Source: Acidobacteria bacterium RIFCSPLOWO2_12_FULL_66_21 (lineage in GTDB: Bacteria > Acidobacteriota > Vicinamibacteria > Vicinamibacterales > 2-12-FULL-66-21). Taken from it: a DNA stretch of 58,403 nt. The translations under genes were made by a program, and so were the position numbers. The first letter of the stretch is position 1. Each line of letters opens with the position of its first letter. Shown here piece by piece: positions 1 to 58,403 of the stretch. The stretch covers positions 175,680 to 234,082 of the forward strand of contig MELC01000036.1 of NCBI GenBank assembly GCA_001767455.1, given 5' to 3'. Below the pieces are notes generated by a model, which saw nothing but the letters and a program-made list of their open reading frames with translations, had not been told where the DNA came from and did not search any database.

Positions 1-75
1 CCACCTGTTGGCAGGGCTAAAGCCCTGCGCTACGCCCTGCCACCTGTTGGCAGGGCTAAAGCCCTGCGCTACGCC
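1..75. repeat. REP-like palindrome, two tandem copies
   Basis: Two copies of a 39-bp unit (starting at 1 and 40) each contain the palindrome GCAGGGCTAAAGCCCTGC followed by GCTACG. The same palindrome family recurs at 20115-20173, 22442-22466 and 39338-39568. The array abuts the stop codon of lgt, so on the minus strand it would form hairpins at the 3' end of that transcript. Confidence 0.8.
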
Positions 76-884
76 TACGCTGCCCGCGCCCGCCGCGCGT
101 CCGTGCGCGGCGCCGGGTCGGTGCGCCGTCCCAGCGCGAAGAGCATCACGATCGCCAGCGGCACGAGCAGGAGCGACACGAACTGCGATGTCGAGAACAG
201 CCCCACCGTGCCACGCGTGTCGCCGCGGTAGAACTCGATGATGAAGCGCGAGATGCCGTAGAAAAGCATGTACGCCCAGAACGTTCGTCCCGGATACGGG
301 CGTCCCTTTCGCTCCGTCGCGAGCAGGAACAACAGGATCAGCAGTTCCGCCGCCGCCTCGTAGAGCTGGGTCGGGTGAAGCGGCACGTTGAGCGGAGTGC
401 CCACGTTGGCGGCGGCATATTCGTTGTGAAACGTGATCGCCCACGGGACCGACGCCGGCCGGCCGAAGCAGCAGCCCGCGAAGAGGCATCCCATGCGGCC
501 GACGACGTGTCCGAGTGCGATGCCGGGCGCGAAGATGTCGGTGACCGTCCACACCGGCATCCGATGGCGGCGGAGGTACCACAGGGCGACCACGACCGCC
601 GCGATCAGCCCCCCGTAGAACACGCCGCCCGATCGCAGCAGCGTCAGCAGCTCCGCCGGGCTCCGCCTGAACGTGTCGTAATCGACGACGAGCAGCAGGA
701 GCTTCGCCCCGGCGAGCGCGCTGATGATGATCCAGATGCCGAGGTCCATCACCCGGGTGGGGTCGAGACCGCGCGTCCGCGCCCGCGTCAACGCGAACTG
801 CAGCCCCAGCAGGTATGCCGCGGCAAGCAGCACGCCGTAGGTGTAGACGGGAAAGCGGCCGATCTCAAAGAGGATGGGATGCAT
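75..884 (-). CDS. lgt: Prolipoprotein diacylglyceryl transferase
   Basis: Integral membrane enzyme that moves a diacylglyceryl group from phosphatidylglycerol to the lipobox cysteine of prolipoproteins, the first step of lipoprotein maturation. The 269-residue length is normal for the family. It starts MHPILFEIGRFPVYTYGVLL, carries the family stretch GRMGCLFAGCCFGRP and the later HPTQLYEA motif, and has several hydrophobic segments. Its start lies inside the 3' end of lspA (20-nt overlap), so the two successive lipoprotein-processing enzymes are probably translationally coupled downstream of ileS. The stop codon sits at the edge of a REP-like repeat. Confidence 0.96.
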   Translation of the reverse strand: MHPILFEIGRFPVYTYGVLLAAAYLLGLQFALTRARTRGLDPTRVMDLGIWIIISALAGAKLLLLVVDYDTFRRSPAELLTLLRSGGVFYGGLIAAVVVALWYLRRHRMPVWTVTDIFAPGIALGHVVGRMGCLFAGCCFGRPASVPWAITFHNEYAAANVGTPLNVPLHPTQLYEAAAELLILLFLLATERKGRPYPGRTFWAYMLFYGISRFIIEFYRGDTRGTVGLFSTSQFVSLLLVPLAIVMLFALGRRTDPAPRTDARRARAA

Positions 885-1434
885 GTCGTCGCCCTGCGCC
901 GAGCATTTCGAGCAGCACCATGATAGCGCCTGTGGTGATGGAGAAGTCGGCGACGTTGAACGCCCAGAAGTGCGTCGAGCCCCAGTAAATGTCCACGAAA
1001 TCGATGACGTAGCCCGCGATCGCGCGATCGATCAGGTTCCCGAACGCTCCGCCGAGGATCAGGACGAGGCCGTAGCGGGCGAGCCGCTCGTGGAATCCGA
1101 GCTGGGCCGCGTAGCCCGCGATGGCCACGAGCGCCAGCGCGCCGATGCCGATCATGACCAGCGGCTTGTACGAAAAATCGGTGGTGTTCAGCAGGCCGAA
1201 CGCGGCTCCCGTATTGTGCACGTGCGTGAGATCCAGGAGCCGGGGGATGACGTTGCGGCTGTCGCCGAGCGCGAGCGAATTGCGGACGGCCGCCTTCGTC
1301 AGCTGATCGAGCGCGACGACGAGCGTCAGCAGCACCACTTCCGACCGGCTCGCGTACAGCCGCGGCGCCCTCGGCGCGTCCGGGGACGGCGCGGGCAGAG
1401 ACCGATCGGGCATGCCGGGGGACGTGGTCATCAT
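865..1434 (-). CDS. lspA: Lipoprotein signal peptidase (signal peptidase II)
   Basis: Membrane aspartyl peptidase that cleaves the signal peptide from diacylglyceryl-modified prolipoproteins. The family signatures are present: HVHNTGAAFGLL, GGAFGNLIDR with the first catalytic Asp, and FNVADFSITTG with the second. Four hydrophobic segments are visible in about 190 residues. An upstream open stretch is antisense to the ileS tail; the ATG at 1434 (or the adjacent ATG at 1431), 4 nt after the ileS stop, gives the normal family length. The ileS-lspA order is classical; here lgt follows with a 20-nt overlap. Confidence 0.95.
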   Translation of the reverse strand: MMTTSPGMPDRSLPAPSPDAPRAPRLYASRSEVVLLTLVVALDQLTKAAVRNSLALGDSRNVIPRLLDLTHVHNTGAAFGLLNTTDFSYKPLVMIGIGALALVAIAGYAAQLGFHERLARYGLVLILGGAFGNLIDRAIAGYVIDFVDIYWGSTHFWAFNVADFSITTGAIMVLLEMLGAGRRHASHPL

Positions 1435-1438
1435 CGCG

Positions 1439-4252
1439 TCATCGCGCAGGCGCGGCCCCCGGCAGTGACCCCGCGCAGCGGGCGCAGATGCCCTCGCCGT
1501 CGAGCGACGGCACGACGCGCCAGCAGCGCGCGCACTTCTCGCCGTCGGCCCGCCCGACCGTGACCGCGACCTCCGGGCCGTCGCCGCCGGGGGTCTCGAG
1601 GTCCACCTGCGAGACGATGAAGAGCATCGGCAGGTCCGCTTCGTACTGGCGTAACAGCCGCGCCGCGTCTCCACGCGCGGCGAGCGAGACGCGCGCGCCG
1701 AGCGAGTTGCCGATCGACTTGTCCTGCCGCGCCGTCTCGAGCACGCGGTTGACCTCGTCGCGGATGGCGATCAGCCGTTCCCAGCGCCCCGTCACCGCCG
1801 GGTCGATCATCGGCGCGACGTCGGACGGAAACTCCGCGAGGTGCACCGACTCGTCGCGGCGCCCCGGCAGGTGACGCCAGAGCTCGTCGGCGGTCATCGG
1901 CAGGATGGGCGCGAGCAGCCGCGTCAGGCCGTCCGCGATCACGTACATGGCCGTCTGGGCCGATCGGCGCTCCGGCGATCGGGCCGCGAAGGTGTACAAG
2001 CGGTCCTTCGACACGTCCGCGTAGAAGGCGCTGAGGTCGACCGTGACGAACTGGTTCACCGACTGGAAGATCGCGGGGAAGTCGTACTGCTCGTACGCCC
2101 GGACGATGACGGCCGCCTCGGCGGCGTACCGCGCGAGCGCATACCGATCCACCTCCTGCATCGCTTCCGGCGCGAGGCGGTCCGTTGCCGGATCGAAATC
2201 GTACAGGTTCGAGACCAGATACCGCAGCGTGTTGCGGATCTTGCGGTACGCCTCGACCACGCGCGCGAGGATCTGCTTGCCGACCCGCACCTCCTCGCGG
2301 AAATCGACCATCGCGATCCAGAGACGGATGATTTCCGCGCCGCTCTCCTTGATGATGTCCTGCGGCTCGATCGTGTTGCCGAGCGACTTGGACATCTTGC
2401 GGCCGTCCTCCGCCACGAAGAACCCGTGGGTGACGACCTGGCGGAAGGGAGGGCGCCCGCGCGTGCCCAGGCCGACGAGCAGCGAGCTCTGGAACCAGCC
2501 GCGGTGCTGGTCGCTTCCCTCGAGGTACACGTCGGCGGGCCACGTGAGCTCGGGCCGGAAGGGCAGGACGGCCTCGTGGCTCGACCCCGAGTCGAACCAC
2601 ACGTCGAGGATGTCGTGCTCGCGCTCGAATTCACGGCCGCCGCAGCCGGGACAGGCGAGTCCGTCCGGCAGGAACTCCTCGAGCGGGCGCTCGTACCACG
2701 CGTCGGCGCCGTAGCGATCGCACACCTCGGCCGCGCGCTCGACGAGGCCCGGCGTCAGCAGCGCCTCGCCGCACGCCTTGCAGTCCATGGCGGGAATCGG
2801 CACGCCCCAGGCGCGCTGGCGCGAGATGCACCAGTCGGGACGGTTCGCGATCATGTTGCCGATCCGCTCGCGCCCCCACGCCGGCACCCAGGTCACGTCG
2901 TTCTCAATCGCCTGGAGCGCGGCGCTTCTCAGTGTCCGCCCGCCGTTCGGCGCGCCCGGATCCCCAAACGGCGCGTCCATCGCGATGAACCACTGCGAGG
3001 TGGCCAGGAAGATCACGGGGTTGTGGCAGCGCCAGCAGTGCGGGTACGAATGCTGGAACGGCTCCCGGTGCCAGAGGCGCGCGCGCTCGGCGAGGGCCTC
3101 CTCGATGCGCGGGTTCGCGTCGAACACCCGCTGGCCCCCAAAGAGCTCGACCGTCTGGAGGAAGTGGCCGCCGGGGCCGACCGGCGCGTAGATGTCCAGC
3201 CCGTACTTGACGCCGGTGGTGAAGTCGTCGCTGCCGTGGCCCGGCGCGGTATGCACCGCGCCGGTGCCCTGCTCGAGCGTCACGTAGTCGGCAAGGACCC
3301 CCACCGAATGCCGCGCGTACAGCGGATGCTGGAAGCGCAGTCCTTCCAGCGCCGCGCCCTTCACGCGCGCGATGGGTTCTCCGAAACGTCGTCCGACCGC
3401 GGCCGCCACGCGGCTGGCCAGCCCCTCGGCGACGATCAACGCACGGCCGTCCACGTCGTACGCGCCGTACTCGAGCTCCGGGTGAAACGCGATCGCCAGG
3501 TTCGACGGGATCGTCCACGGGGTCGTCGTCCAGATGAGCACCGACACGGACCGGCCGGACAGCGCCGGCGCGATCGTGTGGAGCGCGTCCGCGCTGTCGG
3601 GCGCCAGCGGGAACTCGACGTAGATCGAGGGCGACGAGTGATCGGCGTACTCGACCTCGGCTTCGGCCAGCGCCGTCCGGCAGTGGATGCACCAGTGCAC
3701 CGGCTTCTTGCCCTTGTAGACGAGCCCCTGCTCGACGAACCGCTTGAGCGCGCGCGTGATCGCCGCCTGGTACCGGAAGTCCATCGTCAGGTACAGGTGG
3801 TCCCAGTCCCCGAACACACCGAGGCGCTGGAACTCCGCGCTCATCACGTCGATGAAGCGCGTCGCATAGGCGCGGCAGGCGCGGCGGAAATCCGCGATGG
3901 ACATGTCGCGCTTCTTCGGGCCGAGCTCGCGATCGACCTTCAGCTCGATCGGCAGCCCGTGACAGTCGTACCCGAGCACGTACGGCGAGTCGAAGCCCAT
4001 CATCGTGCGCGACTTGACGACGACATCCTTGAGGATCTTGTTCATCGCCGTGCCGAGGTGGATGCGGCCGTTCGCGTACGGCGGGCCGTCGTGCAGGACG
4101 AACTTCGGGCGCCCGGCGCGGCGCTCGCGAATCCGCTCGTACAGCCCCATGTCCTTCCAGCGGGCGAGCGTCAGCGGCTCGGCGGCCTGCAGGTTCGCCT
4201 TCATGGGAAAGTCCGTGCGAGGCAGATTCAGCGTCTCTTTCCAGTTGGCCAT
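1439..4252 (-). CDS. ileS: Isoleucine--tRNA ligase
   Basis: Class I aminoacyl-tRNA synthetase charging tRNA-Ile in the cytoplasm. The 937 residues match bacterial IleS. Near residue 58 the HIGH region reads [13 protein letters not shown], and the KMSKS loop reads [11 protein letters not shown]. The C-terminus has a CxxC...CxxC zinc site (CARCW and CARC). The middle keeps the editing-domain style sequence [12 protein letters not shown]. Upstream on the minus strand a weak minus-10-like TAAGAT (4266-4271) lies 13 nt before the ATG. The gene heads a likely ileS-lspA-lgt operon. Confidence 0.97.
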
Positions 4253-4273
4253 GGGTGATCTATGTATCTTAGT

Positions 4274-4432
4274 TCAGCTATCAGCTATCAGCTATCAGCC
4301 ATCAGTCCGGAAGCTGGGAGCTGAAAGCTGGGAGCTGGAAGCTGGAAGCTGGGAGCTGGAAGCTGGGAGCTGGAAGCTGGGAGCTGGAAGCTGGGAGCTG
4401 GAAGCTGGGAGCTGGAAGCTGGGAGCTGAGAG
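4274..4432. repeat. Simple tandem repeat (AGCTATC and AGCTGGAAGCTGGG types)
   Basis: A short run of CAGCTATCAGC units is followed by about eight copies of alternating GGAAGCTGG / GGGAGCTGG units with a 14-bp period. No coding potential. The same low-complexity family recurs at 40925-40998, and similar families at 28712-28910 and 17516-17577. It lies between the 5' end of ileS and the 3' end of the next minus-strand gene. Confidence 0.85.
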
Positions 4433-4454
4433 CCAGCGCTGTCCCAAACAGAAA

Positions 4455-4484
4455 CGGCCGGCGCTCCCGAAGGAACGCCGGCCG
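4455..4484 (-). terminator. Intrinsic terminator-like hairpin
   Basis: A perfect 9-bp stem (CGGCCGGCG / CGCCGGCCG) with a 12-nt loop lies 28 nt beyond the stop of the secreted LecA-like gene. On the minus strand it is followed by the short U-rich tract TTTCTG. Position and structure fit a Rho-independent terminator, although the T-run is short. Confidence 0.7.
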
Positions 4485-4511
4485 ATCAGAAGCGCTTCAG
4501 CGCGCGACCGG

Positions 4512-5330
4512 CTAGCGGCGCCGCACCTGCTGCACCACCTCGACGCGGAACTCACCCTGGTTGTCGCTCAGTTCGTCGTCGTTGACGCCGAGGAACAACT
4601 GACCCGCGCCCGGCATCGGGATGGCCGTCTGGGTGCCGATCGGGAACGGCGCGCCATTACCGATTCGTCCGATGAGCGCGCCCGCCAGAATCCGCGGCAT
4701 CGGCGAGCCGGCGGCGTACCGATTGGATTTCGCGCCGTCCGCCGTCGCGATGTCGCTGGCGTCCGGGCTCAACTGTACTTCACCGGTCGTGTGGAAGGTG
4801 ATCGTCTCTCCCTTGCGGACGGTGATGCCCGTCGGCGTCCACCGGTTTCGAGCCGGTACGGCGATGCCCGCCCCGGTGCCGGGCTGTGCCCGCGTGCCGG
4901 TCGTCGCCACGACGTTGTCGGGGCGGAACAGCACGATGCGGCCGATCTCCGACGACGAGAATTCGCGCTCGCCGGTGCTGGTCTTGAAGGTGATCTTCAG
5001 CGGCGACGTGCCGCTGATGTCGTAGAGCTGCCCTTCGACCGTCTGGCCGTTCCGCAGCATGACGACCTGCTGGCCACCGGAGAGCTTCGCCCAGTCGGCC
5101 TCGCTCGGGGTGCCGCCGGTGAAGTCGATCACCGCCACGTCGTTCGTGGGGATCTGGCGCTCCTGCCCGTTCACCCGAATGGTGAATCCGACGCCGCCCA
5201 TGTCGATGAGCTGGCCGCTGATGCGCTCGCCCGAGCGCATGACGAGCGTCGCGCTTTCCTGAGCGAGCGCCACACCTGTGACCGTCAGCGCCACAATCGA
5301 CAGCGCAAGAATAGTACGTTTCAGCATCAT
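4512..5330 (-). CDS. Secreted protein with LecA-like C-terminal domain
   Basis: A signal peptide is clear (KRTILALSIVALTVTGVALAQ, residues 4-24, cleavage near AQ). Residues about 25-140 contain two similar blocks (MRSGERISGQLIDMGG and MLRNGQTVEGQLYDISG) that look like repeated small beta units. Residues about 165-265 (ITVRKGETITFHTTGEV, GALIGRIG, GQLFLGVNDDELSDNQGEF) resemble the beta-sandwich of the LecA/PA-IL galactose-binding lectin family, including the NDD and DN acidic residues near the C-terminus that bind calcium in that family. The ATG is preceded by AGGAGG at a good distance. Function is inferred: a periplasmic or exported sugar-binding protein. No partner is evident; it is followed by a terminator hairpin. 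Confidence 0.75.
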   Translation of the reverse strand: MMLKRTILALSIVALTVTGVALAQESATLVMRSGERISGQLIDMGGVGFTIRVNGQERQIPTNDVAVIDFTGGTPSEADWAKLSGGQQVVMLRNGQTVEGQLYDISGTSPLKITFKTSTGEREFSSSEIGRIVLFRPDNVVATTGTRAQPGTGAGIAVPARNRWTPTGITVRKGETITFHTTGEVQLSPDASDIATADGAKSNRYAAGSPMPRILAGALIGRIGNGAPFPIGTQTAIPMPGAGQLFLGVNDDELSDNQGEFRVEVVQQVRRR

Positions 5331-5501
5331 TCACATCCTCCTATGCCACCGATCGCGCGGATCGCGCGGGATTGCACACCCCTCGAATTTTCAGGATGTA
5401 AGGCTGCAAGCTCAGAGCCACCGCGCAGAGTCAGCGGCCGACCCGGAGCCGCCTCATCAGTATGAGGCCTTCGACCGGTCAAAATCGCCAAAAACCCCCT
5501 G

Positions 5502-5507
5502 TATAAT
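5502..5507 (+). promoter_or_regulatory. Minus-10 element TATAAT for the M16 operon
   Basis: A consensus TATAAT ends 6 nt before the ATG at 5514, so transcription should start at or within a few nucleotides of the start codon. No good minus-35 hexamer is visible at 16-18 nt. GGAG overlaps the spacer but is only 2 nt from the ATG, too close for a normal ribosome site. Confidence 0.6.
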
Positions 5508-5513
5508 GGAGAA

Positions 5514-6827
5514 ATGGCGCTGCACGACACCCTCCTCGCCCCGGTCGCGTTGCGCAGCGCTGTCCTCGATAACGGTCTCAAGCTGCTCGTCCAGGAGGTC
5601 CACACCGCGCCGCTGGTGTCGGTCTGGTGCTGGTACCGCGTGGGGTCGCGCGATGAGGGTCCCGGGTCCACCGGCGTGTCCCATTGGGTCGAGCACATGA
5701 ATTTCAAGGGGACGGCGAACATCCCTCGCGACCAGATGAAAGGGATCGTCGAGCGCTTTGGCGGGATGTGGAACGGCTACACGTGGATCGACCAGACCAC
5801 CTACCTGGAGACCGCCGGACGCGACGCGCTCGACCGGATGCTGTTCATCGAGGCCGAGCGGATGGCCAACGGCCTCTACGAGCCCGATGAGTGCGAGTCG
5901 GAGCGGACGGTGATCATCTCCGAGCTGCACGGAGGCGAAAACGACCCCGACCAGCTCCTCGACACCGAGGTGACGGCCACCGCCTTCCGCGTGCATCCGT
6001 ACGGCCACCCGACCATTGGCTGGATCGACGACCTGCGGTCGATGACGCGCGACGATCTCTACGGTCATTACCGCCGCTTCTACATTCCAAACAACGCCAC
6101 GCTCGTGGTCGTCGGCGACGTCGAGGCAGACGACGTCATAGGTCGCGCGGAGAAGCATTTCGGCGCGATTCCCTCGGAATCGGAGCCCGCCCGGATCTCC
6201 GTCGCGGAGCCCGCACAATCAGCCGAGCGCCGGGTGGTGGTGGAGCGCGAGGGCACCGTCGGGTACGTGAAGCTCGTCTATCACGCCCCGGCGGCCGGTG
6301 AGCCCGACTTCTTTCCGATGCTGGTGCTCGATGCCGTCCTGTCCGGCGCGAAGGGCGTGAACCTCTGGTCGAGTTTCCGCGGCACGCCGCCGCAGCGGAC
6401 GGCGCGCCTCTACACCGGCGTTGTCGATCGCGGGCTGGCATCGGCGGTCTCAGGCGCGCTGCTGCCGACCGCCGACCCGTTCCTCTACACGCTGTCGTTC
6501 ACGGCCATGGAAGGGATCGGCGTCGACACCGTCGAGGCGAAGGCGCTGGCGGAGATCGAGCGCGTCCGCTCTGGAGGCATCCAGCCGGAGGAGCTCGTTC
6601 GCGCGAAGCGGCAGCTCCGGGCGCGTCTCGTGTTCGAGAACGACAGCGTCACCAACATCGCGCACCAGCTCGGATATTTCGAGACCGTCACGGGACCGGG
6701 CACCTTTCCGCTGCTGCGGTCGAGAATCGAGCAGGTCACCGCGGAGGAGGTGTGGGACGTCGCGCGCCGGCGGCTTGCCCCATCGAACCGCACAGTCGGC
6801 TGGTTCCGTCCGATCGAGGCGCGATGA
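5514..6827 (+). CDS. M16 family zinc metallopeptidase, catalytic subunit
   Basis: Inverse-zincin endopeptidase of the insulinase / mitochondrial-processing-peptidase family. The HxxEH zinc motif is intact (H57-W-V-E60-H61), followed by the family-typical MNFKGT. About 437 residues is normal for a two-domain bacterial M16B subunit. The start follows directly after a TATAAT box. The gene overlaps the next M16 gene by 4 nt (ATGA), and that partner lacks the zinc motif, so the two probably form a heterodimer as in MPP alpha/beta. No signal peptide is seen, so a cytoplasmic role is likely. Substrate unknown. Confidence 0.92.
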   Translation: MALHDTLLAPVALRSAVLDNGLKLLVQEVHTAPLVSVWCWYRVGSRDEGPGSTGVSHWVEHMNFKGTANIPRDQMKGIVERFGGMWNGYTWIDQTTYLETAGRDALDRMLFIEAERMANGLYEPDECESERTVIISELHGGENDPDQLLDTEVTATAFRVHPYGHPTIGWIDDLRSMTRDDLYGHYRRFYIPNNATLVVVGDVEADDVIGRAEKHFGAIPSESEPARISVAEPAQSAERRVVVEREGTVGYVKLVYHAPAAGEPDFFPMLVLDAVLSGAKGVNLWSSFRGTPPQRTARLYTGVVDRGLASAVSGALLPTADPFLYTLSFTAMEGIGVDTVEAKALAEIERVRSGGIQPEELVRAKRQLRARLVFENDSVTNIAHQLGYFETVTGPGTFPLLRSRIEQVTAEEVWDVARRRLAPSNRTVGWFRPIEAR

Positions 6828-8101
6828 TGGCGACACTCGCGCGGGGCCTGTCCCCGGTCCGTGCCGTGCTCGACAACGGCGCGGTGGTTCTCGTCCAGCA
6901 GACGGCTGCCGCGCCTGCCGTCACGATCAACGCGACCTTTCTCGCCGGCAGCCTGTACGATCCCGACGCGACGCCGGGGCTGGCGTATCTCACGGCGCGG
7001 GTGATGGACCGCGGGACCGAGCACCGGAGCGCCGATGCCCTGGCCGAGGCGCTCGACGAGCGCGGCGTGTCGCTTCGCCTCAACACCACCCGGCACGCGT
7101 TGACGCTGTCGTGCACCTGCCTCACCGAGGATTTCCCCGACGTGCTGGCTCTCGTCGTGGACGTGGCGCGCAGGCCGGCGTTCCCGCCCGAGGAGTTCGC
7201 CAAGCGCCGCGCGGATACGATCACGATCATCCGGCAGGACGACGACAGTCCCGCCGTGCGGGCGGTCACCGGCCTCGTGGAGCTGCTGTACGGCGGGAAC
7301 CATCCGTACGGGCGTCCCGCGAAGGGGACCGTTCCCGTCATCGAAGGCATCGATCGAACCGCCGTCGCCGCATTTCATTCCGCGCACGTCCGGCCCGCGG
7401 TCCTGTCGCTTGCTGTCGTCGGCGACGTGAGTCCCGACGCCGTGCTCGCGCGCGCGCAGGCGGAGCTCGAGGACTGGGCGGGCGCGCCTGCCGGCCCAAT
7501 CGTCGTTCCGCCGCCCCCTGCGTCGGCCGCGCGGCGCGAACGCATGTTCGCGATGCCCGGCAAGCCCCAGACCGACATCGCGTACGGCTTCACGACGATC
7601 AGCCGCCTCGACCCCCGCTACTGCGCGTACTGGATGATGAACAACATCCTCGGGCAGTTCGGCCTCGGCGGCCGGCTGGCCGAGAACATCCGCGAGCGTC
7701 AGGGCATGGCGTATTACGCCTTCAGTGTCTTCGACGCGAACGTCGGCGAGGGACCGCTCATGGTCCGGGCCGGCGTCGACCCGCAGAACGTCCGCCGCGC
7801 CATCGACGCGATTGACCTCGAGGTTCGCCACCTCGGGCTCGAAGGGCCCACGGCCGTGGAGATGCAGGAGACGCGTGATTCTCTGATCGGGTCGATCCCG
7901 CGGATGTTCGAGACGAACGAGAGCATCGCCGAGTTCCTCCAGACGGGCGAGCAGTTCGGGCTGGGGCTCGACTACGATCGGCGGCTTCCCGGATTGCTGG
8001 ACGCGGTCACGCGCGACGAGGTCGCGTCGGCGGCCGCCGAAGTACTGGAGCCCGCGCGCGCCGCCGTCGCCGTCGCCGGGCCGCACGAGGGGAGCGCGTG
8101 A
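6824..8101 (+). CDS. M16 family peptidase, non-catalytic partner subunit
   Basis: A 425-residue M16-fold protein that lacks HxxEH: the corresponding region reads YLTARVMDRGTEH. The second half retains the conserved Arg/Tyr pair region (FGLGGRLAENIRERQGMAYY) used by the partner subunit for substrate binding. The ATG at 6824 overlaps the TGA of the catalytic subunit, and the stop overlaps the GTG of the HAD gene, so the three genes form a tight operon. By analogy with paired M16B proteins it should complete the closed chamber of the peptidase. Confidence 0.9.
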   Translation: MMATLARGLSPVRAVLDNGAVVLVQQTAAAPAVTINATFLAGSLYDPDATPGLAYLTARVMDRGTEHRSADALAEALDERGVSLRLNTTRHALTLSCTCLTEDFPDVLALVVDVARRPAFPPEEFAKRRADTITIIRQDDDSPAVRAVTGLVELLYGGNHPYGRPAKGTVPVIEGIDRTAVAAFHSAHVRPAVLSLAVVGDVSPDAVLARAQAELEDWAGAPAGPIVVPPPPASAARRERMFAMPGKPQTDIAYGFTTISRLDPRYCAYWMMNNILGQFGLGGRLAENIRERQGMAYYAFSVFDANVGEGPLMVRAGVDPQNVRRAIDAIDLEVRHLGLEGPTAVEMQETRDSLIGSIPRMFETNESIAEFLQTGEQFGLGLDYDRRLPGLLDAVTRDEVASAAAEVLEPARAAVAVAGPHEGSA

Positions 8102-8817
8102 GCCTGGCCAAGCCATCCGGCACCGCGCGCGCGGTGCTCTTCGACGTGGACTTCACGCTGATCTACCCGGGACCGACCTTCCAGGGCGTCGGCTACCGCC
8201 ACTTCTGCGCGCGCCACGGCATCGGCGTGGATCCGGCCGCATTCGAGCAGGCGGTGGCGGGCGCCTCGACCCTGCTGGACTCTTCCGGAGGCATCTACGA
8301 TCCGCAGGTCTTCATCGACTACACGAAGCGCATCATCGAGCTGATGGGCGGATCCGGACCGGGTGTAGAGCGGGCCTCGCGCGACATCTATGACGAGTGG
8401 GCGGCGTGCCAGCACTTCTCGTTGTACGAGGATGTGGCCGACGTCCTTCGCGGCCTGCACCGAGCGGGGCTCAAGATCGGGCTCATTTCCAACACGCAGC
8501 GGTGCCTCACGTCCTTTCAGAAGCACTTCGAGCTGGACGGCCTCTTCTCGGCCGCGGTCTCCTCGTCGGACCACGGGTACATGAAACCGCATCCGAGCAT
8601 CTTCGAGGCGGCGCTGCGCGCGCTCGACACCGAACCGGGGGACGCGGTGATGGTCGGCGACAGCCTCGCGCACGACATCGAGGGTGCCCTGCTTTGCGGC
8701 ATGCGTGCCGTGCTCGTGTCGCGGTCGGGCGCTCCGCAGGCATGCCCGCCCGAGGTTCCGGTGATACAGTCTCTGCGGGAGCTGCCCCCGCTGCTGGCAG
8801 GCCGGGCTCAAACGTAA
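8098..8817 (+). CDS. HAD-superfamily hydrolase
   Basis: Cytoplasmic phosphatase-like HAD protein of 239 residues. Motif I is D16-V-D18-F-T, motif II the Ser in GLISNT near residue 130, motif III the Lys in HGYMKPHP, and motif IV GDSLAHDIEGA. A helical cap sits between motifs I and II. The GTG start overlaps the stop of the M16 partner gene by 4 nt, which points to co-translation. The substrate cannot be read from the sequence; small phosphometabolites are usual for this subfamily. Confidence 0.88.
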   Translation: MSLAKPSGTARAVLFDVDFTLIYPGPTFQGVGYRHFCARHGIGVDPAAFEQAVAGASTLLDSSGGIYDPQVFIDYTKRIIELMGGSGPGVERASRDIYDEWAACQHFSLYEDVADVLRGLHRAGLKIGLISNTQRCLTSFQKHFELDGLFSAAVSSSDHGYMKPHPSIFEAALRALDTEPGDAVMVGDSLAHDIEGALLCGMRAVLVSRSGAPQACPPEVPVIQSLRELPPLLAGRAQT

Positions 8818-8822
8818 TTCAA

Positions 8823-8910
8823 AGGAGGAGGGGAGGAGGGAAGGCGTGTTCCCGGTTGAATGCGACAGCCAGAAGACGCGCGTGTACGTTTCCCCTCCTC
8901 CCTTCCTCCT
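8823..8910. repeat. Polypurine/polypyrimidine inverted repeat
   Basis: A roughly 20-bp purine arm (8823-8842, AGGAGGAGGGGAGGAGGGAA) is mirrored by a pyrimidine arm at 8890-8910 with a few mismatches, enclosing a loop of about 47 nt. It lies between the HAD stop and the GNAT start. It could act as a terminator-like structure or sequester an extreme Shine-Dalgarno-like tract; this is inference. Confidence 0.6.
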
Positions 8911-8938
8911 GTTCGTTTTCCTCGTACGCCGCGCCTCT

Positions 8939-9763
8939 ATGCTCATTCGTCCGCTGACTACGCTCGAAGAATGCCGCAAGGTGGCGGAGCTCGAACGGCA
9001 CGTCTGGGGTTACACCGACGCCGAAGACGTCGTCCCTCCTCCCGTTCTCATCGTGTCGATCAAGCGCGGGGGCATCCTGCTCGGTGCGTTCGACGACGCG
9101 GGGGAGATGAAGGGGTTCGTGTACTCGATGCCGGGCGTGAAGGCCGGCCGGCTGACGCAGTGGTCGCACATGCTGGGCGTGACCGCCGAGGCGCGCGACC
9201 GGGGGCTCGGGGCGAGGTTGAAACTCGCGCAGCGCGAGGCGGCGCTGGCGATGGGCGTCGATCTTATCGAGTGGACGTACGACCCGCTGCAGGCGATGAA
9301 CGCGCACCTGAACTTCGCCAAGCTTGGCGTCGTGGTCGAGGACTACGAGGAGAACGTGTACGGAGAGTCGTCGAGCGTGCTGCACCGGGGCACGCCGACC
9401 GATCGGTTCGTGGCCGAATGGCACATCACGCTGCCGCACGTCGAGCGGCGCATCGCGGCGATCGACAGGCCTGTGATGCGCGACCGATCGGTGTCGGACG
9501 CGCCGGTGGTCAACGCGTCACTCGAGAGAGACGAGTGGCTGAGGCCCGGCACGCCCCGGCTGGATCACGGCGACAGACGGCTGCTCGTCGAGATTCCGGT
9601 GGGATTCACCGAGATGCAGGCGAGCGAGCCCGACCTCGCGCTCGACTGGCGGCTGGCCACACGCGCGATCTTCCAGACGTATCTGGGCCGCGGCTACAAG
9701 GTCGTGGATTTCTTTCTGGCCCGCGCCTCTCGCCGAGGGCAGTACCTGCTGGCCGCGCCGTAG
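8939..9763 (+). CDS. GNAT-superfamily acetyltransferase-like protein (COG3375 type)
   Basis: A 274-residue protein beginning MLIRPLTTLEECRKVAELER. Residues about 75-115 carry the acetyl-CoA-binding style segment HMLGVTAEARDRGLGARLKL (R/QxxGxG/A-like). The following WTYDPLQAMNAHLNFAKLG and VYGESSSVLHRG are typical of predicted GNAT acetyltransferases of the COG3375 type. The ATG at 8939 follows an open but non-family leader, and no strong ribosome site is visible. A decayed second copy of its last 35 codons lies at 13164-13280. Substrate unknown. Confidence 0.8.
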   Translation: MLIRPLTTLEECRKVAELERHVWGYTDAEDVVPPPVLIVSIKRGGILLGAFDDAGEMKGFVYSMPGVKAGRLTQWSHMLGVTAEARDRGLGARLKLAQREAALAMGVDLIEWTYDPLQAMNAHLNFAKLGVVVEDYEENVYGESSSVLHRGTPTDRFVAEWHITLPHVERRIAAIDRPVMRDRSVSDAPVVNASLERDEWLRPGTPRLDHGDRRLLVEIPVGFTEMQASEPDLALDWRLATRAIFQTYLGRGYKVVDFFLARASRRGQYLLAAP

Positions 9764-9830
9764 CCTGCCTGTCCGTTGAGCCCCGCATAGCCTGTTCCGT
9801 CGGCCGCCGGCGCCGTCCTGCGGAATTACG

Positions 9831-9836
9831 TATAAT
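9831..9836 (+). promoter_or_regulatory. Minus-10 element TATAAT of the toxin-antitoxin operon
   Basis: A perfect TATAAT ends 8 nt before the antitoxin ATG at 9845, so the message should be leaderless or nearly so. The surrounding ATTA-N4-TAAT inverted repeat (9825-9836) is a plausible autoregulatory operator for the antitoxin; this is inference. Confidence 0.6.
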
Positions 9837-9844
9837 ACAGAACT

Positions 9845-10111
9845 ATGGAATACAACATCTCCGCGACCGAGCTGGCGCGTGCCCTGGGAGATGTCCTTGC
9901 CCGCGTGCGGTACCGGCAGGAGTCATTCGTGGTGGAGCGCAACGGCAAGCCGATCGCGCGCCTCTCGCCCGTGAACCCTGCGGCCGCCGCCGCGTCGCTG
10001 CGTGAGGCACTGGCGGCCTGGTGCGACACCCCGGCGGATCCCTCCTTTGCCAACGACCTCGAGCGCGTCGGCGCGTCCGACCGCGCGCCGCTGAACCCAT
10101 GGGGGTCGTAA
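9845..10111 (+). CDS. Antitoxin of a type II toxin-antitoxin system (Phd/YefM-like)
   Basis: An 88-residue protein with the Phd/YefM-type N-terminus: [20 protein letters not shown] followed by [19 protein letters not shown]. In this family the N-terminal part dimerises and binds the operon operator, and the C-terminal tail wraps the toxin. Its 3' end overlaps the PIN-domain toxin by 13 nt, the usual antitoxin-toxin order. The operon lies alone between the GNAT gene and the convergent ADOP permease, consistent with a later insertion at that point. Confidence 0.87.
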
Positions 10112-10536
10112 TCGATACGAGCGCCCTCGTCGCGGCCGAGCGCGCCGCTCGAGAAAGACCCTCCAAAGATGCTGGGATGTGGGATCGTCTGGTGGGCGAG
10201 ATTGCGACTGAACCTGCCGTCCTGCCGGCGGTGGTGTACGCCGAGCTGCTCGTTGGCGTTCGGCTCGCCGGCAATGCCAGGCGCGCCGCTACGCGCCGCG
10301 CCAAAATCGATGCGCTCGTGCTGCGGGTCCCGATCGTCGATTTCGACGCCGCCATCGCCGGCGAGTGGGCGCGGCTCTTTGCGACTCTGAGCCGCCGCGG
10401 CGAACTGATCCCGTCAAACGATCTCGCGGTGGCGGCAACGGCTCGTCACCTGGGATTCAGCGTGCTCGTCGGTCCAGACGACGAGCGGCACTTCCGGCGA
10501 GTGCCTGGGCTCCAGGTCACGAAGGTCGGCCGGTAG
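10099..10536 (+). CDS. vapC: VapC-type PIN-domain ribonuclease toxin
   Basis: A 145-residue PIN-domain protein. The acidic metal-binding set is visible: D6 in [11 protein letters not shown]49 in [10 protein letters not shown]108 in [12 protein letters not shown], and D127/D128 near the end. VapC toxins cleave tRNA or rRNA and are neutralised by the co-expressed antitoxin. The ATG at 10099 lies inside the antitoxin gene (13-nt overlap, coupled translation). All catalytic residues are intact, so the toxin is probably active. Confidence 0.9.
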
Positions 10537-10599
10537 GTCCTGCGCTTTCGGCGCGCCCGGTTGACTTTCGCGAAGCGTCCGACGGGATTACCGAGGCAT

Positions 10600-13059
10600 T
10601 CACTCGTTCCGCAACACGGTGGCGGGCTCGACCCGCGAGGCACGTCGAGCGGGCACGAATGCGGCGACCCAGGCGAGGCCCAGCAGCCCGGCCGTCACGG
10701 CGAGCATCGTCCAGGGATCCGCCGGCTGAACGTTGAACAACTGATGCGACACGGCGCGTCCCGCGGCGACGCCCAACGCCGTGCCGGCCAGGAGCCCGAC
10801 AACGACGATCAGTAAAGCTCTCCGGACGACGGCGCGCCGCACGGCGAGGGGCTCCGCGCCGAGCGCGATGCGAATCGCCGTCTCGCGGGCGCGCACCTCC
10901 ACCGAGTAGAGCAATGCTCCGAGCAGACCAATCGCCGCAAGCGGCACGCAGAATCCGGCAATCAGGGTGAGCAGCAGCGCCTTTCCCCGGAACGGCACGA
11001 GGCCTGTGTGCCACGCGTCTCGCAGCAAGGTGAAGTGCTTGGGCGGCAGGTCTCCCCAGACGCGCTCCAGCGCGGTCCGAATCGCCGGCAAGGCGCTCCC
11101 CACCGAGGCGCTGGTTCTGATGACCACGACGCCGAACGGAGCCCCGCGGCGCGGCGGCACGAAGAACTGCGGCGCCGCCGGCTCGGCAGGCGTCGAGTAC
11201 ACCAGATCGTTAACCACGCCGACGATTCGGCCTCCCTCCCAGGTCGTTCTGATCGTGCTGCCGAGTAGACCCACGTACAGCTCGCTTCCCATCACGCTCG
11301 CCGTCGGTGCTAGCTGCCTGGCCAGGGTCTTGTTCACAATGACGATGTCCACCATACCCGCGTAATCCGGATCGTCGAAACCGCGACCGGCTACTAATTC
11401 CGCGCCCAGCGCGCGGACGAATTCCGGACTGACCACATCGCCGCGTGCGCGCATGCTCGGAAACAAAGCGCGCTCGCCGAACTCGGAAACCTCCTCCCAA
11501 TGGTCATAGGGGCGCCCGGGCTCCGATGTCCACGGTCGTGAACCGCCCTTTACGAGTGGCACGGATGACAACGACGCCGAGGCGATCACGCCTGGGATTC
11601 CATGCAGGCTCTCCAGCGATGCCGCGGTTCTCCTCAGCTTTTCCTCGTACCTCGCGTCGAATTCGGGATGGTTGTTGCGGTACTTTGTCAAGTTCGCCCC
11701 GGCGGGAGCGGCGGGTAATGGTGGCGTGAACAACAGCACGTGCTTCGAGTCGAACCCGTAATCGAACGTCGCCGCGCGCACGAAGCTGTGGACCATCAGG
11801 CCGGACAGGTACAGCAGGAGCGCCGTCAGCGCCACCTGCGCGACGAGCAACCCATGTCGGAGTCGCTCGGCGGTGAACGGCAGTTGCCCGACGTGCCCCT
11901 CGAGCAAGCGCAACGGCGAGGTGTGTCGTATTACTGCGATCGGAAGAGCGATCAGGAGTGCAAGCCCTATGAGCGACGCAGCACTCGCAAACATGAAGGT
12001 ACGAATATCGGGTGTGAGGTACTGCCCCCGGCTCAATTCGCGCGGGAGGACGCTGACGACGAAGGCCGTGAGCGGGCGCGCCGCGATCCACGCCAACGCG
12101 AACGCGATCCCCGCGAGCAGCGCGTTCTCGATTGCGAACTGCCGCGCGAGGCGCAGCCGCCCGGCGCCGAGCGAGAGCCGCACACCCAGCTCGTGAAAAC
12201 GTCCGATCGCGCCCGCGAACACCAGCGCGGCGACTTGCACCCACGCCACGAGCAGCAGCAGACATGCGGCGCCAAAGAGCACCAGCAGCGTTCGGCCGCC
12301 ATCGGGGCGGATCGCATCCGCGAGTTCTTTGAACTCGAGCGCGGGGAAACGCGCGGCGAGCTGCTCGACCGTGGCGCCGGGCGCAAGGCGCGCGTAGGCG
12401 GGCGGCCGCGGCTTCAACAATCGCAAGGGCGCCCAGACGTCCGTTTCACCCGGGAACTTCACGCCTGGTCCCATCACACCGACAATCCGCACGCGGTGCC
12501 CCGCCAGCTCGCGAACGCCAAGGACCCCGGGATCGCCGCCGAACGCCCGCTGCCACAGGCCGTGATCGATGATGACCGGGAGCGGCACACCCGACTGAGG
12601 CGAGAGAAGTGCCGGACTTGATTCGTCGTCCTTCGTGAAGTCGGCGCCGAGTGCGGGCGCGAGTCCGAGGAGGCGAAAGAAGCGCGAGTCGACCCCCGCT
12701 ACCTTGAGGCCGAGCTCGCGGGCCTCGGGATCGAGCGCCGGCGTGAACCCGGCCTGCGTGACGCCCACGAGCAGTGGGCAGCTTTCAACGGCGGCCCGGA
12801 GGCGCTCGCGTTCGGGCTCCAGTGCGGGCAGATACACCAGCTCCGGTAGCTCCCCGCCGACATGGCGGTAGTCGATCGAGACCAGTTCTTCGGGGTTCTG
12901 GAACGGCAATGGCCGGAACAACAGTCCGTCAATCACCGAAAAGAGTGCGCTGTTGATCCCTATTGCGCAGGCGATAGGAAGGACGACGGCCGCCGACAAC
13001 GGCGGCCGGCGGCGAATCATCCGAAGTCCGAGGGTGAGGTCTGTAGGGACTCCGCCCAA
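10600..13059 (-). CDS. ADOP-family FtsX/MacB-like permease (copy 1)
   Basis: About 819-residue membrane protein of the Acidobacterial Duplicated Orphan Permease type: two MacB-PCD plus FtsX units in one chain and no ATPase gene nearby. The first helix and LFSVIDGLLFRPLPF begin the periplasmic core; FtsX helices follow (LLVAWVQVAALVFAGAIGRF, ALLLIALPIAVI, then a C-terminal set ending VAAFVPARRASRVEPATVLR). A GTG at 13104 is in frame, but the TTG at 13059 aligns with the ATG of the paralogue at 13322-15790, and both are preceded by GGAGCG(G)ATCGC. Function in export or mechanotransmission is unproven for the family. Confidence 0.88.
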   Translation of the reverse strand: MGGVPTDLTLGLRMIRRRPPLSAAVVLPIACAIGINSALFSVIDGLLFRPLPFQNPEELVSIDYRHVGGELPELVYLPALEPERERLRAAVESCPLLVGVTQAGFTPALDPEARELGLKVAGVDSRFFRLLGLAPALGADFTKDDESSPALLSPQSGVPLPVIIDHGLWQRAFGGDPGVLGVRELAGHRVRIVGVMGPGVKFPGETDVWAPLRLLKPRPPAYARLAPGATVEQLAARFPALEFKELADAIRPDGGRTLLVLFGAACLLLLVAWVQVAALVFAGAIGRFHELGVRLSLGAGRLRLARQFAIENALLAGIAFALAWIAARPLTAFVVSVLPRELSRGQYLTPDIRTFMFASAASLIGLALLIALPIAVIRHTSPLRLLEGHVGQLPFTAERLRHGLLVAQVALTALLLYLSGLMVHSFVRAATFDYGFDSKHVLLFTPPLPAAPAGANLTKYRNNHPEFDARYEEKLRRTAASLESLHGIPGVIASASLSSVPLVKGGSRPWTSEPGRPYDHWEEVSEFGERALFPSMRARGDVVSPEFVRALGAELVAGRGFDDPDYAGMVDIVIVNKTLARQLAPTASVMGSELYVGLLGSTIRTTWEGGRIVGVVNDLVYSTPAEPAAPQFFVPPRRGAPFGVVVIRTSASVGSALPAIRTALERVWGDLPPKHFTLLRDAWHTGLVPFRGKALLLTLIAGFCVPLAAIGLLGALLYSVEVRARETAIRIALGAEPLAVRRAVVRRALLIVVVGLLAGTALGVAAGRAVSHQLFNVQPADPWTMLAVTAGLLGLAWVAAFVPARRASRVEPATVLRNE

Positions 13060-13163
13060 GCGATCCGCTCCTCGCAAGGAGAGGTCTCGGTGCGAGCATA
13101 GCACTTTCCAGACGCCAGCGTCGCGGTGGGGAACGATGGTGTAGTGACGTAATCCACCCGCTC

Positions 13164-13280
13164 GGATGACGGCTCACGACGCGCGCGATCTTCCGGGCGC
13201 ACCTGGTACGCGGCTACCGCGTCGTGGACTTCTTCCTCGCGCACCCGGGGCGGAGAGGGCAGTACCTGCTCGCCGTGAGG
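13164..13280 (+). pseudogene. Decayed fragment of a GNAT C-terminus
   Basis: Translation from 13170 gives RLTTRAIFRAHLVRGYRVVD and then FFLAHPGRRGQYLLAV, which closely matches the last 35 residues of the intact GNAT protein (RLATRAIFQTYLGRGYKVVD, then FFLARASRRGQYLLAA). The codon for the Trp before RL is TGA here, the sequence upstream is not recognisable, and there is no start. It lies between the two ADOP paralogues in the same relation to copy 2 as the intact GNAT gene has to copy 1, so it is probably the scar of a segmental duplication. Confidence 0.8.
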
Positions 13281-13321
13281 CTCGTTATTTTCGCGCGACG
13301 TGCAGACTGGACATCGCGCGC

Positions 13322-15790
13322 TCACTCGCTCCTCAACAGGGCGCCTGGATCTACCTCGGACGCACGCCTAGCCGGCACGAATGCGGCGACCCAGGCGAGC
13401 GCCATCAACGCGACCGTGACGCCGATCATGGTCCAGGGATCGGCTGGCTGAACGTTGAACAGTTGGTGCGACACGATACGTCCTGCGGTCATGCCCAGCG
13501 CCGTGCCGACAAGCAGACCGACACCGACAATCGTCAAACCTCGTCTGACGACCGACCGGCGCACCGTGCCGGGCTCCGCGCCGAGCGCGATACGAACCGC
13601 CGTCTCGCGGGCGCGCACCTGCACCGAGTACAACAGCGCGCCCATCAGACCGATCGCGGCAAGCGGCACGCAGAATCCCGCGATCAGGGTGAAGAGCAGC
13701 GCCTTACCGCGAAAAGGGACGAGCCCTGCGTGCCAGGCGTCGCGCAGCAGCGTGAAATGTTTGGGCGGAAGATCGCCCCAGATCTGTTCCAGCGCTGTGC
13801 GAATGGCCCGCGAGGTGGTCTCCACGTCACCGGCGGTTCTGATCACCACCACGGTGCCGTAAGGCGCCGAAAGAAGACTCGGGACGAAGAACTGCGGTAC
13901 CGCGGCCTCACCAGGCGTCGAATAGACCAGATCGTCAATCACCCCTATGATGCGCCCTTTCGACCACGTGGTTCTGATCGTAGTCCCGAGCAGACCCGGG
14001 TACAATTCGGTGCCCGTTACATTCATGATCGGCGCGAGCTGCCTGGCCAGCGTCCTATTGACGATGACGATGTCCTCCCTGCCTGCGTACTGTGGATCAT
14101 CGAACGCGCTCCCGGCGACGAGCCTGGCGCCGAGCGCGCGAACGAACTCCGAACTGACCGTGTCGCCGCGAGCCGGCATCGGGGGAATCAAGTGGCGACC
14201 GCCGAACTCCCTTACGTCGAGCCAGTTATCTCGGGGCCGTCCGGGCTGTGAGGTTGACGGTCGTGAACCGGTCGTCACGAGCGGCACGGACCACAGCGAT
14301 GCTGCAGCCACTACGGTGGGATTGCGACGAAGACTCTCCAGAGACGCGGCGATCCTCCGCGTCTTTTCTTGCATCCGAGCGTCGATTACCGCGTTGCTGC
14401 GGTCCCCGAGGTACTTTGTCAAGTCCATTCCGCGGGCCAACGGAGGAATCGGCGGCGTGAAGAGGAGCACGTGTTTGGAATCGAACCCGTAGTCGAACGT
14501 CGCCGCGCGCACGAAGCTGTGGACCATCAGCCCTGCGAGGTACAGCAAGAGCACTGTGACTGACACCTGCGCGGCGAGCAGGATGTGGCGGAGTCGCTCG
14601 GCTGAGAATGGCAGGCTGCCGACATGTCCTTGAAGGAGACGTAACGGGGACGCGCGGCGAATGACGCTGGCGGGGAGAACCGTCAGAAGCACGAGGCCGA
14701 TCAGAGACGCCGCGCACGTAAAGAAGAATGTACGCGCGTCGGGCGTCAGATACTGACCAAGGCTCAACTCGCGGGGTAGGGTGCTCACAATGAACGCAGT
14801 GAGGGGCCGTGCCGCCAGCCATGCGAACGCGAATGCGATCCCCCCGAGCAGGGCGTTTTCAACGGCGAACTGGCGCAGGAGTCGCGCTCGTCCGGCGCCA
14901 AGGGCTAGGCGCACGCCGAGCTCGCGGTACCGTCCAATTGCGCTCGCGAATACCAGGGCGGCAACCTGCACCCACGCGACGAGCAGCAGGAGGGAGGCTG
15001 CGCCAAAGAGCACGAGGAGTGTCCGGCTGCCATCGGGGCGAATCGCATCCGCGAGTTCTTTGAACTCGAGCCTGGGGAACCTGGCGGCAAGTTGGTCGAC
15101 GGTGGCGCCCGGCGCGAGTCGCGCATAGGCGGGCGGGCCACTCTGGCCGGTTCGAAGCGGTACCCAGACGTTAGTTTCGCCCGGGAACTTCACGCCGGGC
15201 TCCATCACGCCAACAATCCGGACGCGACGGCCCGCGAGGTCGCGGACGCCCAGGATAGCAGGATCTCCGCCGAAGGCCCCCTGCCACAGGCCATAGTCGA
15301 TGATGACCGGAAGTGGTTCAGTCGATCGGGACGTGAGCAATGCGGGACTTGATTGATCGTCCTGACTGAAGTCCGAGCCGAGTGCGGGCGTCAATCCCAG
15401 CAGACGAAAGAACCGCGAGTCGATGCCCGTGACCTGAAGGCCGAGTTCACGCGCCTCAGGATCAAACGCCGATACCGGCCCGGCGTCTGCGGTCCCACGA
15501 AGAAGAGGACAGCTTTCGAGGCCCGCCCGAAGGCGTTCGCGTTCCGGGGCGAGGCTCGGGAGATACATGAGCTCCGGCAGTTCCGCGCCTGTCCGCCGGT
15601 ACTCGATAGCAATCAGCTCGTCCGGATTCCTGAAGGGCAGCGGTCGAAATAGCAGTCCATCCATCACCGAAAAGAGTGCGGTGTTGATCGCGATGGCGAG
15701 GCCGATTGGGAGGACAACCGCCCCCGACAAGAGCGGCCGACAGCGGATCATCCGAAGTGCCAGGCGGAGGTCGGCGAGCCCTGAGGCCAT
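13322..15790 (-). CDS. ADOP-family FtsX/MacB-like permease (copy 2)
   Basis: About 822-residue paralogue of the upstream-numbered copy, collinear over its full length (for example LFSVMDGLLFRPLPF near the start and VQPADPWTMIGVTVALMALA near the end). It has the same layout: N-terminal helix, periplasmic core, three-helix FtsX unit, second core, second FtsX unit. The ATG at 15790 is preceded by GGAGCGATCGC, the same leader as copy 1; an open leader upstream in frame is not conserved. The two copies and the intervening GNAT fragment indicate tandem duplication. No ATP-binding partner is adjacent. Confidence 0.9.
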   Translation of the reverse strand: MASGLADLRLALRMIRCRPLLSGAVVLPIGLAIAINTALFSVMDGLLFRPLPFRNPDELIAIEYRRTGAELPELMYLPSLAPERERLRAGLESCPLLRGTADAGPVSAFDPEARELGLQVTGIDSRFFRLLGLTPALGSDFSQDDQSSPALLTSRSTEPLPVIIDYGLWQGAFGGDPAILGVRDLAGRRVRIVGVMEPGVKFPGETNVWVPLRTGQSGPPAYARLAPGATVDQLAARFPRLEFKELADAIRPDGSRTLLVLFGAASLLLLVAWVQVAALVFASAIGRYRELGVRLALGAGRARLLRQFAVENALLGGIAFAFAWLAARPLTAFIVSTLPRELSLGQYLTPDARTFFFTCAASLIGLVLLTVLPASVIRRASPLRLLQGHVGSLPFSAERLRHILLAAQVSVTVLLLYLAGLMVHSFVRAATFDYGFDSKHVLLFTPPIPPLARGMDLTKYLGDRSNAVIDARMQEKTRRIAASLESLRRNPTVVAAASLWSVPLVTTGSRPSTSQPGRPRDNWLDVREFGGRHLIPPMPARGDTVSSEFVRALGARLVAGSAFDDPQYAGREDIVIVNRTLARQLAPIMNVTGTELYPGLLGTTIRTTWSKGRIIGVIDDLVYSTPGEAAVPQFFVPSLLSAPYGTVVVIRTAGDVETTSRAIRTALEQIWGDLPPKHFTLLRDAWHAGLVPFRGKALLFTLIAGFCVPLAAIGLMGALLYSVQVRARETAVRIALGAEPGTVRRSVVRRGLTIVGVGLLVGTALGMTAGRIVSHQLFNVQPADPWTMIGVTVALMALAWVAAFVPARRASEVDPGALLRSE

Positions 15791-15812
15791 GCGATCGCTC
15801 CGAGAGCAGAGG

Positions 15813-16004
15813 TCACTGACGCATCGTGAGCATAGCACTATTCCGTTGAGCAGACGATGGCGGGCCGGCCGACCCAATGTGAAAACCCTCGCAGTGCCAC
15901 TGGAACTCAGTGCAACACTGCAACGGCTCGGACATCAGTAAGCCAGGGTTCGTCAGAACAATCCCCGCGGTCAAGAGCAACGAGAACATTCGAAGTTTCT
16001 TCAC
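15813..16004 (-). CDS. Small secreted cysteine-containing peptide
   Basis: A 63-residue open frame starts at GTG 16004 after a good ribosome site (GAGGTGA), only 4 nt beyond the stop of the truncated sigma-54 regulator. The N-terminus is a classical signal peptide (KKLRMFSLLLTAGIVLTNPG, ending near LLMSEP). The mature part carries three cysteines in CCTEFQWHCEG and has no recognised domain. Overlap or coupling with the regulator suggests co-transcription. It could be a secreted signal or effector peptide, or the chance remainder of a deletion. I do not recognise the family. Confidence 0.5.
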   Translation of the reverse strand: MKKLRMFSLLLTAGIVLTNPGLLMSEPLQCCTEFQWHCEGFHIGSAGPPSSAQRNSAMLTMRQ

Positions 16005-16008
16005 GATG

Positions 16009-17205
16009 TCACCTCTGTGTCTTGGCCTCCAGATCGTCGCGCCGCTCACGGAGCGGAGGGATGTGGCAGTGCAGCACCGCAAGACGGAAGTAGAGATCCT
16101 GGCGAAACAGACCTCGCGCCACGTCTTCCGATACGGGCCGGTTGGTCGCGGCGATGATCCGCACGTCGAAGCGGGCGTTCTTCGCGTCGCCCAGTCGGCG
16201 CACCTCGCCCGTTTCCAGAAACCGGAGCAGATGTCCTTGCACCGCGAGCGGGACGTCACCGATCTCGTCGAGAAAAAGCGCGCCACGATGCGCCCGCTCG
16301 ACGACGCCCGGCTGGTCGCTGACGGCGCCAGTGAACGCCCCCTTCCGATGGCCGAAGAGCTCGGACTCGAACAGCGCATCGGGGATACTGGCGCAGTTCA
16401 GCGTCACCAATGGATGGTCCCGTCGCCGGCTCGACCGGTGAACAGCCTCCGCGACTAACTCCTTGCCGACGCCTGTCTCGCCGGTGAGCAGGATCGTGCT
16501 CTCCGTCGGCGCGGCGTGCGCGATCCACTCGACCACCTCGCGCATCGCCCGACTGACGGCAACGATTCCCAACGACGCCCTGTCGCCGGATCGTGCGCTC
16601 AGCACGGCAGGCCGTCCATGTCTCGCGTGGTGCACATCCCTGACATCATCGGGCCGCACGCGCAGCAGCGGCGAATGCCCATGCCCGTCGATGACGACCC
16701 GCAGCGCTGCCGCCAGTGCCTGCTCGTCGAGAAACGGCTTGTAGGCCACCCCCCTTGCCCCAAACCGACAGGCGTCCTGCAGCACTTCGTCTTCGCAGTA
16801 GCAGCCCGTGACGACGAGCAGCGGCGGGCAACTCTCAAATGTCGTCAGGCGTCTCACAACGGTCAACCCGGACATGTCGCCGAGTCGCACGTCGACTACG
16901 ATCGCGTCGTACCGTCTCGCTGCGGCCCGCTCGAGACCTGCGGCGCCGGTCGTGGTCCACTCGATCTGACAGCCGCACTCCTGCAGCAGGAGGGACAAGG
17001 CGTGATCCGGCTCGTCGTCGATCCAAAGAACCTCCACCACACGGCCAGCCGCCGTTGGCAGTTCGTGGGTAGGGATCGAGGAAGATGGACGATGGGCACG
17101 GGGATCCTGCCCGGAAGTGCCGGCAGACCAGACACGCGCGCCATCATGGGGTATTGGAAAGCAGGGCGGAACGCACGGTGATGCAGCCGCGTCGAGTTGC
17201 GACAT
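16009..17205 (-). CDS. NtrC-type response regulator truncated within the AAA+ domain
   Basis: 398 residues. Residues 57-172 form a receiver domain (D63/D64, phospho-acceptor D105 in VVDVRLGD, K156 in YKPF). Residues 212-395 are a sigma-54 activator AAA+ domain: Walker A GETGVGKE (242-249), GAFTGA loop (289-294), Walker B GALFLDEIGD (308-317), and R357 in TNR. The chain stops after PPLRERRDDLEAKTQR, where relatives continue with about 60 residues of helical lid/sensor II and a Fis-type HTH. It therefore lacks a DNA-binding domain and probably cannot form a normal activator. The long N-terminal leader (residues 1-56) is not family sequence, so a later start is possible. No histidine kinase is adjacent. 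Confidence 0.8.
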   Translation of the reverse strand: MSQLDAAASPCVPPCFPIPHDGARVWSAGTSGQDPRAHRPSSSIPTHELPTAAGRVVEVLWIDDEPDHALSLLLQECGCQIEWTTTGAAGLERAAARRYDAIVVDVRLGDMSGLTVVRRLTTFESCPPLLVVTGCYCEDEVLQDACRFGARGVAYKPFLDEQALAAALRVVIDGHGHSPLLRVRPDDVRDVHHARHGRPAVLSARSGDRASLGIVAVSRAMREVVEWIAHAAPTESTILLTGETGVGKELVAEAVHRSSRRRDHPLVTLNCASIPDALFESELFGHRKGAFTGAVSDQPGVVERAHRGALFLDEIGDVPLAVQGHLLRFLETGEVRRLGDAKNARFDVRIIAATNRPVSEDVARGLFRQDLYFRLAVLHCHIPPLRERRDDLEAKTQR

Positions 17206-17590
17206 TCGACACCCCCGAAGAAGCAGGTAGCGAATCTACCAATCGCGCTGCCGCCAGCGATACCACGCCGGACGCATTAGAGCAAGCTGCGTACCCCGAC
17301 AGCTGACGTCATGGCCTACTCCACCTTATGGGGATGGACTCGTCCGTGGAACGCGGGGGCTGAAGGGAACCTGGCGCGCCGCAGCGCCTGACGAATGCGA
17401 CTACGGCTCGGCGCGAACTTGAAGCTCGCGCCTGGCCTTCCAAACGGCTCTCACATGCCCGCAATCGACGCTTGGCAATCCGTCCCGCCTCCGCCAAGGC
17501 TTCGGCGGGGCAGGCGATCGGCACTCGACAATCAGCAATCCGTGAATCGGCAATCTGCAACCGGCAATCGGCAATGACTCGCCGCATCCG
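17206..17590. other. Gene-free interval
   Basis: About 385 bp between the NtrC-type gene and the HIT gene. No open frame with recognisable features is seen. The right part holds a CAATC/GGCAATC simple repeat (17516-17577). No clear sigma-54 promoter was recognised. Confidence 0.6.
17516..17577. repeat. Short GGCAATC-type simple repeat
   Basis: Degenerate repetitions of (C/G)GCAATC-like heptamers to octamers (CAATCAGCAATCC, GAATCGGCAATC, CCGGCAATCGGCAATG) run up to the 3' end of the HIT gene. Confidence 0.7.
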
Positions 17591-17935
17591 TTATCCAGGC
17601 GGCCAGGTCATAGCGCGTCCGCCGAGGACGTGCAGGTGGATATGGAACACGGACTGGCCCGCCTTCGCCCCGCAGTTGAAGACCGTGCGGTAGCCGTCGG
17701 CGAATCCGCGTTCCTTCGCCAGCGCAGCGGCCCGGCGCACCATCTCACCCGTCAGGTTGTCGTCCTCAGGCGTCAGATCGTTGAGGCTGGCAATGTGACG
17801 GCGCGGCACGATCAGCACGTGCATCGGCGCCTGCGGGTTGATGTCCTTGAAGACAACCAGGTGTTCGTCCTGGTGGACGATCGCACCGGGAATCTCACCC
17901 GCCACGATCTTGCAGAACAGGCACTCTTCCATCAC
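17591..17935 (-). CDS. HIT-family (Hint-like) nucleotide-binding hydrolase
   Basis: A 114-residue histidine-triad protein. It starts MMEECLFCKIVAGEIPG, contains HVLIVPRRHIASLNDL, and ends with the catalytic triad in QSVFHIHLHVLGGR. Hint proteins hydrolyse purine nucleoside phosphoramidates and acyl-adenylates in the cytoplasm. The CxxC near the N-terminus is partial (LFCKI). The ATG is preceded by GGGAGGAGGT, a strong ribosome site. It stands alone, downstream of a repeat element. Confidence 0.94.
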   Translation of the reverse strand: MMEECLFCKIVAGEIPGAIVHQDEHLVVFKDINPQAPMHVLIVPRRHIASLNDLTPEDDNLTGEMVRRAAALAKERGFADGYRTVFNCGAKAGQSVFHIHLHVLGGRAMTWPPG

Positions 17936-17947
17936 GACCTCCTCCCT

Positions 17948-18060
17948 AATCGGGGCTCCGCCCCGAACCCCGGCTCGGTCGCTTGCGTGCTTCGACGGGG
18001 CTCAGCACGCCCTGAGCCATGCCGAAGGGCGGAGACCCCTGCGCCCCGCGCCGCTCCGTC
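17948..18060. repeat. Dispersed palindromic element, also found inside thiD
   Basis: Positions 17948-17987 match 21245-21284 (inside thiD, opposite orientation) at 37 of 40 positions. A second block at 18031-18060 resembles the adjoining stretch in thiD. Between the blocks this copy carries an extra stem-like segment (GCTTCGACGGGGCTCAGC and onwards). The element is GC-rich with internal palindromes such as GGGGCTCCGCCCC. It lies in the intergenic space upstream of the HIT gene. Confidence 0.75.
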
Positions 18061-18147
18061 CCACCCCGACGCGCTGAGAAACGCGCGCCGGGGGCCCCGG
18101 CGCGCGGCCGCGCCGTGCGCGGCGCCGTTACGCGGCGTTGCGAACTG

Positions 18148-19011
18148 CTACGCGCCGCGTAACGGTCTAAGTACCGCAACACGCGGAATCGATTGCAAAT
18201 CGGCGCGGACGCGCACCACGGTCCAACCGGTCTCCGCCGCGAGGGCTCGCACCTGCGGCTCCTGCCCGAAGCCGAATTCGACGGCCAGCAGGCCGTCCTC
18301 GGTAAGCCGCGCGGGCGCCTCCGCGAGCAGGCGTCGCACGACGTCGAGTCCGTCCGGTCCCGCGAACAGCGCCTCGGCGGGCTCGAATCGGGCGACCTCG
18401 GGCTGGAGGCCGGCGGCGTCGGTTGTCGGAATGTACGGTGGATTCGAGAGGATCAGGCCGGCCGTCCGCGTCACGCCCTCCAGCACATCCGTCTGCACGA
18501 ACTCGATGCGGCCGCCCACGCCATGCCGCCGCGCGTTGCGCCGCGCCACGTCCAGGGCGGCTGCCGACGTGTCGGTCGCCACGACGCGGGCGGTCGGAAA
18601 CTCGACCGCGATCGCGACCGCGATGCACCCGCTCCCCGTGCCCACGTCGATCGCGCAGGACACATCGAGGCGCCGGCGCGCGCATTCGATCGCTTCTTCA
18701 ATCAGCAGCTCGGTTTCGGGGCGGGGGATGAGGACGTCGGGGGTGACCTCGAAGTCGAGGTTCCAGAACTCGCGCGTGCCGACGATGTAGGCGATCGGCT
18801 CCCGAGCCGCGCGGCGCGCGATGAGCAGGTGAAAGGCGGGGTCGAAGCCCGCCGGAACGGGGTCCCGCGCGCGTGTCAGCAGCTGCCCGCGATCCCATCG
18901 GAGCACATGACGCGCGAGCACTTCCACATCGATCGTCGCTTCCTCGAGGTCGATGCCGGCGCCGCGGAGCGTCTTCCGGGCCTCGGCCAGGCGCTCGTGC
19001 AGGAGGGGCAT
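18148..19011 (-). CDS. prmC: Peptide chain release factor N5-glutamine methyltransferase
   Basis: Methylates the Gln of the GGQ motif in release factors using SAM. 287 residues, with an N-terminal helical domain (LHERLAEARKTLRGAG), a SAM site (CAIDVGTGSGCIAVAIA) and the catalytic LSNPPYIP. The start overlaps the prfA stop by 1 nt (TGATG), the standard prfA-prmC arrangement, so enzyme and substrate are co-translated. Confidence 0.95.
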   Translation of the reverse strand: MPLLHERLAEARKTLRGAGIDLEEATIDVEVLARHVLRWDRGQLLTRARDPVPAGFDPAFHLLIARRAAREPIAYIVGTREFWNLDFEVTPDVLIPRPETELLIEEAIECARRRLDVSCAIDVGTGSGCIAVAIAVEFPTARVVATDTSAAALDVARRNARRHGVGGRIEFVQTDVLEGVTRTAGLILSNPPYIPTTDAAGLQPEVARFEPAEALFAGPDGLDVVRRLLAEAPARLTEDGLLAVEFGFGQEPQVRALAAETGWTVVRVRADLQSIPRVAVLRPLRGA

Positions 19012-20096
19012 CAGCGCACGGGATCGGCTTCGGCCGTGTCGGTCACTTCCTTGAGCTTCTCAGCGGTGAAGTGCGCGGCGGCCGCGTCGATGAGCTCGCC
19101 GAGGTCCCCGTCGAGCGCCAGCGTGAGCTGGTGCATGGTGAACGGAATGCGGTGGTCGGTGATGCGGTTCTCGCGGAAGTTGTAGGTCCGGATCTTCTCG
19201 GACCGATCGCCGGTGCCCACCTGCGTTCTCCGGTCCTTCGCGATGGCTTCCTGCTGCCGCCGCATCTCCATCTCGTAGAGGCGGGACCGCAGCACCTTCA
19301 TCGCCTTCGCGCGGTTCTTCACCTGCGACTTCTCGTCCTGCTGCGAGACGACGACGCCGGTGGGGATGTGGGTGATGCGGACGGCGGAGTAGGTGGTGTT
19401 GACGCTCTGGCCGCCCGGGCCGCTCGAGCAGAAGGTGTCGATGCGCAGATCCTTCGCGTCGATCTGGATGTCGACTTCCTCCGCTTCCGGCAGGACGGCG
19501 ACGGTCGCGGTCGACGTGTGAATGCGGCCGCTGGCCTCGGTCGCCGGCACGCGCTGCACGCGATGCACGCCGCTGTCGTACTTCAGGCGGCTGTAGACGC
19601 CGCGCCCCTCGATGAGCGCGGTGACTTCCTTGATGCCCCCGCCGCCGCTGTCGCTGATGTTGAGCACCTCGACGCGCCACCGCTGCCGCTCCGCGTACCG
19701 CGAGTACATGCGGAACAGGTCGGCCGCGAACAGCGCGGCCTCGTCGCCTCCGGCGCCGGCGCGGATTTCCAGCACGACGTTCTTCTCGTCGTTGGGGTCC
19801 TTTGGAACGAGGAGCACGCGGATCTCGGCAAGGAGCGCGTCTCGCCTGGCTTCGAGCGCCTTCAGCTCTTCCTGCGCGAGCTCGCGCATGTCGGGGTCCG
19901 TCAACAGCTCTTCGGTCGTGGTGATCCGGGCGACCATGTCCTTGTACGCGCGGAAGTGCTCGACGAGCGGCTGCATCTCCGCGAGCATCTTCGAGTGCGT
20001 ACGGAACTTCGCCGTGTCGGCCTGGACCGCCGGGTCGGCCACCTCGGCCATCAGTTGCTCGTACTTGGCCTCAACCGAGGCGAGTTTGTCGAACAT
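19011..20096 (-). CDS. prfA: Peptide chain release factor 1
   Basis: Recognises UAA and UAG and triggers peptidyl-tRNA hydrolysis. 361 residues, normal for RF1. The catalytic loop is [11 protein letters not shown] (near residue 235). The codon-reading motif is PAT in [14 protein letters not shown], the RF1 type rather than the SPF of RF2. Coupled to prmC. A REP-like palindrome pair lies immediately upstream (20115-20173). Confidence 0.97.
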
Positions 20097-20114
20097 GGTC
20101 GTCTGTCTATCCCC

Positions 20115-20173
20115 GTAGCGCAGCCCTTTAGGGCTGCCCGCGGCCGTTCGGCAGGCCTGAAGGCCTGCGCTAC
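20115..20173. repeat. REP-like palindrome pair
   Basis: Two different palindromes (GCAGCCCTTTAGGGCTGC at 20120-20137 and GCAGGCCTGAAGGCCTGC at 20151-20168) are bracketed by the inverted ends GTAGCG and CGCTAC. This is a BIME-like composite between the moaD stop and the prfA start, on the minus-strand transcript. Confidence 0.8.
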
Positions 20174-20204
20174 CAGAGGCCGCGGTTGATTTTGCAACGC
20201 GCTC

Positions 20205-20468
20205 TCAGGGCTGCCAGGGTAACGCGCCTCCCGAAACAGGCGGCAGGAAGGCGACCTCGTCGCCGTCCTGCAGCGGTGTCGAGAGCGGCGCGTACTCCTC
20301 GTTGACCGCCACTGAAACCGCCTGCCCGTACGCGGCGAGATCCGGATGCTCCGTCGCGAGCGCGTCCCATGCCGAACGCGCCGTGGCACCCGCCGGCAGC
20401 TCGCGCCGCAGGTCGCCGGCTCCGGCAATCTCGCGCAGGCGGGCGAACAGGTGAATCGTCACGAGCAT
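20205..20468 (-). CDS. moaD: Molybdopterin synthase sulfur carrier subunit
   Basis: Ubiquitin-like small subunit that carries the thiocarboxylate sulfur for molybdopterin synthesis. 87 residues, starting MLVTIHLFARLREIAG, with the family end FLPPVSGG. The Gly-Gly (80-81) is not terminal: six residues (ALPWQP) follow before the stop. Canonical MoaD needs a free GG C-terminus, so this protein would need trimming, or the stop has been displaced. The ATG at 20468 overlaps moaE by 10 nt. Upstream in-frame sequence is antisense to moaE-coding sequence style and was excluded. Confidence 0.88.
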   Translation of the reverse strand: MLVTIHLFARLREIAGAGDLRRELPAGATARSAWDALATEHPDLAAYGQAVSVAVNEEYAPLSTPLQDGDEVAFLPPVSGGALPWQP

Positions 20469-20938
20469 GCGCGCTCGAGCGCGGCCCGCCGCGCGGTCTC
20501 GTCGTGCGGATCCGCCGTCGCTCCCTCGATCCACACCTCGCCGCCGTCGAAGTGCTCGTGCTTCCAGATCGGCGCGATCTGCTTCACGCGCTCGATGGCA
20601 TAGCGCGACGCGGCGAACGCCTCCGCGCGGTGCGGCGAAGCGGCGGCGATGACGATGCTGGGCTCGCCGATCGCGAGACGTCCGACGCGATGATGGATCG
20701 CGAGCGCGACCGCCGGCCAGCGTTCACGGGCCTCGGCGTCGATCCGCTCGAAGGCCCGCACGGCGAGCGGCTCGTACGCTTCGTAGTCGAGCCAGAGAAC
20801 CCGGCGGCCCGCGTTGTGTTCCCTGACGAGACCCACGAAGGTCACGACGGCGCCCGAGGCCGGGGCAGCCACGAGCGCGGCGGCCGCGGCCGCATCGAGC
20901 GGCGCGTCCGTCACCGCGAACCTGGCGTCGGCGCGCAT
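20459..20938 (-). CDS. moaE: Molybdopterin synthase catalytic subunit
   Basis: Large subunit of molybdopterin synthase, converting precursor Z (cPMP) to molybdopterin with sulfur from MoaD. About 159 residues. Family landmarks: GAVVTFVGLVREHNAGR, LDYEAYEPLA, HRVGRLAIGEPSIVIAAASP with the HR region, and the active-site Lys in VKQIAPIWKHEHF. ATG at 20938 is 4 nt after the thiD stop, giving the order thiD-moaE-moaD. The C-terminus overlaps moaD. Confidence 0.93.
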   Translation of the reverse strand: MRADARFAVTDAPLDAAAAAALVAAPASGAVVTFVGLVREHNAGRRVLWLDYEAYEPLAVRAFERIDAEARERWPAVALAIHHRVGRLAIGEPSIVIAAASPHRAEAFAASRYAIERVKQIAPIWKHEHFDGGEVWIEGATADPHDETARRAALERACS

Positions 20939-20942
20939 CCTC

Positions 20943-21818
20943 TCAGTATACCGTGCGCCAGAAATGGCTGAGCGGGCCGTGGCCGTGACCCAGGCCCGGA
21001 GCGTTCCTGATGGCGCCGTCCAGGTATTCCCTCGCGCGCTCGATGGCCTCGCGATCGCGCAGTCCGCGCGCCAGGTTCGCCGCGATGGCCGACGCCAGCG
21101 TGCAGCCGGTCCCATGCGTGTTGCGCGTCACGTGTCTCGGTCCTCGGATCTCGAACGTCCCTTCCTCCGAGCAGGCGACGTCGATTACGACAGCAGGCGC
21201 GCACGGCGCGCCTGCGAGGGAGCGGAGCGGGGCGGAGGGGTCCCCGCGAGCGACCGAGCCGGGGTCCGGGGCGGAGCCCCGGTTGAAGAGGTGTCCCCCC
21301 TTGACGAGTACGACGCGCGGACCGAGCGCCAGGATCCGTCGCGCGGCTTCCTGCATGTCCTCGATGGAGGCGATGCGCATGCCCGCCAGCACCTCGGCCT
21401 CCGGCACGTTCGGCGTGACCATGTGCGCGCGCGGCAGCAGTTCCGCCCGCATGGCCGCGACCGCATCTTCATCGAGCAGACGGTCGCCGCCTTTCGCAAT
21501 CATCACGGGATCGACGACGACGAGCGGAAGCTCGAGGCTGTCGATCGCCGCCGCGACCGCCTCCACGATTGCGGCCGTGGCAAGCATGCCGGTCTTGACG
21601 GCGTTCACGCCGAAGTCGCCGGACACGGCTTCGATCTGCGCCGTGACCAGATCCGCCGAGAGCGCCGTCCATGCCGTGACGCCGAGCGTGTTCTGCGCCG
21701 TCACCGCGGTGATCGCCGTGAGGCCGTACACGCCGTGCGCGGCGAAGGTCTTCAGGTCCGCCTGAATGCCGGCGCCGCCGCCCGAGTCGCTTCCCGCAAT
21801 TGTCAGTGCCGTGCGCAT
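20943..21818 (-). CDS. thiD: Hydroxymethylpyrimidine/phosphomethylpyrimidine kinase with an inserted repeat segment
   Basis: Phosphorylates HMP and HMP-P in thiamin synthesis. 291 residues with the ribokinase-fold landmarks: MRTALTIAGSDSGGGAGIQA, VKTGMLA, VVVDPVM (D103), LVKGGHL, and THGTGCTLASAIA (C239). Between GGHL (177) and VIDVACSEEG (211) there is an extra stretch of about 30 residues (FNRGSAPDPGSVARGDPSAP and onwards) absent from typical ThiD proteins. It is encoded by a copy of the dispersed palindromic element at 17948-18060. The frame is kept and all catalytic motifs remain, so the enzyme may still fold. Divergent from bioY with only 19 bp between starts. Confidence 0.92.
   Translation of the reverse strand: MRTALTIAGSDSGGGAGIQADLKTFAAHGVYGLTAITAVTAQNTLGVTAWTALSADLVTAQIEAVSGDFGVNAVKTGMLATAAIVEAVAAAIDSLELPLVVVDPVMIAKGGDRLLDEDAVAAMRAELLPRAHMVTPNVPEAEVLAGMRIASIEDMQEAARRILALGPRVVLVKGGHLFNRGSAPDPGSVARGDPSAPLRSLAGAPCAPAVVIDVACSEEGTFEIRGPRHVTRNTHGTGCTLASAIAANLARGLRDREAIERAREYLDGAIRNAPGLGHGHGPLSHFWRTVY
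21213..21284 (-). repeat. Protein-coding palindromic element inserted in thiD
   Basis: The segment 21245-21284 is 37/40 identical (reverse orientation) to the intergenic copy at 17948-17987, and 21213-21243 resembles 18031-18060. The size of about 72 nt is a multiple of three, keeping the thiD frame. This resembles the way Rickettsia palindromic elements occur inside genes. Confidence 0.75.
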
Positions 21819-21822
21819 ACAG

Positions 21823-21828
21823 TAGAAT
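21823..21828 (+). promoter_or_regulatory. Minus-10-like TAGAAT in the thiD-bioY interval
   Basis: The entire space between the divergent thiD and bioY start codons is 19 bp (21819-21837). TAGAAT lies 9 nt before the bioY ATG, so both messages must be leaderless or nearly so, with their minus-35 regions inside the opposite coding sequence. Confidence 0.45.
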
Positions 21829-21837
21829 TTGAAGCTT

Positions 21838-22452
21838 ATGACCGTCAGATTTCAAACGACCGGCAGCCTGCTCGACGCGCTGACGACCGTGGCGGAGACG
21901 GGCGCCGCGATCCGCGCCGCGGCCGTCCTGTTCATCGCCGCGCTCACCGCGGCCGCCGCGCAGGTCAGTCTCCCCCTGCCGTTCACGCCGGTGCCCTTCA
22001 CACTGCAGCCGATGATCGTCCTGCTTGGCGGCGCGGTGCTCGGCTCGCGCCTCGGGCTCTCGAGCCAGGTGCTGTATCTCGCCGCGGGTATCGCCGGCCT
22101 GCCGGTGTTTGCCGCCTCGCCGGTGCTGCCGCAGGGGGCGCTTCGCCTGCTCGGTCCGACCGGCGGGTACTTGATGGCGTATCCGCTGGCGGCCTTCGTC
22201 GCCGGCTGGCTCGCCGAGCGCGGCCTCGATCGACGGTACTGGACGTCGGTCGTCGCGATGGCCGCCGGCCTTGCCGTCGTGTTCACCTGCGGCGTGGCCT
22301 GGCTCGCCTGGTTCGCACGTCCGGCCGCGGGCGTCACCGTCGCGCTTGGCACCGGCCTGTTCCCGTTCCTGCCGGCTGACATCGTCAAGCTTCTCGTCGC
22401 GGCTGCGATCATGCCGGCGGCGTGGAAGCTCCTCGGCACGAGGCAGGGCTGA
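21838..22452 (+). CDS. bioY: Biotin transporter substrate-binding membrane protein BioY
   Basis: S-component of an ECF-type biotin importer. 204 residues and about six hydrophobic segments. The family signature is clear: PFTPVPFTLQPMIVLLGG and GSRLGLSSQVLYLAAGIAGLP, with GPTGGYLMAYPLAA later. No bioM or bioN genes are adjacent, so it may use a shared energising module or act alone. A TTG 9 nt upstream is in frame, but the ATG at 21838 fits better. The stop codon and last residues lie inside a REP-like palindrome. Confidence 0.93.
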   Translation: MTVRFQTTGSLLDALTTVAETGAAIRAAAVLFIAALTAAAAQVSLPLPFTPVPFTLQPMIVLLGGAVLGSRLGLSSQVLYLAAGIAGLPVFAASPVLPQGALRLLGPTGGYLMAYPLAAFVAGWLAERGLDRRYWTSVVAMAAGLAVVFTCGVAWLAWFARPAAGVTVALGTGLFPFLPADIVKLLVAAAIMPAAWKLLGTRQG

Positions 22453-22466
22453 AGCCCTGCGCTACC
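22442..22466. repeat. REP-like palindrome spanning two convergent stop codons
   Basis: GCAGGGCTGAAGCCCTGC plus GCTAC. The bioY stop (TGA) is inside the palindrome, and the TAG stop of the convergent membrane phosphodiesterase-like gene is the complement of CTA in its GCTAC end. The element could serve as a bidirectional terminator. Confidence 0.8.
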
Positions 22467-24372
22467 GGATATAGCCAAGGCTCCTGAGCCTGTCGATCAT
22501 CTCCTGATCGAGGGGTTGTCCAGTTCGCGATAAAGTGATCGTCGACGGCCGCCCGTACGTTGCCACTTCCCGCACCGGATACTTCGCGCGAAACTCCCCG
22601 CTGAACACGTTGACGAGCGGAGCGCCCGCCAGGTCCCGGCTGATGGGGACGCCGAGCGCGTGCAGCACGGTCGGCATGACATCGGTCGGACGCGCGTCCA
22701 CCCGGACACCGGCTGCGGTGTGCGGGCCGCTGAGCGCGAGCATGCCGTCAGCCGGCGTGCCCACGCGTCCCGGTTGCGTCACGATGGCCGCGAGAAGATC
22801 GGGCGCGGGCGCCGCCAGGAACGCCAGCAGCCTGTCCAGGAACACGTAGTAGCTCCGCAGCGCGTCCAGCCGTCCCGCCATGACGGACGGTGGCAGCGTG
22901 CCGGCGCCAAGCAGCGCATGCTGCGCGATATCGAGGCCGGGCAGATAGATCGCAAGGAGGTCGGGCGGCGGCGTGGAAACACGCCGCGCCAGCGCGAGCT
23001 GGATGGCATCGATCTCGGCGGATCGTTGCAGCACGGCACGCACGTCCGCCTCGCTGGACGGCAGCCCGCTCAGCCACTGCGCGACCTCCGACGCCGACTC
23101 CGCCTGAACGCCCGGCCACTCCGAGCGCAGCCGGTCGTAGAGCGACGCGGGGGCGATCTCCGCGTCGAGGGGTCCGCCGCGTTCCAGCCGCAGCGTGGCG
23201 CGATCGCTGAGCACGATGCCGCGTGTGCCGCCCGTCGATTCCGCGGGCCACGTCGCCCACCAGTCGATCACCGCCGTGCGCAGTCCGGCATCCTCCGCCA
23301 CCTCCCACATCGTCTTCTCGCGCCGCTCGGTGAGGCTTGCGACGGAGGGCCTGGTGAGGCGCAGAAGATCCGTGGCATCGCGCAAGGCCCGGCCGATACG
23401 AGACGGTCCCACCGAGCCAACGCTGCCTTGAACGCCGGCGACGCGGCGGGTCTCGAGCTCGTGCACGCCGTGCCGCTCCGGCGGCTGTCCCGTCGCGATG
23501 GTCGTCCAGTCGCGGGCCGGATCGGTGGCTGGCGGCGAGGACATGCGCGCCGTCGCGCCGCGGGCCAGCCGCGCCAGCGACGGAACCCGGCCCGCCGAGG
23601 CGAGCTGCTCGAAGATGACGGGATCGAATCCGTCGATGGCGACGAGCTCAACGCGAAGACCGCTCGGCACGACGGTGAGGGGAGGTGCGTCGCCGCCGCC
23701 GCCCGACGCGCGTGCGGTGATGAGCAGCAGGGCCGCGGCGCCCGCAAACGCGATGAGCCCCGCGGCGAACGACATCCTCCATGACGTCGATCGCGCGGTC
23801 TGCGGCGTCAGCCCCGTGCGTCCCGCCATCATGACCGCGAAGGCGGTGACGTTGACGGCATGGCCGAGCAGTACGCTGATGGCCGCGGCCACCGCGAGCG
23901 CGAACGCGGTCCATACCGGCGCCGACCATCCCATGCTGGCCGTGCGCCACCACAGCGTCAGGTACACCAGGCAGGCGATCGCCACGACCAGACCGGCGCC
24001 GCGTGACAGCGCCCGCGCGCGCCCCGCCAGCCGATGCCCCGCAGCGGCGGCGACCAGGAGGCTCGCGACCAGTGCCGCGGCGGCCACTGCCGCGCCGAAC
24101 AGGATTCCCATGTAGACGGCGACGACGCTGGCGTCGCGGGGTCCGGTGATGAGGCCTGGCATGCGCCCGCCGACGCCGATGGCCGCCGACGGCCCGAGAA
24201 GCAGCGCGGCGATGAGACCGATACGGAGGCTGGCCAGCAGCGCAATGACGGCGGGCCGTCGCGCGCCGCGCGCCGGTCCGAGCACGAACCGATCGACGCC
24301 CGCATCGAGATACCCGAGCGCGCGCAGCCGCTGCCGCAGCTCGTCGACGCGGGAGTCCGGCATGGGAGGCAT
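22462..24372 (-). CDS. Membrane-anchored alkaline-phosphatase-superfamily protein (phosphodiesterase-like)
   Basis: 636 residues. Residues about 40-225 contain roughly five transmembrane segments. Residues about 240-630 are a type I phosphodiesterase / nucleotide-pyrophosphatase-like AlkP domain: metal Asp in VELVAIDGFDPVIF, nucleophile region RDWTTIATGQPPERHGV, second metal site LPGLDIAQHAL, and TDVMPTVLHALGVP near the end. The usual SDHG metal motif is missing: the position reads AIVTQPGRVGTPADG. Both ends carry a similar short motif (LRQRLRALGYLD and DRLRSLGYIR). The substrate is unknown, and it may be catalytically impaired. Confidence 0.75.
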   Translation of the reverse strand: MPPMPDSRVDELRQRLRALGYLDAGVDRFVLGPARGARRPAVIALLASLRIGLIAALLLGPSAAIGVGGRMPGLITGPRDASVVAVYMGILFGAAVAAAALVASLLVAAAAGHRLAGRARALSRGAGLVVAIACLVYLTLWWRTASMGWSAPVWTAFALAVAAAISVLLGHAVNVTAFAVMMAGRTGLTPQTARSTSWRMSFAAGLIAFAGAAALLLITARASGGGGDAPPLTVVPSGLRVELVAIDGFDPVIFEQLASAGRVPSLARLARGATARMSSPPATDPARDWTTIATGQPPERHGVHELETRRVAGVQGSVGSVGPSRIGRALRDATDLLRLTRPSVASLTERREKTMWEVAEDAGLRTAVIDWWATWPAESTGGTRGIVLSDRATLRLERGGPLDAEIAPASLYDRLRSEWPGVQAESASEVAQWLSGLPSSEADVRAVLQRSAEIDAIQLALARRVSTPPPDLLAIYLPGLDIAQHALLGAGTLPPSVMAGRLDALRSYYVFLDRLLAFLAAPAPDLLAAIVTQPGRVGTPADGMLALSGPHTAAGVRVDARPTDVMPTVLHALGVPISRDLAGAPLVNVFSGEFRAKYPVREVATYGRPSTITLSRTGQPLDQEMIDRLRSLGYIR

Positions 24373-24384
24373 TCTGAGACGATG

Positions 24385-25245
24385 TTAACAGCCGCGCGAG
24401 GCGACGAACCGGGAGAGTTCCCGCAGCCGGTTCGCGGGCTGGCCGAAGGGGACCAGCGCGCGATCGGCGGTCTCGCACAGCTCGATCGCGAGTTGCCGCG
24501 CGCCTTCGACGCCGCTGAAGGAGACGAAGGTGGTCTTCTTCACGTCCTGGCGGATCGCCTTGCCGGTTTCCGCCGGATCCCCCTCCACGTCGAGGAGGTC
24601 GTCCACGATCTGGAACGCGAGGCCCAGGTTCTTCGCGTATGCCGCAAGCGAGGCGACCGCGTCGGCCGGCGCGCCCGCCGTCAGCGCCCCCGCGGTCGCC
24701 GACGCGCTGAAAAGCGCGCCGGTCTTCCCGCGATGGATGCGCTCGAGCATCTCGAAGTCGATCTGCTGTTCCGTCGCGAGGAGATCGGTCGCCTGGCCGC
24801 CGATGAGGCCATGCACGCCCACCGCATCGCTCAACAAGGCCGACAGGCGCGACGCGAGCGGCGGATCGTAGCTGCGCGCCATCGTTCCGTACGCCAAGTT
24901 GAGCAGGCCGAACGCCGCGAGGATCGCGAGCGCCTCGCTGAATTCCAGATGGTTCGTCCGGCGGCCCCGCCTGAGCGCCGCGTTGTCCATCGACGGCAGG
25001 TCGTCGAGTATGAGCGACGCCGCGTGAATCATCTCGACGGCGCACGCCGCCGGCACCGCGCGCCCCGGCGCGCCTCCGCACAGCTCGGCGGCCAGCAGCG
25101 TCAGCACGGCACGCACGCGCTTGGACGGCGCGAGCGCCGTGTAGGCCATCGAACGCTGCACCGGATCGCCCGGCACGATCAGCCGCGCGAGCTCCGCTTC
25201 AACCGCCTGCTGGTGTTCGGCGAAGAACGCCGGCACCCGCATCAT
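24385..25245 (-). CDS. ispA: Polyprenyl synthetase (farnesyl/geranylgeranyl diphosphate synthase type)
   Basis: Trans-prenyltransferase building C15-C20 diphosphates from DMAPP and IPP. 286 residues. First Asp-rich motif DDLPSMDNAALRRGRRTNH (DDxxxxD, short-chain bacterial type), second motif LAFQIVDDLLDVEGDPAETGK. Start overlaps the methyltransferase stop by 4 nt. The product chain length cannot be fixed from sequence alone; the DDxxxxD insert is typical of bacterial FPP and GGPP synthases. Confidence 0.93.
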   Translation of the reverse strand: MMRVPAFFAEHQQAVEAELARLIVPGDPVQRSMAYTALAPSKRVRAVLTLLAAELCGGAPGRAVPAACAVEMIHAASLILDDLPSMDNAALRRGRRTNHLEFSEALAILAAFGLLNLAYGTMARSYDPPLASRLSALLSDAVGVHGLIGGQATDLLATEQQIDFEMLERIHRGKTGALFSASATAGALTAGAPADAVASLAAYAKNLGLAFQIVDDLLDVEGDPAETGKAIRQDVKKTTFVSFSGVEGARQLAIELCETADRALVPFGQPANRLRELSRFVASRGC

Positions 25246-25898
25246 CGCCGTTTGCCGAACTGCAGCATGTACTGGTATCGAAGGAACGTGTCGCGCGAGA
25301 GCAGCCTGAGGCCCGCCGCTTCCGCATCGCGAATGACGCGCTCGGGATCGACGCGCTCTTCCATCGGCGGGCCGGGCCCGCCGCCGTCCTTCTTGGCATT
25401 GATGATCGCGACGCGCCCGTCCGGCTTCAACGATCCCGCCAGGTTGCGCAAGAGGACGACCGGACGCTCCATCTCGTGATACGCGTCGACAATCAGCGCG
25501 GCGTCCAGCGCGTTCTTCGGCAGCCGCGGATCGTCGGCGGTCCCGAGCTTCGTCTGGATGTTCTTCAGTCCGTATCGGCCCTTGCGCCGATCGATCGCCT
25601 CGAGCATCTGCGGCTGGATGTCTTCCGCCCAGACGAGGCCGTTCGGCCCGACGCGCTGCGCCAGCCGGATGGTGAACCAGCCGCTCCCGGCGCCGAGGTC
25701 AGCGACGACGCTGCCCTCGCCGATCCCGAGGGCGTCCATGATCTTTTCCGGCCGCTGCCACTCGTCGCGATCCGGCCCCTCCAGCAGGCCGAGATCCTCC
25801 GGCCTGAACAGCCGGCCGTGCTGCGTCCGCGCCACCGCCGGCGCGGCGACGAGCGCGGCCACCACCAGCAGCAGCCGCCCCTTCAGTCTTCTTGTCAC
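25242..25898 (-). CDS. Exported SAM-dependent methyltransferase-like protein
   Basis: 218 residues. The N-terminus is a signal peptide (RRLKGRLLLVVAALVAAPAV, cleavage near ARTQ). The rest is a class I Rossmann methyltransferase: VVADLGAGSGWFTIRLAQ (motif I), VWAEDIQPQML, ALIVDAYHEMERP and LKPDGRVAIIN. An exported SAM enzyme is odd because SAM is cytosolic; the family is common in this kind of genome and its role is unknown. Starts with GTG inside the 3' extension of aspA and overlaps ispA by 4 nt. Confidence 0.82.
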   Translation of the reverse strand: MTRRLKGRLLLVVAALVAAPAVARTQHGRLFRPEDLGLLEGPDRDEWQRPEKIMDALGIGEGSVVADLGAGSGWFTIRLAQRVGPNGLVWAEDIQPQMLEAIDRRKGRYGLKNIQTKLGTADDPRLPKNALDAALIVDAYHEMERPVVLLRNLAGSLKPDGRVAIINAKKDGGGPGPPMEERVDPERVIRDAEAAGLRLLSRDTFLRYQYMLQFGKRR

Positions 25899-27318
25899 GC
25901 TGTTGTCCTTTGTGCGGGAGTGCCGCGCCAGGCACGCCCGGAGACGTCATGGCCTCGGCCGACAGGATCCGATCGAGATCGTCCGGCGCGAGCAGCCCGC
26001 GCTCGCGAGCGAGATCGCGAATCGGCCGGCCCGTCGTGACCGAGGTCTTCGCGATGTCCGCGGTCGCCGCGTAGCCGATGTAGGGGCTGAGCGCCGTCGC
26101 CAGCGCCGTGCTTCGGTCGAGGAGCTCGCGGCACCGCGCCTCGTCCGCCCGGATGCCCGCTACACAACGGTCGTTGAGCACGAGCATGGCGCTCGTCAGG
26201 ATGCGCGTGGCGTGGATGGCGTTCCAGGCGATGACCGGCATCATCACGTTCAGCTCGAGCTGTCCGGCGTCGGCGGCGGCGAGGATGGTCGCGTCGCACC
26301 CGATGACCTGGTAGCACACCTGGTTGGCCATTTCCGGGATGGACGGGTTGACCTTGCCAGGCATGATCGACGAACCGGGCTGTACGGCCGGAAGCTGGAT
26401 CTCCGCGATGCCGGCGCGCGGTCCCATGCTGAGCAGCCGCAGGTCCGAGGCGACCTTCCCGACTTCCACGGCGAGGCGCCGCAGCGCGCCAGAGTACGCG
26501 AGCACGTCGCCCATGCTCTGGGTGACGCGAAAGCGACTCGCGGCCGGACGCACCGGCATGCCGGTGATCGCGGCGAGGTTGGCCACCGCGGCTTCCGTGT
26601 AGTCGTCGCCGGCGTTCAGTCCCGTTCCGAGCGCGGTGGCGCCCAGGTTCAATTCGTGGAGCTGGCCCGACGTGCGCTCCAGCTCGCCGGCGGCGTGGCG
26701 CACGTTGGCCGCGTACCCGCCGAACTCCTGGCCGAGCGTGATCGGCACCGCGTCCTGCAGGTGCGTGCGCCCCGTCTTCAGTATCGATGCGAATTCCGCG
26801 CGTTTCGCGTCGAGCGCGTCGGCGAGGCCGCGCGCCGCCCCGGCAAGCGCGGGCAGCATCGAGAGCACCGCGAGCCGCGTCGCCGTGGGGTACACGTCGT
26901 TGGTCGACTGTCCCATGTTGACGTGATCGTTGGGATGCACGCGCGAGTACTCGCCCCGCGCGCCGCCGAGGATCTCGGCGGCGCGGTTGGCGAGCACCTC
27001 GTTGGTGTTCATGTTGTGCGACGTGCCGGCGCCGGCCTGGTACACGTCGACCACGAACTGGTCACGAAGCGCGCCACCCAGGATCTCGTCCGCGGCCCGC
27101 GCGATGGCGCCGGCGATCTTCTCGTCGAGCCGGCCGAGCGACGCGTTGGCCGTCGCGGCCGCTTTCTTGACCTGGACGGTGGCGGTCACGAGCTCCGGCG
27201 GCGCCGTCAGGCCGCTGATCGGGAAGTTCTCGACGGCCCGACGCGTCTGGATGCCGTAGTAGGCGGATTCCGGGACGCGCAGCTCACCGATGGGGTCGCG
27301 CTCGATGCGGTAACGCAT
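25699..27318 (-). CDS. aspA: Aspartate ammonia-lyase with an out-of-frame C-terminal extension
   Basis: Class II fumarase/aspartase superfamily enzyme, L-aspartate to fumarate plus ammonia. Family motifs: VYQAGAGTSHNMNTNEV, GRTHLQDAVPITLGQ, and the signature GSSIMPGKVNPSIPE, the aspartase rather than fumarase C version. Homology ends near EAMTSPGVPG (about residue 465). The remaining 70 or so residues are Gly/Arg/Ala-rich and simply read the methyltransferase gene in another frame. A one-base change near 25900-25920 would place a TGA at the GTGA start of the methyltransferase, the normal overlap. The extension therefore probably reflects a frameshift or a recent stop loss. Confidence 0.88.
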   Translation of the reverse strand: MRYRIERDPIGELRVPESAYYGIQTRRAVENFPISGLTAPPELVTATVQVKKAAATANASLGRLDEKIAGAIARAADEILGGALRDQFVVDVYQAGAGTSHNMNTNEVLANRAAEILGGARGEYSRVHPNDHVNMGQSTNDVYPTATRLAVLSMLPALAGAARGLADALDAKRAEFASILKTGRTHLQDAVPITLGQEFGGYAANVRHAAGELERTSGQLHELNLGATALGTGLNAGDDYTEAAVANLAAITGMPVRPAASRFRVTQSMGDVLAYSGALRRLAVEVGKVASDLRLLSMGPRAGIAEIQLPAVQPGSSIMPGKVNPSIPEMANQVCYQVIGCDATILAAADAGQLELNVMMPVIAWNAIHATRILTSAMLVLNDRCVAGIRADEARCRELLDRSTALATALSPYIGYAATADIAKTSVTTGRPIRDLARERGLLAPDDLDRILSAEAMTSPGVPGAALPHKGQQRDKKTEGAAAAGGGRARRRAGGGADAARPAVQAGGSRPAGGAGSRRVAAAGKDHGRPRDRRGQRRR

Positions 27319-27339
27319 GATCGCTTCAATTGTAGGACC

Positions 27340-28689
27340 TTATGCCCGGAGGATCCCAAGCGGCGGATGGGTCCGCCAGAGGCCGCGCGTGAAATCCGGA
27401 AAATCGACCGGGCCGCTCTTTCGCGCGACCGACTGTTCGCTCAGATGGACGACGGCGCTGAGCGCGGCCGCGTCGTACACGTTCATGTCGGTCGGCAGCC
27501 CCTCGCGCATGCACTTGATGAGCCGGTAATCCTCGATGTAGTCCATCCCGCCGTGCCCGGCGCCCTGCGCGTCGCCGCTGAGGTCCTTCCAGAGCGGGTG
27601 ATCGTACTCGGCGAGATAGGCCTTCATCTCCTCCCACTGATGCGCGGGGCTGCGGCCTTCGATGTAGACGCGATTGGGATAGCCGTTGAAGAGCCCCTTC
27701 GTCCCCTGCACGTGATGGATGCGGCTGTACGGCCGGGGCAGGTTCGTATCGTGGCCCACGTACATCGTCCGCCCCTTCGCCGTGCGGATCAGCGTCGAGT
27801 TCACGTCGCCGAGCACGAATTTCTCGGCGCGCTGGGGCGCGCCGTCAGGGAAATGCTCCTGCGCGTAAAGCTGCAGACCACGCGACGGGCCGCTCATCGA
27901 CACCAGGTACTCGAATCGATCGCCGCGGTTGATGTCGAGGCAGTTGGCCACCGGGCCGAGCCCGTGAGTCGGGTACAGGTTGCCGTTCTTCTTCATCGCC
28001 CACGCGCGGCGCCACAGCCCCTCTCCCTCGTTGGCGAACTTGATCCCGCGCAGATCGTGCAGGTATCCGCCCGCCGCGTGCAGGATCTCGCCGAACAGGC
28101 CCTGCCGCACCATGTTGAACACCAGCATCTCGGGCCTGTCGTAGTTGCAGTTCTCCATCATCACGCAGTGCTTCCGGTGCTTCTCCGCGTGCTCGACGAG
28201 CGCCCAGCAGCCCTCGATCGACGTCGCCGCGGGCACTTCGGTCGCGGCGTGCTTGCCGTTCTTCATGGCCGCCGTGCACACCGGGACGTGCCACTCCCAC
28301 GGCGTCGACGTGAACACGAGGTCCAGGTCCTCGGTGTCGCACAGCCGCTCGAAGTCGCGCGGCCCGCGCGAGTAACCGGCCGGCTCCGGCTGTCCCGCAT
28401 CGGTCACCGCCTTCTGCATCGCCTTCACTTTGTCGTCCACGATGTCGCAGATGGCGGCGATGCGGACGCCGGGCACGTGCAGGAAGTTGCGGACGTGGGA
28501 CGAGCCTTGACCGCCGACGCCGACCATCCCAATCCGGACCTCTTTCATCGGGGCCGCCGCGAACGGGGCCGCGGAGGCCCGCTGGGCCGCGGCCGGTTCT
28601 GCCGCCTTCGTGCCGTCCGCCGCCAGCGACGCGCCAATCAACGCCCCCGCCGCGCGCATGAAGTTCCGTCGTCCGGTATCAACAGCCAT
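27340..28689 (-). CDS. Tat-exported Gfo/Idh/MocA-family protein, GH109-like
   Basis: 449 residues. Twin-arginine signal at the N-terminus (TGRRNFMRAAGALIGASLA). NAD-binding fold GMVGVGGQGSSHVRN, then EVPAATSIEGCWALVEHAEK and MMENCNYDRPEMLVFNMVRQ, which resembles the GH109 alpha-N-acetylgalactosaminidase branch of the family; those enzymes use tightly bound NAD and hydrolyse GalNAc glycosides. The assignment to GH109 rather than a plain oxidoreductase is from motif resemblance only. It lies next to a galactokinase/symporter operon on the same strand, which suits a galactose or GalNAc theme. Confidence 0.8.
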   Translation of the reverse strand: MAVDTGRRNFMRAAGALIGASLAADGTKAAEPAAAQRASAAPFAAAPMKEVRIGMVGVGGQGSSHVRNFLHVPGVRIAAICDIVDDKVKAMQKAVTDAGQPEPAGYSRGPRDFERLCDTEDLDLVFTSTPWEWHVPVCTAAMKNGKHAATEVPAATSIEGCWALVEHAEKHRKHCVMMENCNYDRPEMLVFNMVRQGLFGEILHAAGGYLHDLRGIKFANEGEGLWRRAWAMKKNGNLYPTHGLGPVANCLDINRGDRFEYLVSMSGPSRGLQLYAQEHFPDGAPQRAEKFVLGDVNSTLIRTAKGRTMYVGHDTNLPRPYSRIHHVQGTKGLFNGYPNRVYIEGRSPAHQWEEMKAYLAEYDHPLWKDLSGDAQGAGHGGMDYIEDYRLIKCMREGLPTDMNVYDAAALSAVVHLSEQSVARKSGPVDFPDFTRGLWRTHPPLGILRA

Positions 28690-28711
28690 GAAAGTTCTCC
28701 TCTATCGTAGC

Positions 28712-28910
28712 TCGCAGCCGGCAGCAGGCAGCTGGCAGTGGATCAGCATGCAGCTGGCGGCAGGCAGCAGGCAGTGTATCCCGCTGTGAAGCTTCAGCGT
28801 GACGGCGTGATCCACTGCCAGCTGCCAGCTGCGTGCTGCCAGCTTACAGCCTGATCCGCTGCTCGCTGCCAGCTGCCTGCTCCAAGCTACTCGCCGGCTC
28901 ACTGCCTACT
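28712..28910. repeat. Low-complexity CAGCTGGCAGCAGGC-type repeat
   Basis: About 200 bp of degenerate GCAGGCAGC, CTGCCAGCT and GCTGGCAG units in both orientations, able to pair extensively. No coding frame. It separates the GH109-like gene from the galactokinase gene. Confidence 0.75.
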
Positions 28911-28912
28911 GC

Positions 28913-30232
28913 CTACTGTCCCCCGTCAACGCGTAGCGCAGCCGGCCCCGGCCGCGTGACCAGGAACGCCGCGCGCTCGGCGGCGTCCTGGAACTGCCTG
29001 CGGTAGACGGCGGCCCATTCGTCCGCGAACCGCGCCGCGTCCGTGGCGGGCACGAGCGCCCACACGCTGCCGCCGAACCCGGCGCCGAAGGCCGAGGCCG
29101 CGATTGCGCCGAGGCGGCGCGCCGACCGGGCGAGCTCGATCGTCTCCGGCACCTGGTTGCCGAGCCCGCGTTCGGCGAGCGCCTGGGAGCGATCCGCGAT
29201 CTCTCCGAGCGCGCTCAGGTCCCCGCGTGCGAGCGCGCCGGCCGCCGCGGGGACGAGCGTGTCGCTCTCCTCGATGAACTGGTCCAGGCGCGCGGTGAGC
29301 GCCCCGGCATCCTGCGTGCGGGAGATCGCGTCGCGCAGCCGGGCGGCTGCATCCGGAGCGCTGGAGAGCGCGTCGGCCAGCACCGGATCGTCGCGGCCCG
29401 ACGAGGTCCGCCAGACATCGAGCATCCGCTGGACGGCGCCGGTGGCGTCGTTGTAGCGCACCAGTGCCGACCCCGTCTTGCTCGCCCTGACCCCGCTGAC
29501 GCCGATCGCGAAGACCAGCGCAGGATCGAGCGGCACGGTCCGCTCGCGGCGCACGGGCCGGAACGCATACTGGGCCAGGGAGCCCGCCTCGCTGCACAGG
29601 ATCGCCGTGTGGTCTTCGCTGCCGCCGCTGGTGCCGACGCCGCGGTCGCCCGCGAGCGGCCCGAAGCCCTGGCCGTTCTCGACCGCCGCGAGGTACGCGG
29701 CGAGCGCTTCCCGGCCCGCGAAGACCTCCGCCGCCGCCGGATCGCGCTCCAGGCCGTTGACGTCGGCCAGCACGAGGAACAGCGCAATCATCATCGCGCT
29801 CGAGCTGCTCATGCCGGCCGCGCGCGGCAGATCGCTCGTGAGCACGACGTCCGCGCCGCGGCGCGCGTTCGAAAAGTCACGGGCCACACGGCGCGCGACC
29901 GTCATGACGTAGTTCGCCCACCCGCTCGGTGGAACGGACAAGGCGGGATCGAGGGCGGCCGTCACGATCGATCCGGCGCGCAGATCGCGAATCACGATCT
30001 GCCCGTCGTCTCGCGGCGTCGCGATCAGGCAGAACCCGTACTCGACGGCGCAGACGAGACTGCGTCCGCCCGCGTAGTCGGTGTGCTTGCCGAGCACCTC
30101 GATGCGGCCGGGAACGAACCAGCAGCGCCCCGGTCCGCCGGCGGCGGACCGCAGCTCTTCGAAGATGCGCGCCTTCGCCGCGGCGCCTGCCGGGCTCATG
30201 CCCGCCCGCTCGAGAGCGGTGGCAATCGTCAT
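28913..30232 (-). CDS. galK: Galactokinase-like GHMP kinase
   Basis: 439 residues. N-terminal sugar-binding motif FVPGRIEVLGKHTDYAGG, a divergent form of the galactokinase signature (GRVNLIGEHTDY), and the ATP loop AAGMSSSSAMMIA. The C-terminal part has the third GHMP motif (FGAGFGGSVWALV). It should phosphorylate galactose or a close relative (GalNAc) at O1. The start overlaps the nucleotidyltransferase stop by 4 nt, so kinase and nucleotidyltransferase are coupled, a salvage-type arrangement. The substrate is not certain because the recognition loop departs from GalK. Confidence 0.82.
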   Translation of the reverse strand: MTIATALERAGMSPAGAAAKARIFEELRSAAGGPGRCWFVPGRIEVLGKHTDYAGGRSLVCAVEYGFCLIATPRDDGQIVIRDLRAGSIVTAALDPALSVPPSGWANYVMTVARRVARDFSNARRGADVVLTSDLPRAAGMSSSSAMMIALFLVLADVNGLERDPAAAEVFAGREALAAYLAAVENGQGFGPLAGDRGVGTSGGSEDHTAILCSEAGSLAQYAFRPVRRERTVPLDPALVFAIGVSGVRASKTGSALVRYNDATGAVQRMLDVWRTSSGRDDPVLADALSSAPDAAARLRDAISRTQDAGALTARLDQFIEESDTLVPAAAGALARGDLSALGEIADRSQALAERGLGNQVPETIELARSARRLGAIAASAFGAGFGGSVWALVPATDAARFADEWAAVYRRQFQDAAERAAFLVTRPGPAALRVDGGQ

Positions 30233-31035
30233 GGGCGCGGATCGATTCCAGCCAGGCGGCGCCCGACTTCGGGAATGTCTCCGCGCCGTGACAGATCGAG
30301 CACCCCGGCGTCGATCGGAACCGTTTGAAACCGCAGCCCCATCACGCGCACCGCGTGACGGACGGCGTTCGGCAGCTCGACCTCGCCGCGCTCGGACGGA
30401 GCCACGTCGCGGCAGGCGCTGAAAATGGACGCGTCGAAGCGCCAGCAGTTCATGCTGACCGCGAAGTTGTCGCCGAAAGACGCCGCGGTCGCCTCGTCCG
30501 GCTTTTCGATGATGTCCAGCAGCCGGCCGTCCTGCGCAATCCGCAGGATGGCAAAGGCGCGCACGCGAACGGGATCGATGTTGCTCTGGCGGATGAGCGC
30601 GAGCCGACGGAACGCGGGAAGACCGGGCCCGTCGAGCGCGGCCAACGCCTCGAAGACACCGGCGGGGTAGTAGTTGTCGGAGTTCAGCACCAGGAATGGA
30701 TCGACGCCGGCAAACGGCCGCGCCGCCAGGACGGCGTTGGCGGTGCCGAGCGGCCGCTCCTGGACGGCGAACCTGACGCGCACGCGCTCGGGCGGCCGCT
30801 CCTGCGTGTAATACCGTCGCATCACCTCGTCGTCGGGCCCGACGACCAGACAGACATCGAGACAGCCCGCGTCGGCAAGGGCACTCAGGACGTAATCGAG
30901 GAAGGGACGGCGAAACGGAATCATGCTCTTCAGCCCCGCGTCCGCCATGGCCGCCTGCTCGAGGTCGAGCGCAACGGAGCGGTCGTGCCGCTGCATGCGC
31001 GTGCCGCGGCCGCGCGCGAGCACGACGGCCTTCAT
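30229..31035 (-). CDS. Sugar-1-phosphate nucleotidyltransferase
   Basis: 268 residues. NTP-transferase fold: MKAVVLARGRGTRMQR (a variant of the AGGxGTRL loop), Lys in LKSMIPFRRPFLDYVLSALA, FLVLNSDNYYP with the metal Asp, and IIEKPDE. Short UTP/dTTP-type relatives make NDP-sugars from sugar-1-phosphates. Placed between a Na+/solute symporter (4-nt overlap) and a galactokinase (4-nt overlap), it likely activates the kinase product. An in-frame extension upstream overlaps the symporter gene antigenically and was rejected in favour of the ATG at 31035. Confidence 0.85.
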   Translation of the reverse strand: MKAVVLARGRGTRMQRHDRSVALDLEQAAMADAGLKSMIPFRRPFLDYVLSALADAGCLDVCLVVGPDDEVMRRYYTQERPPERVRVRFAVQERPLGTANAVLAARPFAGVDPFLVLNSDNYYPAGVFEALAALDGPGLPAFRRLALIRQSNIDPVRVRAFAILRIAQDGRLLDIIEKPDEATAASFGDNFAVSMNCWRFDASIFSACRDVAPSERGEVELPNAVRHAVRVMGLRFQTVPIDAGVLDLSRRGDIPEVGRRLAGIDPRP

Positions 31036-32804
31036 GTCAGCGTCTCGGCCCGCCAGACACGGGGGACGATTCGCGCGAGCCCGAGTCCGCTTGCGACGAA
31101 CGCGGCCAGCCACATTGCGGCCTGCGCGCGATGCCCGTAGAGGAGCGTTCCGGCGCCGAACAGCGCCGAGTAGATGAAGGTGCAGCCGAGCACCCAGCCG
31201 GCGAGCGCGTGCGGCAGGCTGTCTGGCGAGGGGGGCAGGCCGGTCTCGGCGCGCACGGAGGTCCAGCCAGGACCCGCGGGACGCACGAGCTTGTAGAAGG
31301 ACACCAGCGTGGCCCGGTCGGTCGCCGGACCCAGGAACGCGACGGTCACCCAGGTCACCGTGGTGACCGCGACCGACACCAGCAGCGCGATGTGCGACGG
31401 GATGGCCGCGCCGTTCCTCGCGGCGACCGCGAATCCAAGCGCGACGGCGAACGACGACACCATCGCGGCAATCTCGCTCCAGGCGTTGACGCGCCACCAG
31501 AACCATCGCAGGAGGTAAATCGATCCCGTCCCCGCGCCGATCGACATGAGCAGCTCGAACGCCTGGCGGGCGGAATCGAGGACGAAGGTCAGGAGCGCCG
31601 CGGCCAGCATCAGCAGGCCGGTGACGAGGCGGCCGACCGCCACGTAATGCCTTTCAGGCGCGCCCGATCGCACGAAGCGCCGGTACACGTCGTGAACGAG
31701 GTACGACGTGCCCCAGTTGAGATGCGTCGACAGCGTCGACACATACGCGGCCAGCATGCCCGCGATCATGAGCCCCATGAACCCCGCGGGCAGGAACGTC
31801 AGCATCGCGGGATACGCCATGTCGTGGCCGATGAGCCCTGGATCCACCCACGGCAGCGTGCGCGCGATGTCGGAGAGGTTCGGGAAGACGAGCATCGACG
31901 ACAGCGCGACGATGATCCACGGCCACGGCCGCAGCGCGTAGTGCGCGACGTTGAAGAAGAAGGTGCCGGCGAGCGCGTCGCGCTCGCTGCGCGAGGCGAG
32001 CATGCGCTGCGCGATATAGCTGCCGCCGCCCGGCTCCGCTCCCGGATACCAGACGGACCACCATTGCACGGTGAGGGGCACGATCAGGATCGACAGGGTG
32101 AGGCTCCAGTCGCTGAAATCCGGCAGCAGGGCCAGCGTCGAGGCAGGCGTGTGCTGGAGGAGGCCCGAGAGACCGCCGACCTCGGGGCGGCCGAGCGCGA
32201 ACCAGGCCGCCGCGAACGACCCGGTCATCGCGATGCCGAACTGAATGAAGTCGGTCACCATGACGCCCCACAACCCCGAGGTGGCCGCGAACGCCACGTT
32301 GAGAATCGCGCAGACAATCAGCGTGCGCGGCATCGGCCAGGCGAGCAGGACGTTGGCAATCTTCGCGGCGGCCAGGTTCACCGCGGCCATGATCACGCAG
32401 TTGAAGAACAGCCCGAGGTAGACGGCGCGAAACGCGCGCACGAGGCTCGCGGGACGGCCGGAATAGCGAATCTCGTAGAACTCGAGATCCGTCAGGACGC
32501 GCGAGCGCCGCCACAGCCGCGCGTAGAAGAAGACAGTCGTCATCCCGGTCAGGAGGAACGCCCACCACAGCCAGTTCTGCGCGACGCCGTGTTCGCGCAC
32601 GAGGTTCGTGACCAGGTTGGGCGTGTCGGTGCTGAAGGTCGTGGCCACCATCGACACGCCGATGAGCCACCACGGGGCGGATCGCCCGGACGCGAAGAAC
32701 TCGGCGCTGCTGGACCCCGCCCGCCGCGCCAGCAGGACGGCCGGAATGAAGGACACCACGATCGACAGCGCCACAATCGTCCAGTCGAGCGGCGTGATAG
32801 TCAT
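31032..32804 (-). CDS. Sodium:solute symporter (SSS/SLC5 family)
   Basis: About 590 residues with 13 or more hydrophobic segments. It starts MTITPLDWTIVALSIVVSFI, has the early helix 1-2 pattern RRAGSSSAEFFASGRSAPWW and SMVATTFSTDTPNLVTNL, typical of SSS transporters for sugars and related solutes. In an operon with a sugar nucleotidyltransferase and a galactokinase, it is probably the uptake system for that sugar. It is transcribed divergently from the fumarase gene with 27 bp between starts. Confidence 0.9.
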   Translation of the reverse strand: MTITPLDWTIVALSIVVSFIPAVLLARRAGSSSAEFFASGRSAPWWLIGVSMVATTFSTDTPNLVTNLVREHGVAQNWLWWAFLLTGMTTVFFYARLWRRSRVLTDLEFYEIRYSGRPASLVRAFRAVYLGLFFNCVIMAAVNLAAAKIANVLLAWPMPRTLIVCAILNVAFAATSGLWGVMVTDFIQFGIAMTGSFAAAWFALGRPEVGGLSGLLQHTPASTLALLPDFSDWSLTLSILIVPLTVQWWSVWYPGAEPGGGSYIAQRMLASRSERDALAGTFFFNVAHYALRPWPWIIVALSSMLVFPNLSDIARTLPWVDPGLIGHDMAYPAMLTFLPAGFMGLMIAGMLAAYVSTLSTHLNWGTSYLVHDVYRRFVRSGAPERHYVAVGRLVTGLLMLAAALLTFVLDSARQAFELLMSIGAGTGSIYLLRWFWWRVNAWSEIAAMVSSFAVALGFAVAARNGAAIPSHIALLVSVAVTTVTWVTVAFLGPATDRATLVSFYKLVRPAGPGWTSVRAETGLPPSPDSLPHALAGWVLGCTFIYSALFGAGTLLYGHRAQAAMWLAAFVASGLGLARIVPRVWRAETLT

Positions 32805-32816
32805 CGCGGCCCGAGT

Positions 32817-32824
32817 AGTATACT
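32817..32824. promoter_or_regulatory. Palindromic minus-10 (AGTATACT) of a bidirectional promoter
   Basis: The 27-bp gap between the symporter ATG (32804, minus) and the fumarase ATG (32832, plus) contains the perfect palindrome AGTATACT. It presents TATACT to both strands. The distance to the start codon is 7 nt on the plus side and 12 nt on the minus side, so the fumarase message would be leaderless and the symporter message nearly so. Confidence 0.6.
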
Positions 32825-32831
32825 TTTCCCC

Positions 32832-34406
32832 ATGCTTCCTGCATTTTTCGACAGCATCGTCGCTCTTATTACGCGTACTTCCACCGACTTGCCTCCCGAC
32901 GTCCGCGCGGCCATGTCCCACGCGGTCGGCGCCGAGGAGGCAGCCACGCGCGCCGGCCAGGCGCTGAACATCATCGCGCAGAACATCGACCAGGCGGCCT
33001 CGTGCGAGGCGCCGATCTGCCAGGACACCGGCATGCCGACCTTCGAGGTGAAGGTGCCGGTGGGCGCGAACCAGATCTGGATGCGCGCGCGCATCCGCGA
33101 GGCGATCGCGGAGGTCACCACGCGCGGCAAGCTGCGTCCGAACTCCGTCGATTCGATCACCGGCGAGAACTCCGGCGACAATCTCGGACCGGGCATGCCG
33201 ATCGTCCACTTCGAGCAGTGGGAGCAGCCGGACGTCGAGGTCAAGCTGATTCTCAAGGGAGGCGGCTGCGAGAACACCAACACGCAGTACGCGCTGCCCG
33301 CCGATCTCGATCATCTGGGCCGCGCCGACCGTTCGCTCGAAGGCGTCCGCAAGTGCATCCTGCACGCGGTGTGGAAGGCGCAGGGCAAGGGGTGCAGCCC
33401 CGGCGCGCTCGGCGTCTGCATCGGCGGGGACCGCACCGCGGGCTATCTTCACGCGAAGGAGCAGTTGTTCCGGACGCTCGACGACGTGAATCCCGATCCG
33501 CGTCTCGCGGAGCTCGAGGCGTCCGTCATGAATGAAGCCAACCAGCTCTCGATCGGGCCGATGGGCTTCAGCGGCCAGACATCGCTCATCGGCTGCAAGA
33601 TCGGCGTGTTGAACCGGCTGCCGGCGTGCTACTTCGTATCGGTCGCGTACGACTGCTGGGCGTTCCGCCGGCTTGGCGTCCGCCTCGACGCGACGTCAGG
33701 CGCGATCACATCGTGGTTGTATCGCGAAGGCACCACGCCGTCGGCGCCGATGCTCGCCCCTGAGCTCGTGGCCGCGGGGTTCCCGCGCACCGGCCGGGAA
33801 GTGTCACTCCAGGCGCCCATCACCGAGGAGCAGGTGCGCTCGCTCGAGGTCGGCGACATCGTCCTGATCTCCGGCCGCATGTTCACCGGGCGCGACGCGG
33901 TGCACTCCTATTTGATGACGCACGAGCCGCCGGTCGATCTCCGCGGCGGCGTGCTGTACCACTGCGGCCCGGTCGCGGTGAAGGAGACGGGTCAGGCGCT
34001 TGCCGTGCCGAAGCCGCAAAGCGGCGAAGGCGGGTCGGGTTGGAAGATCACGGCGGCAGGTCCGACGACGAGCATTCGAGAGGAGCCGTACCAGGCGGAG
34101 GTGATCAAGCGGTACGGCATCAGGGCGATCATCGGGAAGGGCGGCATGGGCGCGAGGACGCTCGCCGGATTGCAGGAGTCAGGCGCGGTGTACCTGAACG
34201 CCATCGGCGGCGCCGCCCAGTTCTACGCCCGCTGCATCGAGCGCGTCGAAGGCGTGTCGTTGCTCGAGTTCGGCACACCCGAAGCGATGTGGCACCTCCA
34301 GGTGCGCGATTTCCCCGCGATCGTCACGATGGACGCGCACGGGAACAGCCTCCACAAGACGGTGGAGGCGCAGTCGGGCGAGATTCTCGACACGTTGAAG
34401 CGGTAG
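32832..34406 (+). CDS. Class I (iron-sulfur) fumarate hydratase
   Basis: 524 residues, a single-chain FumA/B-type hydro-lyase with fused alpha and beta parts. The alpha part has C63 in ICQDTGMP, GGGCEN and SLIGCKIG, the likely 4Fe-4S ligands; the beta part has GDIVLISGRMFTGRDAVH and AIIGKGGMG. It interconverts fumarate and malate; L(+)-tartrate dehydratase is the close alternative. The nearby aspA also makes fumarate. The ATG follows a TATACT box by 7 nt with no Shine-Dalgarno. Confidence 0.92.
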   Translation: MLPAFFDSIVALITRTSTDLPPDVRAAMSHAVGAEEAATRAGQALNIIAQNIDQAASCEAPICQDTGMPTFEVKVPVGANQIWMRARIREAIAEVTTRGKLRPNSVDSITGENSGDNLGPGMPIVHFEQWEQPDVEVKLILKGGGCENTNTQYALPADLDHLGRADRSLEGVRKCILHAVWKAQGKGCSPGALGVCIGGDRTAGYLHAKEQLFRTLDDVNPDPRLAELEASVMNEANQLSIGPMGFSGQTSLIGCKIGVLNRLPACYFVSVAYDCWAFRRLGVRLDATSGAITSWLYREGTTPSAPMLAPELVAAGFPRTGREVSLQAPITEEQVRSLEVGDIVLISGRMFTGRDAVHSYLMTHEPPVDLRGGVLYHCGPVAVKETGQALAVPKPQSGEGGSGWKITAAGPTTSIREEPYQAEVIKRYGIRAIIGKGGMGARTLAGLQESGAVYLNAIGGAAQFYARCIERVEGVSLLEFGTPEAMWHLQVRDFPAIVTMDAHGNSLHKTVEAQSGEILDTLKR

Positions 34407-34439
34407 CGGAGGTCAGGACGGCGTAGCAAGTCTGGACGA

Positions 34440-34785
34440 ATGAAGCCATATGCGAGCTTCGATGAGTCCCTGAAGGATCAGAGCCCCGGCAATCGAGCGA
34501 TCAGTCGTGCTTCGGCGGTTTGTGAAACGCACCGAACCCCGGTTGACGGAAGCCGTGAAGTGGGGAAACGGGTGCTGGATCGGCAGCCACGGTCCCGTGG
34601 CGTACGTTTACGCCGCGACGGGATACGTGCAGTTCGGTTTCTTCAGGGGATCGTCCCTGCGCGATCCGAGAGGATTGCTCGAAGGCACCGGACAGTACGT
34701 GCGGCACACGAAGGTCCATGACGCTTCAGAAATCGATCAGCAGGCGTTTGCGTCGCTGCTCAGGCAAGCTGCGGGCGCGCGCTGA
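34440..34785 (+). pseudogene. DUF1801-family protein broken by a +1 frameshift
   Basis: The first frame from ATG 34440 encodes MKPYASFDESLKDQSPGNRA, which looks like the normal N-terminus of a DUF1801 protein. The rest (VLRRFVKRTEPRLTEAVKWG, then NGCWIG and VQFGFFRGSSL) is in another frame from about 34504. Removing one base near 34497-34503 would join the two into one protein of about 114 residues. A GTG at 34507 might still start a 92-residue product. It is either a real pseudogene or a single-base sequencing error. Confidence 0.75.
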
Positions 34786-34881
34786 TCGCGTCCGGCCGAT
34801 CTCACGAAAATCTCACAACCCGCTCACGCGCCGCTGAGGACTTCCGCAGCCCGGAAGCCGAGACTTGCTGCGGAGTTGATC

Positions 34882-37380
34882 ATGGACACGGTCAAAGGTA
34901 TCTGGCGCGATCTCGTTCATGCCAGCCGGTCGCTGGCCAAGGCTCGATCGTTCACGTTCGTGTGCGTCATCTCGCTCGGGATCGGCATGGCGCCCGTCAT
35001 CGCGGTCCCCTACGGCAAGCGAGTATTCACCACGCCTCCTCCCGGGATAAATACCGGGGGGCTGGTTGAACTCGTCACGACATCGGTCGCCCCCCGCAGG
35101 GAGACTGACAAGTGGTCCTATCCGGACTACATCGACCTGCGCGACGCCCAGACAGGCGTTTCGATGACGGGGTGGGCGATGGGAGAAAGCCAGGTCTCCC
35201 TCCGGCCCTCGGAGGTGAAGACGACGTCGCCAACGATGTTCGTCTCGTCCAACTACTTCGCGACGATCGGCGTGGCGCTGGCGCGGGGGCCGGGATTTCG
35301 AGAAACGGCCGACCCCGTTGTGATCCTCGGATACCACATCTGGCAGAACCGCCTCGGCTCCGATCCAGACATCGTCGGGAAGACGCTCGCGCTGAACGGC
35401 GTGGCGCACGTGGTGGTGGGCGTCGCTCCGAACGGATTCGAGGGACATCTCAGTTCTCGGGACGCCGCGCTCTTCGTTCCGCTCGAACGGCATCCACGAC
35501 TTCTTGCTGACGACAACCTTCGTTTCGACCGCGGCAAGGAATGGGTGCAGATCCACGGCCGCCTGACGCAGGGAGTCACCGTCGCGCAGGCCAGTGCCGC
35601 GGTTTCCGCGCTCACCGGTCAGCTGGCAAAACAGTTTCCGGCGACCAATGAGTTCAAGGCGGGCGTCGTCCGGACGTACGACCCGATGGGCAGCCTCGAG
35701 GGCTCCGACGCGGTCGTCATTTTCGCCGTCTGGCAGACCATGATGCTGATGCCGCTGCTGGTGGTGTGCCTGAACATTTCCGGGATGATGCTGGTCCGCG
35801 GTGCGATGCGCGAGCGAGAGCTGTCGATCCGGCAGGCGATTGGCGCAAGCCGGGGACGGCTGATCCAGCATCTGCTGGCCGAAGCCGTCCTGCTGGCGGC
35901 GCTCGGAGGAGCGCTCGCCTCGCTCGTACTGTTCAACGCTCCGCCGGCATTCTCGTGGTTGATGGGGGAACCCATTCCGGTTCGCATGCAGGAGGCGCTG
36001 AGAGTAGACCTCCCCATGGTCGCGATCACCATCGGCGTCTGCGTGGCGACGAGCCTGGTGTTTGGATGGTTGCCCGCCGCCCGTTTCAGTCGTCCGGACA
36101 TCAGCGCCGTCCTGAAAGATGAAGCCGGCGCCGGCGGCGTGCGGGTAGGGCGCGCTCATCGTCTGACAGCGGCGCTGCAAGTCGCGGTGGCGGTGCCGTT
36201 GCTGGTCATGAGCGGCATGTCGCTCGATCGACTCCGCGTCACGGCGACGTCGGATCTCGGATTCGAATCCGATCTCTTGTACGCGGCGCCGCTCAGGCTC
36301 GACGGTGTTGCGAACAACAACGCCACGGTCCGACGCGTCCGCGACAGTCTCGCAAACGCCAGCGGCGTCGCGTCGGTCACCGTCGCTGATGGCCTGCCGC
36401 TCGATTTCCGCTACCGCACCGCGAAGGTCTCACTGGTGACAGATGCGAGTGTTGCCCCCGGGGTCGTCTTCGCCCATGTCACCCGCGTCGGCGACGGATA
36501 TCTGGACACGATGGGGATCCCGCTCCTGCGAGGACGCACTTTCACTGATGCTGACGGCGCGGGCGCCGAGCTGGTGACCGTCATATCGGATACGCTCGCC
36601 CACCGGCTCTTCGGGGATGCCGACGGCGGCAGCGCCATCGGCCAGCGCTTGACTTTCGCGCCTCCCGGCGACAAAAACCGGGCGCAGCGCACGCTCACCA
36701 TCGTGGGGGTGACGGAGGATTTTCCCACCTCGCAAATGAGCTCGGACCGTGCGCAGGTGTTGCTGCCGCTGGCGCAGTACCCGGATGTCCGCCGGGACGG
36801 CGTGCGCGTCAGCGACGACGACAGCGGAGCGCCAACGGTGATGCTCGTAGCGCGCAGCGCGGCCGGGGAACCATCGCTGAAGTTGACTGCGGCCCTCGAG
36901 AATGCGATCCGCGAGCTCGATCCGAACTTCGAGCCTGCCAGCATCGTCACAGGGGTGTGGCTGCGGGAAAACAGCATGGCCGACTTTCTGAACCAGTCGG
37001 TGTTCTCCGGTATCAGCGGCGGCGTGATGCTGATGCTCTCGGCACTGGGAATTTACGGGGTCGTCGGATTGATGGTCTCGACCCGCACTCGCGAAATCGC
37101 CGTGCGGGTCACGCTCGGCGCCTCGCGTCTCCGCGTGATCGGCATGATCGTCTTCGACGTCCTCAAGCTCGTTGCCCCTGGCGTGGCGGTCGGCCTCCTT
37201 GTCGCGGGGGCCCTCGTGCGACTCGACGGCGGGGTCCTGGGCCTCCCGCTCAGCAAGATGGAGCCTCTGGCCTACGTCGCCGGCGCCGCCATTACCGTCC
37301 TGATCGCGCTCCTCGCGAGCCTTTCCCCGGCGCGCCGCGCCGCGTCGGTCGAGCCGATGGTGGCCTTGCGATCATCTTAG
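34882..37380 (+). CDS. ADOP-family FtsX/MacB-like permease (copy 3, divergent)
   Basis: 832 residues. First helix SFTFVCVISLGIGMAPVIAV, periplasmic core with WSYPDYIDLRDAQTG and GVALARGPGF (typical MacB-PCD), FtsX helices (MMLMPLLVVCLNISGMMLVR and RGAMRERELSIRQAIGASRG), a second core and C-terminal FtsX unit ending LASLSPARRAASVEPMVALR. ATG 34882 has GGAG at a 6-nt spacing; a TTG two codons earlier is in frame. It is more distant from copies 1 and 2 than they are from each other. No ATPase is adjacent. Confidence 0.9.
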   Translation: MDTVKGIWRDLVHASRSLAKARSFTFVCVISLGIGMAPVIAVPYGKRVFTTPPPGINTGGLVELVTTSVAPRRETDKWSYPDYIDLRDAQTGVSMTGWAMGESQVSLRPSEVKTTSPTMFVSSNYFATIGVALARGPGFRETADPVVILGYHIWQNRLGSDPDIVGKTLALNGVAHVVVGVAPNGFEGHLSSRDAALFVPLERHPRLLADDNLRFDRGKEWVQIHGRLTQGVTVAQASAAVSALTGQLAKQFPATNEFKAGVVRTYDPMGSLEGSDAVVIFAVWQTMMLMPLLVVCLNISGMMLVRGAMRERELSIRQAIGASRGRLIQHLLAEAVLLAALGGALASLVLFNAPPAFSWLMGEPIPVRMQEALRVDLPMVAITIGVCVATSLVFGWLPAARFSRPDISAVLKDEAGAGGVRVGRAHRLTAALQVAVAVPLLVMSGMSLDRLRVTATSDLGFESDLLYAAPLRLDGVANNNATVRRVRDSLANASGVASVTVADGLPLDFRYRTAKVSLVTDASVAPGVVFAHVTRVGDGYLDTMGIPLLRGRTFTDADGAGAELVTVISDTLAHRLFGDADGGSAIGQRLTFAPPGDKNRAQRTLTIVGVTEDFPTSQMSSDRAQVLLPLAQYPDVRRDGVRVSDDDSGAPTVMLVARSAAGEPSLKLTAALENAIRELDPNFEPASIVTGVWLRENSMADFLNQSVFSGISGGVMLMLSALGIYGVVGLMVSTRTREIAVRVTLGASRLRVIGMIVFDVLKLVAPGVAVGLLVAGALVRLDGGVLGLPLSKMEPLAYVAGAAITVLIALLASLSPARRAASVEPMVALRSS

Positions 37381-37663
37381 AAGCACTCCACGGCGTGGCG
37401 CAGAGCTCGTCAGCCATTTGCTGTAGTCGCCCCGCCGATAACGTGAGCACTCGGAGGAGCAGCCACATGCGACTTGTATGCGCGGCGCGAAACTAGCCGA
37501 CCGCTGACGGGGCTTGCACGCAACAGGCCGCACAGTCACAACAACCAAGCCCGCAAGAGTGGCGCTCAACCTTCCGTGAGGTCGCCCTTCTGGCGCGCAG
37601 CTCCAGCGTGCAAGCCTCCCCTTCTTTCCTCCTCCTGTTCGTGCCTGAACTCCGCGCGCTGAT
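37381..37663. other. Gene-free interval
   Basis: 283 bp between the stops of ADOP copy 3 and the convergent Pgi-like gene. No coding frame is convincing. A pyrimidine tract (CTTCTTTCCTCCTCCTGTTC, 37622-37641) resembles the right arm of the hairpin at 8890-8915. Confidence 0.6.
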
Positions 37664-39331
37664 TCACTTCAGCGCGTCCGCGAACAGGCGCTCGAGCGTC
37701 CGCGGGGCGGACGCGCTGTCCTTCACATGGATGCGCACGGTGCGCCGGCCGTGCGCTTCCAGCGTCCCCACGTCGCCCAGCGCCTGCGCGCGCTTCAACA
37801 CGGCGAACGAATATCCCGCCTCCGGAATCGGCGTCTCCGTCTCGTCGTCTGCCGTGATCACAAACGCGACCGCGGTGTTCGGTCCACCCTTGTGGTACTG
37901 CCCCGTTGAGTGAAGATACCGCGGACCGACGCCGAAGGTCGTGGCCGAGTGTCTCCTCGCGCGAATGGCGTCACGAACCTCCGCAATCGCGGCGGTGACG
38001 TCCGCCTGGTGCGGCAGGTACGACAGGAACGCCGCGTAGTCGCCCGCGCCAATTGAATCCACCGCCGCGCGAATCACCTCCGACGGCGAGCCGCCGGCAG
38101 CGGTCCGCGAATACACCGCGACGCGATCGTCGGCGGCGGCGGGCGCGGGTTCTGTCAGTTTCCCGCTCGCCGCGAACCGCGCGAGCAGTCCCTTCGTCTT
38201 CTCCTTGGCCTCCGACACGTTCGTCTCGTCGAAGGGATTGATGCCGAGCGCCGCGCCCGCCACGGCGGTCGCGAACTCCCACTGGAAGAACTCCGCTCCA
38301 AGCCCGTCGATCCTCGTCGTCAGTCGCAGGACCGGATGGCCGGCGTCCTGGATGGCGGCCAGCTTGCGCCCGTCGGGCGCATCGACCTCGGTCGCGATGG
38401 CGACAAACGCGCGATCGCGCCCGTATGCGTCGGGATGCCCGAGCGGCTCGTCGACGACAGGTAGTGCCCCCTTGCCGTGCTTGCCGGTGCTCTCGGCGAC
38501 AAGCTGCTCGATCCACAGGCCGAGCGAGGCGAGGCGAGGCGACAAGGCCAGTGTCAGCTTGTCGCGCCCGTCCTTCACCGCGGCGCCGATGAACGTGCCG
38601 AGCTGGAGCCCGGCGTTCACGTGGCTCTCCTCGCGACAGCCGCCGGCCATGGCCGCGCCGCCGGCGAGGATCGCCTCTACAGGCGCGCCGATGAGCGCGG
38701 CGGGAACGAGGCCGAACAAGGAGAGCGCGGAAAACCGGCCGCCGATGTCGGGCGGGTTGATGAAGACGTCCCTGTAACCGCGCGACTCCGCAAGCGTCCG
38801 TAGCGCGGTGTCCGGGTCGGTGATGGCGATGAACTGACGTCCGGCGGAGGCGCCGAGCGCCGCGGCGACGCGCTGCCAGAAGAACCGCTCGAGCGAGGCG
38901 ACTTCAACGGTGCCGCCGCTCTTGCTGGACACGACGATCAGCGTTCGGGCGGGATCCATGCGACCCCCCGCCGCCGTTATCGTGGCTTCGTCGGTCGTAT
39001 CGAGCACGGCCAGGTCCGGATAGCCCTCCGCCACACCAAACACCGCGCGTAGGACTTCGGCGCACAGACTGCTCCCGCCCATGCCGAGCAGGTACACGGA
39101 CGTGATGCCGCCGGCCTTCACGGATTCCGCGAGCGCGCGGATCCGATCGAGCTCGGGCGTCATCGTGCGCGCGACGTCGAGCCAGCCGAGGCGCGACGAG
39201 ATGGAGGCGGCGTCGGCGCTGCCGGGCGCCGCGCCCCAGACGCTGATGTCGCGCTCCCATATCCGGGGCACGATGCGATCGCGCAGGAACTCGTCCATCA
39301 GCCGAACGTGTGGGTCGTATTTGGTGTGCAT
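37664..39331 (-). CDS. Glucose-6-phosphate isomerase-like SIS protein
   Basis: 555 residues. SIS-type motifs: YLLGMGGSSLCAEVL and IVVSSKSGGTVE in the first half, INPFDETNVSEAKEKTK and a C-terminal GVGPRYLHSTGQYHKGGPNT typical of the isomerase half of bifunctional transaldolase/Pgi proteins. It should interconvert glucose-6-P and fructose-6-P. The transaldolase half is absent. The ATG at 39331 is chosen because sequence upstream is a tandem repeat array that happens to stay open in this frame. Confidence 0.85.
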   Translation of the reverse strand: MHTKYDPHVRLMDEFLRDRIVPRIWERDISVWGAAPGSADAASISSRLGWLDVARTMTPELDRIRALAESVKAGGITSVYLLGMGGSSLCAEVLRAVFGVAEGYPDLAVLDTTDEATITAAGGRMDPARTLIVVSSKSGGTVEVASLERFFWQRVAAALGASAGRQFIAITDPDTALRTLAESRGYRDVFINPPDIGGRFSALSLFGLVPAALIGAPVEAILAGGAAMAGGCREESHVNAGLQLGTFIGAAVKDGRDKLTLALSPRLASLGLWIEQLVAESTGKHGKGALPVVDEPLGHPDAYGRDRAFVAIATEVDAPDGRKLAAIQDAGHPVLRLTTRIDGLGAEFFQWEFATAVAGAALGINPFDETNVSEAKEKTKGLLARFAASGKLTEPAPAAADDRVAVYSRTAAGGSPSEVIRAAVDSIGAGDYAAFLSYLPHQADVTAAIAEVRDAIRARRHSATTFGVGPRYLHSTGQYHKGGPNTAVAFVITADDETETPIPEAGYSFAVLKRAQALGDVGTLEAHGRRTVRIHVKDSASAPRTLERLFADALK

Positions 39332-39337
39332 AGTACA

Positions 39338-39568
39338 GGCAGCCCCGAAGGGCTGCGCAACACGAGGCAGCCCCGAAGGGCTGCGCAACACGAGGCAGCC
39401 CCGAAGGGCTGCGCAACACGAGGCAGCCCTGAAGGGCTGCGCAACACGAGGCAGCCTTGAAGGGCTGCGCAACACGAGGCAGCCTTGAAGGGCTGCGCAA
39501 CACGAGGCAGCCTTGAACCGCCGCGCCACCCGGCGCGTTCCTGTTGCGCAGCCCTTTAGGGCTGCCTG
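39338..39568. repeat. 28-bp tandem hairpin repeat array
   Basis: Six full copies of a 28-bp unit run without spacers from 39338 to 39505, then a partial copy. Each contains a perfect 7-bp stem GCAGCCC-CGAA-GGGCTGC; later copies carry CCTGAAGG or CCTTGAAGG instead of CCCGAAGG. A reversed relative (GCAGCCCTTTAGGGCTGC) ends the array at about 39548-39565. It lies directly upstream of the Pgi-like gene, so a transcript entering from the right would contain a row of hairpins. Confidence 0.85.
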
Positions 39569-39580
39569 GGAAGGCTGGCG

Positions 39581-40403
39581 TCACCCGACCTGGCGGTTGA
39601 TCACGAGCAGCTTGGGCTCGGTCATCTCTTCGAACGTATAGCGCGGCCCCTCGCGGCCCATGCCGGAGTCCTTGACCCCGCCATACGGCATGTGATCGAT
39701 GCGCCACGTGGGGCCGTCGTTGACGATGACGCCGCCGGTCTCCAGCTCGTCGAAGGCGCGTAGCGTGTGTTCGAGATCGGCCGTGAACACGCCGGCCTGG
39801 AGTCCATACGTCGAGCGATTGACCTCGGCGATCGCCTGCTCGAATCGCGAAAAGCGGAAGAGCGCCACGAGTGGGGCGAAAACCTCGTGCGCGCAGACGC
39901 GCGCATCATTCGGCACGTCGCTCAGGATGGTCGGCGCATACACGGCGGGACCGAGACGGCGGCCGCCGGTGAGCACTCGGGCGCCGGCCCGGGTGGCTTC
40001 CCCGACCCACGCCTCGATCCGCGCGGCTTCGCTTTCTTCAATCATCGGGCCGAGATCCGTTGCCGGAACCAGCGGATCGCCGACCTTCAGCGCTTCGACG
40101 AGACGCACCAGGCGCGCCGTGAAGTCGTCGTAGATCCGATCGTGCACGTAGACGCGCTGCACCGAGATGCAGCTCTGCCCGGCAAACGCAAAGCCACCGG
40201 CGGCGATACGTTTCGCGGCGAAGTCGAGCGCCGCACTTTCGTCCACGATCACGCCCGCGTTGCCGCCAAGCTCGCTCGAATTCATCGTCGCCGGCCAGCC
40301 ATGTGCGGCCGATCGCGCTGTTGTCGTAGGGATTCCTGACATCGAGCGGCTGATTGGAACGGCTGGGCTGGCCCTGAAGGAAGAAAGGGAATTCGGCGCT
40401 CAC
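39581..40403 (-). pseudogene. Aldehyde dehydrogenase with a large internal deletion
   Basis: From GTG 40403 the first 40 or so residues (SAEFPFFLQGQPSRSNQPLD, then NPYDNSAIGRTWLAG) match an ALDH N-terminus. At about 40268-40280 the sequence jumps, with a frame change, to SELGGNAGVIVDE, the catalytic-Glu region normally more than 200 residues later. The C-terminal half is intact: catalytic Cys in GQSCISVQRVY, HEVFAPLV, and YGGVKDSGMGREG near the end. The cofactor-binding middle is lost, so no active enzyme can be made. The junction shows a GAGCGAGC microhomology. Confidence 0.85.
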
Positions 40404-40519
40404 GCCCCAAGTATGTCGCCCGGGGCCGGCTGGAGACAAGTGGACCCCCAGCGGCGTCTAAATCACTGTGGCTCCATGGGTTGAGTCCTCGGGCCGGGTG
40501 CCTTTCGCCTCCGTCGTGG

Positions 40520-40549
40520 TTGAAACGCGCCGAGCGCGGCCGCTATAAT
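40520..40549 (+). promoter_or_regulatory. Sigma-70 promoter of the ErpA/IscA gene
   Basis: TTGAAA (40520-40525), 18-bp spacer, TATAAT (40544-40549). The start of transcription is predicted near 40556, followed by a ribosome site (GAGGGAGA, 40566-40573) and the ATG at 40581. This is a conventional leader, in contrast with the leaderless arrangements elsewhere in the window. Confidence 0.75.
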
Positions 40550-40580
40550 CAAGTGTCTGCTGGTAGAGGGAGAACCACTG

Positions 40581-40910
40581 ATGATTAATGTGACACCGGC
40601 CGCGGCAACCAAGATTTCCGAGCTGCTCACCGAGGAAAACAAGGTCGACGCCGGCCTGCGCGTGTTCGTTCAGGGAGGCGGCTGTTCGGGCTTCCAGTAC
40701 GGGTTGATGATCGACGAGGGCGAGGGGGACGCCTCGACCGATGCGGTCATTCAGTCCAACGGCGTCAAGCTGCTCGTGGATCCGATCAGCGCGCGGTACC
40801 TGAAGGGTGCCGAAGTCGACTTCGTGGACAACGTGACCGGCGGCGGGTTCACCATCAGGAATCCCAACGCCAAGTCCACCTGCGGCTGCGGTTCGTCGTT
40901 CAGCGTGTAG
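40581..40910 (+). CDS. erpA: A-type iron-sulfur cluster carrier (ErpA/IscA)
   Basis: 109 residues with the three conserved cysteines of A-type carriers: Cys in GGGCSGFQYG and the C-terminal CGCG of KSTCGCGSSFSV. It accepts and transfers 2Fe-2S or 4Fe-4S clusters to apoproteins. The paralogue name (ErpA, IscA or SufA) cannot be settled from this alone; isc and suf genes are not in the window. It is followed by the Fur-ferritin fusion gene on the same strand about 95 bp later, an iron-related pairing. Confidence 0.88.
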   Translation: MINVTPAAATKISELLTEENKVDAGLRVFVQGGGCSGFQYGLMIDEGEGDASTDAVIQSNGVKLLVDPISARYLKGAEVDFVDNVTGGGFTIRNPNAKSTCGCGSSFSV

Positions 40911-40924
40911 AAACAACCCGTTAC

Positions 40925-40998
40925 CAGTTCCCAGCTACCAGTGCCCAGCCAGACGATGCGCTGGAAGCTGGCGGCTGGAAACTGGAAGCTAGTCCGGA
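40925..40998. repeat. GGAAGCTGG-type simple repeat
   Basis: Degenerate CCCAGCTACCAG and CTGGAAGCTGG units, the same family as 4274-4432, fill the space between the erpA stop and the start of the Fur fusion gene. Confidence 0.7.
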
Positions 40999-41004
40999 CC
41001 GCTT

Positions 41005-41988
41005 ATGGAGCCGACTGCCTACCTCGAAAGTCTCCGTCCGGCCGGCAGCAAACGGTCGAGCAAGCGCGATCTCATTGTCAACGTCTTCCTCCGCCAGGAG
41101 GGGCACCTCACCGCCGACGATCTCTTCGATCTGATCCGCCGCGAGGACCAGCGGATCAGCCGGGCGACCGTGTACCGGACGCTGCAGTGGATGGTCGATG
41201 CCGGCATCGCCAGGAAGGTGGATTTCGACGAGGGGCGCTTCCGCTTCGAGCATTCCTACCGGCACCCGCGGCACTTTCATCTCATCTGCAAGACCTGCAA
41301 CCGCTCGTTCGAGTTTCTCAGCTCGGACATCGAGGCGTTGATCGAGGAGGTGGCGGCCGCGCGGAATTTCACGGCGCGCCAGAGCGTGCTGCAGATCCAC
41401 GGGACGTGCGAACCGTGCCGGACCGGGCGTCCCGCGGCGGCGGAACAGGGCGCGACCGACGCGCTCTTCGCGCGCGACGCGCTGCGGATTGCCATTGCCA
41501 CCGAGCGCAGCGGCCTGGACTTCTACACGCGCGCGGCGCGGCTCACGCGCGACGCGCGCGGCCGGCGCGTGTTCGAGAAGCTCGCCGGCGAGGAGAAGGA
41601 GCACCTGGCCACGCTCGAGCGCCGGTATCGCGAGCTGCTCCTGCCCGATCCGCAGCTCGAGTCACAGCCGACATTCCTGTTCTTCAAGGGAGCCGCCAAC
41701 GGCCTGTTCTCGGCCGGCGCCGAGCAACTGGCGGCAGGCGTCAACGATCGCCAGGCGCTGATGATCGGCATCCGCTGCGAGCGGGGCTCGCACAAGTTCT
41801 TCAAGCGATACGGCGAGAAGTTCGAGGACTCCGAGGGCAAGAGGATTTTTCTCGAGTTCGCCGACGAGGAGCGCGCCCACCTCGATCTGCTGATCCGCGA
41901 GTATCGCGGCCTCGTCGAGCGCCAGCGGCGCCGCGCCGGGCGGCAGGCGCCGGCGCGCAAGCGGCGCCGCGAGGCCGCCGCGCTCTGA
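41005..41988 (+). CDS. Fur-family regulator fused to a ferritin-like (rubrerythrin-type) domain
   Basis: 327 residues. Residues 1-140 are a Fur domain: winged helix with ISRATVYRTLQWM (51-63), then the His-rich metal site (H87, H90, H92) and the structural zinc cysteines CKTC (95-98) and CEPC (135-138). Residues 152-305 are a four-helix ferritin-like domain with duplicated diiron motifs: E167 in ATERSGLDFYTRA, E197xxH200 in EEKEH, E259 in RCERGSHKFF, and E289xxH292 in DEERAH. The tail is Arg-rich. The single frame has no stop between the halves. Likely role: metal- or peroxide-dependent regulation, with the diiron domain as sensor or reductase (inference). Confidence 0.9.
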   Translation: MEPTAYLESLRPAGSKRSSKRDLIVNVFLRQEGHLTADDLFDLIRREDQRISRATVYRTLQWMVDAGIARKVDFDEGRFRFEHSYRHPRHFHLICKTCNRSFEFLSSDIEALIEEVAAARNFTARQSVLQIHGTCEPCRTGRPAAAEQGATDALFARDALRIAIATERSGLDFYTRAARLTRDARGRRVFEKLAGEEKEHLATLERRYRELLLPDPQLESQPTFLFFKGAANGLFSAGAEQLAAGVNDRQALMIGIRCERGSHKFFKRYGEKFEDSEGKRIFLEFADEERAHLDLLIREYRGLVERQRRRAGRQAPARKRRREAAAL

Positions 41989-42040
41989 GCACCCGCCTTC
42001 GCGCTACGCGCTACGGCGGGGCAGGCCCCTGCGCACCTTT

Positions 42041-42120
42041 GAGCGCCCCTCAGCACCCGTGAGCACCCTTCAACACCCGTGAGCACCCTTCAGCACCCGT
42101 GAGCACCCCTCAGCACCCTG
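42041..42120. repeat. 20-bp tandem repeat, four copies
   Basis: Four consecutive 20-bp units begin at 42041, 42061, 42081 and 42101, of the form GAGCACCCYTCARCACCCGT. The last unit forms the first codons of the PHP gene, and each unit boundary offers a GTG. Unit length is not a multiple of three, so copy number changes the reading frame of any upstream start. Confidence 0.85.
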
Positions 42121-42941
42121 TGATCGATCTCCATCTGCACACGACCGCCTCGGACGGCAACCTGGCGCCCTCCGCGCTCGTCGAACGCGCGCAGGCCGCC
42201 GGCATCACCATCCTCAGCGTGACGGATCACGACACCGTCGCCGGCCTTGCCGAGGCGCGCGCCGCCGCCGCGCGCCTCGGCGTGACCCTCGTCACGGGCA
42301 TCGAGATGACCGCCGTCGAGCGGGGACGCGACGTTCACATGCTCGGCTATTTCTTCGACGGCACGAGCCGGGACCTCTCCGCGTTTCTGGAACGGCAGCG
42401 CGCGGATCGCCTGCGCCGCGTGGCGGAGATCGGCGAGCGGCTGCGGGAGCTTGGCGTCGCGGTTGACGTAGACGCGCTCGTCACCTCGGGGGCCGCGAGG
42501 CCCGAACGGAGCATCGGCCGGCCGCAGGTCGCCGACGCGCTCGTCGCCTCGGGCCACGTGCGCGATCGGAGAGAGGCGTTCGACACGCTGCTCGGCGACG
42601 ACTGCCCGGCCTACGTGCCGCGGCGGGGCAGCGGTCCCGCGGGCGTCATAGCGGTGGTGCGGGCGGCCGGCGGGATCGTCTCACTCGCCCATCCCGGTCT
42701 GCTCGGCATGGACGCGCTCGTGCCGGTTCTCGCGGCAGAAGGTCTCGCCGCGATAGAAGTGCGCCACAGCGATCACGACGAAGCGACGGAACGGCATTAC
42801 CGTGCGCTTGCAGCGCGTCACGGCCTTGCGGTGTCGGGCGGCTCCGATTTTCACGGCGAAGGCCTGGGGCGCAACGCCGTCATCGGCGCGGTCACGCTGT
42901 CGCCCGAGGACTTCGAGTTGCTCCGGGCGCGGGTGCCATGA
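42099..42941 (+). CDS. PHP-domain phosphoesterase (YciV/RnaseAM-like)
   Basis: 280 residues. Metal motifs of the PHP family are present: DLHLHTTASDG (H12, H14), SVTDHDTVAG, a His in VSLAHPGLLG, and SGGSDFHGEG at the end. Relatives include the 3'-5' nucleotidase/5'-3' exoribonuclease RnaAM (YciV) and 3',5'-bisphosphate phosphatases. GTG at 42099 lies inside the last copy of a 20-bp repeat; GTG 42120 is an alternative start that excludes it. The 3' end overlaps the degenerate ABC gene by 4 nt. Confidence 0.88.
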   Translation: MSTPQHPVIDLHLHTTASDGNLAPSALVERAQAAGITILSVTDHDTVAGLAEARAAAARLGVTLVTGIEMTAVERGRDVHMLGYFFDGTSRDLSAFLERQRADRLRRVAEIGERLRELGVAVDVDALVTSGAARPERSIGRPQVADALVASGHVRDRREAFDTLLGDDCPAYVPRRGSGPAGVIAVVRAAGGIVSLAHPGLLGMDALVPVLAAEGLAAIEVRHSDHDEATERHYRALAARHGLAVSGGSDFHGEGLGRNAVIGAVTLSPEDFELLRARVP

Positions 42942-43654
42942 GCGCGGCGCCCGGGCCTCCCATCCTCGAGATCAGCCACGTCGTCAAACGTCATGCCGGC
43001 CTGCGCCCGCTGCGCGTGCTGTCGCTGCTGATGCGCGCGGGCGAGCGGGTTGCGCTCAGCGGGCTCGACGCCGGGGCTGCCGAGCTCCTCGTCAACCTGA
43101 TCACCGGGTCGTCGCTGCCCGAGGAAGGCACCATCCGTGCCTTTGGACGCGGCACCGCCGACATTGCGAACGGCGATGAATGGCTCGCCTCGCTCGATCG
43201 TTTTGGAATCGTCAGCGATCGAGGCGTGCTCCTCGAAGGCAGCACGCTCGCCGGGAATCTCGCGATGCCCTTTACGCTGGCCATCGATCCGATGTCCCAG
43301 GAGACGCTGGCGCGAGTCTCGGCGCTCGCGGCGGAATGCGGAATCGAGGCGCGGTGGCTCGATCGGCCTGTCGCCGAGGCGCCGGCCGCCGTCCGCGCGC
43401 GCGCGCACCTGGCGCGGGCGGTCGCGCTCGGTCCGTCGCTGCTGCTCGTCGAACATCCGACCGCGATGGTGCCGCGGGAGGATATCCAGGCCCTCGCAGA
43501 GGACACGCGGCGGCTGCTCGCCGGACGTAACCTGACGGCGCTGGTCATCACCGCGGACGCGAGCTTCGCGAACTTCGTCGGGGACCGAGTGCTGAGGCTC
43601 GAACCCGCGACCGGGAAGCTCGTCCCGGCGAAGAAGCGAGGACGGTGGTGGTAG
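42938..43654 (+). CDS. Degenerate ABC-transporter ATPase-like protein
   Basis: 238 residues with the general course of an ABC nucleotide-binding domain, similar to MlaF-type proteins (ILEISHVVKRHAGLRPLRVL, LITGSSLPEEGTIRAFG). The Walker A position reads SGLDAGAAELL with no Lys. The signature LSGGQ position reads VAEAPAAVRARAHLARAVAL, and Walker B is LLLVEHPT instead of LLLDEPT. ATP hydrolysis is therefore unlikely. It is co-translated with the PHP gene (ATGA overlap), and no permease is adjacent. It may be a regulatory or structural pseudo-ATPase; this is inference. Confidence 0.75.
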   Translation: MSAAPGPPILEISHVVKRHAGLRPLRVLSLLMRAGERVALSGLDAGAAELLVNLITGSSLPEEGTIRAFGRGTADIANGDEWLASLDRFGIVSDRGVLLEGSTLAGNLAMPFTLAIDPMSQETLARVSALAAECGIEARWLDRPVAEAPAAVRARAHLARAVALGPSLLLVEHPTAMVPREDIQALAEDTRRLLAGRNLTALVITADASFANFVGDRVLRLEPATGKLVPAKKRGRWW

Positions 43655-43662
43655 CCGCGCGC

Positions 43663-44226
43663 TTACTTCTTCGTGAACACGCCGCACGCGACCCGCGGTC
43701 CGCCGCTGACTCCGGATTTCGGTTCACCCGTGATTCCCTGATCCGGGTTGCCGTGGATGACAATCGCGGTGCCGTCCGCATCGAAGATCGAGAGCGGGCC
43801 ATCCGACAGCGTCACCCGGGTGGTCGTGGCTTTCAGCGTCCCGCGCCCGTTCGCCCCGGCCTGGAGATTGGGCACGTCGCCCATGTGGAACGGGTGGTTC
43901 GCGTCGGGGTCCGTGTTGCCGGCCGGACCGGGATCGAAGTGGCCGCCCGCCGCGGTGAAATCCGGCTCGCACTTTCCGATCGCGTGGAGGTGCACGCCGT
44001 GCATGCCCGGCTTCAGTCCGCTCGCCGCGACCGTGATGTCCACGACGATGCCGGTGCCGATCTTGCGCTCCGTGAGGTCGGCGGTTCCCGTGATCCCGTC
44101 CCCCTTGATGTCGGCATGCGCGGTCACGGTGCCGGCCGCGCGTGTCGCGGCCGGCGCCTGCGCCAGCCCGATCGCGCCGGCGCCCGCGCACATCAGGATG
44201 GTGGTGTATATCCTGGCTCGAGTCAT
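43663..44226 (-). CDS. sodC: Superoxide dismutase [Cu-Zn]
   Basis: 187 residues with a signal peptide (TTILMCAGAGAIGLAQAPAA). Copper and zinc ligands lie in MHGVHLHAIGKCEP, AAGGHFDP and NHPFHMGDVPNL; IVIHGNPDQ and a final GPRVACG carry the remaining His and the disulfide Cys. It detoxifies superoxide in the periplasm. The ATG at 44226 follows GGAGG. Convergent with the ABC-like gene, divergent from the HAD phosphatase (40 bp between starts). Confidence 0.95.
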   Translation of the reverse strand: MTRARIYTTILMCAGAGAIGLAQAPAATRAAGTVTAHADIKGDGITGTADLTERKIGTGIVVDITVAASGLKPGMHGVHLHAIGKCEPDFTAAGGHFDPGPAGNTDPDANHPFHMGDVPNLQAGANGRGTLKATTTRVTLSDGPLSIFDADGTAIVIHGNPDQGITGEPKSGVSGGPRVACGVFTKK

Positions 44227-44266
44227 GTCGTCCTCCAGCCGCGATTGTAGATCGGCGATTTCAACG

Positions 44267-44956
44267 ATGCGCAAACTGATCCTGTTCGATATCGACGGCA
44301 CGCTCGTTCTCACCGGCGGCGCCGGGCTGCGCGCGATGAACCGCGCGTGCGCGGACATCGCGGGCAACGCCGAAGCGCTCTCGGGCATTCCCGTCGCCGG
44401 CCGCACCGATCGCGTCATCCTCGCGGATGTCGTCAGCCGGCTCGGCCGCACGCTGGACGATCGCCTGCTGGATCATCTTCGCGAGCGCTATCTGGTGCAC
44501 CTTCGGGAGGAGATCGAGCTTCCCGGCCGCGGCGTGAAAGCGGTGATGCCCGGCGTCCGGGGGCTGCTCGACGCCCTGGCGCGGCGCGACGACGTCTTTC
44601 TCGGTCTGCTGACGGGCAACTTCGAGGAAGGCGCCCGCCTCAAGCTCGAGCACTTCGATCTGTGGCGCTACTTCCGCTGCGGCGCGTTTGCCGACGATGC
44701 GGCCGACCGCAACGCGCTCGTGCCCTTCGCGTGGGAACGCGCGCGGCGGCTGGGGCTTCCGGAGCTTGCCGCGCAACACACGCTTGTCGTGGGAGACACG
44801 CCGCACGACATCGCGTGCGCGCGCGAGGTCGGCGCGATGGCGGTGGGCGTGGCGACCGGCGGATTCACCTCGGCCGAGCTTCACGACAGCGGCGCCGACG
44901 TCGTGTTCGAGGACCTGAACGACAGGGAGAGGTTCTTGGAGCTGCTGGATCGGTGA
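44267..44956 (+). CDS. HAD-superfamily phosphatase (phosphoglycolate-phosphatase-like)
   Basis: 229 residues. Motif I D8-I-D10-G-T in LILFDIDGTLVLTGG, motif II LLTGN, motif III Lys in ARLKLEHF, and motif IV VVGDTPHDIACAR. The overall pattern resembles Gph/PGP-like proteins. The start ATGCGCAAAC at 44267 is chosen because upstream sequence is antisense to sodC. No operon partners. The exact substrate is uncertain. Confidence 0.88.
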   Translation: MRKLILFDIDGTLVLTGGAGLRAMNRACADIAGNAEALSGIPVAGRTDRVILADVVSRLGRTLDDRLLDHLRERYLVHLREEIELPGRGVKAVMPGVRGLLDALARRDDVFLGLLTGNFEEGARLKLEHFDLWRYFRCGAFADDAADRNALVPFAWERARRLGLPELAAQHTLVVGDTPHDIACAREVGAMAVGVATGGFTSAELHDSGADVVFEDLNDRERFLELLDR

Positions 44957-44959
44957 GGT

Positions 44960-45190
44960 ACGGAGGAAACGGAGGACACGGGCGAGTCCACCACACGGAG
45001 ACACGGAGTCCACGGAGACGCACGGAGCACTTCCAGTGGCTCGTTGCTTTGGCTGTGACTCGGCGGTTCGCGTGAGGGCAAAGGCGGAGCAGATGGCCGG
45101 TCTGGCGTCGGCCAGACCGGCCTCCGTCTCCGTGCGCTCCGTGTCTCCGTGTGATCGTCTCCGTGCGTTCCGGTGCCTCCGCGAGCTCCG
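44960..45190. repeat. Large inverted repeat upstream of tRNA-Sec
   Basis: Left arm about 44960-45030 (repeated CACGGAGA and ACGGAG units) is complementary to the right arm about 45121-45190 (TCTCCGTG and CTCCGT units). They enclose about 90 nt with a small internal hairpin (CCGGTCTGGC..GCCAGACCGG, 45098-45121). No protein frame is credible. The structure resembles a MITE or an unfamiliar structured element. Confidence 0.65.
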
Positions 45191-45205
45191 CCATGCCGAC
45201 CCAGG

Positions 45206-45211
45206 TACAAT
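45206..45211 (+). promoter_or_regulatory. Minus-10-like TACAAT before the tRNA-Sec gene
   Basis: TACAAT ends 10 nt before the first base of the tRNA, a fitting distance for a tRNA promoter with a short leader. No clear minus-35 is seen. Confidence 0.5.
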
Positions 45212-45221
45212 GGAGGCCCGA

Positions 45222-45320
45222 GGAAGCGAACGGGGCCCGGTGGCCCTCCCGGTCTTCAAAATCGGTCGCTGCCCGCGTTTTCGCGGGCGGGCTGGGTTCG
45301 ACTCCCAGGCGCTTCCGCCA
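45222..45320 (+). tRNA. selC: tRNA-Sec (anticodon TCA)
   Basis: 99 nt. The acceptor stem GGAAGCG pairs with CGCTTCC, followed by discriminator G and encoded CCA (45318-45320). The anticodon stem-loop is CCGGT-CTTCAAA-ATCGG with anticodon TCA. The D arm GGGCC/GGCCC is long. The variable arm is very long (GCCCGCG-TTTT-CGCGGGC), and the T arm is CTGGGTTCGACTCCCAG. Extra-long variable arm, TCA anticodon and long acceptor-T stack are diagnostic for selenocysteine tRNA. It implies selA, selB and selD elsewhere in the genome. Confidence 0.95.
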
Positions 45321-45445
45321 GCCTTCGCTCTCGATCGCAGGCGACGGCTGCGCGCCGAAGCGCCGCAGGCGCGGAGGCGGGCAGTCTCAGACGAGAGCTA
45401 CGGCTGGTAAACCCTGTCATGTCGCGTGGGCGACTTCCGGCTTCC

Positions 45446-46096
45446 TCAGCCTCCCATCCCGACCCCGTAGGCAAGGAGCTTTTCAAACTCCGTCACGACC
45501 CAGCGAATATCGCTGCGGGTGGACCACCAGCGCCTCGGGGTGGACGGATCGTACCGCGTGGCGCGCATGACGATCGTGACGCCCTCGCCTCGAAGCGCCC
45601 GGATGCACGCCATCCGTGCCCGCCGTGTGTGGTACTTGGAGGTGACGACGATGATTCTGCGCCAGTGCGCTCGCGCGGCAAGTGAGGCGAGCGCGTTGCC
45701 TTCCTGCACGGTGTTGTCGACGGAGCCTGGCATGACCACAATCGCGCCCGCGGGAACGTCCAACTGGATGAGCCCGTCGCGAATCGAATCCGTTTCCGAG
45801 GGAAACCTGACGCCTCGCGCGCGGAGTACCGCCTCCGCGTCCTCGAGTTGACCGGGGCTCAACACGACGCGGGGGGCCCATCCGTCGTGATAGAGATCCG
45901 CCGCCTCGAGCCAGCGCTGCACGCGAGTGCCGGACAGCACGACGATCGCGTCCGATTTCTGAAGCGGATCTTCCCTGATCAGATACGTACCGGCGTAGGG
46001 AAGAAAGAGAATGGACGCGAGAATGGCGCACGCGCCAAGCACGACCATCGCGCGCAGGGCGACCGCGCGGAAACGCCGTAGTCCGCTGCCGGGCAT
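45446..46096 (-). CDS. DUF218 (YdcF/ElyC-like) membrane-anchored protein
   Basis: 216 residues. One N-terminal transmembrane segment (AMVVLGACAILASILFLPYA), then a DUF218 domain: AIVVLSGTRVQRWLEAADLY, SETDSIRDGL, IVVMPGSVDNTVQEGNAL and IIVVTSKYHTRRARMA. Proteins of this family act in envelope biogenesis or have unknown function (ElyC affects peptidoglycan and lipid carrier use). It is a single gene with no clear operon partners. Confidence 0.88.
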   Translation of the reverse strand: MPGSGLRRFRAVALRAMVVLGACAILASILFLPYAGTYLIREDPLQKSDAIVVLSGTRVQRWLEAADLYHDGWAPRVVLSPGQLEDAEAVLRARGVRFPSETDSIRDGLIQLDVPAGAIVVMPGSVDNTVQEGNALASLAARAHWRRIIVVTSKYHTRRARMACIRALRGEGVTIVMRATRYDPSTPRRWWSTRSDIRWVVTEFEKLLAYGVGMGG

Positions 46097-46166
46097 CTTT
46101 GGAGGGGGAAAGCGTGATCCAGGTTGGCGGGGCAGTGGTGCCCCGCCCGCCGGGTTCAGTGGAGGG

Positions 46167-46373
46167 TCAGCCTTCGATCAGACGCACTTCCCCGGCGCGC
46201 GGACCCTTGCCGGAATCCTCGGTCGTGAACTCCACGCGCTGGCCCTCGCGCAGCAGCTCGAACACCGCGCCGCGCACGGCGCTGCGATGGAAGAAGTGCT
46301 CGATCCCGCCCTCGTCGCGGATGAATCCGAACCCCTTGTCTATCAGCAGTCGAGCGATGGTCCCGGTCGGCAT
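46167..46373 (-). CDS. Cold-shock-domain protein
   Basis: 68 residues, an S1-like single-strand nucleic-acid binder. RNP1-like segment KGFGFIRDEGG and RNP2-like HFFHRSAV are present; the spacing and ending KGPRAGEVRLI are typical of CspA relatives. A good sigma-70 promoter about 170 nt upstream (46550-46578) predicts a long 5' leader, as seen for many cold-shock genes whose leader RNA controls translation. Confidence 0.9.
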   Translation of the reverse strand: MPTGTIARLLIDKGFGFIRDEGGIEHFFHRSAVRGAVFELLREGQRVEFTTEDSGKGPRAGEVRLIEG

Positions 46374-46549
46374 ACCCGTGTCCTCCGATGAACGGCGCCC
46401 GCCGGATTATCCCGATGGGCGTGCACGAGCTCTGGTGCGGGGGATCGGGCCGTAGGCACGCGACCCGCAAAAGGCAATGGCAGGCGCCGACGAACCAATC
46501 CGCGCGAAAGGTCGCGCCCCGGGGGCGCGCTGAGCTCGAAAACGGGGCC
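46374..46549 (-). promoter_or_regulatory. Long 5' leader of the cold-shock gene
   Basis: About 170 nt between the predicted transcription start (near 46543) and the ATG at 46373. It holds a strong GC hairpin (GCGCCCCGGGGGCGC, near 46514-46528) and no open frame of note. A temperature-responsive leader is plausible by analogy with cspA; the sequence alone does not prove it. Confidence 0.45.
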
Positions 46550-46578
46550 AGTGTAGGGAGTTCCGGACCGGAAGTCAA
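46550..46578 (-). promoter_or_regulatory. Sigma-70 promoter of the cold-shock gene
   Basis: On the minus strand TTGACT (46578-46573), exactly 17 bp spacer, TACACT (46555-46550). This is one of the best promoter matches in the window. Confidence 0.75.
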
Positions 46579-46609
46579 GAAAGCAAGGCTATTTAGCGGC
46601 GCCGAGCGG

Positions 46610-46813
46610 TCACCCCTTCGCGGGAGGCGCGGGCGTACCGGCCGGCTCAGCCGCAGGCTTCGGCGCGGCGGCATGAGTCGTCCAGAAATGCCGCCCGCAG
46701 GCGGCGCAGACCCAGAATTGATCCGGTTTCCATTCACCACCGGGTAAGGGATCGCGCATTTCCATCTGCGCGCCGCACCGCTGGCAGCGCATCGTGAGTC
46801 CGTTTGTGGCCAT
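46610..46813 (-). CDS. Small zinc-ribbon protein
   Basis: 67 residues. Two CxxC pairs, MRCQRCG and VCAACGRHFW, separated by about 20 residues, form a rubredoxin-type zinc ribbon; the C-terminus is Ala/Pro-rich. ATG 46813 (MATNGLTMRC) is preferred over an upstream in-frame TTG. No function can be assigned. Confidence 0.7.
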   Translation of the reverse strand: MATNGLTMRCQRCGAQMEMRDPLPGGEWKPDQFWVCAACGRHFWTTHAAAPKPAAEPAGTPAPPAKG

Positions 46814-46862
46814 TTGTCGCAATTCTAGCCGATCCCAGGGAGGGGGACGGGCACACTTCCCT

Positions 46863-46893
46863 GCAAAGCAGGGGGACAGTCCCCCTTCTTTGC
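46863..46893. repeat. 31-bp near-perfect palindrome
   Basis: GCAAAGCAGGGGGAC and GTCCCCCTTCTTTGC flank a single A: 14 of 15 positions pair. The core GGGGGACAGTCCCCC resembles a known bacterial REP type. It lies between the zinc-ribbon gene and the divergent MocA-like gene, 10 nt upstream of the latter's minus-10. Confidence 0.75.
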
Positions 46894-46914
46894 GTGCGGC
46901 GATAAGATTGCGGC

Positions 46915-47517
46915 ATGGTGCCGGGGCTGATTCTGGCGGCAGGACAATCGTCGCGCATGGGGCGGCCGAAGGCGCTGCTGACGATTCCGCCGCTCGGCGT
47001 CACGTTCGTGCGGCGCCTCGCCGCCGCGCTGTGTGACGGCGGCGCGGAGGAGGCGCTCGTGGTGGGGAGGCCTGACGATCGCGCGCTGCAGGCGGAAGTG
47101 GCCAGCCTGCCTCCGCGCGCGCGGTTCGTCGCCAACCCCGACGCGGATACCGGTCAGCTCAGTTCCGTACTCGCGGGCCTCCGCGTCGCCGATCGGCCCG
47201 GCGTCCACGGCGTCCTCGTCATCCCTGTGGACGTGCCGCTGGTGACCGCGGACACCGTCGCGGCGCTGCTGGCCGCGTATCGCTCCTCGGTCGCGCCGAT
47301 CGTGCGCGCCACCCATCATGGCCGCCATGGCCACCCGGTGATCTTCGCGCGCGCCGTCTTCGACGAGCTGCGCCATGCCGATCCCGCTGCCGGCGCGAAG
47401 TCCGTGCTGCGCGCACACGAAGCGGCGATCGTGAACGTCGAGGTCGAGGACCCCGGCGTCGTCACCGACGTGGACACGCCCGAGGACTACGCGCGGCTCT
47501 TCGGCGGCGCTGTCTGA
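46915..47517 (+). CDS. mocA: MocA-like nucleotidyltransferase (molybdenum cofactor cytidylyl/guanylyltransferase type)
   Basis: 200 residues. NTP-binding loop LILAAGQSSRMGRPKALL, VANPDADTGQLSSV and the metal Asp in VIPVDVPLV, ending EDPGVVTDVDTPEDYARL, typical of MobA/MocA-like proteins that attach a nucleotide to molybdopterin. Together with moaD and moaE it implies use of molybdoenzymes. A minus-10-like TAAGAT (46903-46908) ends 6 nt before the ATG, so the message is probably leaderless. Confidence 0.87.
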   Translation: MVPGLILAAGQSSRMGRPKALLTIPPLGVTFVRRLAAALCDGGAEEALVVGRPDDRALQAEVASLPPRARFVANPDADTGQLSSVLAGLRVADRPGVHGVLVIPVDVPLVTADTVAALLAAYRSSVAPIVRATHHGRHGHPVIFARAVFDELRHADPAAGAKSVLRAHEAAIVNVEVEDPGVVTDVDTPEDYARLFGGAV

Positions 47518-47626
47518 GGGTCGAGCCGGTCCACACTTCACGCAAACTCCACAATCGCTCCACGCGGACCCGACGCGCGGCGGGTGACAGGGCGCATGGA
47601 ATGGGCCAAACTGGGCCCGGTATCCC

Positions 47627-49582
47627 ATGCCGGTTCCACAGGCGCATGCGGGCCGTCCGCGTCGGCTAATCCTGTCCGTCCTCGTGCTTCTGCTGCTGCC
47701 GGGAGCCGCGGTCGTGTGGCTCGGTGTGCAGCTCCTCAGCCAGGATCGCGAGCTCGAAGCGCGCCAGCGCGACGAGCGCCGTGAGAGCACGGCCGACGTG
47801 CTCGCCGCGGCGCTCGAACAATCGGTCGCGACCTCAGAGCGGCGCCTGCGCGCGGGCGATATGACATGGGCGGCCGCCTACCGGGACACAGTGGCGCTCA
47901 CGCTGCGCGCGTCAGGCGTGGACGCGTATCCGCGAGGCAGGCTGTTGTTCCAGCCGCGCCTGCCGGCCGGCGATGCCGGGCACGAGGATCCGGGGGCGTT
48001 CGCAAACGGCGAAGCGCTCGAATATCGCGACCGGAATCTCTCCGCCGCGGCCGCCGCATTCCGCGCCGCAGCCGTCTCCTTCGATCCGCATGTGCGCGCG
48101 GGCGCGCTCCTGCGGGAGGCCCGCGTTCTTCGCAAGATGGGCCGGCCCGACGCCGCCCTCACCGCGTATCGCGAGATGGCGCAGGTCCGCGCCGCGCGCG
48201 TGCTTGGACTGCCGGCCGACGCGGTCGCCCGCCGCACGCGCTGCGCGCTGCTGCACGATCTCGGCCGCCATCGCGAGTGCGACAGCGAAGCGCGCGGATT
48301 TCTGGCGGACCTCCTGGGTGGCACGTGGGCGCTCGACCGCGGCACGTTCGAGGCCTACCTCGCGCAAGCCGAGCGATGGGTTGGTTCGCCTGCCGCCGTG
48401 CCTCCATGGCAAACGGCGCTCGGGGCCGCGGCGGAATGGCTGGCGGCGCACCCGGATCGCGACGCCGGGCGGCAGGTCCTGACGGGGGCGGGCGTCCCCG
48501 TCGCCCTGCTCTGGCAGCGGGTCGACGGCGGCACGCGCGCGTTTCTCGGCGGCCCTGATTTTCAGCGACTGGAATGGTTCGAGCCGATGGCTCGCCGTGC
48601 AGCGGCGCGTGGGTTCCGCGTAGCGCTTTCGGCCGCGGACGATGTCGTCGTGTTCGGCGACGCGTTGACAGGAAGTGCGATCGCGCGGCGGCGCTCGTTC
48701 GAAACGGGCCTCCCATGGACCATGCTGGTCGGTGACGACGGAACTGCACAGGACGGCAGCTTCGCGTCGCGGCGGCGCCTGCTGCTCGCAGCGCTGGCGC
48801 TGCTGATGGCGATCGTCGCGTCCGGGGCCTATTTCATCACCCGATCGATGGGCCGCGAGCTCGCGGTCGCGCGGCTGCAGACCGATTTCGTCTCCGCCGT
48901 CTCGCACGAATTCCGCACGCCGCTGACCTCGCTGCAGCAGTTCACCGCCCTCCTCAACGACGCCGAGGAGCCGCCGGCAGCCAAGCGCAAGCAGTTCTAC
49001 GAGGCGCAGGCGCGCGGCGTCGAACGGCTCCGCCGGCTGGTCGAATCGCTCCTCGACTTCGGCCGCATGGAAGCCGGCGCCCGGCCGTACCGGCGCGAGC
49101 CGCTCGATGCCCGTTCGCTCGCGGGCCGCGTGACGCGCGAGTTCGAGCGCGAGGCCGCCGCTCTGGGATTCACGATCGTGCTGCGCGAGGGTGCGGCCGA
49201 TGCGGTGGTAACGGGCGACGAGGAGGCGCTCTCCCGCGCGCTGTGGAACCTCCTCGACAACGCCGTCAAGTACTCCGGCGAGAGCCGCCGGATCGAGGTC
49301 AGTTGCGAGCGCGACGGATCCTGCGTGATCCTCGCCGTCCGCGACGAGGGGCTCGGGATACCAAAGGACGAGCAGACGAAGATCTTCGACAAGTTCGTGC
49401 GCGGCGAGGCGAGCCGCACGCGCGGGATCAAGGGCACCGGCATCGGGCTCGCGATGGTGCGGCACATCGTCTCCGCGCACGGCGGATCGGTGCGCGTACG
49501 GAGCGAACCCGGGTGCGGCAGCACCTTCTCGATCGGGCTGCCCGCGTGGACGGAAGATGCGCCGGTATCGTCCGCCGGATGA
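47627..49582 (+). CDS. Sensor histidine kinase
   Basis: 651 residues. Transmembrane segment 13-35, a large periplasmic region (about 36-380) with TPR-like helices around residues 130-190 (AAAAFRAAAVSFDPHVRAGA, REARVLRKMGRPDAALTAYR), second transmembrane segment about 383-405, then the HisKA domain with H-box VSHEFRTPLTSL (His near residue 426) and a complete HATPase: N box NLLDNAVKYSG, G1 DEGLGIP, F box IFDKFVRGE, and G2 GTGIGLAM. It is coupled to the response regulator by an ATGA overlap. The signal is unknown. Confidence 0.93.
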   Translation: MPVPQAHAGRPRRLILSVLVLLLLPGAAVVWLGVQLLSQDRELEARQRDERRESTADVLAAALEQSVATSERRLRAGDMTWAAAYRDTVALTLRASGVDAYPRGRLLFQPRLPAGDAGHEDPGAFANGEALEYRDRNLSAAAAAFRAAAVSFDPHVRAGALLREARVLRKMGRPDAALTAYREMAQVRAARVLGLPADAVARRTRCALLHDLGRHRECDSEARGFLADLLGGTWALDRGTFEAYLAQAERWVGSPAAVPPWQTALGAAAEWLAAHPDRDAGRQVLTGAGVPVALLWQRVDGGTRAFLGGPDFQRLEWFEPMARRAAARGFRVALSAADDVVVFGDALTGSAIARRRSFETGLPWTMLVGDDGTAQDGSFASRRRLLLAALALLMAIVASGAYFITRSMGRELAVARLQTDFVSAVSHEFRTPLTSLQQFTALLNDAEEPPAAKRKQFYEAQARGVERLRRLVESLLDFGRMEAGARPYRREPLDARSLAGRVTREFEREAAALGFTIVLREGAADAVVTGDEEALSRALWNLLDNAVKYSGESRRIEVSCERDGSCVILAVRDEGLGIPKDEQTKIFDKFVRGEASRTRGIKGTGIGLAMVRHIVSAHGGSVRVRSEPGCGSTFSIGLPAWTEDAPVSSAG

Positions 49583-49608
49583 AGGCCGCGTACAGGGAGC
49601 GCACAATC

Positions 49609-50286
49609 ATGCCCCGCATTCTTGTCGTCGAGGACGAACCCGACATCGCCCTGGGCCTCCAGGAGGATCTGACCAAGCATGGGAATGTGGTCGAGATCGT
49701 GCGCGACGGCGACGCGGCGGTCCGGCGGGGGACGGGCGAGCCGTGGGACGTGATCCTCCTCGACATCATGCTGCCGTGCCGCGACGGCTTCGAGGTCTGC
49801 AAGCCGTTACGCAGCGCCGGCGTGCAGACGCCGATCATCATGTTGACGGCCCGGAGCCACGAGGCTGAGAAGATCCTGGGCCTCGAGGACGGCGCCGACG
49901 ACTACGTGACCAAGCCGTTCAGTCCCGCCGAGCTGCGCGCGAGGATCCGGGCGGTCATGCGCCGTTCAGCGCCCGCGCCCGCGTCGGGCATCTTCCGCTT
50001 CGGCGACTGCGAGGTCGACCTCGATCGCGCCGAGATCCGCCGCGCGGGCCGGCCGATCGATGCCACCGCGCTCGAGTTCCGGCTGTTGTCGGCTTTCGTC
50101 CAGGCGCGGGGGCGCGTGCTCAGCCGAGATCGCATCATCGAGCAGGTCTGGGGGGCGAACACGTACATCACCGACCGCGTCGTCGATACGCACATCCTGC
50201 ACCTGCGCAAGAAGATCGAGCCGGAGCCCGCGGCGCCGCGGTTTCTTCTCAGCGTGAGGGGCATCGGGTACCGGTTCGACGCGTAG
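49609..50286 (+). CDS. OmpR-family response regulator
   Basis: 225 residues. Receiver with VVEDEPDIALGL (acidic pair), the phospho-acceptor Asp in VILLDIMLPCRDG, MLTARS and VTKPF; then a winged-helix trans_reg_C domain (EIRRAGRPIDATALEFRLLS, TDRVVDTHILHLRKKIE, RGIGYRF). ATG 49609 follows GGGAG at about 10 nt; an earlier ATG at 49579 overlaps the kinase stop (ATGA) and would add ten residues. Partner of the adjacent sensor kinase. Target genes are unknown. Confidence 0.93.
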   Translation: MPRILVVEDEPDIALGLQEDLTKHGNVVEIVRDGDAAVRRGTGEPWDVILLDIMLPCRDGFEVCKPLRSAGVQTPIIMLTARSHEAEKILGLEDGADDYVTKPFSPAELRARIRAVMRRSAPAPASGIFRFGDCEVDLDRAEIRRAGRPIDATALEFRLLSAFVQARGRVLSRDRIIEQVWGANTYITDRVVDTHILHLRKKIEPEPAAPRFLLSVRGIGYRFDA

Positions 50287-50299
50287 GTTCATCTCGGTA

Positions 50300-52657
50300 T
50301 TACTGCAATGTTGCGATCGCGGCCTTTGCGGCGTCCGCGACAGATACCTGCGCCCCGAAGTTCGACTTTCGGTGGTCGTTCAACAAGGAGATCAGCCGCG
50401 GCAGCGCCTCCGTGGCGTGCAATGTCTCCAGCGCGTAGATCGCCAGAACGCGCACCGTCGGACTCTCATCGTCAAGTGCCTCGAGCAGAGGTCCGATGGC
50501 GCGCTTGTCACCGATCTCGCCCAACGCCCACGGGACAATCGCGTTGACCTCGGTATCCTTCAGGAGGGGAACGAGCACGGGGATGGCCCGCGGGTCGCGG
50601 AGGTCGCCTAACAGATGGGCAGCATAGTAGCGGTCAGCCGCGATTTGACGCGCGACATGATAGCGCCCGTCACTCGAGGCAGTTGGCACTCCTTGACCCT
50701 CGGGCCGGTCGGAACGGTCGGTCAGGATCTCGGCGATGATCTGGAACCCGCGCGGGTCGCCGAGCCCGCCAAAGATGAACGCAACGTTTCCTCGTATGTG
50801 CCGGTCCGTATGTCCCAACCAGTCCACCAGCGAGGGGAGGACGCTCGCGTCGTGATATTCCACGATGGCTTTTGCGATCTCGAGCTGCCTCCACAGAACC
50901 TTCTCCGCTTTGAACCGCTCGACCAGCGCTCCAACTGACACTGTTCTGTCAACGGTTGGCCTGGGCGGCTCACGCGGCGCGACGAAGACGACGACCTCGT
51001 GGGCGCCGTCCGTCAGTGCGACTTCTGCGCCGGCGGCCGCTTGCACACCGTCCACGGTGATGCGCGTTGCCCTTACGGCAGGCGCTCTGTCCGCAGAGAC
51101 GGTGAACTCATATGAGCCCGACAGACCGGCCATGCGAAAGGACCACTCGGCAGTCACCCGGGCTGTGACCGGTATTGATGCCGAGTACTGTTCGGCGGTT
51201 GGGGATGCGCTTACGCGTAAGCCGACGGCAGTGGGAACACTCGTCCCTGGTTCAGCGACAACGCGACCCGAGATCGAGGCGCCGGGGCCCAGCACGAGCG
51301 AGAGATCATCGGCCTCGCGGTCGTGCACCTCAAACACTGTGGTCGCGAACTCCCCGCTATCCATGCCTGAGCGGGATGTCGCCTGCCGGATGGTCAACCG
51401 GTACCGACCTGGCGGAACGCGAGGGATCTCGAACGTTCCGTTGTCGCCGACGGCGGCGAGGGCAGACTCCGTTCCGAAACCACCAAGCCGCTGGAACAGT
51501 CTGACCGCCAGGCCGGCGGTCGGTCCTGCAGAAGGACTCACGACAGAGCCGGACACGCGGACGCCTCGAACGGGGACGAGTTGGATTTGGATTCCGGCGG
51601 CCGGGGAAGCCAACGCGGACACGGACACAGCCTGCCGCTCGTCGACTGTCGAAGGGTAGAGCGTCATCCCATAGATCTGCGCCGGCGCCGGTCCTCCAGA
51701 TGGGAACAAGGGCGACGCGGCGATCCGGTACTCCCCCAACGGAAGCCCGGAGATTCGGAAGCGGCCCTCTGCGTCGGTTGAAGCGGATCCGCTGGCGCGC
51801 GTCAGCGGGGGCACCGTTCCGCGACTCGGCACCGGGCGCACGGTTGGATCAACGGAGAACGCCTGGACGACGGCGCCGGCAACTGGCTCCTGCCGCTCGT
51901 TGACGACGACGCCGGCGATGATGCCATTACCCTTTTGTGTGGGCTCGGCGGTCTGGCGAAGGCGGGCGACGTTCGGGGTGGTTCCGGTGAGCGAGTGAGC
52001 CGAAAGAAGCCCTGGTTGAGCTATGAGAGCCAGCACGAGCAGCGCGACCATACAACACCCTCTGGTGCTTTTGACCCCGGCGCGAGCGTTAAGGCTTGTC
52101 GCGCGCTCCATCGCCGCGGCCGAGTGGCGGCGGAAGCGCGCCTGAAGCAGCCGGACGATCGGCTGTCCGACTCGCGCCAACGTAGCCTGCGGCCACGATA
52201 CCGCGCGGATGTGGTACATCACCGCGTCGGTCTCGGGATCGAGGAACGCTTCGAAGAGCTCCTCTCCTGACTCCGAGTGGTTGACGAGCGTCCCATACGC
52301 GAACCCGAAATGCGTGCCCCGATCGCGCTCGCCGACCGTGTAGATGACGCGGCCGCCATTCAGCGACCAGAATCCGAGATGGCGAATGAGGACCGCGATG
52401 GTGGTCCCCGGCTCGATCGAGGCGCCCGAGGGGTGAAGCTCGGTCCATCCGATGTCGAACTGCTTCCAGGCGATGAGCGCCGCGCGCGCTCGTTCAAAAT
52501 CGATTGTGCCGTGGCCGATGACGGAGATTATTTCGTCGAAGTGGCCAGCCGGTTTCTCTCTGACGATGCCGATTGGGCCGTACGACAGCGGCAGTTCCTG
52601 CGAATCGCTGAGGAAACGGTCGATGGCGTCTGTCGACGGACGTCGAACAAAGAACAT
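50300..52657 (-). CDS. DUF1990 domain joined in frame to a secreted carboxypeptidase-regulatory/HEAT-repeat protein
   Basis: 785 residues in one frame. Residues 1-185 are a DUF1990 domain (KPAGHFDEIISVIG, FERARAALIAWKQFDIGW, GTHFGFAYGTLVNHSESGEE). Residues 203-221 are a signal peptide or anchor (MVALLVLALIAQPGLLSA). Residues about 240-500 contain CarboxypepD_reg-like beta domains (GVVVNERQEPVAGAVVQAF, RFRISGLPLGEYRI). Residues about 540-785 are HEAT repeats (PSLVDWLGHTDRHIRGNVAF, AIPVLVPLLKDTEVNAIVPW, ALDDESPTVRVLAIYALETL). M203 at 52051 has its own ribosome site (GAGGG, 6 nt), so two separate products are possible, with DUF1990 running on for lack of a stop. It follows the TetR gene by 8 nt. 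Confidence 0.75.
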   Translation of the reverse strand: MFFVRRPSTDAIDRFLSDSQELPLSYGPIGIVREKPAGHFDEIISVIGHGTIDFERARAALIAWKQFDIGWTELHPSGASIEPGTTIAVLIRHLGFWSLNGGRVIYTVGERDRGTHFGFAYGTLVNHSESGEELFEAFLDPETDAVMYHIRAVSWPQATLARVGQPIVRLLQARFRRHSAAAMERATSLNARAGVKSTRGCCMVALLVLALIAQPGLLSAHSLTGTTPNVARLRQTAEPTQKGNGIIAGVVVNERQEPVAGAVVQAFSVDPTVRPVPSRGTVPPLTRASGSASTDAEGRFRISGLPLGEYRIAASPLFPSGGPAPAQIYGMTLYPSTVDERQAVSVSALASPAAGIQIQLVPVRGVRVSGSVVSPSAGPTAGLAVRLFQRLGGFGTESALAAVGDNGTFEIPRVPPGRYRLTIRQATSRSGMDSGEFATTVFEVHDREADDLSLVLGPGASISGRVVAEPGTSVPTAVGLRVSASPTAEQYSASIPVTARVTAEWSFRMAGLSGSYEFTVSADRAPAVRATRITVDGVQAAAGAEVALTDGAHEVVVFVAPREPPRPTVDRTVSVGALVERFKAEKVLWRQLEIAKAIVEYHDASVLPSLVDWLGHTDRHIRGNVAFIFGGLGDPRGFQIIAEILTDRSDRPEGQGVPTASSDGRYHVARQIAADRYYAAHLLGDLRDPRAIPVLVPLLKDTEVNAIVPWALGEIGDKRAIGPLLEALDDESPTVRVLAIYALETLHATEALPRLISLLNDHRKSNFGAQVSVADAAKAAIATLQ
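52051..52062 (-). promoter_or_regulatory. Internal ribosome site and start for the secreted HEAT protein
   Basis: GAGGG (52062-52058 on the minus strand) precedes ATG 52051 by 6 nt. This start yields a 583-residue protein beginning with a classical signal peptide. It suggests independent translation of the second half of the joined reading frame. Confidence 0.55.
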
Positions 52658-52665
52658 CGGATGCC

Positions 52666-53385
52666 TCAGGCTTCGACCGGACTGCCAAACAGCCCTTCGC
52701 GGATGAGCTCGTCCAGGGCGACCACGAACCGTCGAATGGGTCGCAGACGAAGCGTGAGAGCCGCGGACGGCAGCAACTGCTCGGTCAACGCGACCAGCGC
52801 GACGGTCGCGCGCTGTTTTGGACTCCTGTCCAGGAGCCACCACAAAAGCACGGCGAGGTGTACCAGATACAGAAGCCGGCCCAGTGCTTCACCCAACGGG
52901 GGCTTTGGAGCATCGCTCGAACCCACCACTGCGTCCTCGAACACCTGCTGCACGCGTTGACGTGAGAACGCCGTTCCCGCAGCGAACACCCCGTCATCCG
53001 GGTCGCCGACGAGCACCGGAATCAGCGCGCGGAGCGCGACGCGATGAGGCTGCAGCACGTGCAGGCTGGTGTTCAGCGCGAAGATGAATCGGTCGCGCCA
53101 CCTCCCCGGTTGCATGTCCGCCGCTCGTCGCGCGTAGTCCGCCGAGAGCTCCTCGTAGAGCGCGATGATGACGGCCTGTTTGCTCGGGAAATAGCGATAC
53201 AGCAGCCCGACACTGACGCGCGCCTCTTTGGCGATCTCGCGGAGAGTGGTCGCCTCGTACCCGCGTCGCGCGATCATCCGCATCGCCGTGGCATACAAGC
53301 GGTCCCTCGTTGCCGCGCCCTGCGCCGTCGGGCCGGGCGGTCTCCCGGGCCGCCTCGGCTTGACAATATAGGTAAACACGTTCAC
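52666..53385 (-). CDS. TetR-family transcriptional regulator
   Basis: 239 residues. HTH near residues 50-70: TTLREIAKEARVSVGLLYRYFPSKQAVI. The larger C-terminal half is the ligand-binding/dimer domain, with a hydrophobic patch (LLYLVHLAVLLWWLLD). GTG 53385 lies inside a 14-bp inverted repeat; GTG 53379 (MFTYIVKP) is an alternative start. It probably represses itself together with the DUF1990-HEAT gene and the divergent epimerase gene. Confidence 0.9.
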   Translation of the reverse strand: MNVFTYIVKPRRPGRPPGPTAQGAATRDRLYATAMRMIARRGYEATTLREIAKEARVSVGLLYRYFPSKQAVIIALYEELSADYARRAADMQPGRWRDRFIFALNTSLHVLQPHRVALRALIPVLVGDPDDGVFAAGTAFSRQRVQQVFEDAVVGSSDAPKPPLGEALGRLLYLVHLAVLLWWLLDRSPKQRATVALVALTEQLLPSAALTLRLRPIRRFVVALDELIREGLFGSPVEA

Positions 53386-53391
53386 TAATAT
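53360..53391 (+). promoter_or_regulatory. Promoter and TetR operator candidate
   Basis: TTGACA (53360-53365) and a TAATAT-like minus-10 (53386-53391, or ACTAAT at an 18-bp spacing) drive the epimerase gene. The inverted repeat GTaAAC-AC-GTTcAC (53372-53385) sits between them and covers the regulator's own start, the expected position for an autorepressing TetR. Confidence 0.6.
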
Positions 53392-53436
53392 AGGGAAGTT
53401 CGTGGTGCCTCGTCAAGCGCATTTGGAGCGGCCCGC

Positions 53437-54372
53437 ATGAAGATCGTCATTCCGGGGGGATCCGGACAGGTCGGCACGGTGCTCGCCCGCGCCTTCCACA
53501 AAAGCGGAGACGACGTCGTCGTGCTCAGTCGCGCTCCGCGCGCTCAGCCATGGCGGGTTATCCCGTGGGATGGGGCCACGCTGGGCACGTGGCGGCGCGA
53601 AGTCGAGGATTGCGAGGTCGTCATCAACCTCGCGGGGCGCAGCGTCAACTGCCGCTACAACTTGCCGAATCGACGGGCGATCCTGGAATCCCGCGTGGTA
53701 TCCACGCGCGCGGTCGGGCAGGCGATTGCGCAGGCGTCGAGCCCGCCGCGGGTCTGGCTCCAGGCGAGCACGGCGACCATCTATGCGCATCGCTACGACG
53801 CGCCGAACGACGAGCGGTCCGGCATCCTGGGAGGGGACGAGCCAAACGCGCCCGACCCGTGGCGGTTCAGCATCGACGTCGCGCGGGCCTGGGAACGCAC
53901 CTTCAACGAGATGATCGCTGGCCGGACCCGGAAGATCGCGCTCCGGTCCGCGATGACCATGAGCCGGGACGCTGGGGGCGTGTTCGACACGCTCGCGACG
54001 CTCGTTCGATACGGCCTCGGCGGCCGCGCCGGCGACGGCCGCCAGTTCATGTCCTGGGTTCACTCCGAGGACTTCGTGGCGGCTCTTCGATGGCTGATTG
54101 ACCGCGACGACATCGACGGCGTCGTGAACGTGGCGTCCCCGAACCCGCTGCCGAATGCAGAGTTCATGCGGCTGCTGCGCGACGCGTGTGGCGTGCCGTT
54201 CGGCCTGCCCGTGCGCGAGTGGATGCTGGAGATCGGCGCGGTCTTCATGCGCACGGAGTCCGAGCTCATTCTCAAGAGCCGTCGAGTGGTTCCGGGGAGG
54301 CTGCTCGAACACGGATTCGCGTTCAAGTTTCCGACGTGGAACGAGGCCGCGCGCGACCTGTGTCACCAGTGA
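53437..54372 (+). CDS. TIGR01777-family NAD(P)-dependent epimerase/dehydratase
   Basis: 311 residues. Rossmann start MKIVIPGGSGQVGTVLARAF (an IPGGSGxxG pattern), VVINLAGRSVNCRY, then LQASTATIYAHRYD and FSIDVARAWE, and the DUF1731-type C-terminus (GVPFGLPVREWMLEIGAVFM, RTESELILKSRRVVPGRLLE). The family occurs widely, but its reaction is unknown. Controlled by the divergent TetR gene. DUF1990 on the other side of that regulator hints at a functional pairing. Confidence 0.9.
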   Translation: MKIVIPGGSGQVGTVLARAFHKSGDDVVVLSRAPRAQPWRVIPWDGATLGTWRREVEDCEVVINLAGRSVNCRYNLPNRRAILESRVVSTRAVGQAIAQASSPPRVWLQASTATIYAHRYDAPNDERSGILGGDEPNAPDPWRFSIDVARAWERTFNEMIAGRTRKIALRSAMTMSRDAGGVFDTLATLVRYGLGGRAGDGRQFMSWVHSEDFVAALRWLIDRDDIDGVVNVASPNPLPNAEFMRLLRDACGVPFGLPVREWMLEIGAVFMRTESELILKSRRVVPGRLLEHGFAFKFPTWNEAARDLCHQ

Positions 54373-54885
54373 CTTGCGGCGGAAAGCAAAGTTGCAATTA
54401 CTTCAATAGGTGAGCGCGTGTGATGAGGGAGAAATTGCGAAGGTGCTCGCGGCGTGTGGCTCGATTCTGCCCTGCCGGCGAAGGGTGGCTTGCCATCGGA
54501 CGTCCACCTTCGCGGCTTCGCCCTGACGCTGAGCGCCGCTACGGTGGACACCCTTCGCGTGTCGATGACGTGAGCTCGCCTTCGGGATGGCCTTCGCATG
54601 AGGCGTGAGCGAAGGGTGGCTTGCCACCCGTAGCTCGCTCACGAATGCAGGCGAGCGAAGGGTGGTGGACCATCTCACCTCGACTTGGAACCCCGCGATC
54701 GCCTGGCTACAGCACCTCTACGAGCACCTGCCACACGCTGCATAGCCGGGCACTTTCGCTTTCCCTTCAGAAATCGACAAACTTGCCGCTTTTCTACTTG
54801 ACGCCCATGCTGACTAGCGAGCATACTCACTCTATCAGACGCGGCGGGCATGAGAGCCCGCCCCGATTCCACCGGAGAGAGACCG
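54373..54885. other. Gene-free boundary between chromosomal genes and the prophage block
   Basis: About 510 bp. It holds GCGAAGGGTGG-type repeats (54473-54665) and no convincing gene. No integrase or clear attachment-site duplication is seen. Confidence 0.55.
54473..54665. repeat. GCGAAGGGTGGCTTGCC-type dispersed repeat
   Basis: Three direct occurrences of GCGAAGGGTGG (near 54478, 54609 and 54653) and reverse complements (CCACCTTCGCG near 54506, CACCCTTCGCG near 54549) create several possible hairpins around short unique loops. Confidence 0.7.
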
Positions 54886-55461
54886 ATGGCCAGCATCACC
54901 CTCCAGCCCGCCGGGACGCGGATCTACATCGACGGCAACACCTACCCGATCAAAGACCAGCTCCGACGCGCCGGCTGTCACTGGGACGGCGAGCGCAAGG
55001 CGTGGTGGATCGGCGCGGCCAAGCGCGCCGACATCGAGCACCTCGTGAGCAGCGACACGGTTCAGCAGCAGTCCGCTGCCGAGCCGCAGCGCGATGCGAC
55101 GCCCGACGCGAGCGCCAGCGTGCGCGCTCGCGCGAGCTATAAGGGGCGCGACTATTACGTGCTCGCCGAGACACGCGACCGCAGCAAGCTGCTGCTCGCC
55201 GCACGCAACGGCCAGTTCCAGTTCTGGGCCGCCGCCGAGGCGACGCAAATCACAAAGACGTACGGCCGCGAGAACTACCGCTCGGGCCGTACAGAGTATC
55301 CGACACTCGGCGGGATGATCCGGCGCGCCGAGGAGTGGCGAGCGGCCCGGCAGCAGGGCGACACGATGCCCCAGGGCCACCGGTACGAGTGCGAGGAGTG
55401 CGGCGAGATGGTCACCCACGGTGACGGGTCGAGCTGCTGGGAGACGGGCTGTGCGCACTGA
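54886..55461 (+). CDS. Phage-type hypothetical protein with C-terminal zinc-binding motif
   Basis: 191 residues. N-terminal segment GTRIYIDGNTYPIKDQLRRA and AGCHWDGERKAWWIGAAKRA resembles the short RPA/primase-style GxxWDxxxKxWW motif found in many phage proteins. The C-terminus has CEECGEM and CWETGCAH. ATG 54886 follows GGAGAGAG; an upstream ATG at 54850 is less likely. It is the first gene of the phage-like block. The function is not known. Confidence 0.65.
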   Translation: MASITLQPAGTRIYIDGNTYPIKDQLRRAGCHWDGERKAWWIGAAKRADIEHLVSSDTVQQQSAAEPQRDATPDASASVRARASYKGRDYYVLAETRDRSKLLLAARNGQFQFWAAAEATQITKTYGRENYRSGRTEYPTLGGMIRRAEEWRAARQQGDTMPQGHRYECEECGEMVTHGDGSSCWETGCAH

Positions 55462-55723
55462 CCCACGACTCCGCGTCTATTGTGGCACAATCCTCACGGT
55501 CGATGGGCAGCGCGTCGTGCAGCTCGTCGACCCGAACGACAACGCGCGGCGCCGATTCCAGTACCGCCGCACGCTCGACGGTACGGGTATCGAGCAGCGC
55601 ACCCTCAGAGCCGATGGACAGCCGTATACGGACACCGGCTCACCATGGGAGCCGGCCGACGTCGCCACCATGCGGCGTATCCGCGGTGACTATCATCCAA
55701 TTCTCGACTCGCTCGGACTGTGA
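55451..55723 (+). CDS. Phage-type hypothetical protein
   Basis: 90 residues, starting at GTG 55451 inside the end of the previous gene (11-nt overlap), with GGAG seven nucleotides before. It contains YCGTILTVDGQRVVQLVDPN and RRRFQYRRTLDGTGIEQ. No recognised domain. Likely part of the same operon. Confidence 0.6.
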   Translation: MRTDPRLRVYCGTILTVDGQRVVQLVDPNDNARRRFQYRRTLDGTGIEQRTLRADGQPYTDTGSPWEPADVATMRRIRGDYHPILDSLGL

Positions 55724-55730
55724 GGACATC

Positions 55731-56144
55731 ATGACGACAGTGATCGACATCCTCGGGACGGTGCGCGCGCTCGTTGGCCGTAGGCGCCAGATCACGCGCG
55801 ACGAGATGCAGGCCATCCTCATCGCGATCCACGGCCCGGCGCTCCCCGACCGATCGACCATCGGGGGGCGTGATGCTGATGGGCACCTCTACATGGGCGA
55901 GGAGTGGATCCGCGACCGTGACCAGGAGCTGCCGGCCACCGCCCGCGCATGGGCTCGCCTGTGTCACGGCATCACCTGTGTGAGCGTGTTCCCGGACGGC
56001 GTCCGGTATGACGAGCCGGGCACCATGCATCCGCTCCAGCACGCGCCGCTGACGTTCGTCGCGGCCGACGTCGTCGGCGATGAGTGTGGCACGATCGGGT
56101 ATCTGCGCAGGCACGCGGATCGCGTGCTGGTGGTCCGGGATTGA
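55731..56144 (+). CDS. Phage-type hypothetical protein
   Basis: 137 residues from ATG 55731, 7 nt after the preceding stop with GAGGAC as a weak ribosome site. It begins MTTVIDILGTVRALVGRRRQ and contains TRDEMQAILIAIHGPALPDR and LPATARAWARLCHGITCVSV. No domain is recognised. Same orientation and spacing as its neighbours. Confidence 0.65.
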   Translation: MTTVIDILGTVRALVGRRRQITRDEMQAILIAIHGPALPDRSTIGGRDADGHLYMGEEWIRDRDQELPATARAWARLCHGITCVSVFPDGVRYDEPGTMHPLQHAPLTFVAADVVGDECGTIGYLRRHADRVLVVRD

Positions 56145-56152
56145 CGGGCACA

Positions 56153-56385
56153 GGACGGGCCGCGCGAGGCCGGAAAGTCGAGCGCCACGACGATTAGACA
56201 AACACAAAGCACTTCTTCGATGAGGCCGGCAGCCGCGGCGGCTGCCGGAATCGCCGACGCCGGTGCGTCATGCACTTCGTGCGTCACCGCTTCGATGGGG
56301 CCGGCTCAACGAGCCGGAAAAGGGTCGGCCGTTGCCGGAGGCACAGTGACCAACACCATGCTTCGATGGGGCCGGCCTCGCGCGC
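56153..56385. CRISPR. Short degenerate CRISPR-like repeat array (four units)
   Basis: Units of the form CTTCGATGRGGCCGGC-(loop)-GCCGGAA begin at 56215, 56290 and 56361 (the last lacks its 3' half), and an altered unit ends at 56175. The 3' ends GCCGGAA fall at 56175, 56250 and 56319. Intervals are 39 nt (56176-56214), 39 nt (56251-56289) and 41 nt (56320-56360), unrelated to each other. Repeat stems differ but stay paired (CCGGCAGCCG/CGGCTGCCGG versus CCGGCTC/GAGCCGG). On the minus strand the repeats end in CCCATCGAAG, reminiscent of the ATTGAAAC-type crRNA handle. No cas genes are present. Confidence 0.45.
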
Positions 56386-56402
56386 AGACAGGAGTCTAGC
56401 AT

Positions 56403-56783
56403 ATGGGGCATCGAGAGGCGAAGATCATCGCGGCCGTCGCGTGTCCTACATGTGGGGCGCGCGTGGGTCAGCCCTGCGACCTCCCCCAGCGCGGCCGGCC
56501 GGTCGTGCATCCCGCCCGCAAGCAGGCGTGGCAGGCCACGCGCCGACCACCTGACTACGTGATCCAGCCCCGCGCGGAAGGACCGGCGGGTGCCCGCACG
56601 CACTACATGCTCGTCGCGCCGCAGCACCAGGCCGCGATCGACCATCTCCGATCGCTGATGCCGCCGACCGGATACGGTTGGACCTGGGTTGCAGGCGCGC
56701 TGCGCGTGCCGGCCGCCGACATGCCCGTGCTGGTCCAATCGCTCGTCGCCGCGGGCTGGACGACGGGCGAGGAGGCAGTATGA
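56403..56783 (+). CDS. Phage-type zinc-finger protein
   Basis: 126 residues. Near the N-terminus AVACPTCGARVGQPCDLPQR, then HPARKQAW: the CPxCGAxxGxPC...H pattern is common in small phage DNA-binding zinc-finger proteins. The second half (TGYGWTWVAGALRVPAADMP) is unknown. The stop overlaps the next gene by 4 nt. Confidence 0.7.
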   Translation: MGHREAKIIAAVACPTCGARVGQPCDLPQRGRPVVHPARKQAWQATRRPPDYVIQPRAEGPAGARTHYMLVAPQHQAAIDHLRSLMPPTGYGWTWVAGALRVPAADMPVLVQSLVAAGWTTGEEAV

Positions 56784-56992
56784 CGGACGACGCGCGACTC
56801 GCCTCGTACGCGGCCGCGCGCCAGCTCTCGCTCACCGCCGCGCGCGCGGAGCTCGTGACGATTGCGCTCGACCACCTGGACGCGCGCCGGCGCGGCGCCG
56901 CGGCCAGTCTCCGCGGCACCACAAAGGCCGAGCGCTCGGCGAAAGCCCGCGTCGCCGGGCAGGCCCGCTGGGCGCGCGCCCGCGCCAGATAG
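56780..56992 (+). CDS. Small phage-type helical protein
   Basis: 70 residues from ATG 56780, overlapping the previous gene (ATGA). Ala/Arg-rich: SYAAARQLSLTAARAELVTI and RGTTKAERSAKARVAGQARW. No domain is recognised. The end may be antisense to a minus-strand zinc-ribbon frame. Confidence 0.5.
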   Translation: MTDDARLASYAAARQLSLTAARAELVTIALDHLDARRRGAAASLRGTTKAERSAKARVAGQARWARARAR

Positions 56993-57293
56993 CGCGCAAA
57001 GCCTGTGCAGACGTCTGCACAGCAGCACCAGGGGAACAAGAGCGCCGGCCACCACCCTCACGAGCCGGGGCAGCTCGTGTTCCCAGCGGACGGCGCCGGC
57101 GCGTACCGATAGACCCCCAGTATTCGTAGGTCGACCCGCCGACGAACCCGCCAACGTCGCGCGGCACGAACCGGCGCGCGCAGCACGGACACACCCAGGC
57201 GCCCGGGCGGTCGGGGCGCCCTTCGGGCTCCGGCTCGAGCGACGTGTCGCAGTGCGGGCACGTCGTCGGCCGGCCGCCGGCGTCAGAAGACAA
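56832..57293 (-). CDS. Possible zinc-ribbon protein (end uncertain)
   Basis: A TTG at 57293 overlaps the stop of the preceding minus-strand gene. The first 60 residues carry CPHCDTSLEPEPEGRPDRP and VCPCCARRFVPRDVG, a clear two-CxxC zinc ribbon. After STYEYWGS the frame is Arg/Ala/Pro-rich and runs antisense to the gene at 56780-56992, so the true C-terminus is probably earlier or the downstream part is a frameshift. Confidence 0.4.
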   Translation of the reverse strand: MSSDAGGRPTTCPHCDTSLEPEPEGRPDRPGAWVCPCCARRFVPRDVGGFVGGSTYEYWGSIGTRRRRPLGTRAAPAREGGGRRSCSPGAAVQTSAQALRAIWRGRAPSGPARRRGLSPSARPLWCRGDWPRRRAGARPGGRAQSSRAPRARR

Positions 57294-57522
57294 AGGCGCT
57301 ACGGACGCCGGCCGACCAGCCACGCGCGCCCCACTCACGGCCCGCCCACCCGCTCACGGTGACGCGGGGCACCACGCGAACGCCCAGGCTCGCCTCCACA
57401 CCGATGGTCGTCACCGTCGCGGAGATCTGCCCGCGCTTCCCGGTCGGGATCTGGCTCAGCGCCTCGCGCATGTGCGCGTCGAGCGGAGGGCTCACCGGTT
57501 TCGGATTGCTCGGCGTGCTCAC
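57283..57522 (-). CDS. Small phage-type hypothetical protein
   Basis: 79 residues. GTG 57522 overlaps the holin-like stop (GTGA). Sequence: a Pro-rich start STPSNPKPVSPPLDAHM, then IPTGKRGQISATVTTIGVEA and a Gly/Trp-rich end GWAGREWGARGWSAGVRSAF. It looks beta-rich. Its place directly after the holin-like gene suggests a lysis-module accessory; this is inference. Confidence 0.55.
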   Translation of the reverse strand: MSTPSNPKPVSPPLDAHMREALSQIPTGKRGQISATVTTIGVEASLGVRVVPRVTVSGWAGREWGARGWSAGVRSAFVF

Positions 57523-57908
57523 CTGGTCGGCGCCGTCGTCGCCGCCGTCCGGACGGCCTGCAGAAAACCCGACGCCCCCAGCGCGACCTTTGGAAGCTCC
57601 GCGTGGACGAGCGCGGCCGCTTCCACGTCCGAAATCCCGGGGACCTTGTCGAGCAGATCGGTGACGGCCCGCTGCAGCTTCTGACCGGAGGTCGCCGGCA
57701 GGTGCGTCTTGAGCTGATTCGCACCCCATTCCTCGGCGCGCAGGATCGCCTGGCGCGCGAGGTATTCCAGCTTGGCCTGCTTCTCCGCGTCGAGGTCGAG
57801 ACCCGCGCGCTTCAGAGCCTTGTAGGCCAACGCCGTGAGGAGCGTGGCCAGAATCGGCGCCAGGATGGTGCCGACCGTTTTCAGTACGTCGATTAGCACG
57901 TCGTTCAT
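57519..57908 (-). CDS. Phage holin-like protein (LL-H type)
   Basis: 129 residues. One N-terminal transmembrane segment (VGTILAPILATLLTALAYKA), followed by a soluble helical part (LEYLARQAILRAEEWGANQL) as in LL-H-type phage holins. Holins permeabilise the inner membrane at the end of the lytic cycle. No endolysin is visible in the window. Confidence 0.7.
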   Translation of the reverse strand: MNDVLIDVLKTVGTILAPILATLLTALAYKALKRAGLDLDAEKQAKLEYLARQAILRAEEWGANQLKTHLPATSGQKLQRAVTDLLDKVPGISDVEAAALVHAELPKVALGASGFLQAVRTAATTAPTR

Positions 57909-57975
57909 GGTGTCCTCTTGCTTCTGCGGTTTCGGAGATGCCTGCGCGATCCGCGGCGTCGGTCCACACGCGCCG

Positions 57976-58170
57976 TCACGGACTTCCAGAATTGAGGCCG
58001 GCTCGCTGATAGATCCGTCGCCAGAAGATGATCATGGCTGACTCTCCAGTACCAGCGGCCTCGATGAGCGCGTCGTCCCAGATCTGTTGAATCTCCTCCG
58101 GCGTTCGCTGAGGTGGCAAAGGCCGACCCTCTGTCAGAGGCGCGATGACTTTCGGAGAGATCCGTTTCAT
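57976..58170 (-). CDS. Phage-type hypothetical protein
   Basis: 64 residues: MKRISPKVIAPLTEGRPLPP, then TPEEIQQIWDDALIEAAGTG and MIIFWRRIYQRAG. The start overlaps the stop of the upstream gene (ATGA). No family is recognised. Confidence 0.55.
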   Translation of the reverse strand: MKRISPKVIAPLTEGRPLPPQRTPEEIQQIWDDALIEAAGTGESAMIIFWRRIYQRAGLNSGSP

Positions 58171-58403
58171 TCCTTTCTCCAGAGCACGCCGAGATCATCG
58201 AGTCCAATCCATCCAGCCTCAGGTGCGTCTTTCGTTTCCGGTCGCACGCGCACCATGTAATTCCCCACGACGTACGTGCGCAGCGAGCGTTCGACTGGCC
58301 GACGATAGGCGCCACGCGGCGCGTCTACTGGAAACGCGTTCAGGCCAGCCAACGTGAGCGCCGCGAACTTCTTTTCCTCCGCGGTCGGCCGGCCATCCGT
58401 CGG
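58167..58403 (-). CDS. Phage-type hypothetical protein, 5' end outside the window
   Basis: The frame is open to the window edge (it enters with PTDGRPTAEEKKFAALTLAG) and ends ...LRTYVVGNYMVRVRPETKD and GWIGLDDLGVLWRKE. A TTG at 58352 is in frame, but the upstream sequence looks coding, so the gene is treated as partial. It is coupled to the following gene by a 4-nt overlap. Confidence 0.55.
   Translation of the reverse strand, partial: PTDGRPTAEEKKFAALTLAGLNAFPVDAPRGAYRRPVERSLRTYVVGNYMVRVRPETKDAPEAGWIGLDDLGVLWRKE

Follow-up and report, generated by a model that had tools for sequence, protein, structure and literature searches.

The locus described here raises the question of whether a single bacterial gene joins a Fur repressor to a second metal centre of the ferritin type and, if so, what kind of site each half carries and what the second one might add to regulation. 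The window, by which we mean the whole stretch of 58,403 nucleotides that was analysed, contains a frame for which an original prediction had claimed a complete Fur domain, with its metal site and two CxxC motifs, continuous with a ferritin-like domain bearing the four Glu and two His ligands of a diiron centre. The frame opens with ATG and runs uninterrupted, and the ligands lie at the predicted residues. The gene, its parts, and its neighbours on either side are arranged as follows.

40581 to 40910, forward strand: ErpA-like A-type Fe-S carrier gene (NCBIfam ErpA model, 142.1 bits, cut-off 117)
41005 to 41988, forward strand: fur-ferritin fusion gene, a single open frame with an ATG start, 327 amino acids
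41041 to 41421, forward strand: Fur domain (residues 13 to 139), a winged helix with metal site H34, E82, H90, H92, and E103 and structural zinc cysteines C95, C98, C135, and C138
41422 to 41466, forward strand: linker (residues 140 to 154) between the Fur and ferritin-like domains
41467 to 41922, forward strand: ferritin-like diiron domain (residues 155 to 306) with ligands E167, E197-H200, E259, and E289-H292, composed of two similar halves
42099 to 42941, forward strand: PHP-domain gene, downstream
42938 to 43654, forward strand: ABC-ATPase-like gene, downstream

Both halves were recognised when the protein was searched with Pfam models, the check that had been proposed for it. The FUR model matched residues 13 to 131 (E 2.8e-26, 92.4 bits against a cut-off of 23.1), with profile positions 2 to 120 of 121 covered, a result that together with the residue conservation described below bears out the claim of a complete Fur domain. 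The Rubrerythrin model (PF02915) matched the COOH-terminal region in two stretches (E 7.5e-11, 43 bits, cut-off 22.8), and all 22 fusion members scanned matched both models. We obtained a structure model of the fusion from 53 sequences with AlphaFold2 (mean pLDDT of 82.6); it showed a winged helix, a dimer domain, and a four-helix bundle, with a pTM of 0.61 that leaves the relative placement of the Fur and ferritin-like domains unfixed. The four-helix domain spans about residues 151 to 313 (helices 151–180, 184–212, 248–272, and 277–313), and the six diiron ligands fall into one group per predicted helix. Conservation was assessed in an alignment of 84 homologues with at least 60% identity from the order of the window genome, which is probably Vicinamibacterales, and 23 distant homologues with 30 to 42% identity. 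The spacing from C138 to F155 was 17 to 19 residues in 82 of the 84 order members, the linker sequence itself being poorly conserved, and an R157-D158 motif at the domain junction was present in all 84 order fusions and all 23 distant ones. A Fur DNA-binding and dimer domain is joined in this one conserved protein, by way of a short linker, to a ferritin-like domain.

The fusion was carried by 57 of 60 genomes of the order, in 56 of them at full length without an internal stop and in one (G298) cut by two contig ends; all 29 other order genomes in a draw of 297 Acidobacteriota gave full-length protein matches with 67 to 79% identity. These counts rule out a stop-codon or assembly artefact, including the scenario in which close relatives encode the two halves as separate genes and the junction results from a stop-codon error. 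Three order genomes were without the fusion. In G306, which belongs to the same family and is rated 100% complete, the erpA stop directly abuts the PHP-domain gene at L154 (G306:C74) and the fusion has been cleanly lost, indicating that its function is dispensable or replaceable. In G321, 53 bases separate erpA from the end of its contig, and G299 is without a close erpA match; the absence in these two genomes may reflect an assembly gap. A FUR profile search gave a Fur-family match in 59 of the 60 genomes. In 36 of the 60, with the two pieces in G298 counted as one (otherwise 35), the fusion was the only PF01475 match at E 0.001, a count that misses divergent Fur proteins beyond this threshold and genes in unassembled parts. 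As the only such match in these 36 genomes, the fusion seems to fill the Fur role in the order.

Recurrence in other Acidobacteria had been named in advance as support for a real system, and beyond the 57 order genomes the architecture recurs, at 30 to 42% identity, in nine other Acidobacteriota families (f16, f19, f29, f36, f48, f53, f56, f61, and f63). A profile of 22 sequences applied at E 1e-58 matched 59 of the 297 Acidobacteriota genomes; in 55 the match included the ferritin part, and in 4 it was confined to the Fur part. These matches include 10 fusions of family f36 that are absent from the profile itself. The 55 ferritin-bearing matches comprise all 30 order genomes and 25 genomes outside the order, two of which are truncated where a contig ends or a stretch of N intervenes. 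The two genomes that share the class but not the order of the window genome each yielded a plain Fur, the frames measuring 160 and 169 amino acids, and no fusion in the profile search. The same profile and threshold gave no fusion among 245 genomes from the L105 phylum (titled Nitrospirae) or among 132 from the L106 phylum (titled Zixiibacteriota), neither search including a positive control inside the phylum. The remaining phyla were covered by the close-relative contig scan alone, which gave 76 loci, all close homologues except L104 to L107. On single inspection, L104, L105, and L106, from other phyla, showed no match spanning both the Fur and the ferritin parts; their ferritin-like matches lie in frames of their own. 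L105, considered as a possible fusion, was rejected as a ferritin-like protein of 175 amino acids.

A tree of Fur domains built from 15 of 85 order sequences, 23 distant fusions, and 26 plain Furs placed the order fusions in one group (100/99) and the other fusions in another (88/78). In a second tree, with 12 order and 22 distant fusions and 23 plain Furs (L131, L137, L133, and L104 being left out), the fusions required two changes and formed one group in 26% of bootstrap trees, and a single clade was not rejected (p-AU of 0.377). The fusion may have arisen once or repeatedly; the similar linker length and the shared R157-D158 motif favour one origin.

The kind of Fur present in the NH2-terminal half was judged from structural matches and from residues of the metal site. 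Among the best 50 of 66 Foldseek matches at E 0.001, all were Fur-family chains (Fur, PerR, Zur, or Mur), and NCBIfam models for Fur scored highest (73.4 and 67.7 bits) yet far below their own cut-offs. The five metal-site residues and the four cysteines were found in 83 or 84 of the 84 order homologues, one row being gapped (C95/C98 in 83, C135/C138 in 84), and all Fur metal ligands, together with both CxxC motifs, were kept in 23 of 23 distant homologues. According to the available part of a published account (PMC4866751), the PerR site consists of His37, Asp85, His91, His93, and Asp104, Fur has Glu for Asp104, residue 104 of PerR is thought to govern H2O2 access and is linked to H2O2 sensitivity, and in Zur a Cys replaces the first acidic ligand and no equivalent of His37 is present. 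The fusion shares with PerR, as described there, a common family and a five-ligand layout, whereas it has Glu103 at the position of Asp104 (83 of 84 order homologues, with one gap, and 23 of 23 outside the order); the conserved Glu82 and His34 set it apart from Zur, and its three His residues together with Glu103 are those of an iron-type Fur. Given this Fur-type site, we predict that the Fur half senses Fe2+ and not peroxide; any peroxide or oxygen input would then need to enter through the ferritin-like half.

Like Fur proteins (PF01475), the fusion has the complete domain, the fold, the four structural zinc cysteines, and a regulatory site of three His and two Glu; it differs by the ferritin-like COOH-terminal domain of about 150 residues and by replacement of the residues of a third site in Escherichia coli Fur. 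We take this further site to be formed by His87, Asp89, and His125. The corresponding positions in the order are R89 (83 of 84), F91 (76 of 84), and S127 (64 of 84), and are never His or Asp; His is present at position 91 in 22 of the 23 distant fusions and at position 127 in 17 of them. The window genome has a second Fur-family gene (L133 4323–5027, on G000:C38), for which the best model was PerR with a score below its cut-off, and a haem peroxidase gene (PF00141, L133 5091–6737) follows it directly. The presence of this distinct PerR-like gene, next to one for a haem peroxidase, leaves the fusion as the iron-type Fur of the window genome.

For the COOH-terminal half, VIA-align placed the COG1633 protein 2oh3 at the top (Z of 15.7 over 141 residues, 3.6 Å), next to PA4880 (Z of 15.6) and rubrerythrin 1b71 (Z of 14.8); values within 1 count as ties, as these three do, and helical bundles generally score high. 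The best sequence relative was 1vjx (TM1526). COG1633 proteins (TM1526 1vjx, 2oh3, and 2fzf) have a similar fold and stand alone, whereas here the domain is fused to a repressor. Internal repetition is visible in the bundle, one half aligning with the other (local score of 102, compared with a best of 50 in 500 shuffles), a similarity that fits the double match to PF02915. Rubrerythrin shares this Pfam family and fold with the fusion; however, no rubredoxin domain was found among Pfam matches to the fusion at E 0.1, and the second helix-C Glu of rubrerythrin, which we take to lie three residues after the first, corresponds to S262. Position 262 was Ser in 84 of 84 order homologues and Ala, Ser, Thr, or Asn in 23 of 23 outside, so that none of the 107 homologues had Glu there. 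The COG1633-type arrangement of E, ExxH, E, and ExxH, with one motif per predicted helix, is present, and these four Glu and two His residues resemble a symmetric site of the ferroxidase type, set in a COG1633-like fold. We class the second half as a ferritin-like domain of the PF02915/COG1633 type. Of the predicted designation as a rubrerythrin/ferritin-like domain, the latter part stands and the name rubrerythrin goes too far.

Two other proteins invite comparison. Ferriperoxin is also without a rubredoxin domain, as stated in the available part of its description (PMC3317640), and is likened to the fusion here by description rather than by sequence. The end of the PRK12775 model (positions 838 to 997 of 1006) matches residues 132 to 302 of the fusion with 60.8 bits, far below its cut-off of 1895; judging from the model name, this trifunctional protein carries its ferritin domain on glutamate-synthase and hydroxylase modules and not on a repressor. 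No Fur-ferritin or Fur-rubrerythrin fusion was described in the titles and abstract openings of the open-licence literature that was searched.

Each of the six diiron ligands was present in 84 of 84 order homologues, and this strict conservation argues that the diiron site works in the order. Among the 23 distant homologues, E167 was present in 18, E197 in 19, H200 in 19, E259 in 14, E289 in 20, and H292 in 23; all six ligands were kept in 13, and the other 10 showed losses with the Fur ligands all intact. The ten ligand-losing fusions (L117 and L119 to L127) all belong to family f36, of which the eleventh member, L114, keeps its ligands. In a random 40 of the 84 order sequences, the ferritin half had a mean pairwise identity of 0.74, close to the values for the two parts of Fur (0.79 for the DNA-binding part and 0.72 for the other); the ten ligand-losing fusions gave 0.49 for the ferritin part and 0.88 for the DNA-binding part. 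The ferritin half is thus conserved like the Fur half in the order and drifts where ligands have been lost, which suggests that the intact site is under a constraint of its own. Given that the fusion persists in f36 despite the decay of its ligands, the diiron centre is not essential to the architecture everywhere.

The Fe-S carrier gene that had been placed about 95 bp upstream proved to be ErpA-like, and 94 bases separate its stop from the ATG of the fusion. At 84 of 85 order loci the fusion is preceded on its own strand by an ErpA-like gene, L078 being the exception, and the distance from the erpA stop to the aligned fusion start in the order is –9 to 391 bases (median of 57). Homologues of the PHP-domain gene and of the ABC-ATPase-like gene were found within 4.5 kb on the same strand at 66 and 52 of the 85 order loci, respectively, counts limited by the presence of at least 2 kb of downstream sequence at only 56 of these loci, and at 0 of 23 loci outside the order. 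Outside the order, an ErpA-like gene was present at 6 of 23 loci, 2.1 to 4.5 kb away. In f36, inspection by eye without a family search showed apparent nuoD and map genes upstream of the fusion at 9 of 11 loci, including 8 of the 10 that have lost ligands, and apparent nuoI, lpd, and lipB genes often downstream.

Fur proteins respond to Fe2+; where oxidants influence iron regulation, the usual explanation invokes either separate regulators or the chemistry of the Fur site. We tentatively read the fusion as the order's main, and often only, iron-responsive Fur, a repressor to which another iron centre contributes an iron or oxidant input, an interpretation that falls a little short of probable. 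Fe2+ at the Fur site would license DNA binding, and the diiron site would bind iron, react with O2 or H2O2 in the manner of a ferroxidase or peroxidase, and add a second input through the shared dimer by a presumed communication between the domains. Repression would then depend on iron and oxidant state together, and oxidation could either release or strengthen DNA binding. Cotranscription of erpA and the fusion, as their adjacency suggests, would tie the regulator to Fe-S supply. The original prediction had one transcription factor combine a redox diiron centre with the sensing of metal or peroxide; the two ligand sets are indeed fused, the Fur site is of the Fe2+ type, and joint sensing may fairly be proposed. 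Against a two-input repressor, 10 of the 23 distant fusions keep the domain without the full set of ligands, so that it can serve there without a diiron site, and the link to erpA is not kept outside the order. The clean loss in G306, the low NCBIfam scores for Fur, and the failure of the searches described below to find an operator weigh on the same side.

A protective role for the ferritin-like domain would account for some of these observations without any signalling. By removing H2O2 or O2 or by holding iron close to the Fur site, it might act as a local guard or iron buffer that shields or loads the repressor. Ferrous regulator sites can be oxidised, the ligand set is of the ferroxidase type in a COG1633/bacterioferritin-like fold, and the site has been lost in one family (f36) in which the Fur ligands are intact, all of which would suit such a role. 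A stand-alone COG1633-like protein could nevertheless provide it in trans, as the separate frames in three genomes of other phyla illustrate, and the fact that the two domains are strictly joined in 57 of 60 genomes of the order points to a need for one-to-one coupling. We consider a guard or buffer unlikely, if worth keeping in view. The ten homologues that retain the domain with broken ligand sets could also be explained by an oligomerisation scaffold, in which the four-helix domain only strengthens the dimer or builds higher-order assemblies on DNA and the metal site is structural. Self-association is indeed common among ferritin-like domains. The invariance of the six ligands in 84 of 84 order homologues, their retention in 13 of 23 others, and the weaker conservation that accompanies ligand loss nevertheless make a purely structural role rather improbable. 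The diiron site might, finally, be a low-affinity second Fe2+ site that reports iron overload and has no redox role, standing in for the further E. coli Fur site that is replaced in the order. Given that sites of four Glu and two His in the ferritin-like fold normally react with O2 or H2O2, we regard an iron-excess sensor of this kind as very unlikely.

A two-input repressor would have a wider bearing. A Fur protein with a conserved ferroxidase-type site would constitute a built-in link between iron and oxidant signals, and a whole order of soil and water bacteria, few of them cultured, would have it as their main regulator of iron. Haemerythrin-type iron sensing is known from FBXL5, in which a diiron domain sits on a regulator of iron homeostasis. 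BRUTUS, according to the available part of one report (PMC12022348), likewise carries a diiron domain on such a regulator and suggests a similar way of working. FBXL5 and BRUTUS are eukaryotic ubiquitin ligases with a haemerythrin fold, and the comparison implies no common origin with the fusion. It is conceivable, and still somewhat doubtful, that a whole order relies for master control of iron on a repressor that carries a diiron centre of the ferroxidase type and detects the coincidence of iron and oxidant within a single protein, a counterpart in function of the eukaryotic haemerythrin sensors that is assembled from Fur and ferritin components. Natural controls exist in the homologues with decayed ligands, in the gene-loss relative G306, and in the two genomes of the same class and another order that have a plain Fur.

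An operator was sought with TGANAATNATTNTCA, which we take to be the classical 7-1-7 Fur box pattern. With up to 2 mismatches, it occurred at 41 places in the window genome, compared with 4 for the reversed pattern. In 18 of 20 regions with such places, the place lay inside a gene predicted by a simple script (in four of them within the first 12 bases) and in 2 outside, and inspection by eye of the 20 regions revealed no evident iron-uptake gene behind a 7-1-7 place. Three other genomes had 18 to 23 places, compared with 3 for the reversed pattern; one of them, G306, which has no fusion, had 18. The pattern thus fails to reveal the operator. The 84 sequences upstream of erpA yielded no Fur-box-like operator; TATAAT was the one motif in evident excess (63 observed, 46.5 expected), and palindrome counts exceeded the averages of the shuffled sequences yet stayed inside the span of 20 shuffles, the shuffling being approximate.

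Several other features of the window were observed around the fusion gene. On the reverse strand, positions 39581 to 40342 encode only the COOH-terminal half of an aldehyde dehydrogenase (profile positions 233 to 459 of 461), apparently truncated, beside erpA. A 28-bp tandem repeat of 6.5 copies with a 98% match (39337–39517) lies in the NH2-terminal part of a reverse-strand open reading frame (37664–39529) and gives a repeated peptide. The interval between the fusion gene and the PHP-domain gene contains about 5 copies of a 20-bp repeat (42025–42123), and about 1.7 kb downstream of the fusion a Cu/Zn superoxide dismutase gene (PF00080, E 2.3e-31) occupies positions 43663 to 44451 on the reverse strand.
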